64,000 bases of DNA. Origin: Hydractinia symbiolongicarpus. Lineage: Eukaryota > Cnidaria > Hydrozoa > Anthoathecata > Hydractiniidae. Below are positions 1-64,000 of the stretch, piece by piece. The stretch's first letter is position 1, and the number at the start of each line of letters is the position of its first letter. The notes beneath the pieces were generated by a model that searched no databases, had not been told where the DNA came from, and saw only the letters and a program-made list of their open reading frames with translations. The position numbers were made by a program, and so were the translations under genes. The stretch is taken from NCBI RefSeq assembly GCF_029227915.1, contig NC_079875.1, positions 29,822,001 through 29,886,000 of the forward strand, given 5' to 3'.

Positions 1-3000
1 CTTGCATCAATACAAAAAATCGCAAATATATAACGCTCGTCCCTTTTACAGGCCTCGTTTATCAATTTTACGGCTATAATATATAGAACCTGGGACGAGG
101 TTGTCGTCCCCAAACTACAATTATGCTGTAGCAATACGAAAAATCGCAAATATATGAGACTAATCACATTAAAATGCCTCGTTTATCAATTTTACGGCTA
201 TATTATATAGAACCTCAGACGAGGTTGTCGTCCCTAAATGACAATGATCTTGTATCAATACGAAAAATCGCAAATATATCACACTCGTCTCTTTTAAATG
301 CCTCGTTTATCAATTTTACGGCTAAAATATATAGAACCTGAGCCAAGGTTGTCGACCCTAAATGACAATTATCTTGTATCAATACGAAAAATCGCAAATA
401 TGTATCACTCGTCTCTTTTAAATGCCACGTTTATCAATTCCACGGCAAAGATATAAGACCGGAGACGAAGTTGTTGACCCTAAATTACAATTATCTTGTA
501 TCAATACAAAATGTCGGAAATATATGAGACTAGTCACATTGAAATGCCTCGTTTATCAATCAATTTTACGGCTATATTATATAGAACCTGGGACGAGGTT
601 GTCGTCCCTAAACTACAATTATCCTGTATCAATACGAAAAATCGCAAGTATAGGAGACACTCGTCAATTTTAAATACCTTGTTTATCAATTTTATGGCCA
701 AAATATATAGAACCTCAGACGAGGTTGTTGACCCTAAATGACAATTATCTTGCATCAATACAAAAAATCGCAAATATATAACGCTCGTCTCTTTTACATG
801 CCTCGTTTATCAATTTTACGTCTAAAATATATAGAACCTCAGACGAGGTTGTTGACCCTAAATGACAATTATCTTGTATCAATACAAAAATCGCAAATAT
901 ATAACACTCGTCATTTTGAAATTCCTCGTTTATCAATTTTTGCGGCTAAAATATATAGAACCTGAGACAAGGTTGTCGTCCCTAAATGACAATTTTCTTG
1001 TATCATTACAAAAAATCATAAATACATAACACCCGTCTCTTTTTAATGCCTCATTATCAACTTTACGGCTATAATATATAGAACCTGAGACGAGGTTGTT
1101 GACCCTGAGTGACAATTATCTTGTATCAATACGAAAAATCGCTAATATGTAACACTCGTCTCCTTTAATTGCCTGGTTTATCAATTTTAAAGATAAAATA
1201 TGTAGAACCTGAGCCAAGGTTGTCGTCCCTAAATGACAATTTTCTTGTCCCAATACGAAAAATTGCAAATGTATGAGACATTCGTCACTTTGAAATGCCT
1301 CTCTTATCAATTTTACGGCAATAATATATAGAACCTGAGATGAGGTTGTCGTCCCTAAAGTGCAATTATCCTGTATCAATACGGAAAATCGCAAATATAT
1401 GAGTCACTCGTCTCTTACAAATGCTTCGTATATCGATCTTACGGCTAAAATATAAAAACCTGAAACGAGGTTGTTGACCCTAAATGACAATTTTTTGCAT
1501 CAATACAAAAAATCGCAAATATATAACATTCGTCTCTTTTAAATGCCTCGCTTGTCAACTTTACGGCTATAGTATGTAGAACCTGAGACGAGGTTGTCGT
1601 CCCTAAATTGCAGTTATCTTGTATCAATACGAAAAATCGCAAATATGTATCACTCGTCTCTTTTAAATGCCTCGTTTATCAATTTTACAGATAAAATATA
1701 TAGAACCTGAGCCAAGGTTGTCGACCCTAAATGACAATTATCTTGTATCAATACGAAAAATCGCAAATATGTATCACTCGTCTCTTTTAAATGCCTGGTT
1801 TATCAATTTTACAGATAAAATATATAGAACCTGAGCCAAGGTTGTCGACCCTAAATGACAATTATCTTGTATCAATACGAAAAATCGCAAATATGTATCA
1901 CTCGTCTCTTTTAAATGCCTCGTTTATCAATTTTACGGCTAAAATATATAGAACCTGAGACGATGTTGTTGACCCTAACTGCTAATTATCTTGTATGAAC
2001 ACGAAAAATCGCAAATATATGAGACTAGTCACATTGAAATGCCTCGTTTATCAATTTTACGGCTATAATATATAGAACCTGGGACGAGGTTGTCGTCCTT
2101 AAGCTACAATTATCCTGTATCAATACGAAAAATCGCAAATATATGAGACTAGTCACATTGAAATGCCTCGTTTATCAATTTTACGGCTATATTATATAGA
2201 ACCTGGGACGAGGTTGTCGTCCCTAAACTACAATTATCCTGTATCAATACGAAAAATCGCAAATATGTATCACTCGTCTCTTTTAAATGCCTTGTTTATC
2301 AATTTTTTGGCTAAAATATATAAAACCTCAGACGAGGTTGTTGACCCTAAGTGACAATTATCTTGTATCAATACAAAAATCGCAAATATATAACACTCGT
2401 CATTTTAAAATGCCTCGTTTATCAATTTTACGGCTGAAATATATAGAACCTGAGACAAGGTTGTCGTCCCGAAATTACAATTTTCTTGCATCAATACAAA
2501 AAATCGCAAATATATAACGCTCGTCTCTTTTACATGCCTCGTTTATCAATTTTACAAATAAAATTTATAGAACCTGAGCCAAGGTTGTCGACCCCAAATG
2601 ACAATTATCTTGTATCAATACGAAAAATCGAAAATATGTATCACTTGTCTCTTTTAAATGCCTTGTTTATCAATTTTATGGCTAAATTATATAGAACCTG
2701 AGACGATGTTGTTGACCCTAACTCCTAATTATCTTGTATGAACACGAAAAATTGCAAATATATGAGACTAGTCACATTGAAATGCCTCGTTTATCAATTT
2801 TACGGCTATAATATATAGAACCTGGGACAAGGTTGTCGTCCCTGAATGACATTTATCTTGTATCCATACGAAAAATAGCAAATACATGACACTCGTCACT
2901 TTGAAATGCCTCGTTTATCAATTTTAGGACTGAAATATATGGAACCTGAGACGAGATTGTCGTCCCTAAATGACAATTATCTTGTATCAATACGAAAAGT

Positions 3001-6000
3001 CGCAAATATATCAGACGTTTGTCTGTTTTAAATGCCTCGTTTATCAATTTTACGACTAAAATGTATAGAACCTGAGACGAGATTGTCGTCCCTAAATGAC
3101 AATTATCTTGTATCAACACGAAGAATTGAAAATATATGAGACATTTTTCTCTTTTAAATGCCTTGTTTATCAATTTTACGGCTAAAATATATAGAACCTG
3201 AGACGAGGTTGTCGACCCTAAATGACAATTATCTTGTATCAACACGAAGAATCGCAACTATATGAGACATTTGTTTCTTTTAAATGCCTCGTTTATCATT
3301 TTTACTACTAAAATATATAGAACCTGAGACGAGGTTGTCGACCCTAAGTGACAATTATCCTGTATCAGTACGAAAAATCGCAAATACATGGCACTGGTCA
3401 CTTTGAAATGCCTAGTTTATCATTTTTACTACTAAAATATATAGAACCTGAGACGAGGTTGTCGACCCTAAGTGACAATTATCCTGTATCAGTACGAAAA
3501 ATCGCAAATACATGGCACTGGTCACTTTGAAATGCCTCGTTTATCAATTTTACGGCTAAAATACATAGAAACTGGGACGTTGTCGACCATAAATGACAAT
3601 TATCTTGTATCAACACGAAGAATCGCAAATAAATGACACTCGTCACTTTTAAATGCCTCGTTTATCAATTTTACGGCTAAAATATATAGAACCTGAGACG
3701 ATGTTGTTGACCCTAACTGCTTATTATCTTGTATGAACACGAAAAATTGCAAATATATGAGACTAGTCACATTGAAATGCCTCGTTTATCAATTTTACGG
3801 CTATAATATATAGAGCCTGCGACGAGGTTGTCGTCCCTAAACTACAATTATCCTGTATCAATACGAAAAATCGCAAATATATGAGACTAGTCACATTGAA
3901 ATGTCTCGTTTATCAATTTTACGACTAAAAAATATGGAACCTGAGACGAGATTGTCGTCACTAAAGGACAATTATCTTGTATCAACACGAAGAATCGCAA
4001 CTATATGAGACATTTGTCTCTTTTAAATGCCTCGTTTATCAATTTTACGACTAAAATATATGGAACCTTTAACGAGTTTGTCGTCCCTAAAGGACAATTA
4101 TCTTGTATCAACACGAAGAATCGAAAATATATCAGACATTTGTCTCTTTTAAATGCCTCGTTTATGAATTTTACGACTAAAATATTTAGAAACTGAGACC
4201 AGGTTGTTGACCCTAAATGACAATTATATTGTATCAAAACGAAAAATCGCAAATACATGTCACTTTGAAATGCCTCGTTTAGCAATTTTTCGACTAAAAT
4301 ATATAGAACCTGAGACGAGGTTGTCGACCCTAAATGACAATTATCTTGTATCAACACGAAGAATCGCAGCTATATGAGATATTTGTCTCTTTTAAATGCC
4401 TCGTTTATCAATTTTACGACTAAAATATATGGAACCTGAGACGAGATTGTCGTCACTAAAGGACAATTATCTTGTATCAACACGAAGAATCGCAAATATA
4501 TGAGACATTTGTCTCTTTTAAATGCCTCGTTTATCACTTTTACGACTAAAATATATGGAACTTTTAACGAGATTGTCGTCCCTAAAGGACAATTGTCTTG
4601 TATCAACACGAAGAATCGCAACTTATATGAGACATTTGTTTCTTTTAAATGCCTCGTTTATCATTTTTTACGACTAAAATATATAGAACCTGAGACGAGG
4701 TTGTCGACCCTAAGTGACAATTATCCTGTATCAATACGAAAAATCGCAATTACATGGCACTGGTCACTTTGAAATGCCTCAGTTATCAATTTTACGGCTA
4801 AAATACATAGAAACTGGGACGAGGTTGTCGACCCTAAATGATAACTATCTTGGATTAATACGAAAATTAGCAAATACATGACACTCGTCACTTTGAAATG
4901 CCTCGTTTATCAATTTTAGGACTGAAATATATAGAACCTGAGATGAGGTTGTCGTCCCTAAATGACATTTATCTTGTATCCATACGAAAAATCGCAAATA
5001 CATGACACTCGTCACTTTTAAATGCCTCGTTTATCAATTTTAGGACTGAAATATATGGAACCTGAGACGAGATTGTCGTCCCTAAATGACAATTATCTTG
5101 TATCAACACGAAGAATTGAAAATATATGAGACATTTTTCTCTTTTAAATGCCTTGTTTATCAATTTTACGGCTAAAATATATAGAACCTGAGACGAGGTT
5201 GTCGACCCTAAATGACAATTATCTTGTATCAACACGAAGAATCGCAACTATATGAGACATTTGTTTCTTTTAAATGCCTTGTTTATCATTTTTACTACTA
5301 AAATATATAGAACCTGAGACGAGGTTGTCGACCCTAAGTGACAATTATCCTGTATCAGTACGAAAAATCGCAAATACATGGCACTGGTCACTTTGAAATG
5401 CCTCGTTTATCATTTTTACTACTAAAATATATAGAACCTGAGACGAGGTTGTCGACCCTAAGTGACAATTATCCTGTATCAGTACGAAAAATCGCAAATA
5501 CATGGCACTGGTCACTTTGAAATGCCTCGTTTATCAATTTTACGGCTAAAATACATAGAAACTGGGACGTTGTCGACCATAAATGACAATTATCTTGTAT
5601 CAACACGAAGAATCGCAAATAAATGACAGTCGTCACTTTGAAATGCCTCGTTTATCAATTTTACAACTAAAATATATGGAACCTGAGATGAGATTGTCGT
5701 CCCTAAAGGACAATTATCTTGTATCAACACGAAGAATCGCAAATATATGAGACATTTATCTCTTTTAAAAGCCTTATCAATTTTAAGGCTACAATGTATA
5801 GAACCTGAGACGAGGTTGTTGACCCTAAATGACAATTATCTTGTATCAACACCAAGAATCGCAACTTATATGAGACATTTGTTTCTTTTAAATGCCTCGT
5901 TTATCATTTTTTACGACTAAAATGTATAGAACCTGAGACGAGATTGTCGTCCCTAAAATACAGTTATCTTGTATCAACACGAAGAATTGAAAATATATGA

Positions 6001-9000
6001 GACATTTTTCTCTTTTAAATGCCTCGTTTATCAATTTTACGACTAAAATATTTAGAAACTGAGACGAGGTTGTTGACCCTAAATGACAATTATATTGTAT
6101 CAATACGAAAAATCGTAAATACATGTCACTTTGAAATGCCTCGTTTAGCAATTTTACGACTAAAATATATAGAGCCTGAGACGAGGTTGTCGACCCTAAA
6201 TGACAATTATCTTGTATCAACACGAAGAATCGCAACTATATGAGACATTTGTTTCTTTTAAATGCCTCGTTTATCATTTTTACTACTAAAATATATAGAA
6301 CCTGAGACGAGGTTGTCGACCCTAAGTGACAATTATCCTGTATCAGTACGAAAAATCGCAAATACATGGCACTGGTCACTTTGAAATGCCTCGTTTATCA
6401 TTTTTACTACTAAAATATATAGAACCTGAGACGAGGTTGTCGACCCTAAGTGACAATTATCCTGTATCAGTACGAAAAATCGCAAATACATGGCACTGGT
6501 CACTTTGAAATGCCTCGTTTATCAATTTTACGGCTAAAATACATAGAAACTGGGACGTTGTCGACCATAAATGACAATTATCTTGTATCAACACGAAGAA
6601 TCGCAAATAAATGACACTCGTCACTTTGAAATGCCTCGTTTATCAATTTTACAACTAAAATATATGGAACCTGAGACGAGATTGTCGTCCCTAAATGACA
6701 ATTATCTTGTATCAATACGAAAAGTCGCAAATATATTAGACATTTGTCTCTTTTAAATGCCTCGTTTATCAATTTTACGACTAAAATGTATAGAACCTGA
6801 GACGAGATTGTCGTCCCTAAAATACAGTTATCTTGTATCAACACGAAGAATTGAAAATATATGAGACATTTTTCTCTTTTAAATGCCTTGTTTATCAATT
6901 TTACGGCTAAAATATATAGAACCTGAGACGAGGTTGTCGACCCTAAATGTCAATTATCTTGTATCAACACGAAGGATCGCAACTATATGAGACATTTGTT
7001 TCTTTTAAATGCCTCGTTTATCACTTTTACTACTAAAATATATAAAACCTGAGACGAGATTGTCGACCCTAAGTGACAATTATCCTGTATCAGTACGAAA
7101 AATCGCAAATACATGGCACTGGTCCCTTCAAAATGCCTCGTTTATCAATTTTACGGCTAAAATACATAGAAACTGGGACGAGGTTGTCGACCATAAATGA
7201 CAATTTTTTTGTATCAATACGAAAAATACCAAATACATGACACTCGTCACTTTGAAATGCCTCGTTTATCAATTTTACAACTAAAATTATATAGAAACTG
7301 AGACGATGTTGACCCTAAGGTACAATTATCTTGTATCCATACGAAAAGCCGCAAATACATGACACTAGTCACTTTTAAATGCCTCGTTTATCAATTTTAG
7401 GACTAAAATATATAGAACCTGAGATGAGGTTGCCGACCCTAAATGACATTTATCTTGTATCAATACGAAAAATAGCAAATATATCATACATTTGTCTCTT
7501 TTAAATGCCTCGTTTATCAATTTTACAACTAAAATATGTAGAACCTACGACGAGATTGTCGTCCCTAAATGACAATTATCTTGTATCAATACGAAAAGTC
7601 GCAAATATATCAGACATTTGTCTCTTTTAAATGCCTCGTTTATCAATTTCACGACTAAAATATTTAGAAACTGAGACGAGGTTGTTGACCCTAAATGACA
7701 ATTATATTGTATCAATACGAAAAATCGTAAATACATGTCACTTTGAAATGCCTCGTTTAGCAATTTTACGACTAAAATATATAGAACCTGAGACGAGGTT
7801 GTCGACCTTAAATGACAATTATCTTGTATCAACACGAAGAATCGCAGCTATATGAGACATTTGTCTCTTTTAAATGCCTCGTTTATCAATTTTACGACTA
7901 AAATATATGGAACCTGAGACGAGATTGTCGTCCCTAAAGGACAATTATCTTGTATCAACACGAAGAATCGCAAATATATGAGACATTTATCTCTTTTAAA
8001 AGCCTTATCAATTTTAAGGCTACCATGTATAGAACCTGAGACGAGGTTGTTGACCCTAAATGACAATTATATTGTATCAATACGAAAAATCGCAAATACA
8101 TGTCACTTTGAAATGCCTTGTTTAGCAATTTTACGACTAAAATATATAGAACCTGAGACGAGGTTGTCGACCCTAAATGACAATTATCTTGTATCAATAC
8201 GAAAACTAGCAAATACATGACACTCGTCACTTTGAAATGCCTCGTTTATCAATTTAACAACTAAAATATATAGAAACTGAGACGTTGTTGACCCTAAGGT
8301 ACAATTATCTTGTATCCATACGAAAAATCGCAAATACATGACACTCGTCACATTGAAATGCCTCGTTTATCAATTTTAGGACGAAAATATATAGAACCTG
8401 AGATAAGGTTGTCGACCATAAATGACATTTATCTTGTATCAATACGAAAAATAGCAATTACATGAGACTCGTCACTTTGAAATGCCTCGTTTATCAATTT
8501 TACAACTAAAATATATGGAACCTGAGACGAGATTGTCGTCCCTAAATGACAATTATCTTGTATCAATACGAAAAATCGCAAATATATCAGACATTTGTCT
8601 CTTTTAAATGCCTCGGTTATCAATTTTACAACTAAAATATATAGAACCTGAGACGAGATTGTCGTCCCTAAATGACAATTATCTTGTATCAATACGAAAA
8701 ATCGCAAATATATCAGACATTTGTCTCTTTTAAATGCCTCGTTTATCAATTTTACAACTAAAATATTTAGAAACTGAGACTAGGTTGTTGACCCTAAATG
8801 ACAATTATATTGTATCAATACGAAAAATCGCAAATACATGTCACTTTGAAATGCCTCGTTTAGCAATTTTACGACTAAAATATATAGAACCTGAGACGAG
8901 GTTGTCGACCCTAAATGACAATTATCTTGTATCAACACGAAGAATCGCAACTTATATGAGACATTTGTCCCTTTTAAATGCCTCATTTATCAATTTTACG

Positions 9001-12000
9001 ACTAAAATATATGGAACCTGAGACGAGATTGTCGTCCCTAAATGACAATTATCTTGTATCAACACGAAAAATCGCAAATATATGAGACATTTGTCCCTTT
9101 TAAGTGCCTCGTTTATCAATTTTACGACTAAAATATATGGAACCTGAGACGAGATTGTCGTCCCTAAAGGACAATTATCTTGTATCAACACGAAGAATCG
9201 CAACTTATATGAGACATTTGTTTCTTTTAAATGCCTCGTTTATCATTTTTTACGACTAAAATATATAGAACCTGAGACGAGGTTGTCGACCCTAAGTGAC
9301 AATTATCCTGTATCAATACGAAAAATCGCAATTACATGGCACTGGTCACTTTGAAATGCCTCGGTTATCAATTTTACGGCTAAAATACATAGAAACTGGG
9401 ACGAGGTTGTCGACCCTAAATGATAATTATCTTGGATCAATACGAAAAATAGCAAATACATGACACTCGTCACTTTGAAATGCCTCGTTTATCAATTTTA
9501 GGACTGAAATATATAGAACCTGAGATGAGGTTGTCGTCCCTAAATGACAATTATCTTGTATCAATACGAAAAGTCGCAAATATATCAGACGTTTGTCTCT
9601 TTTAAATGCCTCGTTTATCAATTTTACGACTAAAATGTAACCTGAGACGAGATTGTCGTCCCTAAATGACAATTATCTTGTATCAACACGAAGAATTGAA
9701 AATATATCAGACATTTGTCTCTTTTAAATGCCTCGGTTATCAATTTTACAACTAAAATATATAGAACCTGAGACGAGATTGTCGTCCCTAAATGACAATT
9801 ATCTTGTATCAATACGAAAAGTCGCAAATATATCAGACATTTGTCTCTTTTAAATGCCTCGTTTATCAATTTTACAACTAAAATATTTAGAAACTGAGAC
9901 TAGGTTGTTGACCCTAAATGACAATTATATTGTATCAATACGAAAAATCGCAAATACATGTCACTTTGAAATGCCTCGTTTAGCAATTTTACGACTAAAA
10001 TATATAGAACCTGAGACGAGGTTGTTGACCCTAAATGACAGTTATCTTGTATCAACACGAAAAATCGCAAATATATGAGACATTTATCTCTTTTAAAAGC
10101 CTTATCAATTTTAAGGCTACAATGTATAGAACCTGAGACGAGGTTGTTGACCCTAAATGACAATTATCTTGTATCAACACGAAGAATCGCAACTTATATG
10201 AGACATTTGTTTCTTTTAAATGCCTCGTTTATCATTTTTTACGACTAAAATATATAGAACCTGAGACGAGGTTGTCGACCCTAAGTGACATATATCCTGT
10301 ATCAATACGAAAAATCGCAATTACATGGCACTGGTCACTTTGAAATGCCTCGGTTATCAATTTTACGGCTAAAATACATAGAAACTGGGACGAGGTTGTC
10401 GACCCTAAATGATAATTATCTTGGATCAATACGAAAAATAGCAAATACATGACACTCGTCACTTTGAAATGCCTCGTTTATCAATTTTAGGACTGAAATA
10501 TATGGAACCTGAGACGAGATTGTCGTCCCTAAATGACAATTATCTTGTATCAATACGAAAAGTCGCAAATATATCAGACGTTTGTCTCTTTTAAATGCCT
10601 CGTTTATCAATTTTACGACTAAAATGTAACCTGAGACGAGATTGTCGTCCCTAAATGACAATTATCTTGTATCAACACGAAGAATTGAAAATATATGAGA
10701 CATTTTTCTCTTTTAAATGCCTTGTTTATCAATTTTACGGCTAAAATATATAGAACCTGAGACGAGGTTGTCGACCCTAAATGACAATTATCTTGTATCA
10801 ACACGAAGAATCGCAACTATATGAGACATTTGTTTCTTTTAAATGCCTCGTTTATCATTTTTACTACTAAAATATATAGAACCTGAGACGAGGTTGTCGA
10901 CCCTAAGTGACAATTATCCTGTATCAGTACGAAAAATCGCAAATACATGGCACTGGTCACTTTGAAATGCCTCGTTTATCATTTTTACTACTAAAATATA
11001 TAGAACCTGAGACGAGGTTGTCGACCCTAAGTGACAATTATCCTGTATCAGTACGAAAAATCGCAAATACATGGCACTGGTCACTTTGAAATGCCTCGTT
11101 TATCAATTTTACGGCTAAAATACATAAAAACTGGGACGTTGTCGACCATAAATGACAATTATCTTGTATCAACACGAAGAATCGCAAATAAATGACACTC
11201 GTCACTTTGAAATGCCTCGTTTATCAATTTTACAACTAAAATATATGGAACCTGAGACGAGATTGTCGTCCCTAAATGAGAATTATCTTGTATCAATACG
11301 AAAAGTCGCAAATATATCAGACATTTGTCTCTTTTAAATGCCTCGTTTATCAATTTTACGACTAAAATGTATAGAACCTGAGACGAGATTGTCGTCCCTA
11401 AAATACAGTTATCTTGTATCAACACGAAGAATTGAAAATATATGAGACATTTTTCTCTTTTAAATGCCCTGTTTATCAATTTTACGGCTAAAATATCTAA
11501 AACCTGAGACGAGATTGTCGACCCTAAGTGACAATTATCCTGTATCAGTACGAAAAATCGCAAATACATGGCACTGGTCCCTTTAAAATGCCTCGTTTAT
11601 CAATTTTACGGCTAAAATACATAGAAACTGGGACGAGGTTGACCCTAAGGTACAATTATCTTGTATCCATACGAAAAATCGCAAATACATGACACTCGTC
11701 ACTTTTAAATGCCTCGTTTATCAATTTTACAACTAAAATATATGGAACCTGAGACGAGATTGTCGTCCCTAAATGACAATTATCTTGTATCAATACAAAA
11801 AGTCGCAAATATATCAGACATTTGTCTCTTTTAAATGCCTCGTTTATCAATTTTACGACTAAAATGTATAGAACCTGAGACGAGATTGTCGTCCCTAAAT
11901 GACAGTTATCTTGTATCAACACGAAAAGTCGCAAATATATCATACATTTGTCTCTTTTAAATGCCTCGTTTATCAATTTTACGACTAAAATATTTAGAAA

Positions 12001-12776
12001 CTGGGACGAGGTTGTTGACCCTAAATGACAATTATATTGTATCAATACGAAAAATCGCAAATACATGTCACTTTGAAATGCCTCGTTTATCATTTTTTAC
12101 GACTAAAATATATAGAACCTGAGACGAGGTTGTCGACCCTAAGTGACAATTATCCTGTATCAATACGAAAAATCGCAAATACATGGCGCTGGTCACTTTG
12201 AAATGCCTCGGTTATCAATTTTACGGCTAAAATACATAGAAACTGGGACGAGGTTGTCGACCCTAAATGACAATTATCTTGTATCAATACGAAAAATAGC
12301 AAATACATGACATTCGTCACTTTGAAATGCCTCGTTTATCAATTTTACAACTATAATATTTGGAACCTGAGACGAGATTGTCGTCCCTAAATGACAATTA
12401 TCATGTATCAATACGAAAAATGGCAAGTATGTTAGACATTTGTCTCTTTTAAATGCCTCGTTTATCAATTTTACGGCTAAAATATATAGAAACTGAGACT
12501 TGTTGACCCTAAAGTACAATTATCTTGTATTAATAGGAAAAGTCGCAAATACATGTCACTTTGAAATGCCTCGTTTATCAATTTTACGATTAAAATATAT
12601 AGAACCTGAGACGTTGTAGACCCCAAATGACAATCATCTTCTATCAACATGAAGAATCGCAAATATATGAGACATTTGTCTCTTTTAAAGGCCTTGTTTA
12701 TCAGTTCTACGGCTAAAATATATAGAACCTGAGACGTTGTTGACCCTAAAGTATATTTATCTTGTATCATTACGAA
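1..12776. repeat. ~124-bp satellite array, about 100 diverged copies
   Basis: The landmark CCTCGTTTATCAATTTTA recurs at 53, 177, 301, 425 and onward, a spacing of about 124 bases, until homology stops near 12776. Each unit also carries a GAGACGAGGTTGTCG block and an ATACGAAAAATCGCAAATA block. Copies differ by substitutions and small indels. Larger blocks are duplicated: a segment with TACTACTAAAATAT, ATCAGTACG and a shortened GGGACGTTGTCGACC recurs near 3285-3590, 5275-5580, 6260-6560 and 10845-11150. CCTCGT and ACGAGG about 40 bases apart inside each unit could pair as a hairpin. The many short open frames of 60-145 codons on both strands are frame shadows of the repeat, because 124 is not a multiple of 3 and they shift at each unit. 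The array runs off the left edge of the window. Confidence 0.95.
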
Positions 12777-13929
12777 CTAGAGGCCCTTAGGCCTTGAGGT
12801 CAGCGCGACTGAGAACTTTAAATGTGTGAGTAAGAATTGTTTATCCACGAAAGTAAAAAAGAAAATTTTCTTCCGCTTCAAGATAGTAAAACTTACCCAC
12901 TTTCCTCTGAATAACGATATGAGTTCAAATATCGTCTCACTTCTTATGCTTGGTTTCCACTTCGAGATAGCGTGAGATCATTGGCATATTACTGGGCGCG
13001 GAGAAAGGAAGTACTATTTCTCGAAAGTTCAAATAAATATGTATCTGACTTTCAATTTGAACATTCCCGTTTTCAGTTGCAATTGAATTGTGCAGTTCGT
13101 CTAAAGCAAGATATTGACTGGTGTAACCTAAAGGCTGACGTAAAGATCATTCCCTAGTGTCAAAATACGATCAAGATCCCATTCAGTCCAGTAACGCACG
13201 ACGCAATAGAAGGGTAACAGATGGTCCACAAAGCATTGCACACGCATTGGCTACCCGCTGATTCTCCAACTCTAGAATGACCTTGATGAAATGAGCCCAT
13301 TACTATTTTATCTGGGTTGACAGACCCGGGGTTGGACTAAACGTCACTAGCCATTAGAAAAGCCAAAGTAATATTTACACAAAAATTGAACAGAATGGGG
13401 CTGGCCTTAATAAGAGCGAGAAAATTTCTTCAGAAACAGTAGTTCTGAACTGAGCTGAGTGGTTGAACCGAAAGTTCCAATAGCAATGCGATATGCCTAG
13501 ATCGTAAAAATACAACAAAGTAGAGCAGTAAAATTATATAGCTAGCTATATATATTTTTTATATATATTATTTTTTATTGTAAAAAAAATCTATTCTATA
13601 AGTTAGTTATATATATGTAAAAGTATATTGTAAGATCAAGGTAGTGTCCAAGTCTGACAAGAGATTAAATAGTAACAAAGTAAACGTGTGTAAACAAGTA
13701 ACCAAGTAAATCGTTGTTCTTTCGCTTGACCTATAAGAAAAGAAGAAAAAAAATTACACAATATTTTGTAAACAAAGGGAAGAAACTTTTGCAAGAAGGA
13801 AAATTTGCGAAAATTAGGGACCATCAAACGCTCCATTTTCGATTTCACAATCCAAATTAATACCCCATAAAGTAAATTATGAGAATAATGCTACTAAATA
13901 TATCAAGACCGTATTAAAGAGAAAAAATA
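12777..13929. other. Non-coding stretch beside the satellite
   Basis: The satellite breaks off abruptly at ACGAACTAGAGGCC. What follows is unique-looking sequence with an open frame of 61 codons at 12972-13157 (+) that has no recognisable domain. It becomes very AT-rich with TATATA/TAGCTAGC runs around 13540-13620. I see no gene, RNA or element end that I can support. Confidence 0.5.
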
Positions 13930-14068
13930 GTCATATTGAAGAAGAGCTACTTTGTTCATCACTAACATACTGCCAAGCGGCTCCCAGTTCTGGGGACCGT
14001 GGATCGAATCCCGCTCACTGCTTGGCAGTATGTTAGTGATGAACAAAGTAGTTCTTCTTCAATATGAC
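13930..14068. repeat. Foldback element: 49-bp arms around a tRNA-like loop
   Basis: The arm at 13930-13978 (GTCATATTGAAGAAG...) is the reverse complement of 14020-14068, with 48 of 49 positions matching. The single mismatch lies in the GAGCTAC/GTAGTTC region. The 41-base spacer (13979-14019) contains GGATCGAATCCC, which resembles the T-arm/B-box of a tRNA gene, but no full cloverleaf fits. A structure this regular suggests a young foldback transposon or MITE, or a hairpin RNA locus. Confidence 0.85.
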
Positions 14069-14709
14069 TTACACGCATTATACATTGCATTAGGAGCGAA
14101 GCAGATTTTCACCAAGAACTTCATTATTTTGAATATGACAGACGAAGTCTGATGACTGATAATGTATTTTTACCGATAAATTCTACGGTCCTGTACCAAA
14201 ATTTTAAATCGGCTATAAAAAACTGTGTTTTTGAAATATCCACCATCTTTGAAAGTCTTTTTGTAAATTGGGACAAAAACTCGAAATTGGCAAATAATAT
14301 TTAAAATCTTAAAAATGGAATTATTTTCGACAAAGGCCAATTTTCAAATTTTTAACAGAAATTAATTTTTGCGGATCGGTCACTTTTAGATTCTAAAGTT
14401 GCAAAATCCGCCACAATTTATTCCTGCGGTAATTGCAGGAAACATGCCCAGTTATTTCAGCGTGAATATATATATATATATATTGTGCAATATTATGCAA
14501 TTTTTAAATCTATGGCAACAGGGGCACGAACGCATGGAGAATTAGTGTCTACTGAATCAAAATGTATTCATTCAAGATGGCGGAGAGAGTTGTGTGCACT
14601 ACTACGAGCTATGAAAGCAGTTTCACAAATAAAATAAATAATCACAAATGCAAAACATGCTACACAAATATCAGGGTGCAAAATTGGCCAGACGACTTCG
14701 ATTGTAACT
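14069..14709. other. Non-coding stretch
   Basis: AT-rich sequence with a short (TA)n run near 14468-14483. No coding region with recognisable content, no RNA gene and no element end could be identified. Confidence 0.4.
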
Positions 14710-14868
14710 GTAAAATACGATCGTTTTATCATATGTATCTCTCTTGTCTCTGGGCCCAAAGCGATATTTTTTTCTGTCATGGATATTAACGTCGAAAAGA
14801 TCAACCCCCACCCTCCTAACGTCGAATCGATACAGGAGAGATATATTTGATAAAACGATCGTATTTAC
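14710..14868. repeat. Imperfect inverted repeat (~35-bp arms)
   Basis: The left arm 14710-14743 (GTAAAATACGATCGTTTTATC...) pairs with 14836-14868 (...GATAAAACGATCGTATTTAC) with one indel and a few mismatches. The spacer of about 90 bases is mixed sequence. It may be the ends of a small MITE or foldback element. Open frames across it are short and not recognised. Confidence 0.65.
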
Positions 14869-14982
14869 AGTGCCCGCATCTTGTCTGTTTACGAGCGGAA
14901 GACAGAGGGACCTTCCATGTAGCATCAAACAAACTACATTTGGTCAGAATGTACTTCCGTCATCATGATGCAGAGCTTGCTA

Positions 14983-14998
14983 GGGGGGGGGGGGGGGG
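14983..14998 (+). repeat. G16 homopolymer run
   Basis: Sixteen consecutive G residues follow GCTTGCTA. Such a run is rare in this AT-rich sequence. It could form a G-quadruplex or reflect slippage, and its exact length may be uncertain in the assembly. Confidence 0.9.
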
Positions 14999-16050
14999 TT
15001 CCAAAGTAACGTCGATTCAACGCTTAGTTTGTTTGGCAAGTCAGCATATGGATGCCTACCCTAAACGAAGATGGCAATTTTTTTTGCCCGGCCATCACAT
15101 TTTCATATGCAAAAAGACACGAACCGAACATTTTATTGATGTTGGCTTTAGCAGTTACGACAGTAGGTCATTAACTAGCTATATTTCAGTTAATATATAG
15201 CTAGCTAGCTAGCTAGCTTATCATATGCAGTGCGACTGGCAAAAATTAGAAACATGTTGAGGTTTGATAATACTTAAATGCATTAACGGTAGCTACCTAA
15301 TAGCTAGCTATAAAACAATAAATAGATAAGTAGAATAACTTGTCTTGAAAATGGTCAACGAACAACAAAACCAGTGAGATCTTCAGTGTACGGAGACGTA
15401 ACTACCAGTCGGACAACCAAAACCAGAAATATATTTTGTTTTATTTATATTTTAGCTGTATTTCAGATCTGATCAGATCAGTTTCTTTCTTTTAAAATGT
15501 CATTTGGTTCTGGAAACTCATGATTCCTGCATCCTGATTGGCTGATGAGTGGAAAACGGCCTTTGGATTAAATAGGCGGTAATAAGGTGGTCAGGAAGCT
15601 GACTAGGGACGGACAGAATAACACACGAACACAAAAAGGCAAACTGAAATGAAAGATCAGCTACCTGACGGCGCTGACCAAAAATAAACTAAAAAATAAA
15701 CTAACAGTGGTTGGGTAGAAGTTTGTAGTAAGTTGCGTTTTTACTAATACATTTTCTATTTTTATTTCCCTGATTTCAAGAACGTCCTACCTTTTCTTAT
15801 TTTTATAGGATGGCAAAGTAAAACAACATAGATCTAAGAAAATAAATGTTGTTGTCAGACGAATTTAAAAAATTCTTACTTTTGTTTTTAGTTATGTTTA
15901 CCAGCATTTCATGGAGAAGTAAAAAAAGTAATTGTGGGAGTTCACTAGACGATTCTTATGTATGTATAATTTATAATTATGTATGTATAAAGATGCTGTA
16001 TGTGATTTTTTATCTTAAAAATATATACTTTATAATTATATCTTATGTAT
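14999..16050. other. Non-coding stretch with GCTA repeats
   Basis: Contains a (GCTA)n run around 15197-15220 and AT-rich sequence. Open frames here are at most 117 codons, have no recognisable motif and look accidental. Nothing further is supported. Confidence 0.4.
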
Positions 16051-16344
16051 ACAGTTGACGCTCGATATCTCGAACTTTTAGGTGATCGACGAAAACGTTT
16101 AAGATATTGAAAGTTTGATAGAACGTATAGTCAAAATATTGAGCGTGAAGCCAACGTTGTTCGGGCCTTTTGGAAGTCCTTTTTAAATTGAGGTGGAGTA
16201 AAAATTTCCCAAGTTTTTAATTAAGTCTCTTCAATGGAACTTTATTAAATCCATGTAATAAAATGAGCTTAAGGGACCAGAAAAATGGCTCGACAAAGCA
16301 AAAGTTTGAGATAACGGCTATTCGAGATTTCAAACGTCAACTGT
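16051..16344. mobile_element. MITE-like element with 24-bp terminal inverted repeats
   Basis: The sequence starts ACAGTTGACGCTCGATATCT (16051 onward) and ends with the inverted counterpart TTCGAG...GTCAACTGT at 16321-16344; 21 of 24 positions pair. Termini of the form CAGTTGACnCTCGA with an internal CTCGAA are typical of small Tc1/mariner-pogo-type non-autonomous elements (inference). A TA lies directly before CAGTTG on the left but no TA is seen on the right, so target duplication is unconfirmed. No transposase is present in its 294 bp. Confidence 0.6.
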
Positions 16345-17213
16345 GCCTTTAAGATTCTGCGCGTGTTAATTTGGCGTATCTTTTGTCCCGCGCATTTATT
16401 TTCTCCCACTGAGCCTTTTGACGAATTTAATTTTAGCGTGCGCGCCTTGCGGGCGATATAGAACAGAATTACCATCTTGTACAATTTTGGGGCAGTTATG
16501 CATATAGTCCAAAATAATCCTGCTTTTCTTAAACATTTAATTTTCAGCTACTTGCGCTAATTCCGTCTTCCTGAATTTATTTATAACCATTTTGTTGATA
16601 AGTACTCGAGGATATGCTCGGAGGAGATAAAAAGTATTCAAAGTCGAACGGAGCTGTATTATTGTAAATTTAAAGTTGACTTCACAGGCTTTAAGCTTGT
16701 AAAACGTTTTGTGGTGCCCCTGGTTTTCTAAGTAACAGATAAATTTTTAATTTTTTTCCAATTTTGACTTTAATGGCAAAAATATGGTTGACTGTGATCA
16801 AAGAAATTTACGAAATAATTCAGCTGTTTGTCACAATCTGAACACACTAGTAAAACTCGTGAGTCTAACCTTTTTGTCACCAAGTGCACTCTGCTTGATA
16901 TGTTTCCATTTATAATCATTGTTTCCAGACATATTCCCCTGGCAATTCGAGAGATTTTTCACAAGGTGACCTGAATTATAGTGACGTTTAAACGCTGGAG
17001 AAAAGCATTACAGCATGGATTTGCACCAGGTTCTATGGCGCCAAATAGTAATTTCGCTTAAAACTTTTCTTGAAAGAATTGTTTACATAAATATAAAAAC
17101 CTTTCTTTGGAATTGCTTCTTTCATTAATTTTTTTCTTTTTGAGTTCTTCTAGCTTCCATGATTTTTCTGATTGTTGAAACAACGTGCAAATTTTGTTGC
17201 TGATCTATATAAT
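16345..17213. other. Non-coding stretch
   Basis: AT-rich DNA between the MITE-like element and the 5' end of a Helitron-like copy. No gene, RNA or recognisable repeat was found. Confidence 0.4.
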
Positions 17214-17720
17214 AATACGCCAGTTCTGTGTCTCTGTGACAGGCAAAGTGGATGTGTTGTTTTTACTAAAGAAACAGCCGCGGTTGCATGTCACTTTTGC
17301 TAAACTTTTATTTTTATTCTGTTTTTTGGTGTGCTTTTACAAATTGATTTAAAACTTTTGTTTTAAGAAAGTCATGGTTAATATATTTTATTGTTCTCAT
17401 AAAAACCTTCTTTGTGTAATGATGTAAACTTTATTACACAAAAGTCACAGATAATTAATGTTTATTATTCCCTTAATATTGGTTTATCTATTCCCGCTTG
17501 AATGGAATTAACAACAAAATGTTTTGACGAAAAGAGCAATGCTTGGCTAAAACAAATCATGTGATAAAATAAAGTGATTTCATTAGTAGGAATTTTATTG
17601 CATGCGAATTTAAATTTACCCTAACGGGAGCTTTGTTATAAATTGTTATACGAGTAAAGTCACAGGTAATTGACGTTGTTATTATAGTTGTCAATTTCGT
17701 TAAGAAGTTTTTATTTATTT
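17214..17720 (+). mobile_element. Truncated non-autonomous Helitron (5' part)
   Basis: It begins TCTATATAATAATACGCC after an A, the usual Helitron A|TC boundary. It is similar, in opposite orientation, to the element at 40229-40933: shared landmarks include GTGTCTCTGTGACAGGCAAA, ATGTGATAAAATAAAGTGAT and TTGTTATACGAGTAAAGTCA. Similarity fades near 17710-17720 at a (TTTA)n run. The 3' hairpin and CTAG end seen in the other copies are absent, so this copy is 3'-truncated. It has no coding capacity. Confidence 0.75.
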
Positions 17721-18039
17721 ATTTATTTAAAAATATTTATACTGGATGAGGACTTCAGTAATTTGCAAATATATACATAAATACAAAAAAAACTGCTGTC
17801 AATGTCCGTCCTGTCTGAGAATAAAAATGGAAAAAAGCAGTAAAAACAGTAAAAACGATAAAAACAAACAAAAAATTGATCAACTAGAAATGCAACAGTA
17901 TGCAGAGAAGGTGTGAAGTGACTTCATGTGGGAGCTAAATAAGACATAGGCGTAGTTGAAAACATTAATCCCACTTAGCCAAACTTGAAGCAGACTGGAC
18001 GGCACAGTGACTAAGATAGCCGCTGAGAGTGCACTTCGC

Positions 18040-18195
18040 ACAATAGGTGGTATCGTGTATTAAGAGAAGTACCCTCTGAGTACCTTCATAAAAAGAGACA
18101 TTTTATCGATTTTTCGAATTTCAAGTGGCAGTGAATTATACAGTTTACCCCCTGCAAAATAGAAACTCTGCCGGGTGATTTCTAGTAGGTTAATA
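18040..18195 (-). pseudogene. CR1/Jockey-type reverse transcriptase remnant (C-terminal end)
   Basis: On the minus strand the sequence translates without a stop through the FYFAGGKLYNSLPLEIR block followed by LFMKVLRGYF. This is the characteristic end of CR1/Jockey-group non-LTR retrotransposon polymerases (aromatic, G, LWNSLP, IR, F..lk). Upstream and downstream the frame has stops, so this is a decayed 3' fragment. It may account for most of 17.75-18.35 kb. No catalytic motif remains. Confidence 0.7.
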
Positions 18196-18359
18196 ATTCA
18201 GATTAAATAAAATTGTTGTTGGTAAGGATAATCATAGCGAAACTTCTTTCATAAATATATATAGGAGTAGCTGCGTGTAACGAAGATATAGGACCAAAAA
18301 AATTACCATTTAGTGCACTTGCAAATTTGAGGCCACATAACAAAATAGTACTATACCTT

Positions 18360-18839
18360 CGTTTCGGAACAGACGGATTGATGACGTCAGCACAATACCT
18401 TTAACCCCAATATCCCTGTAATCGTTTGTCAAAAGTGATCCTATACATTTTCTTAATCGTTGCTTCACGCTCTATGCAACAGAGACGATGCGGGTACAAG
18501 TACTTTGGCAGGTGTCGCTGTCGCCAGCAAAATTTTTAAAGCCTTGTATATCCTTGCCTGCGTTATCGTTTTAAGCTCTACATATTACAGGCAACGAATA
18601 AACAAATTTTGGAATATCTAAATATCATGCACAGATATTCAAACAATAACAAATGTATGACAATTATGTTCTTGTCGCCAGAAAACTACAGTACCGAATA
18701 AAAGCCAAGTTTAGTTACGTTTAACTTACTTCTTTTGAAGTTCATATATTGAGTTTTTTCCAAACGTTTATGTGTATACTTTATTCGATTCTCTCGGGAA
18801 GATTATATTTTTGTAGGAAGTTTCATTAAAGAAAGAGAT
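18360..18839. other. Non-coding stretch
   Basis: Contains a short TGACGTCA tract with TTCGGAACAGA that resembles internal sequence of the 39-40 kb Helitrons, otherwise unremarkable AT-rich DNA. No gene supported. Confidence 0.35.
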
Positions 18840-19560
18840 TTACAACATTTACGAAGAATGTCTGAAATGCAGTCCGCGCGTCTTGTTTTTGTTTCAAACA
18901 CAAATTTTCTCAGTTGCTAAACTAATGTAAAGTAAAAATATGTTCCATTTAACAACGTATTAAACGGCTACCAAATTCTGTTCAACATCGACTCTCTTAA
19001 GTCACTATCTCCTTGCGTACACCATATCTGTGATGACGATATTTGAATAGTACTTTGGTGTTAAATAAACAGTTCTTGGTTAATATGATGACATATAAAA
19101 CATTATACCGTTAACAAATGGTCACGATTTGTAATTAACATCAGTAAGTAACCAAATGGTTTTACACAAGTTAAAAATACCTGCCTGGGACAAAAAAGTG
19201 AATGTGTCGAAACGAACTTTTTGTATTATTTTAAAAGTGAAGGTATAATCTTAGGCTGTCTGTTTTTGTCTCGAGCCAATCTAATACTACTATAATAATT
19301 ATTTGTTAGATGAGAATACTTCATGCTGTTCTGCTATGCTCTTCAAACTTCTCTGCAATATTAACGAGCTATTGCTCTTGTCCACGTGACACACAACTAG
19401 TAATTTATAACGTATTGGGAAATATATCTATAATATATGAGAGCAAAATGCATGAACTGGAGTAATCAATAATCGTGTGTGTGTGTTTTGTAAAAGCAAA
19501 CAGCACTTGCACAGACTGCAATTCACAACCATTTTATGTAGCAAACATGAAAAAATAAAG
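18840..19560 (+). mobile_element. Partial copy of the 3' region of the OTU-like element
   Basis: Several blocks match 37.0-38.1 kb in the same order and orientation. GTCCGCGCGTCTTG (about 18872) matches about 37005. The tract TTTGGTGTTAAATAAACAGTTC (about 19051-19072) matches about 37656-37677. The GTCCACGTGACA.ACAACTAGTAATTTAT tract (about 19380) matches about 37892. The 37-kb copy has extra sequence between blocks. The copy lacks the coding region and retains the end of the gene plus its 3' flank, as expected of a multi-copy transposon rather than a single host gene. Confidence 0.7.
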
Positions 19561-19885
19561 TTATAAAATTTAGAAGAAAATTTTCTATTGTAATTAATGT
19601 TTAAGAATCAAACCACTGTAGAAATTGAAATATGGTTGCGAAAGGGGTCTTGAACCTAGTTTATCGTTTCGCGTCAAAACTTATTCCGTCCTAACAGTGC
19701 CGTAACCGCCGGCGGCAGGGGGCACAGCCCCCCGATAATTTTCCTACTAAAAAAAAGAGAGGAAAAAAAAAAGAAAGAAAGAAAGAAATCAAGAAAAAGT
19801 GAGAAATATATGGTGTTATTTCTCCAAAAGTTAGATAACCTCAGAAAACTACTTTTGTTCGATGTCATAAAGGGAGAAAACTGAT

Positions 19886-19966
19886 GTTATGCCTGCTACA
19901 AATGCTGTTAGCGAACGATGTTTTTCGGCTTTTAACCACATAAAAACTTACCTTCGAGCTACACTG
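19886..19966 (+). pseudogene. hAT transposase C-terminal (dimerisation) remnant
   Basis: One frame reads VMPATNAVSERCFSAFNHIK followed by TYLRATL. The pattern P..N..SER.FSa....K..lR is the hallmark of the hAT-family C-terminal dimerisation region. Frames on both sides are interrupted; AT-rich AATAA repeats follow directly. A G-rich GGCAGGGGGCACAGCCCCCC tract lies upstream at about 19710-19733. Only a fragment remains, with no zinc finger or catalytic residues. Confidence 0.65.
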
Positions 19967-21535
19967 ATAAATAATAATAAAATATGAAATAATAAAATAT
20001 GAAATGAAATAAAATAATAATAAAACCACTAAAAGATGTGTGAAAGATTATTCCCACGCCTCGAGAGCATGCGACCACATTGAACGACTCTGCAAGCAAA
20101 TAAAGGACAATAAATCTGTATTTGTACACTTCTCTCGACACAGTTGTAGGGCAATGATTAATTCCCAAAACTTGCGATCTACGACCTAGCTTTGGGTACA
20201 AGTCGGTGTACAACCTCGTGTAGCACCCACTGCTTTTCCGTCAAAGGTCTTCTCCCAACAATCTTTTAACACTTTTACATACCGGGTAATAAAAATTCAC
20301 GCCTTGGTGCAAACTGTATACCTGACACGGAAAGAACTATTACCGCAATGAAGGATTATGACCTACGTACTATCGCTTTCTCACTGCACACACAACAATG
20401 ACATTCACCTCCTCACACAGCAGGAATGCTTCAGCAAAACCTCACCGTTCACCCTACAAAGTTTTCACCCTATAAAGGTTTTACACCTACCCAGACCACC
20501 ACTGTGTTAATATACAGCATGTCTAATTCTAGGTAACACGTCGTAGGTTTATAAGAAAAATGGCTATCTTTAATTTTTGAAATGCAAGTTTTCTACATGT
20601 TGCATAAACTGTACATTTGGAAAAATGTATTTATTACAGGTTTAGGTCTTTGTCTATTTAAAATTGTCCCGATCTTTCCAACATATCGACCCCAGGTGAC
20701 TTTTACGATATTCTTTGTAGTCTTTAAATCGAAGTATGCAATCTAAAAGTAAAAGTAATGTAGGTAACATTACTTAAATACTTGAAAAAATTAATTCGGC
20801 GCAAGAATAGTTTAGAATTACCATCCTTTTCAATATTACTTTTCGTCTTTTTCTCTATCTCATGAAAAAAGTTTAAGAAACTCTTTATAATTAATAAACT
20901 GGGCTGCTCCTGGCCATCCGAAATTGGATGTTGTTGTTGCTTATCACCACAAAATACAACAATGCATCTTACAATTTATTTTACTATTCACAGGTATGAC
21001 AAATGCAGAATGAACCGTTTTCTGTGGTACAAACAACTAGACAATTTTTTTCTTTCATAAGACAATGTGTAAATACTTTATTTAATACTACACTCTTCCC
21101 TAAAATTTTTCAAATACCCATCAATTGCATTAATATTTTTTTCAAAGCTTTTATATAAATCATGAAGTAGCCACCTGTTCATGGCCATTCTGTTATTAAA
21201 GTGTATGAGTGGTTTCGCATACTATACATTTCCATACCACGTTCAGTCAAATATTTGCGAAAGCAGTTTATTGTAACCAATTGCATGCCCCAAAATTTTA
21301 CAATTCAGTTCCAGTTCGTTTGATCTAAATACGGAAAAATGTGTTAAAACATTTCCAGAATTGTTAAAAACACATAAAAACTTAAATTTTTATCTGCCAT
21401 AAACGATACCTCGAACTATCACATAAATAGCCACGCACAATTTGTTTTAATATGCCATTTTAAAAACAGTTCGTAGTGTTGTGTATGACATGTTATCATA
21501 TTTACCTGGGGAAAGTACCATTCTGATGGAAATAT
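19967..21535. other. Non-coding stretch
   Basis: AT-rich sequence with scattered simple repeats (AATAA near 19970-20025). The longest open frame is 84 codons (minus, 19959-20213) and has no recognisable domain. No supported gene, RNA or complete element. Confidence 0.35.
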
Positions 21536-21539
21536 GGTT

Positions 21540-21630
21540 CTAAATATATCAGGATACTCCATTGCCAGTATTGCGGTGAGAACCATTTACCAACCATGAT
21601 TATTCTTTTAGTGGCTATAGCACCTTAACT
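21540..21630 (-). pseudogene. Helitron Rep N-terminal scrap
   Basis: On the minus strand a frame contains KWFSPQYWQW followed, after a deletion, by YPDI. The same block is longer at 53796-53980, where it is followed by QFGYLDMFITISPSDH. It matches the Helitron Rep segment in which a YW-containing block precedes a lG.PdlFiTlSp motif. Only about 20 codons survive. Confidence 0.5.
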
Positions 21631-21639
21631 AAATGATAA

Positions 21640-22640
21640 ATTAGTATAGTCAAAATTTTTCCACTTTCCGACTCCAAAGTGAAGCCTTAAGATTTCGCCA
21701 GCACCGAATGTTGGCTTCCTGTGGATGGCCAATTTTGATGCGATTAATAAAGTTTTGTGGTATGTAACTTGAATTGCTACACAAAGCATTTTATGAAAAG
21801 TGAAAAATGTCTTACTTTTCGATGAAACAAATTTACAACATATTTACATTTAAAATAGTTTACAATAAAAATAAGTACGAGAAGTTTGATTGATGATGAC
21901 ATTGTTTTTATTTTTTAACGGATATTTCGTCTTGTTGCTACAAGACATTATCAACGTAAATTGATACAATTATCAAGTTTTTTTAAATATAGTTTTCAAT
22001 CACTACATAATACACAGAGGACGTATGGCAGAATATGTTAGTCAAAAAAGATACGAGAAGGCGTCGCGTACGGACGTGTTAAATGGGTTTGGCATTTTTG
22101 TTTTGATTTTGCTGAGTTTATGTATCTTCAAAAGATGCGTTATCACCACAGATGGAATTAGTTCAAAATTAATCGAAGCTGATCTTGGAAAGATAAGTGA
22201 GATCTATTTTAATTCCGTATTTTGGAATATTTATGTCAACAAAAATAAAATAAACTTTCAACGACCAACAAGAAAGAGTATTAACTGTAAACTGCCTTGT
22301 ATGAACCAGCTGGGGTAATACAAAACCGCTCGGAATTACATTTTCCTCCCACATGACCCTGAAAGTACAGGATTAAAGCAACAGCGAAGTTATTTTAAAG
22401 AGAGGGAAAAGACAAAACAAAAAAAAAAAATACTAGCAACGGGTATAAAAGAAAACATATGATGTAGTGCTGTTGAGCGTTTTTGGATCAACTTTTCTTA
22501 TTGCCTTATCATTGCAGAGGTACCAAGAGTTTGTGGTCCGATCTTTGATATGGGCTCAATAGTGGCCTGCATTCAATGTTCCAGAGTGACGTATCACAGC
22601 TACCAAAGCATACCTTTGGATAAAAATGTAATTAAAATCA
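21640..22640. other. Non-coding stretch with one unsupported small ORF
   Basis: A 97-codon frame at 22025-22318 (+) has a hydrophobic stretch at residues 22-37 (FGIFVLILLSLCIF). It matches no family I know and has no other sign of being a gene. The rest is AT-rich DNA without a recognisable feature. Confidence 0.3.
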
Positions 22641-22892
22641 ATATAGAAAGAGTTGCGGAGAGGTTGCCAAGGCAAAGGCATTAAGCACGGCAAGCAAAGG
22701 GCACGGCAAGGCACGGCAAAGCAGGCAAGGAAACAGGAGGAGGAACAAGGAAACAGGAAGAGGAATCAGCAAGGCAGGGGTAGGCAAGGCATGGTAGGCA
22801 AACACAAGACCATAGAAGGCAGGCAACAGAAAAGGCATAGGAAGGTTAGGCAATGGCAAAGGGACGGCAAGGCAGGGCAGGCCCCTTAATAG
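22641..22892 (+). repeat. GGCAA/GGCAC purine-rich cryptic repeat
   Basis: About 250 bases are built from irregular GGCAAGGCA, GGCACGGCAA and AGGAAACAGGA words, much richer in G and in purines than the flanks. Open frames on both strands here (residues rich in K, R, Q, G on plus; L, P, A on minus) are by-products of the composition. Confidence 0.75.
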
Positions 22893-23038
22893 AAACTCCC
22901 TCCCCCTACAACTCAAAGATGTACTCAATGTAAGGTATTACATTTATATAAGGTCAATATACAGTGAATCATATTAGCAGAATTATGTGCCAATATAATA
23001 CAACCTGGTTGTTGTAGGTGCAAGATAATTGTTTTTCA

Positions 23039-23107
23039 TGCCCTGTCCAGGATTCGAACCTGGATCTCTCGTTTGCAAGAGTGTCATAGCCATTAGACCA
23101 ACAGGGC
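23039..23107 (-). tRNA. tRNA-like sequence, probably a shortened tRNA pseudogene
   Basis: Read on the minus strand it starts GCCCTGT and ends ACAGGGC plus A, giving a perfect 7-bp acceptor stem. The T arm is CCAGG TTCGAAT CCTGG with a perfect 5-bp stem and a B-box. A D-arm (TGGTCTAATGG) matches the A-box. The anticodon arm CTCTT-GCAAAC-GAGAG leaves only a 6-base loop, and only 2 bases remain for the variable region, so the length is 69 with the discriminator. The anticodon (GCA or TGC) cannot be assigned. It could be an atypical tRNA, a pseudogene or a SINE head. Confidence 0.6.
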
Positions 23108-23109
23108 GT

Positions 23110-23640
23110 AATAATTATGTAATTTTGTTAATTACATATACTTAAATGTTTACACTTGTGTCTAATTAACTAAGCTTTTAAAAAATATTGGTTATTATCC
23201 ATAAGGTTTTGACCTTTCGTTTTAAAGGATCGTGTATTTCAGGCTTAATCCCAAAACTTGAGGTAAAACTAAGTATGTTTATTGAAAATTTTCCCAACAT
23301 GTAAAGAAACGACTATTATCAAAACAAACTACGTTATTCCATGAAATTAACGAGTCAAGAATTTTATAACCTAAAGTTAAGCTTGCCAACTGACTATATA
23401 ACTATACACTACGTTAAATATAAAAAACGCATGCTGTTGTGCAAAAGAAAAAATTTATAAGAAGAAAAGTCTGGGGATGGGTTGAGAGGAATGAATTAAG
23501 AACAGCAAGTTTTAGCATTTTTTTATTTTTTTCACCACCGATACCCTCCTCTTCCTCTTCCTCTTCCACTTCCACTGCTCCTCTTCAGCTTCATCCGCTC
23601 CCGCACATCGTCCTCCTCGGTGAAGGTGCGAAAGCCACCA
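23110..23640. other. Non-coding stretch with CTTCCT-rich tract
   Basis: AT-rich DNA followed by a pyrimidine-rich (CTCTTC)n tract at about 23546-23590. Open frames are short and low in complexity. Nothing else is supported. Confidence 0.4.
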
Positions 23641-23723
23641 GACGCCTTCCAGGACTTGTAATTTTGTGAGCTTATATAAGCTCCCAAAGATTTATTTAGG
23701 GAACAAAAGTCCCGGAAGGCGTC
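23641..23723. repeat. 17-bp inverted repeat enclosing a 16-bp perfect palindrome
   Basis: GACGCCTTCCAGGACTT (23641-23657) pairs with AAGTCCCGGAAGGCGTC (23707-23723), 16 of 17 positions. Between them GAGCTTATATAAGCTC (23668-23683) is a perfect palindrome. The structure could form a branched hairpin. It may be the end of a small transposon; no second end was recognised. Confidence 0.7.
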
Positions 23724-25319
23724 CCAAGATAAATCCTTTTTCTCAGCTGATAATTCCTAAAAACACGATCCAATTGTGCTACATTCAAAACTTCCAAAAA
23801 CATGCAAAGTTGATCGACTTTTCTAATCATTCATTAAGTTATATTTACTGTTTTACCACATTCTACACTTCAAAGCAATTATTTCTAGTGTATAACTTAC
23901 TTTCACCTTCTCTTCCAACCTTCCAACTGTCTCCTCAAGCCTTTCAACTCGCTGTTTTAACTCCTACATAAAGATTCCTCTCAAATTAATTTAATACTGT
24001 ACTTTCATATGCTAATTCTCGTATGCTAATCTAACTAAGTTTTATATTATCTCATTTGGCCGCTAAAAGTAGTAGTGGTAGTATATATTTGCTGTTTCAA
24101 TTACAATTTTATCTATTACGTATAATAAGATGACAATCTATGGCAGTCAGGAAACCAACCAAATAGAAACAGCTAGTCTATGTAACATCGCCGTTATGTG
24201 GCAAATTTTTTAGCAATTGCTGTAAAGATATAACACAGAAACATAGGACACAAATGTGTCTCAAACCTTCCTCAGTATTAAATTTTAATACAAAAAGCTT
24301 TATATGAATGCAAAATTTTGCATCAAAGAAATGCAATTTCAGTATTGAAAAGGTGAAAAGCAAACTATGAAAATACTTACATCAACAATTTCGTTATTCA
24401 TAATTATTATTATGTCACTAAATATAAATTTTAAACTAATATTAAGCGATTAGGTAAATTTCTAATACAACACCTTTTAATGGGAGTTAAAAGCACTGAA
24501 AGAAAAAGAATTTTTGCAAACATTTCATGCAAAGAGAGTTTTATTGCCCTGGCTGTTGGTTGAAGAGCGTGTAGACACATTTCTACTCTACTTCAAAACA
24601 ACATGTATTTATTAAATTTTAACATAAAAGTAAAAATGTCATATGTCTACAAGCTCTTCTTGACAACCTGCACCACGAGAAGGTAGCCAATGGGACTAAG
24701 CAGGTCATACCTAAAATGAAGGACAGATTTATGTTGCAATTAACATTTTAAGTAAAAAAGAGTTACCCCATTTTGGTGATGTAATTGTTTACTTGATGTT
24801 GCATAACTTACAGTAACTGAGGTGTGATGGCTGGTAGGTTGATTGTTGTAAGTCGTTATGGTAGGGTGATTGGGCTGTGATGATCGGTAGGGTACGGATG
24901 AGACTGAATAATGCTGTAATGTTAAAGCACCTTGTTTAGGTTGCATATGGTGCGATATGTTGATAAGCAGCATAATGTTGTAATAGTAATGCACCTTGTT
25001 CAGGTTTTGAAATTGTATTATGTTAATACACAATTTTTTTCAATAAGCAACTCATTTTTTAAGCAACTGAACTGGATTTGAAATGTTTTAAGCAATTTTA
25101 GTTCTGGACAAATATAAGCACAAGCAAGAATAATTTTTTTTGCACACCTCAGTTTATTTTTAAGAAATATCTTTTTTACCAAAAATATGACTTAGTTTCT
25201 TTTTTCCGTTTATTATATATATGTTTAACAAAAATTAGACTTAGATATTGACTAAAAAATAACATGAGATCTGACCAAAATCCAATTTGCTTATAAAAAA
25301 AATTGTGCAATCAGCTCAA
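23724..25319. other. Non-coding stretch; possible Helitron 3' flank
   Basis: No gene is supported. From about 24929 the motif GCACCTTGTTNAGG appears (24929, 24992), the same word that forms the 67-bp tandem repeat further right. This part may therefore belong to the 3' region of the minus-strand Helitron. Its exact 3' terminus (hairpin plus CTRR) was not located. Confidence 0.4.
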
Positions 25320-25329
25320 TGCTGTAATG

Positions 25330-25575
25330 CACCTTGTTCAGGTTGCATGTGCACCTTGTTCAGGTTGCAATTGGCTTACAACGCCATTAATAATCAACAC
25401 AAAGCTGTAATGTTAATGCACCTTGTTCAGGCTGCAATTGGCCTACAACGCCATTAATAATCAGCACAAAGCTGTAATGTTAATGCACCTTGTTCAGGCT
25501 GCAATTGGCTTACAACGCCATTAATAATCAGCACAAAGCTGTATTAGAAATGCACCTTGTTCAGGTTGCATTCGG
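25330..25575. repeat. 67-bp tandem repeat next to the Helitron
   Basis: The word CACCTTGTTCAGG starts at 25330, 25352, 25419, 25486 and 25553; the last four are spaced exactly 67 bases. Each unit also contains ACAACGCCATTAATAATCA and CACAAAGCTGTA. Looser copies of the motif occur at 24929, 24992, 25828 and 25850. It lies downstream of the helicase gene on the same (minus) strand, consistent with minisatellite tracts often found near Helitron 3' ends. Confidence 0.85.
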
Positions 25576-25931
25576 TCATGCGGGATGGTAATTGTGGTAT
25601 GATAATCGGTAGGGTACAGACGATATGTTGATTGGGATAAGTCAAAATGGTACGGTAATTGTGGTATGACGATCGATGTGATACGGATAAAATAGATATG
25701 CAACTGGATATTAAATGCATCAGTGGTTAATGTAACAATCACAGACCTTTGTTAGGCTGTGTTATGACCCTCCACCTCCACCTCCAACAACACCATTAAT
25801 AATCAGTATAATGCTGTAATGTCAATCCACCTTGTTCAGGTTGCATTTGCACCTTGTTCAGATTAGAATGGTTTTTAGGGGCCAAGATTGTGATTGTCTG
25901 CAAAATAGGTGAATTCAGATTGTAATTATCA

Positions 25932-27329
25932 TTATGAATGAGATAGGCATATTATACATGTGCAATTTACAGATGGTGAAGGACAAACTGCATCTTCAAT
26001 ACCATCATCACAAAACTGGTCAAGTTCTTTCAACAAGTTAATATACTTTTCCATAGTGATATTGTATTTTTTGACGGTTTTATTCGATAATGCCTTCAGG
26101 CGTTTCTCTTCCTCTTGTCTGGCTTTTATACGGGGATGTGTATTAATGTACAAGAGTCGTTCTTGAGTAATTGGTTCGACAAGTGCCCAATTTCTTTCTT
26201 TTTCGCATCTGGAGAATGCAGTGTAAGCTGTACCAAGGTTATTTTTTTCCATCTGAATGGATTGTTGTAACTTGATACGCATGTGTGTGGCAGTTTTACC
26301 ATCTCCAATTGACATACCCTGACTTTTGGCAATAGTTATTGCATATCCTGGCATTAACGGCAGGCCATTTCTGCTGCAACAATCAGACTCACATCGACCT
26401 TTAACAGCAGTAATTGGTATCCATTTCGGATGTTCTTGAATCCATGACGTGCCTTTATAATTTGGGAAATCGACTACAACAGCTATTTGAAATTCAGGTG
26501 GTGACATATTTGGTGAATAAAGGATTGCAATTACTTTTCCCATGGCACCATTGTTTAGGCCAAGGCCTGTAAGACCCTTTTGGTTCTTGGTAAGGATTAC
26601 AGTTGCACCAACTGCCATTAAAGATCTTAGTGGTATTTGACCCAGTTGCTTATCAGTTAAAGAGTGATGTTTACCACGTCCTCTTGATGGAATAACAGCA
26701 ACTGGCACACCAAGGTTAGCTAATTTATTATGGTTTTCTTCATTAACTTCATTCCATGTTTCCATTAATGTAAGGACGCGACCATGCAAAAAGTTACATT
26801 TTTCGCCATGGGGCAAAGCATTTTCATAACGACTATTTATATCTTGCCAGTCTTGTTGAGTAATCGATCTATTGCGTATTCTAAGTAGCCGCTGTAGAAG
26901 GGCCAACTGATCTGGTCCTTGGCGCATTGTTTCTGTAAGAACAATAACATCGTGAAATGAGCGATAGATTGCATAACCAGCAAAGTTGATTGTGGAATCA
27001 TCATGTTTCGGCGGCTTATGTAAATCCAAAGCACGAATTGGTCCAAGTTGACCAAGGTCCCCAAAGAAATTGACAGTTGGTACACCTCCATAATAATTAT
27101 CAAAGTCTCCTGTTGCCTCACATAATCTTTGGCTGCACCAAGCCACTAGAAGCTTCGACTGCATGCTACGTTCATCAATATTAAGTTGAATCAATTTCAG
27201 TTCATTGTTTTCATGCATGCCTGTATATTTTCTTAGCTTTCTTAGAGCTACATCACCCAACGGATAGTCAGAAAGCTGGACAGAATTTAAATTCTTATCT
27301 TTTTTAAGTTTGTGTGGTGGTGGAGTCAT
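25932..27329 (-). pseudogene. Helitron PIF1-type helicase, C-terminal part
   Basis: This 465-codon frame carries the later motifs of the PIF1-like superfamily 1 helicase of Helitrons: a Walker B-type IDERSM at residues 51-56, a GDLGQLGP motif III at 90-97, LTETMRQ at 131-137, the PGYAITIAKSQGMS block at 327-340 and the YTAFSRCEK motif VI-like block at 369-377. The ATG at its head is not the true start: the same protein begins upstream in a different frame (27349 onward). The two frames are related by a single-base shift near 27350, exactly inside the TGAA(S)...TIHS segment. In the intact family this enzyme unwinds the transposon strand during rolling-circle transposition in the nucleus. The last 60 residues (CPSPSVNCTCIICLSHS end) are not a recognised domain. 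Confidence 0.85.
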
Positions 27330-27348
27330 TGAGTGTATAGTGCGACCA

Positions 27349-27990
27349 TTAGGTATGCTGGACTGATGCTGCCCCAGTTGGGGCCAAGTTCATAACAGCA
27401 GAATTTCGCTTAAAAATACGACGAACGATTCTAGTAAGCGCGGTAATGATGAATGTTTTCCCGACACCGGCTGTTCCTTGTATTAATAAACGTATTGGCT
27501 GGGTACCTGTTGGCACAGTTCCTTTTGCGACTTGTAATAAATGCTGAAGATTTATACCAATGACTGTTCTTTGTAATTCATTAGCATTTAAGATGTTTAT
27601 TTGTGGTAAAGTACAATCTTCAGCACGCTGCAATTCATTTTTTTCTGCTTCTTCAGATATAGTTTGTAACCATAAGTCAGCATTAATTGGCCATTGACTA
27701 CCAAAACTTTGAATTGCATAATTATTCCAATTAAATGTAGGCCCACCATCAGGAAGAACCTGTTGTACATTTGGCTCATTGATATCAGCAACATGGTGCC
27801 TAGCAATATCTCTCATTATTGCACTACCTATGTTCATTTGTGCAATGGCAGAATTTTGGGAACATTGGGAACTTGCATCTGTATGTTGTGATGATTGATC
27901 CGAAGACTGAGTATTGGTTTCAATATTGATTGCACGGGTGTGACTTTGTGTTCTCTCGCTTTTTTTATCGAATGATTGTTTATCCTCCTA
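27349..27990 (-). pseudogene. Helitron helicase, N-terminal part with Walker A
   Basis: The frame ending at 27349 contains GTAGVGKTF (Walker A; residues 121-129 counted from the ATG at 27837) and NLAPTGAAS (motif Ia). A one-base shift just after TGAASVQ links it to the downstream helicase frame. Upstream of 27837 the same frame stays open with a polar segment (SSQHTDASSQCSQ) to about 27990, where TAA TAG stops occur. That point lies inside the head of the plus-strand RT ORF and probably marks the edge of the LINE insertion. Upstream Rep sequence resumes only at 32990. Confidence 0.8.
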
Positions 27991-30900
27991 TTACCAAATG
28001 CAAAGTTGTTCTTCAGGATATCTTCCCTAAATGTGGTGCTGAAAAGCTTAAGAAGGTGAATGATTCTCCGGATAAACCCCACACGAGACATTCCCATCAC
28101 ACTGAGGAGAAGTATCTTAATAACTTGCAGATTAAAACACCAATATCTTGGGGGAAAATGATTGACGACCGCTGGTCCAATAATGCTGCTTCAAATATTC
28201 TTTCTAATAAGCTTCATTTGTGTAATTCCTTGTCCGAAAAAGTACAACTGCTTGAAGACACCATTTATAATGAGGCAGCACAAATTTTTGGTCACTCAGT
28301 TCATAAGGGTGGCAGAAAGCTGTCAGGAAAAAGCCGAAGAACTATTCAATCCATCAATCTAATTAAAGAGAAAAATTCCCTAACTAGTCAAATACAGTCA
28401 TCCTGCTACCTAAGTCAAAGGAAGGAATTACACCAACTTCTTACGGATGTAAAAGGTCGAATAACTTTATTGCGCCGAGCTGATAGGTCTAGAAAAAAAC
28501 GCCATCAATTCCAAAAAGCCCAGACCGCCTTTAAGAACAATCCATACAAGGCAGGAAAAGATCTTCTTGACCCAAAGGGCAAATCAGTTTTAAGGGTCGA
28601 ACAAGAAACGCTGGATAACTTTAAACTTGAATCAGTTAAAGACAAATTGTATCATGTACCTTTAGGTAATCTAGATGGGTTATCATCCACTCCACCTCTT
28701 TCGAAATCGTTTCCAGTTTCTCTCTTTAAATATGAAGATTTTATGAAAGTTCTTGTCACTCGGCGAAATGGCTCTTCCCCAGGTATCAATGGGATACCTT
28801 ATAAAGTTTATAAAAAATGTAATAAAGTAAATACTGTTTTGTTTAATGTTTTTAAGTCTTGTTTCAAAAATTGTGTTGTCCCTATTCAATGGCGTTGTGC
28901 TCGTGAAGTTTATATTCCTATGGAGTCTAATATTAAAGACTTTCGACCTATCGCATTATTAAATGTCGAAGGCAAGCTTTTATTTAGCCTTGTATCAAGG
29001 CGATTAGAAGCTCACATTATACATAATAACAAATTCATTAACACGTCGGTGCAAAAGGGTTGTATGGAGAAAGTCCCAGCATGCTGGGAACACATGTCAA
29101 TGGTTTGGTCTGCACTTAAAGAGGCCCGGGCCAAAAAATCACACCTTGCAAATATATGGCTGGATATTGCAAATGCGTATCCTTCAATTCCACACAAGCT
29201 TATATTTTTTGCACTGGAAAGGTATGGAGTCCCTCAGAGTTGGATATCATCCATTAAGTCATACTACGTTGGTTTATATAGCAAATCGTTTTCTTTGTCT
29301 GCACCAAGCAACTGGCACAAGCAGATGCGAGGTATTTTTGCAGGTTGCACTCTTTCCATCATTTTGTTTCTTGCTGGTATAAACATTATTCTTAAATACA
29401 CTATTGCGGCACCGGCCCCAAATTATATTACTTCTAAAAACGTGCCCCTTCCTTTAGTCAGAGCTTTTATGGATGATTTGAACCTAATGTCATCGTCTGT
29501 CTGTGGAGCTCAAAGCCTCCTTTCCAGGTGCGTCACTGCTTTAAAATGGGCTGGCATGAGTTTTTGCCCTCGTAAGTCAAGGAGCATAATCCTTATAAAA
29601 GGTAGATCTGTAAACTCCACACCTTTTTCTGTGTCTCACATCTCGTCACAAACCGACTTCTCTTCATTCATCCCGTCAATCCATTCATCGCCAGTTCGTT
29701 TCCTCGGTCGCATTATTGATAGTACGATTTCAGATACTAAAGCAATCGACGAGCTATATAATAAGCTAATAACCGGTCTTACAATCATAAACGGTTCGTG
29801 TTTCAAAGGGACCCAAAAACTATGGATTTTGCAAAACCTTCTAATTCCTCGAATCCAATGGCCAATTCTTATTTATGAAGTTCCAATATCTCGGGTTACA
29901 AGGCTAAAGCAGAAGATATCAACTTTCATTAGAAAATCTCTGCACAATTCCACGTCAAATATTTGCCTATATAGCTTCTGCTCGCCTTGTCCAATGCCAA
30001 TTAAGAGCTTGACGTCATTGCTTACATGCTCTAAAATAAGTGGTCATTTACTTTTACGCGATTCCAAAGATCCTCTTGTGTCTAATAGTGCACCTACTTT
30101 AAAAGTTGGCATGTGGAAAGTGGGCAACGCAGTAAGAACAGCAGAGGCAGAGGTGAAAATAAAGTCAGTCGTGGGAACTCCCCAGTATGGCAAAGCAGGC
30201 CTAGGGACCAACAAATCTTTCAAAATTCCGATTTCAAAACAGTGCTATTCGTATCGTAAATTAATATCGAACACAGCTAAAGATATCGATGAGGAAGGCA
30301 ACATGGGTAGAGCATTGCAGTTGCAAGTGCAAGGTCAGTGGACGAGATGGGAAAATTACACAAAAAACGATCTATCTTGGAAGTCCATTTTTGCCATGTC
30401 CCCACACTTGCTTTCCTTCTGTCCTGCTTCTACTTACGATGTTCTTCCCTCACCTAGCAATTTAAAACGCTGGAACGTTTGTACTGAATCTGCTTGTGCC
30501 TTATGTTCCAAACAAGTATGTACAACAGCGCATGTTTTAGGCGCTTGCAAGGTTGCTCTATCACAAGGAAGGTTCACTTTCCGACACGATGCTGTGCTTC
30601 GCGGGCTCCTGTTAAGTCTAGAGCGTTTTTCATCTGAAGTTGTCCCGGAAACGAAAAAGCACCTTAAAGTGTCATTTGTAAAAGCAGGTAGCTATTCCTC
30701 CGCTAAAAGATCAAAACCAACTGGTCTATTCCACCATGCTAGTGACTGGGTGATGTTAGCAGATCTGAATGAAGGATTTGTGTTTCCTGGCCATATTGCA
30801 ATCACATCCCTCAGGCCAGACATTGTAATATACTCAAATTTTTCTAAGCGCATCATTATTATTGAACTTACTTGTCCTTGTGAGGAAAACATGGGATCCT

Positions 30901-32198
30901 GGCATTCCACCAAGCTTCCCAAATACTTCCTCTTGGTCGAGGTAATACGTAGCAACGGGTGGTTTCCGCATCTTTTTGCAGTAGAAGTGGGAGCTAGGGG
31001 CTACTCTTCAAGGTCTCTAACTTGCTGTCTAAAAAGCCTCGGTTTCGCTTGCAAATCTGCGTTTTTAACCGCCCGCAAGCTTGGCGATATAAGCATGAAA
31101 GCATCCTTTTGCATTTGGATTGCACGAGACTCAACACATTGGTCACAAGATCTTACGCACTGCAGTCCGCCAACATTGCCACGACCAAAGGATAGTATAC
31201 CTCCTGAAAAATCCTCGTCTGTTACCAAACCCATTAAAAGTCCATCTTCAGCCATCTCTGACATGCCAAAACCCACGGAACACCATAACCTTAGCCAGGA
31301 ACTTAACCAAAAGGTGAGCATCGTTCGCGCTGGTTTGATAAACAAGGGGAACACATGCTACGCAAACTCCATTTTCCAAGCATTAACGGTTCTTCCAAGA
31401 CTTTGGTCTCAATTACCATCAGAGTCCTCTTTGTCATCTCCTCTAGTAAAGTCTATAGTCCTAAATATGTCACTACTGAATCGTTCTCGTTCACCAATTG
31501 ATCCTTCCAATTTCTTACGAGCACTGCAAAACAGAATGCATGCTCTTAACAATAACGCGTTTTATCACAATCACCAACAAGATGTGCCCGAGATCCTTCA
31601 AGTTGTTTTTGACGAAATTATTGGATCTTCCCCTTTGGTTGCCAATCTACTGTCTGTAACTGTGACCACAACAACGTCATGCAACTCCTGTTGTTTCTCC
31701 ACTTCCAGGGAACAAAAGGATTCAATTTTAATTTTACCAACGTGTAAGTCAATAGCAGACTCTTTTAACAAATTTTTACAACCTCAAGAACTTCTAGGTG
31801 ACAACAAGTGGTTCTGCCCCCAGTGTTCATCGCATCAAGAGGCCACAATTGAAACTCAGATTTCTAATTGCGCCGACTTCCTTGTTGTACAATTGTTAAG
31901 ATACACATCAGTAAATGGATCTTCTTTTAAAGACAACAAGTTAGTCAATTGCTTGCCTAAAAAACATCATGTCTTAAAGGTAGCATCTCACCCAACTGAC
32001 GATGTGTCTTTCAACAACAAATATAACTTGGTTGCTACCATTAACCACTCAGGTACATTAAAAGCAGGTCATTACTGGGCCTTCATTAAGGACCAACAAA
32101 ACACCTGGTTCAAATGCAACGATCGCTGTATTTCTCAAGTAGACGCATTCCACTTGAATAATTCTTCGTCATACATAGTTTTCTTTTCCAGAAGTTAA
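27972..32198 (+). CDS. R2/NeSL-like LINE polyprotein: RT, zinc knuckle, restriction-like endonuclease and C-terminal USP protease
   Basis: One uninterrupted ORF of 1408 codons from the first in-frame ATG (27972). Reverse transcriptase: IWLDIANAYPSIPH holds the first catalytic Asp (D398) and FMDDL the Asp pair (D501, D502). A Cys/His knuckle (CALCSKQVCTTAHVLGAC) begins at C842. The restriction-like endonuclease follows as RPD near 948-950 and ELTCPCEEN with E965, then EVGARGY. That order matches R2/NeSL/Hero-clade LINEs. The end, about residues 1120-1408, is a ubiquitin-specific protease domain: Cys box GLINKGNTCYANS with C1129, CxxC pairs at 1237/1240 and 1282/1285, His box AGHYWAF with H1367, and ND with D1384. 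All three catalytic residues are present. The N-terminal region lacks the usual DNA-binding fingers, so the copy is probably 5'-truncated. The element would copy itself by target-primed reverse transcription; the USP could remove ubiquitin from host or element proteins (inference). Confidence 0.9.
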   Translation: MIVYPPITKCKVVLQDIFPKCGAEKLKKVNDSPDKPHTRHSHHTEEKYLNNLQIKTPISWGKMIDDRWSNNAASNILSNKLHLCNSLSEKVQLLEDTIYNEAAQIFGHSVHKGGRKLSGKSRRTIQSINLIKEKNSLTSQIQSSCYLSQRKELHQLLTDVKGRITLLRRADRSRKKRHQFQKAQTAFKNNPYKAGKDLLDPKGKSVLRVEQETLDNFKLESVKDKLYHVPLGNLDGLSSTPPLSKSFPVSLFKYEDFMKVLVTRRNGSSPGINGIPYKVYKKCNKVNTVLFNVFKSCFKNCVVPIQWRCAREVYIPMESNIKDFRPIALLNVEGKLLFSLVSRRLEAHIIHNNKFINTSVQKGCMEKVPACWEHMSMVWSALKEARAKKSHLANIWLDIANAYPSIPHKLIFFALERYGVPQSWISSIKSYYVGLYSKSFSLSAPSNWHKQMRGIFAGCTLSIILFLAGINIILKYTIAAPAPNYITSKNVPLPLVRAFMDDLNLMSSSVCGAQSLLSRCVTALKWAGMSFCPRKSRSIILIKGRSVNSTPFSVSHISSQTDFSSFIPSIHSSPVRFLGRIIDSTISDTKAIDELYNKLITGLTIINGSCFKGTQKLWILQNLLIPRIQWPILIYEVPISRVTRLKQKISTFIRKSLHNSTSNICLYSFCSPCPMPIKSLTSLLTCSKISGHLLLRDSKDPLVSNSAPTLKVGMWKVGNAVRTAEAEVKIKSVVGTPQYGKAGLGTNKSFKIPISKQCYSYRKLISNTAKDIDEEGNMGRALQLQVQGQWTRWENYTKNDLSWKSIFAMSPHLLSFCPASTYDVLPSPSNLKRWNVCTESACALCSKQVCTTAHVLGACKVALSQGRFTFRHDAVLRGLLLSLERFSSEVVPETKKHLKVSFVKAGSYSSAKRSKPTGLFHHASDWVMLADLNEGFVFPGHIAITSLRPDIVIYSNFSKRIIIIELTCPCEENMGSWHSTKLPKYFLLVEVIRSNGWFPHLFAVEVGARGYSSRSLTCCLKSLGFACKSAFLTARKLGDISMKASFCIWIARDSTHWSQDLTHCSPPTLPRPKDSIPPEKSSSVTKPIKSPSSAISDMPKPTEHHNLSQELNQKVSIVRAGLINKGNTCYANSIFQALTVLPRLWSQLPSESSLSSPLVKSIVLNMSLLNRSRSPIDPSNFLRALQNRMHALNNNAFYHNHQQDVPEILQVVFDEIIGSSPLVANLLSVTVTTTTSCNSCCFSTSREQKDSILILPTCKSIADSFNKFLQPQELLGDNKWFCPQCSSHQEATIETQISNCADFLVVQLLRYTSVNGSSFKDNKLVNCLPKKHHVLKVASHPTDDVSFNNKYNLVATINHSGTLKAGHYWAFIKDQQNTWFKCNDRCISQVDAFHLNNSSSYIVFFSRS

Positions 32199-32985
32199 CT
32201 TATTTGTATGTCACACAACAAATGGGGGAGGGAATCCATGACCCTAGCGGTTTTATTGACCCCAGCTGATTTATGTTGGTCAGTGCACCGTGAAACCGGA
32301 GTTTGCTCACTCCTCTCTTTGTATAGAGACACTGTAAGAAGCACAGCAAGGGGGCTTGATATCATATTTTGTCTTTGGGCTTAACGATCCCACTTATTAC
32401 CCCAGTCCAGTAGGGAGGCAGAGTGTGCTCACTTTGCTTTCAGGATTGACAATCCTGCTGCCCTTAGTCATTTTAGAAGAAGCTTTGCAAGGGGGTTAGA
32501 TTTTCTTATCTGGTCTTCGTGGTGTTACGCCCACGCATATTACCCCAGTTATGACAGGCTGGTACTGTCATTAGGCAGGTCCACAGCAACAATTATCTGT
32601 GTAAGGCTGGGTGTTGGAGCTCCATAACACATGTGGAAAGCTACAGCCAGGGTCACAAGTCCTGGCGCGCAGATAGTTGTTTGCTTCTTAAACACATTCT
32701 CTAAAGAATAATTTTAAATTTATCCATTTAAGGATATTCACGTTATGATAAGTTTTATTTATCTCATTTGTACCTATTTAATTCATTTTGAATTGCTTTA
32801 ATATTTATTGTTTAGTGTTGTGTTCTGTCGCTGTTGTATTTTTCTGCTTTTTACGGTCAATGCTTTTGGGAAATCCTTGCAAAAAGGGGGATTTTGCTTT
32901 TTTGAAAAATCTCTAGAGGGTTGCAACCTTTAACTATAGTTGAACCAGCTGTCATTAGACAAGAAATATCATTACAGCTAGCTGT
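32199..32985 (+). other. 3' untranslated region of the R2/NeSL-like LINE
   Basis: About 790 bases without an open frame separate the ORF stop from resumed Helitron coding sequence at 32990. The first 500 bases are less AT-rich than the surroundings and contain repeated words (ATTACCCCAGT at about 32396 and 32539; GCAAGGGGG at about 32347 and 32489), which suggests a structured 3' UTR recognised by the reverse transcriptase. The last 250 bases are AT-rich. No poly(A) tail and no clear target-site duplication were found. Confidence 0.65.
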
Positions 32986-32989
32986 TTTG

Positions 32990-33358
32990 TCACCTCATCA
33001 TCAGTAATATTGATGGGCATTCTTCAGTTTGAACAAGGGAAGCCAAAGCAGCAGCAAATGACTCATGTTGTCCCTTCAAATCTTCAGTATTGTGCCACGT
33101 TTCAACAGAAAATATAATGAGCATAGCTTTTGCATAGTCCTCAGTAACAGGCCAGACAGGTTCTGTAGATATTCCTGTAAAAACTGGGACGTGATCTACT
33201 TTGCAGGTACAATTACACTTTTTGCTCCAGTTCCATAATGATATTTCTGGCTCAGTTTCTCTCCGCTTATCACTTAAGTATTTGTCTACTTGCGCTACTT
33301 TTTGTAACAGTTCCATCTTCACCAGACGTATCCAAGGCTCGGAACCCACTGATACCAA
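32990..33358 (-). pseudogene. Helitron Rep/helicase linker segment
   Basis: Continuation of the Rep protein in another frame. The region KVAQVDKYLSDKRRETEPEISL follows where the larger Rep frame drifts out near GTVTK, so one frameshift lies at about 33300-33310. The downstream part (PVWPVTEDYAKAMLIIFSVETWHNTEDL) resembles the linker between Rep and helicase in Helitrons. The frame ends at 32990, where retrotransposon-derived sequence begins. Confidence 0.7.
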
Positions 33359-34388
33359 TGTATCGAAAATTCCTGGTACATCTAGTCAGACGACCACCAC
33401 TATTAATGAAATCCGCCGCAGCACCTGGAACATCTACTAAACCCGCAATCTTTTGAAGTAGTCGTTGAGCCAAATTTTTAACAGTGCTTCCATCATCAGT
33501 GTTTTCAATGAGATGGCGATGAACATGTACTAAATCTTCCGTTGAAGCAGCACCTTTGCAAGCATAACTAGCAATGTATTTTTGTAGAGCGAGAAGGTTC
33601 TGATCTATAATGTGTTGACTATCACAATTTGCTAGCCAACTAAGTAGGCGTGTTTTTACATGCATCATCAAGCGAGGATGATCCCGTGGTCCCTCATATC
33701 TAGGATGTTCCCCTTCTGTTATCACAGCATTAAAAGGATGAATCTCTTTACCACTTGTATTTTTGGTTTGTGGATCAAGATCGCCAAAATGAAAGCGACA
33801 GTACTTCTGTGAAGCAGTATCTTTTTTATTCTTACGGCGATAACGCAAACAATTGGAATTACAATTATGGAGGCCAATTCTGTTCACAAGATGGGTATGT
33901 TGCTCTTTTATACCACCTTCATGACTAGCAACATACGAAAGTTCTTGTGCCAATGGGTTATGGTCCGGTGGAGCTTGGGTCCCGTCTGGTCTGGCCCATT
34001 GATCTTTGTTTGGAACCCAAGTTCTAATTCCAGAAGTATCCATAATTTCATTTCCACCAGCAGGATGCAGTGAAGTAAACATTGGTGAAAAAATGTCATT
34101 ACTGTCTTCATTTGTTGTTTGTAACCAATTTTGAAGTTCTTGCGCTGCAGGTTTTGGTGCTTGTGAGTCTGCAACATCATCAGACAAGCTATCCATTATA
34201 GTTTTGACTTTCCGGGCATGTTTAGATGACGATATTGCGTGTCCATGTATCTCACCTCGACTTTTAGCAAATTCATATCGCAACCAATAGTCATCATATT
34301 GAAATACTTCCTTACTAACTGTGGCGAAGTAATTTATAGTCCTTGCATCGAAATACTGCGTCACAATATGAAGATTTTGTAAAATCAT
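33270..34388 (-). pseudogene. Helitron Rep (HUH, double-tyrosine rolling-circle endonuclease)
   Basis: A 372-codon frame. YWLRYEFAKSRGEIHGHAI at residues 34-52 contains the HUH metal-binding motif (H48, H50) in the setting typical of Helitron Rep (E-Q/A-x-RG-x-H-x-H). A HNCNSNC...CRFHFG cysteine/histidine block follows at 174-202. LQKYIASYACKG at 269-279 holds the two catalytic tyrosines (Y271, Y275) with the usual three-residue spacing. The enzyme nicks and rejoins DNA during rolling-circle transposition in the nucleus. The frame is open upstream of the ATG to about 34480, where an LLFPGG-bearing frame suggests another frameshift. The 3' end drifts out of frame after GTVTK. Confidence 0.85.
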
Positions 34389-34600
34389 TTCCCGCTTAAA
34401 TTTATTATCACTTTCTATTTGCTGGCGTACAGCATCTTTGTTTACATTGTTTATTAACGCATAATACTTAATAAGTAGTAAGCCATGGCCCCTCCTGGAA
34501 ATAATAGTTGTGAGGCTAGCCTTGTAAAATATGCACAGTCATCTATGTATCTATCTATGGGTAAAATCTTACGAGATGAATGTATTTTTAAACAATAACA

Positions 34601-35473
34601 TCATAATTTCTTATCTCGACAATTTCCCGTCGGTTTGACTGTAAAATTTTCTTCATGCACATCTTGTGACGCACGTTCGAACAACACAAGTTTTACTTAC
34701 TTACTTACTTACAGGTTTGGAGAATGTTCCAAATTTCAAATTTTAGGACGAACATATTCGCAATGGACAAGAGAATACAAAAAAGCACTTTTTGACGAGT
34801 TTTTTATGTACATTTATCGGAAATCAACAAATCCTTTACCTGGTAAGTAAAACACTATGCTTTCTTATGTTCGGTTTATCATGTAAGAAAATGCAAGCCC
34901 AATGTTTTTTATATTTTAGCCAGGCCTGTGGTTGCATCCTTCTTGAAAAGGCATAACCAGGGGCGGATCCAAACCCCGCAAATGGGTCAAAGGACGGGGT
35001 TTAAAAATAACAAGTATAGTTTATCTAATTTTCAAATATTTAGTACTAACCAGTAATATTTGGGGCGTGTAATAATGTATTCATTTGAGCGCTCATCAAT
35101 ATAAAAATTAATAAAATTGCCGCCGCTGCTGTTGCGGTGTGTATGGTCGCGCGGTGGTGGCGGTGGCGCGCGTGATGGCATCAGCTTCATTTTCATTGCG
35201 AAGACAGGGCGCAAAGATGGCTAGACCTAATCTTTAATAATGGATAGAAAAATATAGACTTTGTTCTGCAGGTTTTTGACGGAGCAATGAGGTTATTCTT
35301 AACTCTTATTGGTCTAGAGTGCCGGGTTTGCAAGAGAAGAACACCGGCAGGATTTGATTGGTCATTACAGAAGTTTTCTTAAGTTGTGATTGGCTAAAAA
35401 TCAATACCCTGCAAAAGCCAAAATGCTCACGCTAGTCTTCATCTTCATATCTTCCTCAACATCATTGCTCAAC
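34601..35473. other. Non-coding stretch; possible promoter region of the OTU-like gene
   Basis: Contains an (ACTT)n microsatellite at about 34694-34711, a CGG/GGTGGCGG-rich tract at about 35118-35180 that stands out from AT-rich flanks, and TGATTGGCTAA (about 35386-35396), a reverse CCAAT-like box, 80 bases before the likely start codon. Similar ATTGGTCTAGAG and ATTGGTCATT motifs lie just upstream. No gene is supported here. Confidence 0.4.
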
Positions 35474-37093
35474 ATGGCGTTTAGTTCAGTGAGAGAAGAT
35501 GTTTTGAAATTATTTCAAGACGAAGATTTGCAGAAATTGATTGAAATATTTAATATTTATTCTGAGAAATGGATAAATTCAAATAAAAATGTGTTTTTAA
35601 ACACAGAACAGATTTATGCTGTACTTTCTTGTGGAGAAATTGATGTGAATGAAGATGCTTTGAAATATCTTCCTGCATCAGTTTCTTCCAAGAATTTTGT
35701 TGCATTGAGGTAAGATTTTATTTTCTGTAATTTCCATTTCTGATTATTGCTGACCATTTGTTACCATAGTAATTAAGTATACATCACTATGTCATCACCA
35801 TTAACTACTTATGGCTAGCTAGCTACATGTATTCGTGGTTTTTGTTTTGATTATTACTCTTGGAGAGCTAGCAACCGTATCTATGGTAGCTAGCTGGCAT
35901 GTGTGTGTGGAATTAGTAATGGTTTTGGTTCTTCTCAAAATGTTAAAACTTAGTGTCTTTGCTCTGAGGAATGAATTCTCTGTAATTTCTCTAAGAAATA
36001 TTTATTTATTTTTTACTGTTTAGGTCCGAATCATCTGGAAATTGCTTGTTTAGCTCCATATCCTTATGTCTGGTAGGTGATAATAGTTTGACGCAACAGT
36101 TAAGGCTACTTGCTTGCATTGAACTTTTTGTCAATTCTGTATTATAGTTCTCACCCCAATTTATTTGTTGACAAATATCCATCTTTAAGTCCATCAAATA
36201 TTTTAGCAATGTCAGTATCTCATGCTGCTGTTGATACTAATTTTAAGGCTGCTGAACTTGTCAAAGCTGAGGCTACTTTTTGTTTGAAAAACATGAACCA
36301 GTGGTCTGGTTTTCTCTTTGTTTTGTCATTGTCTTCTATAATTCGCAGAAATATTATGTGTTATTATCCTGATTGTGGTCCTCTCAAATACAAAGAAATA
36401 TTCAATAAAAAGGTTTTTCCACGTGTGCCAAAGGTTGATGAAACTTGCTTCCATATTTTGTTTTGTTATAAAGGTTATCTCATTTCAGATCTTACTTTTA
36501 AACATAATCACTATGTGCCACTTTTATTTACTTCTAAGGAATTAATTTATAAGCCTCTATTTAAGAAGAAACGTATGTCTACCAATGTTTCTGGATTCTT
36601 TCAAAAGAAAATTGATTTTAAACCTGTCACCAAGAATAAGCTTATTTTACCAAAGGTATCTCTTCCTCAGCAATTGCCTACATCAAGTCAGGATCCCCAA
36701 GCAATAATAAAAGGTACTAATAATACACCTTCAAGCAACATTTCAAATCCTTCTTCTTCTTCTGTATCTAATGTTTTTAGTAATCTTTTACAAAATAGTA
36801 CTAGCCATGAACCTAATTTTTTTCCAAACAATAATAAATCAGTCATAACATCAAAAATAGTTGTTTCATATTACAGACTTCGTGTTAAAGGAGGGATGAC
36901 AGACAAACAAATTTTCGATCTAATAAATCAGACTTTTTCCCCTTCTGCATATTATACCTACCCTAAAACTTTAAAACGTCAGTTCCGTTCAAAGTGGTTG
37001 GCAGTCTGCGCGTCTTGTGTTTGTTTTAAAACACAAAATTTTCTCCATATTAAACAGATTGGTTTTCCGTTCATGGATGCTTCACTTTTTTAA
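35474..37093 (+). pseudogene. Two-exon OTU/vertnin-like gene with one frameshift
   Basis: Exon 1 is 35474-35709 (start ATG in CAACATGG). It ends at a GTAAGA donor. A 314-base intron (35710-36023) ends TTTACTGTTTAG, and joining the exons keeps the frame. Exon 2 then reads SGNCLFSSIS, the OTU-type cysteine block with the preceding Asp replaced, and QQLRLLACIELFVNS. One extra base near 36139 shifts the frame; the other frame continues YYSSHPNLF, WSGFLFVLSLSSIIRR, CYYPDCG and FPRVP, the order seen in vertnin-like OTU-fold proteins. A serine/asparagine-rich linker follows, then a C-terminal block with MTDKQIFDLINQTFSPSAYY. The function of this family is unclear. The 3' end recurs at 18.85-19.56 kb, so it probably belongs to a mobile element. 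Confidence 0.6.
35710..36023 (+). other. Spliceosomal intron in the OTU-like gene
   Basis: GTAAGATTTTA at the donor, a T-rich tract and TTTACTGTTTAG at the acceptor; removal keeps the reading frame (phase 2). A 62-codon open frame within the intron is not recognised. Confidence 0.7.
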
Positions 37094-38110
37094 AGCATTT
37101 TAAGGTGAGAAGAAATTACTGCTTGTTTTTAAAATGTGAAAATGTGTTGTTCTTTATGGTGATTGTCGAAAAAAATATTTTTTTCTGTATAGCATTTGTG
37201 CAATTCTTAATCTGTAAACTTTATTTATCTTGTATTTATTTAGATAAAAATATGAAACAAATGGAATATCCCGATCATATGGTCAATACGTGTATCTGCA
37301 AGTATAATACGTTACGATTACAATTTTATATCAAGAATTGTGGGCACAAGAAACTAGATGTCAACCAGTGAGGAAATTTTTGCAAGCGTTACATTACCAC
37401 GGAATTTTTGAATTCAAGATCAATTATTGGCGTATTAAGCGGCGACCAATTTGTTAAGCTGTTTCATAGTCTTCACGTTACAATTATAACCTGGTTTAAT
37501 GGAAGTGCTCTGTGTTGTTTGATGCGCACAAGTTTATCAAAAGCCAAGCGATTTCAAGTCCTGCTTGCCGAATGATAATTGTGCGAAATAATTCAGATTC
37601 CAGTCATTATTGCTTCGCTTGCACCATATCTTTCATCCCGATATTTAAATAGTGTTTTGGTGTTAAATAAACAGTTCTCGGTTATTCTGATGACACTGAA
37701 TCATTATACCATGACAAATGGTTTGGTCACGCTTTGTAATAAACACCAGCAAGTAACGCAGCAGAATTTTTGCAACGCAGCAAAACTGTTGCAAAAAGAT
37801 TTTTAAAAGACTTCTTTGCTTACAAAATTGTTAAATCTTGTTTGAGCATTAACTACCTAATTATTATATATTGTAAGTCATAGGCAAATTTGTCCACGTG
37901 ACATACAACTAGTAATTTATTACATATTAGGAAATGTATTTCATAGATATGCTTAATTTTCGAGAACAGCATCCGTGAACTGGAATAATTGACAATCTGG
38001 TAAGAGCGTCTTTTTGCACTAGAAATTGCAACGAACATAAAATAAACAACGCTTGACGCGCAGACTGCAATTCACAAACATGTAATGTAGTATGCAAGTA
38101 AAAATAAGAT
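37094..38110 (+). other. 3' flank of the OTU-like element
   Basis: No further gene. Blocks shared with 18.85-19.56 kb lie at about 37620-37760 and 37890-38110, including GGTGTTAAATAAACAG with an AATAAA signal that could end the transcript. Small open frames (75-88 codons) have no recognisable content. Confidence 0.55.
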
Positions 38111-38957
38111 AAAGAAAAAAAGCTCTGGTTGCTCACAATCTTCATTATTCTGTATTTATAAACGCTCAACCAAAAAGGACATCAACACTGAATACACAGT
38201 CTGTAGTGCTAAAAACAGTAACAACGAAAAAATTAATTTTTACAGTTTATGCAAATTCTTCTCTAGGATATACACGCTGTTTTTATAACAATGGTGTGTT
38301 TTAGTTTCAGCCTCGATGTTCTGAACTTCTTTGAAAAATGCTATCCTCTTTTTTCTCAATATGTTCTTAGCATGACTATGGCCTGAAAACATATAATAAC
38401 TAATAAAGAAAAGCATGCTATATGTTACTATAGCTAGTTAATGGCAACATGTAACGGCCCATTGCTTGGACAAAAAAATTTCAGTTCGCTTGATATACAA
38501 TAAAAAAAGTAAACTTCTAATCAATTTTGTGCGTCATATGAATTTTCATATTTAAAGACAATTAATTCTGATATATATCACAACCAATTCTCGGTATAGG
38601 TTACGGGAAATAGCAAATCATGGTTTTCCTTTGTTACGTGGTGTCATTCGTAAAGAGTGAGCCAATGACATAAATATTTAGGACTTACGTACAGGGCACT
38701 TTGGTTACACTCATAAGCGCAAGAAATGAACACATAAAATTTGATACTTATTACAAAAATACCAAACAAAAGAGAACAGCCTCGATGTCTTTTGATGTTG
38801 TTTTTACAGGTAGCTTAGCTACTGTAATTACATTTAGGATTAAACTAGCATTTATTACTTAATACTCAGTAAAATAGGTCAAGTTCGAATATTAAATATC
38901 GCTGGAAATTTTTAAGGTTTAAAACCCATGTCTCGCAGTAACTTTTTCGTTCTTATC
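38111..38957. other. Non-coding stretch
   Basis: AT-rich sequence between the OTU-like element and the tandem Helitrons; I recognise nothing in it. Confidence 0.35.
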
Positions 38958-39501
38958 CTAGTCGATAAAGCCCGTGGAAAAATCCACTTAGGCAGGATAA
39001 CAGAGAAAAACAACAGTCATTTAAATTTTGCTGACATTAGTAGAGACCTGTGAAAACACACAAAAATTTTTCAGAAATATGTATACCTGTTGCTTTCATC
39101 GTATAGATCTTGAAACGCTGATCAAGAAAATATATAGGATCGTGTACTTTTGACAAATGGATGCAGAAATATCGTTAACTTTTGACAAATGAATGCGGAG
39201 ATATTAGGGTTTAAAAGTTTTGATGACGTCATTAACCCGCCCATTCCGGATCGGATTAGGTGACGCAGGCTTGGAAAACTTATCCAAATTGGTCTCAGGT
39301 AGTCCCCTAGTGACCCACGCAGGAGATGACGTCAAGTGATTCCACCCGTTTCCAAGTTATTTAGCCTTCAATTTAAAAGTGCAATGCAATGGCTTCACTA
39401 ATCTTAATATACTTTCCTTTGACGTCAATATTGCTTTAACGTTAAAGTTTGATAATTTACAGAAAAATTTTATAGGCGATGTTTTATAGTCTTTATATAG
39501 A
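38958..39501 (-). mobile_element. Non-autonomous Helitron C (third of a tandem trio)
   Basis: On the minus strand it starts TCTATATAAAGACT at 39501, directly after the CTAG end of the next element. It ends with the hairpin GTGGATTTTTCCAC, then GGGCTTTATCGACTAG at 38958. A 5' TC, a 3' hairpin and a CTAG (CTRR) end are the structural hallmarks of Helitrons. It has no coding capacity. Internal sequence with GATCAAGAAAATATATAGGATC is also found twice in element B. Confidence 0.75.
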
Positions 39502-40228
39502 CTAGTCGATAAAGCCCGTGGAAAAATCCACTTTGGCAGGAGGACAATGTAAAAATTGGTTATTTTAGACTTTTTGCTGACGTCAGCAGTGCATATGCAA
39601 AAACAAATTGACGAAATTCAGTTTATTCATTGCGTCTATTGTGTAGAGTTTAAACTGCTGATCAAGAAAATGTATATGATCATGTGCTTTTGATGAGCGG
39701 TTGATGAGATATAAGGGTTCAGAAATTTTGCTGACGTCAGCAATGGCACGTGAAAAGAACCAATTTTTTTTAGTTGGAAATCTGTATACCTGTTCTTTCA
39801 TGGTATAGATCTTAAAACGCTAATCAAGAATATGTATAGGATCATCTACTTTCGACAAACGGTTGCAGAGATATTAGGGATTAAAGCTTTTTTTGATGAC
39901 GTCATCAACTCATTAATTCCGAAACGGATTTGGGGAGCCAGGTTTGGGAAACTTACACAAATTGGTCCCAGGTGGTCCCTAGTTACCCACGCCGTGAAAA
40001 ACCATTGACGTCACCACCTCGTTTCCAAGTTATTTGGCCTCAGGTGCCCTGTAATGGCTTCATTATTTCAATATAGGATATTAACGCTAAAGTAGAATTA
40101 TTGACGTCGCGTCGTAACGTCATAAAACTTAACATATTAGACATGCATTTTTCGGCAACATCAAAGAAAAATAAGCATATCAAATTTGCCTGTCACAGAC
40201 ACACGGAACTGGCGTATTATTATATAGA
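39502..40228 (-). mobile_element. Non-autonomous Helitron B (middle of the trio)
   Basis: Starts TCTATATAATAATACGCC at 40228 (minus) and ends with GTGGATTTTTCCAC, GGGCTTTATCGACTAG at 39502. It contains two related copies of a block with GATCAAGAA.ATGTATA.GATCAT (about 39658 and 39821) and several TGACGTCA-like sites. It joins element A on one side and C on the other without intervening bases. Non-coding. Confidence 0.8.
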
Positions 40229-40933
40229 CTAGTTATTTAAACCCGTGGAATAATCCACTTAAATATATTTTATTCGTTCGTTTTAAACGAAATCCCGCAG
40301 AGATATCCACTCAAAAATATTTAAAATTTATTATATGTTTCTTATCACAAAATCATTGGTTTCAGTTTCATTTTAAAGACGCAAACAATGAAAACTTTTA
40401 AACAAAATTCACAACTATAATAACAACGTTGGTTACCTGTGACTTTACTCGTATAACAATTTATAACAAAGGACCCGTCACGGTAAATTGAAATTCGCAT
40501 GCAAAAAAATTCCCAGCTAATAAAATCACTTTATTTTATCACATGAGTTGTTTTAGCTAAACAGCGAAATTCATTGTTCTTTTCGTCAAAACGTTTTTTT
40601 TGTTAATTCCATTCAAGCGGGAATAAATGAAACCAATATGTTATAACAGTAGACAATAGACACGTGCGTAAGGGAATAATAAAAATAATTACCCGTGACT
40701 TTGTGTATTAAAGTTTACATCGTCACAGAAAGGTTTTTTGTGAGAACAATAAAATAAATTAACCGTGACCTTTTTAAATCAAAAATTTTAAATCAATATG
40801 AAAAAGCACACAAAATACAGAATAAAAAAAAGTTTAGCAAAAGTGACATGTTACTGCGGCTGTTTCTTTAGAAAAAACAACACATGCACTTTGCCTGTTA
40901 CAGACACACGGAACTGGCGTATTATTATATAGA
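40229..40933 (-). mobile_element. Non-autonomous Helitron A (first of the trio)
   Basis: Starts TCTATATAATAATACGCC at 40933 (minus), preceded by A, and ends GTGGATTATTCCAC, GGGTTTAAATAACTAG at 40229. Its 5' half matches 17214-17720. The hairpin has one base change relative to B and C (ATTAT loop). Non-coding. Confidence 0.8.
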
Positions 40934-42937
40934 TTAATTTCAAACCGATTAGTCCCTGCAGTCATTTTAGTGTCAATGGTATGAAAAACTATGCTAAAAC
41001 TATACTAAGTAAAAGTTCTATTACTTCAGTAAAAATTGAAATAATGACTTGAAACTTAGTATTACATGTTTTTAGACCAGTTTGATGAAATGAACCCAAA
41101 AAATTTTTTTTACTACTATCATAGTTTCTGAGTTTTTAATTTTGGCCATTTTTGGAGACGCAGATAAACTTTTTTTGACAGCATATATTTGTTGACAAGC
41201 ATGTGTACAGAAAACAATCTAAGTGATTCTCAGGATTAAAAATTATTCAAACAGATAAAATGTGTCCCAGGTTTAGGACCAAATACCTTATCCAGCTCAG
41301 AGATAGTGGGAACGTGCTTCTAAAGCACAGTGCTAAATACATAATCTAAATTTCATGCCGTATAAATACAAATACCTGGATCTGCAACACGTTTACTTTG
41401 CACTAATCGCCCAGTGTGGTGCCACTCACACTTATATTTTGCCTTTTATGCAAAATAAAAAATGCTAAACAACTGTATTTGCTTTGTAGAAGTAACAATA
41501 GGCTTTATCTTTATCATAAGTCCTGTGAATGTTGGTTTATGAAAAAGATATTATACCCTACAAGCGCTCCACTGGATTTGTAACACATTACACTAAGTGT
41601 CCTCCATGTGAAACAGTTTACGCTTTATTAAGTCTTAACCTGAAGATTTTAGGTCTTCCCATTTCAAGCGAATATTACTTCTGGCTATACTTTCCCAAAT
41701 TTTGTTATTTAATAAAAGAAAACCGAAAATCTACAAAATTATTTATATATGCAGAAATTTATTTATGAAACATAGGTTTCAGCTTGTCGTGGAAACATGT
41801 TTAACAACATGCAATGTCTTTCATACCTAACTAGCTATATACTAAGTCTTGAATGTTCGGTGTTATGGGAGGTCCATATAACTAGCTAGCTATTTTTATT
41901 TAAAATGACAGAATGCCTTGAAAAATCTTTTGTGCAGCTAACTACATTAAATTAATAGATTTAGCTCTTGTACTTTATCACCTAATTATTTAATAACAAA
42001 TGTGCCCTGGAGTGCTGGCATGGTACTGTCTAGGTAGCTTAAAATCACAAAATAAATATTATCCAGATGTGACCACCCCTCATCATCAAACATCGAAAAG
42101 GCGTTTCTGTTCTTTTCTTCTCATTGTGGGGTACCTCAAATTCTTGTAAATCCAATGGAAAAAAATTACTTAAAAATTCCTCCTCTTTTCCTTGCACTAC
42201 TCATCGCATTTCTTTGCATGCCTTTAGTTTCAAGCCGCAATCTTTCAGCCGCGTCTCGGTCATAAGTTTCAGCGCTAGCCAAAATGACGGACAACGTCGA
42301 GGAATTCTGGGTAATTTCGAAAAAAATGTGGTTCTGCCTTATGATTTTCAGATATTTGCTGCTGATAACAGCATATTTTGTCCCTCGGGTGCCACACCTC
42401 CGTATACATAGGAGTTAATTACCTTTAAAACAAACTATTAAGTTTACACATTTTCTTTTACTTCTCAGTAGATAACTTGCTAGCGTTCTCCTAATGAAAC
42501 TCCAATCAGTTTTTTACTTTGAATACAAAACTTTGTTTCATCGCAAAGAGAACGAATTGAAGATGTATAGAATTGCCTGAAACATTTCCAATCCGTTCTC
42601 TTTGTGATGTTAAATCATCGCACGTTAGAAATATTTACCTCGTCGCAAAACACAAAAATGGAAATATAGAAAAACAAATATAAGCTTTAATAAACCTCAT
42701 GATAAGTAAGCATTTTTGAAATAACTCTTTCCAGGATTACTTCTTCGCTGCGCGTTTCTTTTTTCAGTTGATAAACAACTTTTTCCGTTAGATGCAGCGT
42801 GCACGTTAATCTGTGGGTAAAATTAAATTATTCTATCTGTAACGACCAGCGGGGCTTTTAAAACAAAAAATAAACAAATAGAAACATTTAAAAATAAAAA
42901 TAAAAATTTGGTATTAATAAAATAAAATAAAAAAGTT
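40934..42937. other. Non-coding stretch
   Basis: AT-rich DNA with two open frames of 79 codons (41529-41768, +) and 95 codons (42124-42411, +), neither with a recognisable motif. Nothing else is supported. Confidence 0.35.
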
Positions 42938-43340
42938 TTATTTTTTGAAATAACGAAAAAAAAGAATTAAATGTTTAATCACCCTTTTGGGACGTGTGCT
43001 TGCGTTTACTACAGTCCTCAACTCTATGGTATTAAACACTGAGTCAGAAGAATCATTGTAAAAGGATTCCTCCAACAACGTGTCTAAATCCATAGAATTA
43101 GTATCCTGTGGTACATCCCTCAAAGAACAGGAAGCAAACTGCAAACACAGACCCTCAAGGTAATTATCTGGGGTCGGATTCCCATAAAAGCTTCCAAATT
43201 CGGGAATACATTGTAGCATGTTTGCCTTTATCCATTGAGGGTGGGTAAACGCAAACCTTGCTACACTGTAATGGGTTCTTAGACTATAAAGACAAGCACC
43301 CAGCTTCCCCAACACCTTCGCATATTCCACCACATAGGCA
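42938..43340 (-). CDS. Unrecognised open frame, possibly an exon
   Basis: A 131-codon frame (start codon within GATGCCTATGTGGTGGAATAT, upstream frame open) with normal-looking composition: VEYAKVLGKLGACLYSLRTH, then WIKANMLQCIPEFGSFYG, then an acidic block with DTNSMDLDTLLEE, ending in a basic tail. I do not recognise a family. An AG acceptor in CGAAAG just upstream would fit a terminal exon. It lies downstream, on the same strand, of the decayed family at 44.6-45.2 kb and could be part of it, but no link is shown. Confidence 0.35.
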
Positions 43341-44100
43341 TCTTTCGTGGTGAAAAATTATACCAACTGCCTTATCGCATCACGTACATCTATTTTCGCA
43401 CGTTTGTGTTTCGAATCGACAGTTTGTAATGCGTCTTGCACAGTATATAAGTACCGCACAAAGGGTTTTAAATATTTCGTCTTCAATTTTCCCGCAATAC
43501 GGCAAAAGCAGTTATATTGTTGTGGAGAGATGACGCTGTTTCTGATAATGCGACGCTTGGTCTACATAGGAACTCACAAGACTGAGTTTTTAAACGAGCT
43601 TTGAAAACGTCACCTGATAAGAAATAAGTCTTTAAGGAACTGTTTATGATATCTAAAAAATAGAATAGTAAAATGCATTTTAAAATCATATTTTAAACAT
43701 CATTCCAATGCATAAAAAGCAACATATAACGTTATTACAATCACAACTTACCCCACGGCGAGATTTTCTTTATTTTTTGTTGGACCGTTTTTGAAGGACG
43801 GAGCGTATTATCTATATAAATGTAAAGTAATGTTTTAAAATGTCAATGATTCCATTACATTTATATCATTATATCATGTACATAAAACACAAAAACAACG
43901 ACGCTTGTAGCACAGCACACGTAACTATACCGCATAATCTAATTTTCTGTTATTTTCAACTTTTTTATACAGTTTTTAAAGTAATATGCACGCTAAAATT
44001 TACTCTTGACTATGTTTAAAAATAAAAGATGATTATTTAGGGAAAATATAATCACGCCCTTAAATTTACTCTTAAGTAAAATTGAGGGTGAAGTAAAGAA
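43341..44100. other. Non-coding stretch
   Basis: AT-rich sequence; overlapping short open frames on both strands at 43347-43689 are mutually exclusive and unrecognised. Confidence 0.35.
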
Positions 44101-45310
44101 TTATTCATTTTTTTACTTGCAAGTCTTGGATAAAAATACAACGTATTTCTGTTGTTTTTTTTTTCCTTTTCGTCTCTAGTAAATTTGAGTAATCATGGTC
44201 ATCATTCTAAATAACCACAGGTTCATATTTATTAGTGCTAAAGTTAGTTAGGTATATTATACAAAGTACAACCTACCTGGTCGTCCTACGAGCTGTTCGT
44301 GTTTGTCCAATCTAAATTGAAATATTATATAACAGCTGCACATAATTTTCACTTGATCAATACTTCTTACAAAATTACACTTACACAAGTGGAAGATACT
44401 TGCACTTCACGCGTTCGTTGTTGCTTTTCAAATTGCTAAAATGGTTTTTCAGTTTGAATTTGCAACTTCCTGTTCTGTAAAAGTAGTACTATCCTTTTAC
44501 ACACTTTATTTCATGTAACACTTAACTTACATCAAGCATAGACAAAAATGACTGTCTTCTTCTTTTATCGTTTGTGCTTGTGTTCTTGGAATCAGTTGTA
44601 CCGCTAGAATTGTTATATAATTATTCAAAGATGGAGTAGATTTAAAATCTTTCCACTCGGGTTTATCTGCCCCTCCAGCTTTTCCAGTATCGTCGAGATA
44701 AAAATGAACATTCGCTACCTTTAAATGCAATGCAGCCAGATACATGCTCGCACCTTTACTCATCATATCATTTATGTATTTGTCAAATCTCTATCGTCGT
44801 TTTCATCCTCTTGTGCACCAGTGATCGCAATTGCAGCCTTTTTGTATTGCATACTGGTGGCTTTGTGACCATCCAATTTATTATTAAGTGGTAAAATGGC
44901 GTCATTAATGTTGGTGACCCTATCAAAAGGTAAATTTCGAAATCGGGTATTTTATAAACGATGGTAATTTTGATGTTACGACTTTCCAATTTGGGGCGAG
45001 TTTTGCTGCCAATTCGGAATAGGCCACACATGGCCTGTTTAGCCATTTACATGTAAACGTTTTTAACTTTTTTCCAAAGTCTCAATCCGTGGCCGTATTC
45101 GGTATAGTGGCTGGACCGTATGGCCTAATAAAATCCTTTGGGAAATGATCAAAAAATTACACAGCCCTTTTGGTACGACGCAACATCTAAAAACAAGTAA
45201 AAATGTAAATGATGCAGTAAATGTTATAGTTAATGGCAACCTTTTCATATAACTAATTTGTAAAAAACGCATTACCTTTAAATGTTTACGACGACCAATA
45301 TCAACCAAGT
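44100..45310 (-). pseudogene. Unrecognised multi-copy gene family, copy 1
   Basis: Read on the minus strand from ATG at 45186 the frame gives MLRRTKRAV, a TAA at codon 10, then HFPKDFIRPYGPATIPNTATD, a TGA at codon 35, then LKTFTCKWLN and SELAAKLAPN. Further on, after one frame change, GASMYLAALHLKVA and KAGGADKPEWK follow at about 44750-44640. The same blocks occur in copy 2 near 60 kb, where these two codons are sense but another is a stop. A CAG|GTAGGT donor-like site occurs near 44284, so the gene may be spliced. I cannot name the protein: there is no zinc finger, protease or polymerase motif. It may be an ORF of an unclassified transposon. Confidence 0.6.
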
Positions 45311-47887
45311 GGCTACTGACTTAGAATATTACACGCTGCTTTTATACTTTATTGGAATCCCTGGAGATATAAACATAGGGCGGATGTTTGTTTTTTGAAA
45401 CTGTATGGTGGAGAACTGAAACATAAAATTGAAGTTTTTATCTCCACGGTGGAGGCATATAACATACGTCACAGTAAATGTTCCGCACGGCCCCCGAGTC
45501 CTGAAACCCAAGCATATGCGTATTAACCCTATTTGGCATGAGGGGGAGTGCCTGCGGCATTTTCAAAATCTAATAACTTTTTAAATACCTGATGAAATTA
45601 CCTGAAACTTTGTGACTTTTCCTGATTTTTATTGGACTTTCGGAAAAAAAAAATATTTCCAAAAATTGTCCTGTCACTTTGTCCTTTTTGACAGGTGGTA
45701 TTGTAGTGCTAATAATAAATGCTTTAAGTGCTAATAATAAATAATAAATAAGTGCTCATAATAAATAATAAATGCTTTTTAAACTAACCAGTTGTATGAA
45801 TATGGGATTATATATGTGATAGTGACAAAAGTCATCATACAATATTGACATGCATGCTGTGTAACTTACAGACCGGAATATTGGTACTTTACAGACCAGA
45901 ATATTTGTAATTTCCTATTTCTCTATTTCTGTCGATGTCGATTTCATGTCGATGATAATAAATATATAAATTTATTATAAACGTGTTAATCATAATTGCT
46001 GGACCTCTGCATCACGAGTCACCTGCTATTACTTGCTATCACAGTCACTTGTAGCATGCAGTGACATTTCACATCATCTGTTACATTTAAAAAGGCACAA
46101 TTGTAAATTAGCTACCAGAGAACTTAGTTCCTGGATGGCCTTGTTTCCGAGAAAATCTCACGGTCAAATTCTTATCAATTGAATTTTTTTAGCCCAACAT
46201 TATAATTGTTTTTTAAATGCTAGTTTTAAGCGTAGTGCCAACGCGATTTTGACCGCCGACTGTTATTAAAGTTGCTTAAAGCCTTCATATGACTTTTCAC
46301 TTGTCGTAACAAACTACACTTATTCTAACTTTTTATTTGAAACAGTAATATCTCACCACACGTCACTCTACTCTACCCAAATTAACAACTTAATAATAAG
46401 AAAAATAATCAAAATATTTTTGATAAATTTGTTCGTGTATATTCTCTCGATTTGTGTTTGTTATATGACATAACGAAAAACGCCTTTTTAACTGCAGAAT
46501 TAATTTGGCAAACTTACGAGGAGATAAAATTCACTCATACTAAAAACATCGAGGAGATAAATTCATTTGTAAAAAGCAGAGGAGATGGAATTCAGTCTTC
46601 CAGCGAAAGCTTCCTTTGTTAATATCTCTTATTATTCCTCTGTGGCATGTTTCTACGCAGTTGCAGTATTGTTGTCAGAGTTTTTAGATTTACGCAATGT
46701 ATGCAACGGGTAAACAAAATTGCAAGAATATTTTAGCTTGCAGTAATAATATACGAAGATTCGTTAAGTAGTGTGAAAACAGGTACTTTTAAGAACAGAT
46801 CACCGCATCGAAACACGTTCTTGGCAATACTGTGTGTTATTTTAATATCACCATTGATTCAGTACTGAAGCATTGTTCTGAAAATTTGAATACCAGAAAA
46901 CGGTATGATGGCGCTCTCTATGTTTCCAGAAAAATAAACCAAGTAGTGATTTTAACTTTTTAATCGTTCGGTAATTTTAATGCTGAAATATTTTATGCAC
47001 ATGTTAAATATACTCCTAAAACAATGCATTGTTCCACTAGTAAATTCTATTCTTGGCTTGGAGCGACAAGGAAAATGACCTAATTAGCACGTTTAGCTGA
47101 TATATGATATATTATTGTCCGCAAGAAGAAGTAACAAAGTAAAATTAATTATTAAAGAATGTGTATATCTTATTAACCAAACCTTATATATTATTTTCTG
47201 ACAGCATATTTCAGTGATATTAGTGGTCATGGCCTTAACAAATGTCATAACAAGCTACAAACACGTGAAAAATAAACAAGAAAATATAAAAACATTATTG
47301 AAAAGAAAAGTACAAAATTTAATTCAAAATAATCAAACTTACCAAGTTTTAAATTCATTTAAAACCCCCTGTTGACGAACAATAGCTATCAATTTTTAAG
47401 CATGATGTACCCTTTGTCAAAGCATGATAAAGCATGGATTTACTTGTAGTAATTTTTTGATAATAATGATTTATCTACATCCTTTCATGCTTTGTCCACA
47501 GACGAATGCCACGGAACATTTAGTAACTTGGGTTAGGTCATAAACTGCGAAATGGTCGTTTTGTTTTAGCTCATAAAACATGCTTGGTAGGATTTTTTCT
47601 CGACTTCGCTATGGTGTTCGTATATTGATACGGATAAAATCTGTCACTGGCCTATGGGATATAGCGTCCAAGACAGACTGCTGCATTGCTAATACAGAGG
47701 CGTCTGGAGATATTTCCTTAAATCTAGGTAAATTTGATATCCTTAAAAAAGCTCTGTTAACTAGAATTTACTGTAAACTTCCCGGTATAATGTGCAACTG
47801 TAAAATTATATGCATTCCTGCCCTGCTGGTCTAACAGCTGTTACACTTTTAGGCTAGGAAGAAATTGATTAACTATATAGCAAACTA
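45311..47887. other. Non-coding stretch
   Basis: AT-rich DNA with a short (AAATAAT)n-like tract at 45715-45775. An 84-codon frame at 47580-47834 (+) is not recognised. A TTAACCCTATT.G...GGGG.G block at about 45523 resembles 53347, perhaps the edge of a small dispersed element. Confidence 0.35.
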
Positions 47888-50800
47888 TATAGCAAGAGTT
47901 AGTCTCACAACAACTTTATTAACTATATAGCTGAGAAAGGGAAGAGTTAGTCTCACAACAACTTTATTAACTATATAGCTGAGAAAGGGAAGAGTTAGTC
48001 TCACAACAACTTTATTAACTATATAGCTGAGAAAGGGAAGAGTTAGTCTCACAACAACTTTATTAACTATATAGCTGAGAAAGGGAAGAGTTAGTCTCAC
48101 AACAACTTTATTAACTATATAGCTGAGAAAGGGAAGAGTTAGTCTCACAACAACTTTATTAACTATATAGCTGAGAAAGGGAAGAGTTAGTCTCAACAAC
48201 AACTTTATTAACTATATAGCTGAGAAAGGGAAGAGTTAGTCTCACAACAACTTTATTAACTATATAGCTGAGAAAGGGAAGAGTTAGTCTCACAACAACT
48301 TTATTAACTATATAGCTGAGAAAGGGAAGAGTTAGTCTCACAACAACTTTATTAACTATATAGCTGAGAAAGGGAAGAGTTAGTCTCACAACAACTTTAT
48401 TAACTATATAGCTGAGAAAGGGAAGAGTTAGTCTCAACAACAACTTTATTAACTATATAGCTGAGAAAGGGAAGAGTTAGTCTCACAACAACTTTATTAA
48501 CTATATAGCTGAGAAAGGGAAGAGTTAGTCTCACAACAACTTTATTAACTATATAGCTGAGAAAGGGAAGAGTTAGTCTCAACAACAACTTTATTAACTA
48601 TATAGCTGAGAAAGGGAAGAGTTAGTCTCACAACAACTTTATTAACTATATAGCTGAGAAAGGGAAGAGTTAGTCTCACAACAACTTTATTAACTATATA
48701 GCTGAGAAAGGGAAGAGTTAGTCTCACAACAACTTTATTAACTATATAGCTGAGAAAGGGAAGAGTTAGTCTCACAACAACTTTATTAACTATATAGCTG
48801 AGAAAGGGAAGAGTTAGTCTCAACAACAACTTTATTAACTATATAGCTGAGAAAGGGAAGAGTTAGTCTCACAACAACTTTATTAACTATATAGCTGAGA
48901 AAGGGAAGAGTTAGTCTCACAACAACTTTATTAACTATATAGCTGAGAAAGGGAAGAGTTAGTCTCACAACAACTTTATTAACTATATAGCTGAGAAAGG
49001 GAAGAGTTAGTCTCACAACAACTTTATTAACTATATAGCTGAGAAAGGGAAGAGTTAGTCTCACAACAACTTTATTAACTATATAGCTGAGAAAGGGAAG
49101 AGTTAGTCTCACAACAACTTTATTAACTATATAGCTGAGAAAGGGAAGAGTTAGTCTCACAACAACTTTATTAACTATATAGCTGAGAAAGGGAAGAGTT
49201 AGTCTCACAACAACTTTATTAACTATATAGCTGAGAAAGGGAAGAGTTAGTCTCAACAACAACTTTATTAACTATATAGCTGAGAAAGGGAAGAGTTAGT
49301 CTCACAACAACTTTATTAACTATATAGCTGAGAAAGGGAAGAGTTAGTCTCACAACAACTTTATTAACTATATAGCTGAGAAAGGGAAGAGTTAGTCTCA
49401 CAACAACTTTATTAACTATATAGCTGAGAAAGGGAAGAGTTAGTCTCACAACAACTTTATTAACTATATAGCTGAGAAAGGGAAGAGTTAGTCTCAACAA
49501 CAACTTTATTAACTATATAGCTGAGAAAGGGAAGAGTTAGTCTCACAACAACTTTATTAACTATATAGCTGAGAAAGGGAAGAGTTAGTCTCACAACAAC
49601 TTTATTAACTATATAGCTGAGAAAGGGAAGAGTTAGTCTCACAACAACTTTATTAACTATATAGCTGAGAAAGGGAAGAGTTAGTCTCACAACAACTTTA
49701 TTAACTATATAGCTGAGAAAGGGAAGAGTTAGTCTCAACAACAACTTTATTAACTATATAGCTGAGAAAGGGAAGAGTTAGTCTCACAACAACTTTATTA
49801 ACTATATAGCTGAGAAAGGGAAGAGTTAGTCTCACAACAACTTTATTAACTATATAGCTGAGAAAGGGAAGAGTTAGTCTCACAACAACTTTATTAACTA
49901 TATAGCTGAGAAAGGGAAGAGTTAGTCTCACAACAACTTTATTAACTATATAGCTGAGAAAGGGAAGAGTTAGTCTCACAACAACTTTATTAACTATATA
50001 GCTGAGAAAGGGAAGAGTTAGTCTCACAACAACTTTATTAACTATATAGCTGAGAAAGGGAAGAGTTAGTCTCACAACAACTTTATTAACTATATAGCTG
50101 AGAAAGGGAAGAGTTAGTCTCACAACAACTTTATTAACTATATAGCTGAGAAAGGGAAGAGTTAGTCTCAACAACAACTTTATTAACTATATAGCTGAGA
50201 AAGGGAAGAGTTAGTCTCACAACAACTTTATTAACTATATAGCTGAGAAAGGGAAGAGTTAGTCTCACAACAACTTTATTAACTATATAGCTGAGAAAGG
50301 GAAGAGTTAGTCTCACAACAACTTTATTAACTATATAGCTGAGAAAGGGAAGAGTTAGTCTCACAACAACTTTATTAACTATATAGCTGAGAAAGGGAAG
50401 AGTTAGTCTCAACAACAACTTTATTAACTATATAGCTGAGAAAGGGAAGAGTTAGTCTCACAACAACTTTATTAACTATATAGCTGAGAAAGGGAAGAGT
50501 TAGTCTCACAACAACTTTATTAACTATATAGCTGAGAAAGGGAAGAGTTAGTCTCACAACAACTTTATTAACTATATAGCTGAGAAAGGGAAGAGTTAGT
50601 CTCACAACAACTTTATTAACTATATAGCTGAGAAAGGGAAGAGTTAGTCTCAACAACAACTTTATTAACTATATAGCTGAGAAAGGGAAGAGTTAGTCTC
50701 ACAACAACTTTATTAACTATATAGCTGAGAAAGGGAAGAGTTAGTCTCACAACAACTTTATTAACTATATAGCTGAGAAAGGGAAGAGTTAGTCTCACAA

Positions 50801-51766
50801 CAACTTTATTAACTATATAGCTGAGAAAGGGAAGAGTTAGTCTCACAACAACTTTATTAACTATATAGCTGAGAAAGGGAAGAGTTAGTCTCACAACAAC
50901 TTTATTAACTATATAGCTGAGAAAGGGAAGAGTTAGTCTCACAACAACTTTATTAACTATATAGCTGAGAAAGGGAAGAGTTAGTCTCACAACAACTTTA
51001 TTAACTATATAGCTGAGAAAGGGAAGAGTTAGTCTCACAACAACTTTATTAACTATATAGCTGAGAAAGGGAAGAGTTAGTCTCAACAACAACTTTATTA
51101 ACTATATAGCTGAGAAAGGGAAGAGTTAGTCTCACAACAACTTTATTAACTATATAGCTGAGAAAGGGAAGAGTTAGTCTCACAACAACTTTATTAACTA
51201 TATAGCTGAGAAAGGGAAGAGTTAGTCTCACAACAACTTTATTAACTATATAGCTGAGAAAGGGAAGAGTTAGTCTCACAACAACTTTATTAACTATATA
51301 GCTGAGAAAGGGAAGAGTTAGTCTCAACAACAACTTTATTAACTATATAGCTGAGAAAGGGAAGAGTTAGTCTCACAACAACTTTATTAACTATATAGCT
51401 GAGAAAGGGAAGAGTTAGTCTCACAACAACTTTATTAACTATATAGCTGAGAAAGGGAAGAGTTAGTCTCACAACAACTTTATTAACTATATAGCTGAGA
51501 AAGGGAAGAGTTAGTCTCACAACAACTTTATTAACTATATAGCTGAGAAAGGGAAGAGTTAGTCTCACAACAACTTTATTAACTATATAGCTGAGAAAGG
51601 GAAGAGTTAGTCTCACAACAACTTTATTAACTATATAGCTGAGAAAGGGAAGAGTTAGTCTCACAACAACTTTATTAACTATATAGCTGAGAAAGGGAAG
51701 AGTTAGTCTCACAACAACTTTATTAACTATATAGCTGAGAAAGGGAAGAGTTAGTCTCAACAACCT
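47888..51766. repeat. 48-bp satellite, about 80 near-identical copies, with higher-order structure
   Basis: The unit is GTTAGTCTCACAACAACTTT followed by ATTAACTATATAGCTGAGAAAGGGAAGA, 48 bases. Units are identical to the eye except for a 49-base variant with CTCAACAACAAC in place of CTCACAACAAC. The variants fall near 48195, 48436, 48581, 48822, 49255, 49496, 49737, 50170, 50411, 50652, 51085 and 51326. The spacings are 241 (5 units), 145 (3 units) or 433 (9 units). The series 433-241-241 repeats as a 915-base, 19-unit block. Because 48 is a multiple of 3, the minus strand stays open for up to 158-175 codons between variants; this is not evidence of a gene. Confidence 0.97.
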
Positions 51767-52445
51767 ACTGGTAGTTGCCACAACGAAGTACGTTGTGTAC
51801 TGTTTTATTAGCATCATGTGATACGATTAATAATGCCTGCAATAAAGGCGCTTACTAATTTTGCAACATTGCCTGTGACCTATTTTAATAGCATTTGTTG
51901 TCCGTCGGAAATCTGACATAAAATAAAATTATTCAGTTATATTATATGAGGTTAAAATTTTTTAAAAACAAACGCGCTAGACTATGGGTGAATTTTTAGA
52001 TTACATGGTCCACTCAATTTGATTCAACGCGAGGCCTTTGATTTTTTTAATCCACACGAACAGATGTAAGTGGATCGTTTCCCTTTTCTGGCATTCAAAA
52101 TGGTAGAAATAAGGGTTTATCGTTAATCCTTTTTCTAGTAAAATGATATTTAAGAGAGCAAATTCTTCCACTTTTGACTATTGCTGCCGGTCATATGCCC
52201 ACTTCTTACTTGTTTCAGAACGTACATAATATGTAGTCCGACACATTTGACTAATTTTTTATCTTAAATTGAAAAAAAAGTAAAGCATTAAAGATTTTTT
52301 TGTTAATAAAAAAGTACCTGCGGAAACATCCATTCGTAAGGACTTATAGTTATAAAAAGGGTTGGGAAACCAAATTGTTTTACAGCATGTAATAAAAACG
52401 AATGCTTCTTGTTGGATTCAGGTAAGAAATTCAAGCTTTGTCATT
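51767..52445. other. Non-coding stretch
   Basis: AT-rich flank of the 48-bp satellite; no gene or RNA is supported. Confidence 0.35.
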
Positions 52446-53812
52446 TGAAATTAATTTAAGGAAAGAAAAATGGCTTGTTATATCTATTTACAAACCTCCT
52501 TCTCAAAACAATGGATACTTCAAGTTAATATGAAAAACTTCAAGTATTCGTTTAAAAATACTTCTTATGAAACTGGTATCAGTGATCATCACCATATGAT
52601 TTACTCAATGTTAAAAACATCATTTCAGAAAGAAGAGGCTAAAATCATAACCTACATGTGTTACAAGAAATTTAATAAGATGCAATGAAAAACAGAGATA
52701 GACAATATAAAACATTCCTAAAAAAACTAAAATGATACGTGGTAATCAAAAACCACACATAAACAAGGTGTTACGTCAGGCCATTATGAAACGGTCTCAG
52801 TTGAAAAATCGTGTCAATAAAACAAAAAACACTTACATTATAAGCTTTAACAAACAACGTAACTATGTGGTAAAACTTAACAAACTCGTTAAATTAAAAT
52901 ACTTTAGTAAACTTGATATTCGTAAAAACACAAAACCAGAAAACCAACCTTCAGATGAGATAGGAAACATCACCAGAAAATATGCGAACCATCACAGTAT
53001 AGTAGCTATAAAAAGTAATTTTTCCATAAATCATAAATTTGCATTTAATCCAGTAACACTAAATGAAGTCAAAAAAGTCTACCTACAAACAAAACTACAA
53101 GTGTTGTCATTGTATAAACGAAGATACAAAAATAGTCGCTTTCCAAATTGCCTGAAAGAGGCAAACATAATTCTTATATTCAAAAAGGGTGACATTAACA
53201 TCAAATTATCGACCAATTAGTATTTTATCTCTTCTCTCGAAAGTCTACGAAAAACTTTTATACAAACAACAATCAAATTATATTGAACCCTTACTAAACA
53301 ACCTTCTATGTGGTTTTAGGAAAGCGCATTCGACACAACACGTTTTATTTAACCCTATTCGTGCTGGGTCTTTTAGGGGCTCCTCAATGCTGGGGGTGGG
53401 CGAGCTGATTCGACACCCCCTATGTAATTACTACAATTGTTGTCCAGCTATTATTTAACAATTTGGTGAAAAAAAATTGATGACGTAGGCATTTTTTGAG
53501 ATGACGGCATTAAATATCGGTGACATATACTAAAAGTCACTATGTAATTTTATCCGTTGTAATTAACCGCCTACTTCACGATACAAAACATTTACTGGAG
53601 TGGTTTAAAATTAACACAATTAATGAAAATCCTAAAAAATTTTAGTTTATAATTTTAAGCAAAAAAGTGAGGCAGCCGATAACATACAGATAAATCAAAT
53701 TTCCATTAAAGAGACTAATAGTGTGGTGTTGTTAGGAATTAAGATTGACAATAAGTTAGTATTTAATGACCATATTTAGAGTATATGTTCTACGGCTAAC
53801 TATAAACTCCAT
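52446..53812 (+). pseudogene. Jockey/CR1-like LINE remnant (endonuclease end and RT pieces)
   Basis: Several frames on the plus strand give, in order, KWLVISIYKPPSQNNGYF (endonuclease domain), TGISDHHHMIYS (SDHH, the endonuclease end), FPNCLKEANIILIFKKGD, NYRPISILSLLSKVYEKLL and LLCGFRKAHSTQHVL (RT fingers). After foreign sequence at about 53345-53590 come WFKINTINENPKKF and VVLLGIKIDNKLVFNDHI (RT thumb). The order is that of a Jockey/CR1-type ORF2. At least three frameshifts, stops and the loss of the YxDD catalytic segment make it dead. Confidence 0.85.
53345..53590. mobile_element. Insert inside the Jockey remnant
   Basis: RT homology stops after CACGTTTTATTTAACCC and resumes at GAGTGGTTTAAAATTAAC. 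The 245 bases between include a G-rich GGGGTGGGCGAG/ACACCCCC stretch and two CTATGTAATT.TA words, unlike the flanks. It replaces the catalytic part of the RT. It could be a small MITE or SINE; clear ends were not found. Confidence 0.45.
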
Positions 53813-53985
53813 GATCTGATGGAGATATTGTAATGAACATATCAAGATACCCAAATTGACTGACAGCATCAATAAGAAATGAATGTTGCCATTGCCAGTA
53901 TTGCGGTGAGAACCATTTAGTACTGAGAGATTCTTTTGGCGGTGTACCCATAATTCTGCCACTTTTTGTTTTATATAAAATAACA
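53796..53985 (-). pseudogene. Helitron Rep N-terminal fragment
   Basis: The minus strand reads GRIMGTPPKESLSTKWFSPQ, YWQWQHSFLIDAVSQFGYLD and MFITISPSDH without a stop. The YW block followed about 20 residues later by FGYxDxFITISP corresponds to the Helitron Rep segment before the HUH motif. It is not part of the 34-kb Helitron. A shorter relative lies at 21540-21630. Confidence 0.6.
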
Positions 53986-55220
53986 CACGAATTACTAACC
54001 TGATATGGTCTTGTACATGTACTTATCAAATTGATACTGTAGCAACTCGAAATGAATTGAAAAATCCAATATTGCACTTTTACATTATATCATGAATAAT
54101 TTGTTTGCTGACAAGTGTGATGAACCACCATCAATTAAGCCTTCACACAGTGACTTTGTGTAGTACATGATTGGCCATAGTGCACATTCTATTCCCCTTA
54201 AAGAAAATACTTCCCAAAACGGTATCTTTTTTTTTTTCATTTATGATCAAGTCGTGATATTACCTGTAAAAAATTGATACATTTTAAAAATAAATATTTT
54301 ACATCATTTTTAACATAAATTAATTCACCTATAGTAAGAGTCATTTGCAATTGTTTTTTTCCATTTCATCTTGCAAGGAAGAAATTTTTTCTTTAACGGT
54401 TAAGTCTGTTTTTAATAATGAAAAGCCGCATGTTTTTACTCTGTATCCATGCTGCTTTCTTTCATATTTCCAATGCCGATATCAAAAATGCGTAATATAT
54501 TCTGCTATTCATATGTCATTCCAAGTAATTCCTTCGGAACATGATTAATTTGAGGAATTTTATAAACATTTTTATTGTAAATACATGTTGTAGAGGTTTT
54601 CAGTGCGCCCTTGTTGTAAGTTTAAAGCTTTTTGTTATTGAATAATGAACACTCGCTAGATTATGTCTCTGATTTGAATTTTATGCAGTTGGTTAAGTCA
54701 GTTACAGTTCGTAAAGCGTAAAAAGATATGGAAGTGGCATTGATGTTATTGTACCAAACATTTCTGTCCCCTTGCATTTTTATATTTTCCTGATCTCTGT
54801 CTTCTTACTAAAGATAAGAAATTATACAACTACAATTTGGCACAAGAACAAATGTTTTCCGATTTTTCCAGAAATAGTTGCAGTCTTACATGTTTTCTGA
54901 AAAAAATGATACGAAATGCAGAAAAAGGAACAAAGGTAGTAATATCATGTCATGTAGGTAAGGTAGTAATATCATGTCATGTAATATTAAGTACACTATA
55001 ATATAAAAAAACTTATTGTTTCGTTTATTTAACAATTCTTTGTTTATTTATTTACAATATACAATTAAATTATTTTTCTTTCCTCTTCTTTTTGATGCTT
55101 GTAAGTGTGCCCCACAATAAGTGAAAGAACTGTAAGTAATGTGAACACATTTCTTTTCTCGAAATAAATCTGTTGTTTTCAAAGTATGTGTCATGAGTAA
55201 ATCCGTATTTATTAGTCCAT
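53986..55220. other. Non-coding stretch
   Basis: AT-rich sequence with a tandem GGTAGTAATATCATGTCATGTA duplication at about 54933-54984. No supported gene. Confidence 0.35.
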
Positions 55221-55742
55221 TCTTTCTTACTTGCAAGTCTTGGTTAAAACTGGATAAAAATACTACGTATTTCTGTTGTTTTCTTTTTCTTTTTCTTTTT
55301 CGTCTCTAGTAAATCTGAGTAATCATGGTCATCATTCTAAATAACCACAGGTTCATATTTTTTAAGTGCTAAAGTTAGTTAGGTATATTATACAAAGTAT
55401 AACGTACCTGGCCCTCTCTCATTTTTCTTTTCTTATTTTTTTCATCATAACATCTTCCACCTGCATTTCTTAAAGTGCTTTGATAAAATAAGACAATTTT
55501 TAGAAAAGAAATTACTTTTACTTCGCCTTTATTTTTTATGTGATTCTTTTTTCTCTTTTTTGTGCTTCTTTTTTTCTTTTCATCCTTGTTCAATAACATC
55601 TCTTCTTCTTGGGAAGTCTATTTGAAGTTCAAAATGTTATAAAGTTATGAATGCAAAATGTTAAAATCATATGACACAGTATCATGGTTGGAAGACGCAC
55701 CTGGTTTTTATCCGTATTGTAAGAATAATATATATGAATGTG

Positions 55743-55749
55743 TCTTAAC
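55743..55749 (+). repeat. Left target-site duplication of the P-type element
   Basis: TCTTAAC, identical to 59065-59071, directly outside the left terminal inverted repeat. Confidence 0.8.
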
Positions 55750-55944
55750 CATAGTCACAAGAAAAAAAGATAGTCTAGCAACAAACAATAGGCCATTGTT
55801 CTATGTTTTTAGGGCTGAACTATAGTGGCTCCCAAACCTCCGATCCTGCACAGAAGTTCAAAATGGCGCATTTTTTGGGTGTTGTGTGTACTTAGTTTGG
55901 TGTTTTTATTTCGACTTTGGGTGTTTTTCGTACAAGATTTTACT

Positions 55945-57191
55945 ATGCCTGGTGAAAATTGTGCTATATATGGATGCTCTGTATCGAGGAGAAATAAAGA
56001 CATCAGTATTTTCAAACTTCCGTTGCCAAATAATGAAGTAAACAAAAAATGGGGAAAGAAATTGCTACTCATGTTCTCGTGTTTCTTGCCAAAGGTGTTG
56101 TTAATCCTCTTTCATATAGTATTGCAACATTTGCTACAACTGGAATAACTTCCTATCAAATCATGCCTATATTTTGGAAAGATGTTTTTTACCTTGAAAA
56201 AATAAATTTGAAAGTTATCGCTGCAACAGCTGATGGTGCTTCTCCAAATAGACGCTTTTTCAGAATGCATAGGCATTTAGATGGTGTCCATGACAGTGAT
56301 GTAGTTTATCGTACTAAGAATATTCATGCTAATGATGGTCGATTTATCTATTTTTTAGCTGATGCTCCACATCTCATCAAAACATCACGCAATTGTCTGT
56401 TTAATTCTGGTTCTGGTCGAGCTACCCGTTATATGTGGAATAGTGGATTTTATGTTCTTTGGAGTCATATCACACAACTCTATCACAATGATCTCGAGAG
56501 TGGTTTGAAGTTGGTCAATAAATTAACAAATGATCATATACAGCTAACACCATTTTCAGTAATGAAAGTTCGTCTTGCAGCTCAAGTTCTCAGTGAAACT
56601 GTTGGCAAAGTTCTCAATCAGTTTGGTCCACCTGAAGCAGCTGGTACTGCACAATTTTGTCTAATGATGGATAGTTTTTTTGACTGCTTGAATGTGAAAA
56701 ACACTGTCGAACATGTGTTGAAGAGAAAGCCATTTCTAAAACCTTATCAGTCAGTTGATGATGAACGCTTTGCATGGTTGGACGGTTTTCTCTCCTATTT
56801 CACCTTATGGAAAGAGTCAATTGAAGAGCGTGGTGATAATTTTACAAAAAATGCCAAATCAAATATGTTTATTTCCTGGCAAACACATGAAGGGCTTAAG
56901 ATTACAGTTAACTCTCTCAAAAAAGTAATGAAATTCCTTTTACAACATGGTGTACCGTACATTCTTTCTGAACGGTTTTGTCAAGACGATCTGGAAAATT
57001 ATTTTGGTAGGCAGCGTGCCATTGGATCGCGACGTGACAACCCATCGGTGAGAGACGTTGGATATAATGATAATACCATAAAAGCACAATTTTCTGTAAG
57101 ACCAATTGCTGGGAATGTACAAGGATGTGGTAGCAAATTCAACATGATAGATGACACCCCATTACCAAAAAGAAAAAAGTCTACACTTTGA
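55945..57191 (+). pseudogene. THAP/P-element-type transposase, internally deleted
   Basis: The first ATG (55945) opens MPGENCAIYGCSVSRRNK then FKLPLP and W, the N-terminal half of a THAP DNA-binding zinc finger. The Cys-His half of the finger, the coiled coil and the first catalytic Asp region are missing. Near 56050 the sequence jumps into another frame with IATHVLVFLAKG, ATADGASPNRRFF (second catalytic Asp), ADAPHLIKTSRN and the C-terminal SERFCQDDLENYFGRQRAIG block, all typical of P-element/THAP9 transposases. The second frame stays open from 56049 to 57191 (380 codons). In intact relatives this enzyme cuts and pastes the element in the nucleus. The deletion plus frame change makes this copy inactive unless splicing rescues it. 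Confidence 0.85.
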
Positions 57192-57210
57192 ATGAAGCAC
57201 ACAACAAAAC

Positions 57211-57668
57211 GGCTATTCTTATAGCCACACATTTGAAAAAATGTTATTAATTGGCAATTTTATCTAGTTCTCTTTATATTGTGGGACTGGAGATGCTTTG
57301 TTCTATCATTGGATCACTTTAGGAGATGGTTATTGGATGAGTATGTATGTTTATTTTTTCTATGTCCCATCTATCTATTATTTTGTGAAAGCTATTAGCT
57401 ATGGAAAAATTGCAATGTTGTCACTTTTTCAAAACGCGTCAGAATTACTCACGCATATATTTACAGGAAAATCAGAGGAATCCTGATATCTTAAATTGAC
57501 CGTAAATGAAGTAACAGGATTTCTCACACGGCACCTCTAAATCGTACTGTGAGGGATCCTGATTTTTGTCTGAAGTTCAACCAAAAAAAAAAAAAGGAAT
57601 GAATTTTTATTGTGATTTTTAGCCATGTGTAATGTTTTTTTATCACATGTGTGGCTATAAAAATAGCC
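57211..57668. repeat. Inverted pair of small hairpins between the convergent genes
   Basis: GGCTATTCTTATAGCC (57211-57226) and GGCTATAAAAATAGCC (57653-57668) are each hairpins with 6-bp perfect stems. Extended by CACACAT they form a 22-bp inverted repeat (57211-57232 with 57647-57668, 21 matches). They lie just beyond the transposase stop and 42 bases beyond the stop of the zinc-finger gene. They may be 3'-end signals of the two transcripts or the ends of a nested small element of 458 bp. Confidence 0.7.
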
Positions 57669-57709
57669 ATTGTGGCAGATTTTATAGTTCATGCCCGGAA
57701 CTAGATGAA

Positions 57710-58918
57710 TCAGTGACCCATGTCTTTGCTGCTAGTGGCTTTTTTAATTTCAGTTCTCAATGATCTTTTCTTTGCAAGTTTTTTAGCAGCCTTATGTTTT
57801 TCACGTATGTCTCTAGCATAGGAAAAGCTGCGAACTCTTGTAAACATAGTAAGCATGTGTTCCAGAAGATTCATACTGACTTCTTTACTGACTTGTGGAT
57901 CAATGGTATAACAGACACTTTTGAAATTGGAAAGTACAGAACAGTTTTTGAGCATATTTTTAACAAGGTCTTGACAATTTAGTGTTGTGCTGAAATTTGA
58001 AGTTTTCAACCGAAACATTTGTTCACATTCTCGAAAAAGTTCTTGTATTTGTTTGTTCACTCTCCACAAGCCACCACGGTCGCGTATATTGATCAATGTC
58101 TGTGAATCATCACAGTCAACTTTGCATGCTTGTAGGATTGATACAGCCTGTTTGTTGAATTCACTTTGTTGAGACTTTTTCGAAAAACGGAATTTTGTAT
58201 AAAGCTTGTGAACGATAAATCCAGCCACATATTGCAGGCTTTTTTGTTCATTCTCCGAGATAGGTGTTACAGCTTCAGTTACAGAATCGACAACTTTATC
58301 ATTACCCGAAAGATGAATTAAAACATGATTTGCAAGTTCTGTTAGAATAATATTGCTCAAAGTAGTGTCCTCAAATTTTGATGGAAGCAAGTTATCTTTC
58401 AATAGACCATAAAAGTTTGCATAAAAATCTTCTGCATCACCGTTATACTTTCCAATGATTGGCTTCAGTTTTTCCCAAAGTTTGACCGCATCATCATTAG
58501 AAACTTTAAAATCACGAAACACTTCCCTGGTTGATTTGGGTAAACATTGATCACCAAGGCATATCTCAGCACTCTTCGTGATAAGTACTTTCAACTTCAA
58601 AGGGTGTAGCTTTTTCAAAATTTGTTCTTCTTTAGTAAGTTTTGGTAATGAAGGACCAGCATTCGTCGATATTTCAGGAGTAACTTCAGTAGTGTGTTTG
58701 ACATTGCGATGTCTAGTCAGGCCACGTTGTGATTTACAAATTTTATCACAATCCTGACAAGGATACCCAACTTCTTCGTAAGCTTTCACTTCCGTTATCA
58801 CAGCATCTAATTCCACATTAAAATCCACATCTTCATCAAGAAAACCGCCTTCAAGTAACTCAAATAAATCATCAAGATCTTCGCCTGCAAGGTAGTCTCC
58901 TCCTGCATGCGCCGCCAT
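57710..58918 (-). CDS. C2H2 zinc-finger protein inside the P-type element
   Basis: Likely start at 58918, an ATGGCGGCGC in a good AAA context, giving 402 residues; the frame is open further upstream to 59035. The N-terminus is acidic (GEDLDDLFELLEGGF). A single C2H2 finger follows at about residues 54-75 (C-x2-C-x12-H-x4-H, with SQRGLTRHRNVKH). The remaining 325 residues form a helical-looking region with SLQYVAGFIVHKLYTKF and a RGGLWRVNKQIQELF block, and a lysine-rich end. I have the impression that similar proteins occur as uncharacterised animal sequences, but no function is known to me. It is convergent with the transposase and enclosed by the same terminal repeats, so it is probably element-encoded, perhaps as a DNA-binding partner or regulator (inference). 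No frameshift or stop is seen. Confidence 0.7.
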   Translation of the reverse strand: MAAHAGGDYLAGEDLDDLFELLEGGFLDEDVDFNVELDAVITEVKAYEEVGYPCQDCDKICKSQRGLTRHRNVKHTTEVTPEISTNAGPSLPKLTKEEQILKKLHPLKLKVLITKSAEICLGDQCLPKSTREVFRDFKVSNDDAVKLWEKLKPIIGKYNGDAEDFYANFYGLLKDNLLPSKFEDTTLSNIILTELANHVLIHLSGNDKVVDSVTEAVTPISENEQKSLQYVAGFIVHKLYTKFRFSKKSQQSEFNKQAVSILQACKVDCDDSQTLINIRDRGGLWRVNKQIQELFRECEQMFRLKTSNFSTTLNCQDLVKNMLKNCSVLSNFKSVCYTIDPQVSKEVSMNLLEHMLTMFTRVRSFSYARDIREKHKAAKKLAKKRSLRTEIKKATSSKDMGH

Positions 58919-58970
58919 TTTGAACTTCTGTGCCCTCCTGCATGCGCCGCCATTTTGAACTTCTGTGCAG
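58899..58970. repeat. ~36-bp direct duplication at the right end of the P-type element
   Basis: CTCCTGCATGCGCCGCCATT followed by TTGAACTTCTGTGC occurs twice in direct succession (about 58899-58934 and 58935-58968). It duplicates the subterminal repeat and the ATGGCGGCGC start context of the zinc-finger gene; only the left copy is in frame as a start. Confidence 0.75.
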
Positions 58971-59064
58971 GATGAGCGGGCCGTCCCAGGCTGATTGAGG
59001 ATAGTTCGCGTAAACAATGCCGACGGTCCACGCAACTAGACTATCTTTTTTTCTTGTGACTATG

Positions 59065-59071
59065 TCTTAAC
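59065..59071 (+). repeat. Right target-site duplication of the P-type element
   Basis: TCTTAAC, identical to 55743-55749, directly outside the right terminal inverted repeat. Confidence 0.8.
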
Positions 59072-60260
59072 GAATGGTGTAAGTAAGAACTTACAAAATT
59101 TACCGTTCTTCTTGTAATAATCTTTGGTGTAATCTAAATGAAAATATTTAATCGCAGATTTTGAATAAAGTTCAAAATATTATGACGTTTTGAATGGTTT
59201 ACTGCTATTCTTGTACTGCCAGATAGTTCCTACTATGTGAACATATGAAGCTGTACAATTACATGCAACATTTAAATTTCACACTAATAAAATGATGTTA
59301 AATCATACCATTTAATAAGAATGGTATAAAAACTTAAAGTTTAACATCCTGCGACGAGTTGTTCGTGTTTGTCCAATCTAAATAGAAGTACTATATAACA
59401 GCTGCACATAATTTTTATTCGATCAATATTTCTTACAAAATTACACTTACACAAGTCGAAGATACTTGCACTTCACGCGTTCGTTGTTGCTTTTCAAAAT
59501 GCTAAAGTAATTTTTTATATTGATGAAATTGTAACTTCCTGTACTGTAAAAGTAGTAATATACTTACTATTTCTTCGGTGTCGGATGGATCGACAATCCC
59601 ACTATCCTATGTGAATGAATATAAAAATTATTTAACATTTCTTTAATTCAGTAAATACTAAAAACAGTAACATAAAACACACTTTTTGTATTTATTCATC
59701 TAGAATATTGACATTGTAATTTCCACTCGGGTTTATCTGCTCCTCCAGCCCTTCAAATATCGTCTAGATGGAAATGAACATACTTCGCTACTTTCAAATG
59801 TAACGCCGCCAGATACATGCTCGCACCTATACACATCATATCGTTAATATATATCTCAAATCTCTCTTCATTTTCTTCATTTTCTTGTACGCCTGTGATG
59901 CAATCGCAACCTTTTTGTATTGCACACTATTGGCTTTGTCACCATCCAATTTATTATTAAGGGGTGAAATTGCATTATTTATGTTGATGACCCTATCGAA
60001 GGCAAAATTCGAAATAGGGTTCTTTATAAAAGATGGCAGCTTTGATGTAAAAACGTCTCTATTCGGAGCGAGTGTTGCTGCCAATTCCGAAAAAGTCACG
60101 GATGGTCTATTAAGCCACTCACATGTGAACGGTTTTAACTACTTCTCGAAGTCCCCATCCGTCGCGGTATTCGGAATAGTCGCTGGACCGCATGGCCTAC
60201 GGAAGTCCTTAGGAAAATGATTAAAAAATGATACTGCTGCTTTTGTACGACGTGACATGT

Positions 60261-60530
60261 AAATATATGTAAAAAAAATTTAATGTTTCAGAAAAAGTGT
60301 ATAGGTAATGGCACATTTTCATATAGCTAATTTTTTGAAAAAAAAAACGCACTGCAACCCAAAAAGGTTTTGAGTCATAATTGTATTTTCAAAAATGCAT
60401 TTTAACCTTTATGAAAGCTATTACGTTCTTTTTAATTCACACAAAACATATGTAGAAAAATGATCTGAAAAGAAGTGATATGTTGATAGACAGATTCAAC
60501 ACAATTCCCTACTTTGTTAGTAGCAAAGTA
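60261..60530. other. Non-coding stretch
   Basis: AT-rich spacer with no recognisable feature before the inverted satellite units. Confidence 0.4.
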
Positions 60531-60742
60531 GGGTCGACAACCTCGTTTCAAGTATTTATATTCTGGCCGTAAAATGGATAAACGAGGCATTTAAAAGAGA
60601 CGAATATCCTATGTTTTCGATTTTTTGTATTGATATAGGATATTTGTACTTTAGGGTGAACAACTTCGTCTCAGGCTCCTTATATCTTTGCCGTGGAAGT
60701 GATAAACGAGGCATTTAAAAAAGACCAGTGTCTCATCACGGT
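60531..60742 (-). repeat. Two isolated inverted units of the ~124-bp satellite
   Basis: GGGTCGACAACCTCGTTTC, ATAAACGAGGCATTTAAAAG and a second GATAAACGAGGCATTTAAAA are the reverse complement of the landmark blocks of the 1-12776 array. They are diverged from the array copies (for example GGATAAACGAGG and AGTGATAAACGAGG). Confidence 0.85.
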
Positions 60743-61732
60743 CATTCAGTTCCGCCTGTACACGGGAAATTCAGCCTGCGCATGCGCTAACTTTTGAAAT
60801 CTCAAAACGCAAAAATTTCGTGGCAATGATGACGTCGTAATCTCGACATACCTAACTTAACATGCTAAATTACAAGGCATTGTGCTAATATATTGTTCAC
60901 TTTGTATTTTATTATAATAAGTGTGGCCAAGGCTCCGTATAAACACTGAAAACGACGGGTTTGCTTTTGTTGTGGCAACGTAAACGAAAGGCTCTTTTTA
61001 TGCGACACATTTACAGAATTTCTATATTCTACCAAAATTTGAGAAAGAACTAAAGTTTTTTACGCAGTAAAATATATATATTATGAAAAGCTACGGGATT
61101 TGTCTTTACGCTGCAAAACCTTATTTTGCTTACATTTTTTTACTAAAAGTTTTTAAGCATTTTCCAGGGTAAGGGTGTTTGGCTAGCTAGCCTCCTTGAA
61201 TATCAACAAACATGGCCGACAGATCGACATGCAAAAAGTTCTATAAGTCTTAGATAATCAAAAAAGGTTAAATTAATCTCATTATTACATTTAACAGTTA
61301 TTTTGATTTCACTCTGATTTGCAAAATCTAAGTATGAAAGTGTGGTAGGTCAAGACCACCTAGATACAGTGTAGCAGGCCATTGGGTAGCTAGCCATAAA
61401 TGCTAGGACAGGGAAAAAATGCAGCAAAACCTTAAGATGTAGCAAATTGATATAGGTGGCCACACAATTGCATTATTTTCAATTTAACGGCATATGGGTT
61501 AATTTTTGGCCAAAGAATACAAGCCTTAAATTTGGATGAAATAATAGAATGTTTTAAGAGCACTCCAAGAGCCTAAGTGGCAGTTTCGCTTTTTTATATG
61601 TAGCTAGCTCTGGCTAATAATTAAACTGTGAAAAAATAAACCAAATAAAGCCTTGAATGCTTTGAACAATAAATACTGCCACGCCTTTGCTGTTAAGTGC
61701 AAAATGTCATATTTAGGGGCTATTCATATCGA
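60743..61732. other. Non-coding stretch
   Basis: AT-rich DNA without a supported gene, RNA or repeat. Confidence 0.35.
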
Positions 61733-62122
61733 ATATTTCCTTGAATAACAGGGAAATATTTCAGCATGATATAATTTTTACTTTATGTTCAAATGGCTTG
61801 GGCGACAAAACTTTTCCCCAGGTGAGAAAATGCCATGTGATAAGTTTCTATTGTTTATTAAGATAAGGACCTATTGTTTATTTTTAAAAATTGTGCCCAA
61901 TCGACATAAATTTATCTCGCCTGCCGAGGAAACTTCTGTTTTTTTGGGAAAATGCATTACCTGCTTACCAAGATTTCGATCATGCGCACCCCAAGATCTT
62001 GGTAGGTGGGTAAATATTTTTTCTCATATGAACGCAACTAAATTTTGTTAAGAGTTTGTTAACAACCCTAGATCTTGCCTTCATTTCATGCTGAAACATT
62101 TACCCGGTTCCCGAGGAAATAT
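61733..62122. mobile_element. MITE-like element with 36-bp imperfect TIRs
   Basis: ATATTTCCTTGAATAACAGG... (61733-61768, ending TTTCAGCATG) pairs with CATGCTGAAACATTT... (62087-62122) at 28 of 36 positions. The interior includes a second inverted pair, TACCAAGAT and ATCTTGGTA (about 61968 and 61994). There is no transposase; an 88-codon frame across it is not recognised. Target duplication was not identified. Confidence 0.5.
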
Positions 62123-63921
62123 TTCCCATTTTAACATGTACCTTAGGACTCGTGAAGAAAAGTCTCAAACAAAGATAAAATAATCTAAGTTACAATATAA
62201 TGTGTATTTCATTTAGCAAACATAAAAATAAAAACTGTACATTAACATAATTCTTTGAATAAGTCTTCCAATAAGAACCATATAATGTGCATAGTAGCTG
62301 TGTTTGCAACAAAAAATATCCCAAACAATTGAAACCATACCAGGAGTAGACCATAAACGCTTTAACAGGTTGTTGAAGCCACATGGATACTAAAAAAAAT
62401 ATGACAGTGGATTTTTAATATTTACATTACCTTAAAAGGATAAATTTTGAAATAAATTTATTGCCTTGGATTTTCTTTTAATGTATTTCATAGACATTCA
62501 TAGACATTTGAATTTTTAAGTTCTTGTTCAAGGGGTTTTGGCAAAAAAAAAATTTTTTCAATGATGCTCTAAGGAATATTTTCTGTGAAAATCATTAGCT
62601 TTTGTATAAAATATACTTATTATATATACTTATTTTAATAATACTGATTAATGAAATGCAATATTTTTTTGCAACAAAAGCCCACAGGGGTCAAGAGGTT
62701 CCACAAAATCATTTTTCCACAATACATCTCTTCACAGTTTAAGTCATTTACTTCTGTTCTGTATTAAAAAAAGGAAGTAAACAGAGTGAATTTAATAGTT
62801 ATTTATTTATTTATTTTCCATCAGATAGTATGATAATAATAATAATAAAAATTATTCATGCAAACTCATTAAAACCACCTAATGGAGGGATACCACCACG
62901 AATAAGGCTTTGACCATCATTATGAATATTTGTCATTTTCTAAAGCCTTCTGAATTCATTACAGTTAATTCTTTTCTTTTTAATTCTCAATAAGACGTGG
63001 TAACAAAAGAAAGACTGTGAAACTGTGAACTTGTGTATTAGCATCTTTTCGACACTAGGAATCGTAAATCTGAAATTTAGGTAAGAAATAGAATAACACG
63101 TCATAATTGGTGATAAACTATTGTAAACGCAATAAAGTAGTTCTATTCACACTATATTTTTTAAACAACACAGTGTACTGCACTCCCTATTGACTACCCT
63201 TAGGTATTTTACTTTAAGGCTACCATGTTTATGCACAAAGTTGTAAAGCTATACACAGTACTTTAGTCATAATAACAATGTGTTGCTAGGACAGCAGAGG
63301 CCCAGCGTTGAAAAGATAAAAGAAAATATAGTTTACTAAGAAGAAACATTCATATCAGTAACCTTTGTTGGTCAGTAATAACAAAATTCTACTTACAATT
63401 CATTATACTACTCATAACATCATCATTCAAGTGCCATTTATAGCTAGCTACAGGCCACCAAAATATCTTGACTTTGAAGGCAAATTTTTCAGAGCAAAAA
63501 AATGTAAGCACCGGAACGTCGATTTCTTCTGGTAATACAATGTTTGAAATTAATAAAAATAACTATGAATAGTCTTGGAAAACTTTAGAATGTTAGTTTT
63601 AGGCATTTTCATATGCTCCTTTTGCCCCTGTCGGAAAAAAAATACGTTCTTGACAATGAAATGTTTTTCTTTCGTTTTCTTGCTTTTCACCATAGCCACC
63701 AACAATTTTTTTGTCTTCGCCAACATGTTATCAAACATTATAAAATTAAAACAAACGCTTTATAGTCATGAAAGTCAGCCTTTGTTCAAAATCAGTAGAG
63801 CATCCAATTTGTAAAACAATGTTTATCAGGCATGCGACGATGTCTACCATCTTGAAAAAATTACAAAATATTTCGCGAATGTTGCGCACGCGCATTCTGA
63901 ATTTCACATTCTGAACGAACG
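62123..63921. other. Non-coding stretch
   Basis: AT-rich DNA with (TTTA)n and (AATA)n runs at about 62801-62848. Short open frames on both strands near 63550-63814 overlap and are not recognised. Nothing else is supported. Confidence 0.35.
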
Positions 63922-64000
63922 TGGGGTCAACAACTTCGTTTCCAGATTTTATATTTTAGCCGTAAATTTAATAAACGAGGCATTTAAAAGAGACGAGTGT
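63922..64000 (-). repeat. Inverted unit of the ~124-bp satellite at the right edge
   Basis: GGGGTCAACAACTTCG, TTTTAGCCGTAAATTTAATA and AACGAGGCATTTAAAAGAGA are the reverse complement of the left-hand satellite unit. The match runs to the window end, so another array, facing the first, may begin here. Confidence 0.85.

Follow-up and report, generated by a model that had tools for sequence, protein, structure and literature searches.

The locus and its reading frame

The window, by which we mean the whole stretch of 64,000 nucleotides of Hydractinia symbiolongicarpus DNA that was analysed (contig C1), holds a LINE polyprotein in which a reverse transcriptase (RT), a CCHC knuckle, a restriction-like endonuclease (RLE) and a C-terminal ubiquitin-specific protease (USP) follow one another (Table 1). 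A first-pass annotation, made from the letters alone, had described a single uninterrupted ORF with an FMDD motif, a Cys/His knuckle, an RLE, and a USP with its Cys, His and Asp residues and two CxxC pairs. The ORF is indeed uninterrupted, and all of these elements were located within it: FMDD at residue 513, the knuckle from residue 856, RPD at 962 with E979, the triad at Cys1143, His1381 and Asp1398, and the CxxC pairs at 1251/1254 and 1296/1299. Using Pfam, RVT_1 was matched at residues 335-594 and UCH at residues 1134-1419 (E = 3.8e-31; 109.1 bits, the cut-off being 23.9), with UCH_1 also matched (E = 1.1e-8). Ulp1 and OTU, the two other protease identities that by the first-pass annotation would have counted against a USP, had no match in the ORF up to E = 1 and are ruled out by this scoring; no ubiquitin-like domain was among the Pfam matches of the ORF. 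The closest solved structures to the RT domain were R2 retrotransposon proteins, and the predicted structure of the C-terminal domain is a USP fold. In an alignment of 55 sequences (A1) the R, P, D, E and K of the RLE were invariant, and the C, H and C columns of the knuckle region were nearly so. Judged from its sequence, the C-terminal domain is a ubiquitin-specific protease (Pfam UCH, MEROPS C19) and a predicted enzyme.

Table 1. Positions in the window of the LINE insertion, the domains it encodes and the Helitron-like sequence around it
Feature	Position	Strand	Basis or remark
RT-RLE-USP polyprotein ORF, 1422 codons before the stop	27930..32198	+	codons 1-17 in flank, codon 18 across the junction
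Reverse transcriptase domain, RVT_1	28932..29711	+	Pfam, E = 4.7e-17; FMDD at 29466-29477
CCHC knuckle, C-x2-C-x8-H-x4-C	30495..30548	+	sequence
Restriction-like endonuclease, RPD (962-964) ... E979 ... K995	30792..31148	+	limits approximate
Disordered RLE-USP linker	31161..31307	+	predicted pLDDT mostly <50
USP (C19) domain	31329..32186	+	Cys 31356-31358, His 32070-32072, Asp 32121-32123
USP zinc-type Cys codons	31680, 31689, 31815, 31824	+	
5'-truncated LINE insertion, family A	27982..33003	+	homologous at the DNA level to seven further copies in the genome
LINE 3' UTR (0.8 kb)	32199..33003	+	common to other copies up to ~33003, then unrelated flanks
Helitron-like element, left part, PIF1-type helicase ORFs	25932..27981	-	~80% DNA identity to L013/L014 elements
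Helitron-like element, right part	33005..34479	-	77.6% identity to L029

The 5' junction of the insertion was placed where homology to another genomic copy, L027, begins (27982) and Helitron-like homology stops (27981). A Helitron-like relative at one locus on contig C11 (L014, with its adjoining stretch L029) matches the window up to this junction and resumes from 33005; because it matches both flanks, the LINE lies inside a Helitron-like element, a label given for weak PIF1/AAA matches under the Pfam cut-offs and for general likeness. The stretches recognised as Helitron-like on the two sides are 25932-27837 and 33270-34388, both on the minus strand. The C11 relative (L013/L014) has likewise been invaded, in its case by an array of family B LINEs (see below). 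Of the span first proposed for the element, 27972..32198, the ORF stands and both limits shift: as the LINE begins only at 27982, the ATG at 27972 is flanking DNA, and at the other end the element reaches ~33003. In the window copy the 5' UTR and the first codons of the LINE are missing; L027 has ~417 bp of extra 5' sequence, and its frame is open ~54 codons further upstream. Elsewhere in the window, 56049-57191 (+) and 57710-59035 (-) hold pieces of a P-element/THAP9-like transposase (PF21788, 2.2e-18; PF21787, 1e-8) together with a second ORF, in which a C2H2 finger and a weak match to the C-terminal part of P-element transposase were found.

Copies within the Hydractinia genome

A query of RLE plus USP found at least 94 matches in the 480.9-Mb Hydractinia assembly. 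Seven other loci of family A, to which the window copy belongs, were inspected; their 3' ends fall no more than 4 bases from the equivalent of window position 33003, beyond which their DNA is unrelated. Family B is 47-48% identical to family A over RLE and USP and ~55% over the full ORF; of the 16 family B regions compared, L009 among them, the other 15 match L009 at 98.0-99.8% identity in their main aligned pieces. Six family B loci carry an open frame of 1426 aa with zero internal stops, and among the copies spanning at least 1421 codons seven of nine were free of stops (insertions not scored). Given this near-identity and these open frames, family B has probably been active recently.

Copies of families A and B alike continue from the USP stop codon into the 3' UTR, and since that UTR lies beyond the USP, the USP is part of the element. 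One alternative was a chance fusion, in which a single LINE copy came to lie beside a host USP exon at the window locus or captured it, and other copies ending before the USP would have pointed to it. The copies inspected run through the USP and 0.8 kb more. Nothing besides the single window copy speaks for such a fusion, which is contradicted by seven further loci of family A and 13 of family B, where the USP lies upstream of the element 3' UTR and the 3' flanks are distinct, as well as by the USP found in 77 of 120 related proteins (best 120 of 200 matches; see below). The copies thus refute a local fusion with a host exon, and we consider its probability negligible.

The 3' flanks differ among the loci compared, eight from family A and 13 from family B, and no fixed target site was apparent. 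Insertion at an R2-like 28S rRNA site was not found either: the window copy lies in a Helitron-like element and the flanks of other copies vary. No target-site duplication was seen in the 11 copies compared (the longest common word being 3-6 bases), and L009 and L027 yielded no Rfam family, the R2-type ribozyme included, with one match falling below threshold.

Among L009-L018 and L024 (family B) and L027 (family A), those copies that extend to the 5' end have a further unit in front of them in head-to-tail orientation, represented by its 3' end, a piece of ~200 bp or more where a unit measures ~5.37 kb. The junction is identical across 10 distinct family B junctions, and one family A copy shows the same arrangement. 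This suggests either a promoter in the 3' region of the upstream copy or concatemeric insertion; template jumping was considered as the source of the tandem copies, but 10 identical junctions fit transcription through a neighbouring copy better. A 2003 paper by Bouneau on a LINE of the pufferfish Tetraodon names a tandem structure in its title. By eye, the 5' UTR of both families (L027 from 1839, L009 from 1845) has ~17-18-base repeats, GACACTGGGAAAGACTAG-like, near the unit start.

Five Hydractinia gene models (P0124, P0152, P0202, P0229 and P0135), which go by the names USP50, USP51-like, USP27-like or uncharacterized, closely match the LINE USP, and annotators should be warned that models so named may be pieces of the LINE. 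The one such fragment locus inspected, L040, is a dead LINE piece. Contig C1 has three near-identical places with a match, and for the one at C1:8802384 an exapted, free-standing USP was considered and rejected: the match begins past the catalytic Cys, its frame is broken where the His motif lies, and the LINE 3' UTR adjoins. By contig and identity only, this place is perhaps model LOC130649342 (P0135).

Relatives, phylogeny and selection

In order to find relatives irrespective of the protease, residues 240-1110 (RT plus RLE, with the USP left out) were used as a protein query and the best 120 of 200 matches were retained. The same RT-RLE-USP order, a search for which in related genomes the first-pass annotation had called for, was found in 77 of these 120, a count that relies on a profile seeded with the window domain and takes in short first-part USP pieces; 73 of the 120 bear the Pfam UCH label. 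Most of these relatives come from public assemblies, usually on contigs of a few kb; a bacterial MAG is the stated source of two, which are probably eukaryotic contamination. A second search with a distant member as the query (best 120 of 178) gave 12 USP-bearers among 51 new proteins, and in it no USP was detected in many fish, lancelet and mollusc elements. One relative without a USP match, P0089, has a C-terminal tail of 495 residues past its last aligned part, with no Pfam match at E 0.01.

An RT plus RLE tree of 167 rows (87 with USP, 71 without, 9 indeterminate) grouped all 87 USP rows in a single 116-row clade (support 100); it was rooted on P0268. None of 25 named animal elements (animal proteins, with Hydractinia models excluded) fell inside this clade, and in none of them was a USP found. 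Within the clade, the subclade containing the window has 67 rows (63 with USP, 1 without, 3 indeterminate), and its mixed sister group has 49 (24, 21 and 4, respectively; support 88). In scoring relatives for the USP, 12 rows ending 81-101 residues past the RLE motif were set to 'no USP' by hand, and P0030, also scored USP-less, is possibly a cut contig. A first RT tree omitted six of 122 rows for short coverage. USP presence requires seven changes on the RT plus RLE tree by parsimony, so one early gain with losses and several gains both fit; likewise, the 22 USP-less rows of the clade mean either that the USP is dispensable in some lineages or that it was gained more than once.

The USP tree was built from 68 complete domains with human USP36 and USP15 as the outgroup. 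It united 54 of 55 clade-1 domains (100/99), and both human proteins, the only two host USPs sampled, fell outside all LINE USPs (88/92). Distances between USPs correlated with those between RTs (r 0.86 for all domains together, 0.85 and 0.86 when each of the two clades is taken alone), and 0 of 2000 permutations gave an equally high value. On this comparison of sequences, the USP is a domain long co-inherited with the RT. That related LINEs captured a USP repeatedly, rather than once in an ancient event, would suit the mixed composition of the 49-row sister group, the USPs of which form two groups not joined with support. Nevertheless, the position of the two host USPs outside all LINE domains and the correlation of USP and RT distances inside the mixed group too (r 0.86, 13 rows) speak against recurrent gain, which we consider unlikely, and we lean towards a single ancient capture.

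The catalytic Cys, His and Asp are intact in 68 of 68 complete USP domains, window included, and of the four zinc-type cysteines three occur in every one of these domains and one in 66 of them; this tally omits 7 of 75 USP rows that have only the first part of the domain, and those counted reach both ends. The median pairwise difference in the complete-domain set is 0.71. Pseudoenzymes exist among host USPs, and by that precedent the domain could be a catalytically dead module with a ubiquitin-binding or structural task; preservation of every triad despite such divergence makes this improbable.

Between subfamilies the USP is under purifying selection, and the earlier suggestion that an intact triad in a repeat implies selection is backed both by these triads and by dN/dS well below 1 in subfamily pairs that are not saturated. 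Between genomic subfamilies with dS of 1.26-1.53, USP dN/dS was 0.13-0.21, in pairs that all include L034 (1 stop) or L035 (5 stops); silent sites are saturated in the majority of other family pairs, and near-identical pairs gave 0 to 1.06 on few changes. For the RLE, the fullest usable pair gave 0.11 and a partial pair 0.23. L037 gave no valid USP values (two frames merged, 10 stops), and a ratio of 0.11 to family A was set aside for L038/L039, which are dead fragments. Within family A, pN/pS was 0.49 for RT, 0.49 for RLE and 0.79 for USP, the last being expected from mostly post-insertion change and by itself no evidence; the linker gave 2.97 (2 synonymous and 20 non-synonymous changes, at few sites). 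Within family B the values were 0.28, 0.48 and 0.58 on few changes, 0.58 being that of the USP on 22 substitutions. Constraint on the USP is real, as read from these substitutions, but apparently looser than that on the RT.

Affinities and possible role of the protease

HERO/Zebulon-like RLE LINEs of fish, lancelet and molluscs have RT, knuckle and RLE in one protein, as does the window ORF, in which the HERO-type C-terminal RLE and CCHC knuckle are both present and the RLE is then followed by the USP. A Tetraodon nigroviridis polyprotein (UniProt Q7T1J8; P0268), which we take to be the tandem-structure LINE called Zebulon, is 33% identical to residues 42-1073 of the window ORF. USP-less relatives, P0268 included, mostly end ~80-140 residues past the RLE motif, whereas the window LINE continues into the USP. 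In the RT tree the window element groups beside fish, lancelet and mollusc RLE LINEs; no row is labelled HERO, and the fish and lancelet relatives are presumably HERO elements. Host USP2, USP8, USP15 and USP36 share with the LINE USP the triad, the zinc-finger cysteines and, as predicted, the fold, but are only 17-28% identical to it among the structural alignments listed, and none stands out as the donor (profile bits 121.5-126.4 for these four).

RLE LINEs comprise the CRE, R2, R4, NeSL and HERO groups, many HERO elements being non-specific, and the same account describes an N-terminal Ulp1-like protease in nematode NeSL elements and in one Utopia (PMC4640811). The parallel with NeSL that the first-pass annotation drew therefore holds for the addition of a ubiquitin/SUMO-type cysteine protease to an RLE LINE, and ends there: the protease of NeSL and Utopia is Ulp1-like and N-terminal (PMC4640811), whereas that of the window LINE is a USP and C-terminal. 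Mobile-element proteins with deubiquitinase-type domains are also reported, in PMC2836005, from Ginger (OTU and Ulp1; C-terminal in Ginger1), from some Helitrons (OTU) and from a Trichomonas transposase_11 protein (Peptidase C19). These are DNA transposons with unrelated transposition enzymes, whereas the window element is a retrotransposon. Among the papers listed by full-text literature searching, to which Repbase, bioRxiv and most subscription journals are external, none reports a USP, C19 or deubiquitinase domain in a LINE. A USP at the C terminus of an RLE LINE is a variation on the known theme of protease-bearing mobile elements.

We infer that the USP is an active enzyme with a ubiquitin substrate and a role in transposition. 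In the explanation that we favour, at a probability of roughly 0.6, the ancestor of a HERO/Zebulon-like non-LTR retrotransposon lineage with an R2-type endonuclease would have gained a host-type USP behind that endonuclease long ago; RT and RLE of the single polyprotein would carry out target-primed reverse transcription, and the C-terminal USP, on a flexible linker of ~50 residues, would strip ubiquitin in cis. Its likeliest target would be the element's own protein or RNP, kept from the proteasome through a short nuclear life, a preference that we hold tentatively. Somewhat less probable, in our estimate, is that the main substrates of the USP are chromatin or repair factors at the nicked target (ubiquitinated histones, PCNA or FANCD2-type substrates) and not the element's own protein, so that it eases second-strand steps. 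Lying directly behind the endonuclease, it would be positioned there; the Ginger authors proposed that ubiquitin/SUMO proteases carried by transposons have a part in repair signalling (PMC2836005), and USP1-FANCD2 is among the fold matches, although many other USPs are too and fold rank cannot discriminate between USP subfamilies. Proteases of other retroelements and of viruses are known to process polyproteins, and the USP might by analogy split itself from RT-RLE. As USPs cleave after the ubiquitin tail and Pfam shows no ubiquitin-like domain in the ORF, we regard such self-processing as very improbable, more so than a dead module.

These LINEs bear on the question of why mobile elements repeatedly acquire SUMO and ubiquitin proteases. 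That the USP has stayed intact over long evolution suggests that such elements need to counter or exploit the host ubiquitin system in order to jump. Hydractinia, a marine hydroid kept as a laboratory animal, offers near-identical intact copies, a chromosome-level genome, and a predicted USP fused to the integration enzyme and under long-term selection, and mutating the catalytic Cys alone would make the role of the USP testable. We see the scales as evenly balanced on whether this is an ancient, widespread retrotransposon lineage for which deubiquitination in cis by its own enzyme is obligatory for retrotransposition; if so, they would provide the first demonstration of LINEs editing ubiquitin on their own integration complex or on target chromatin.
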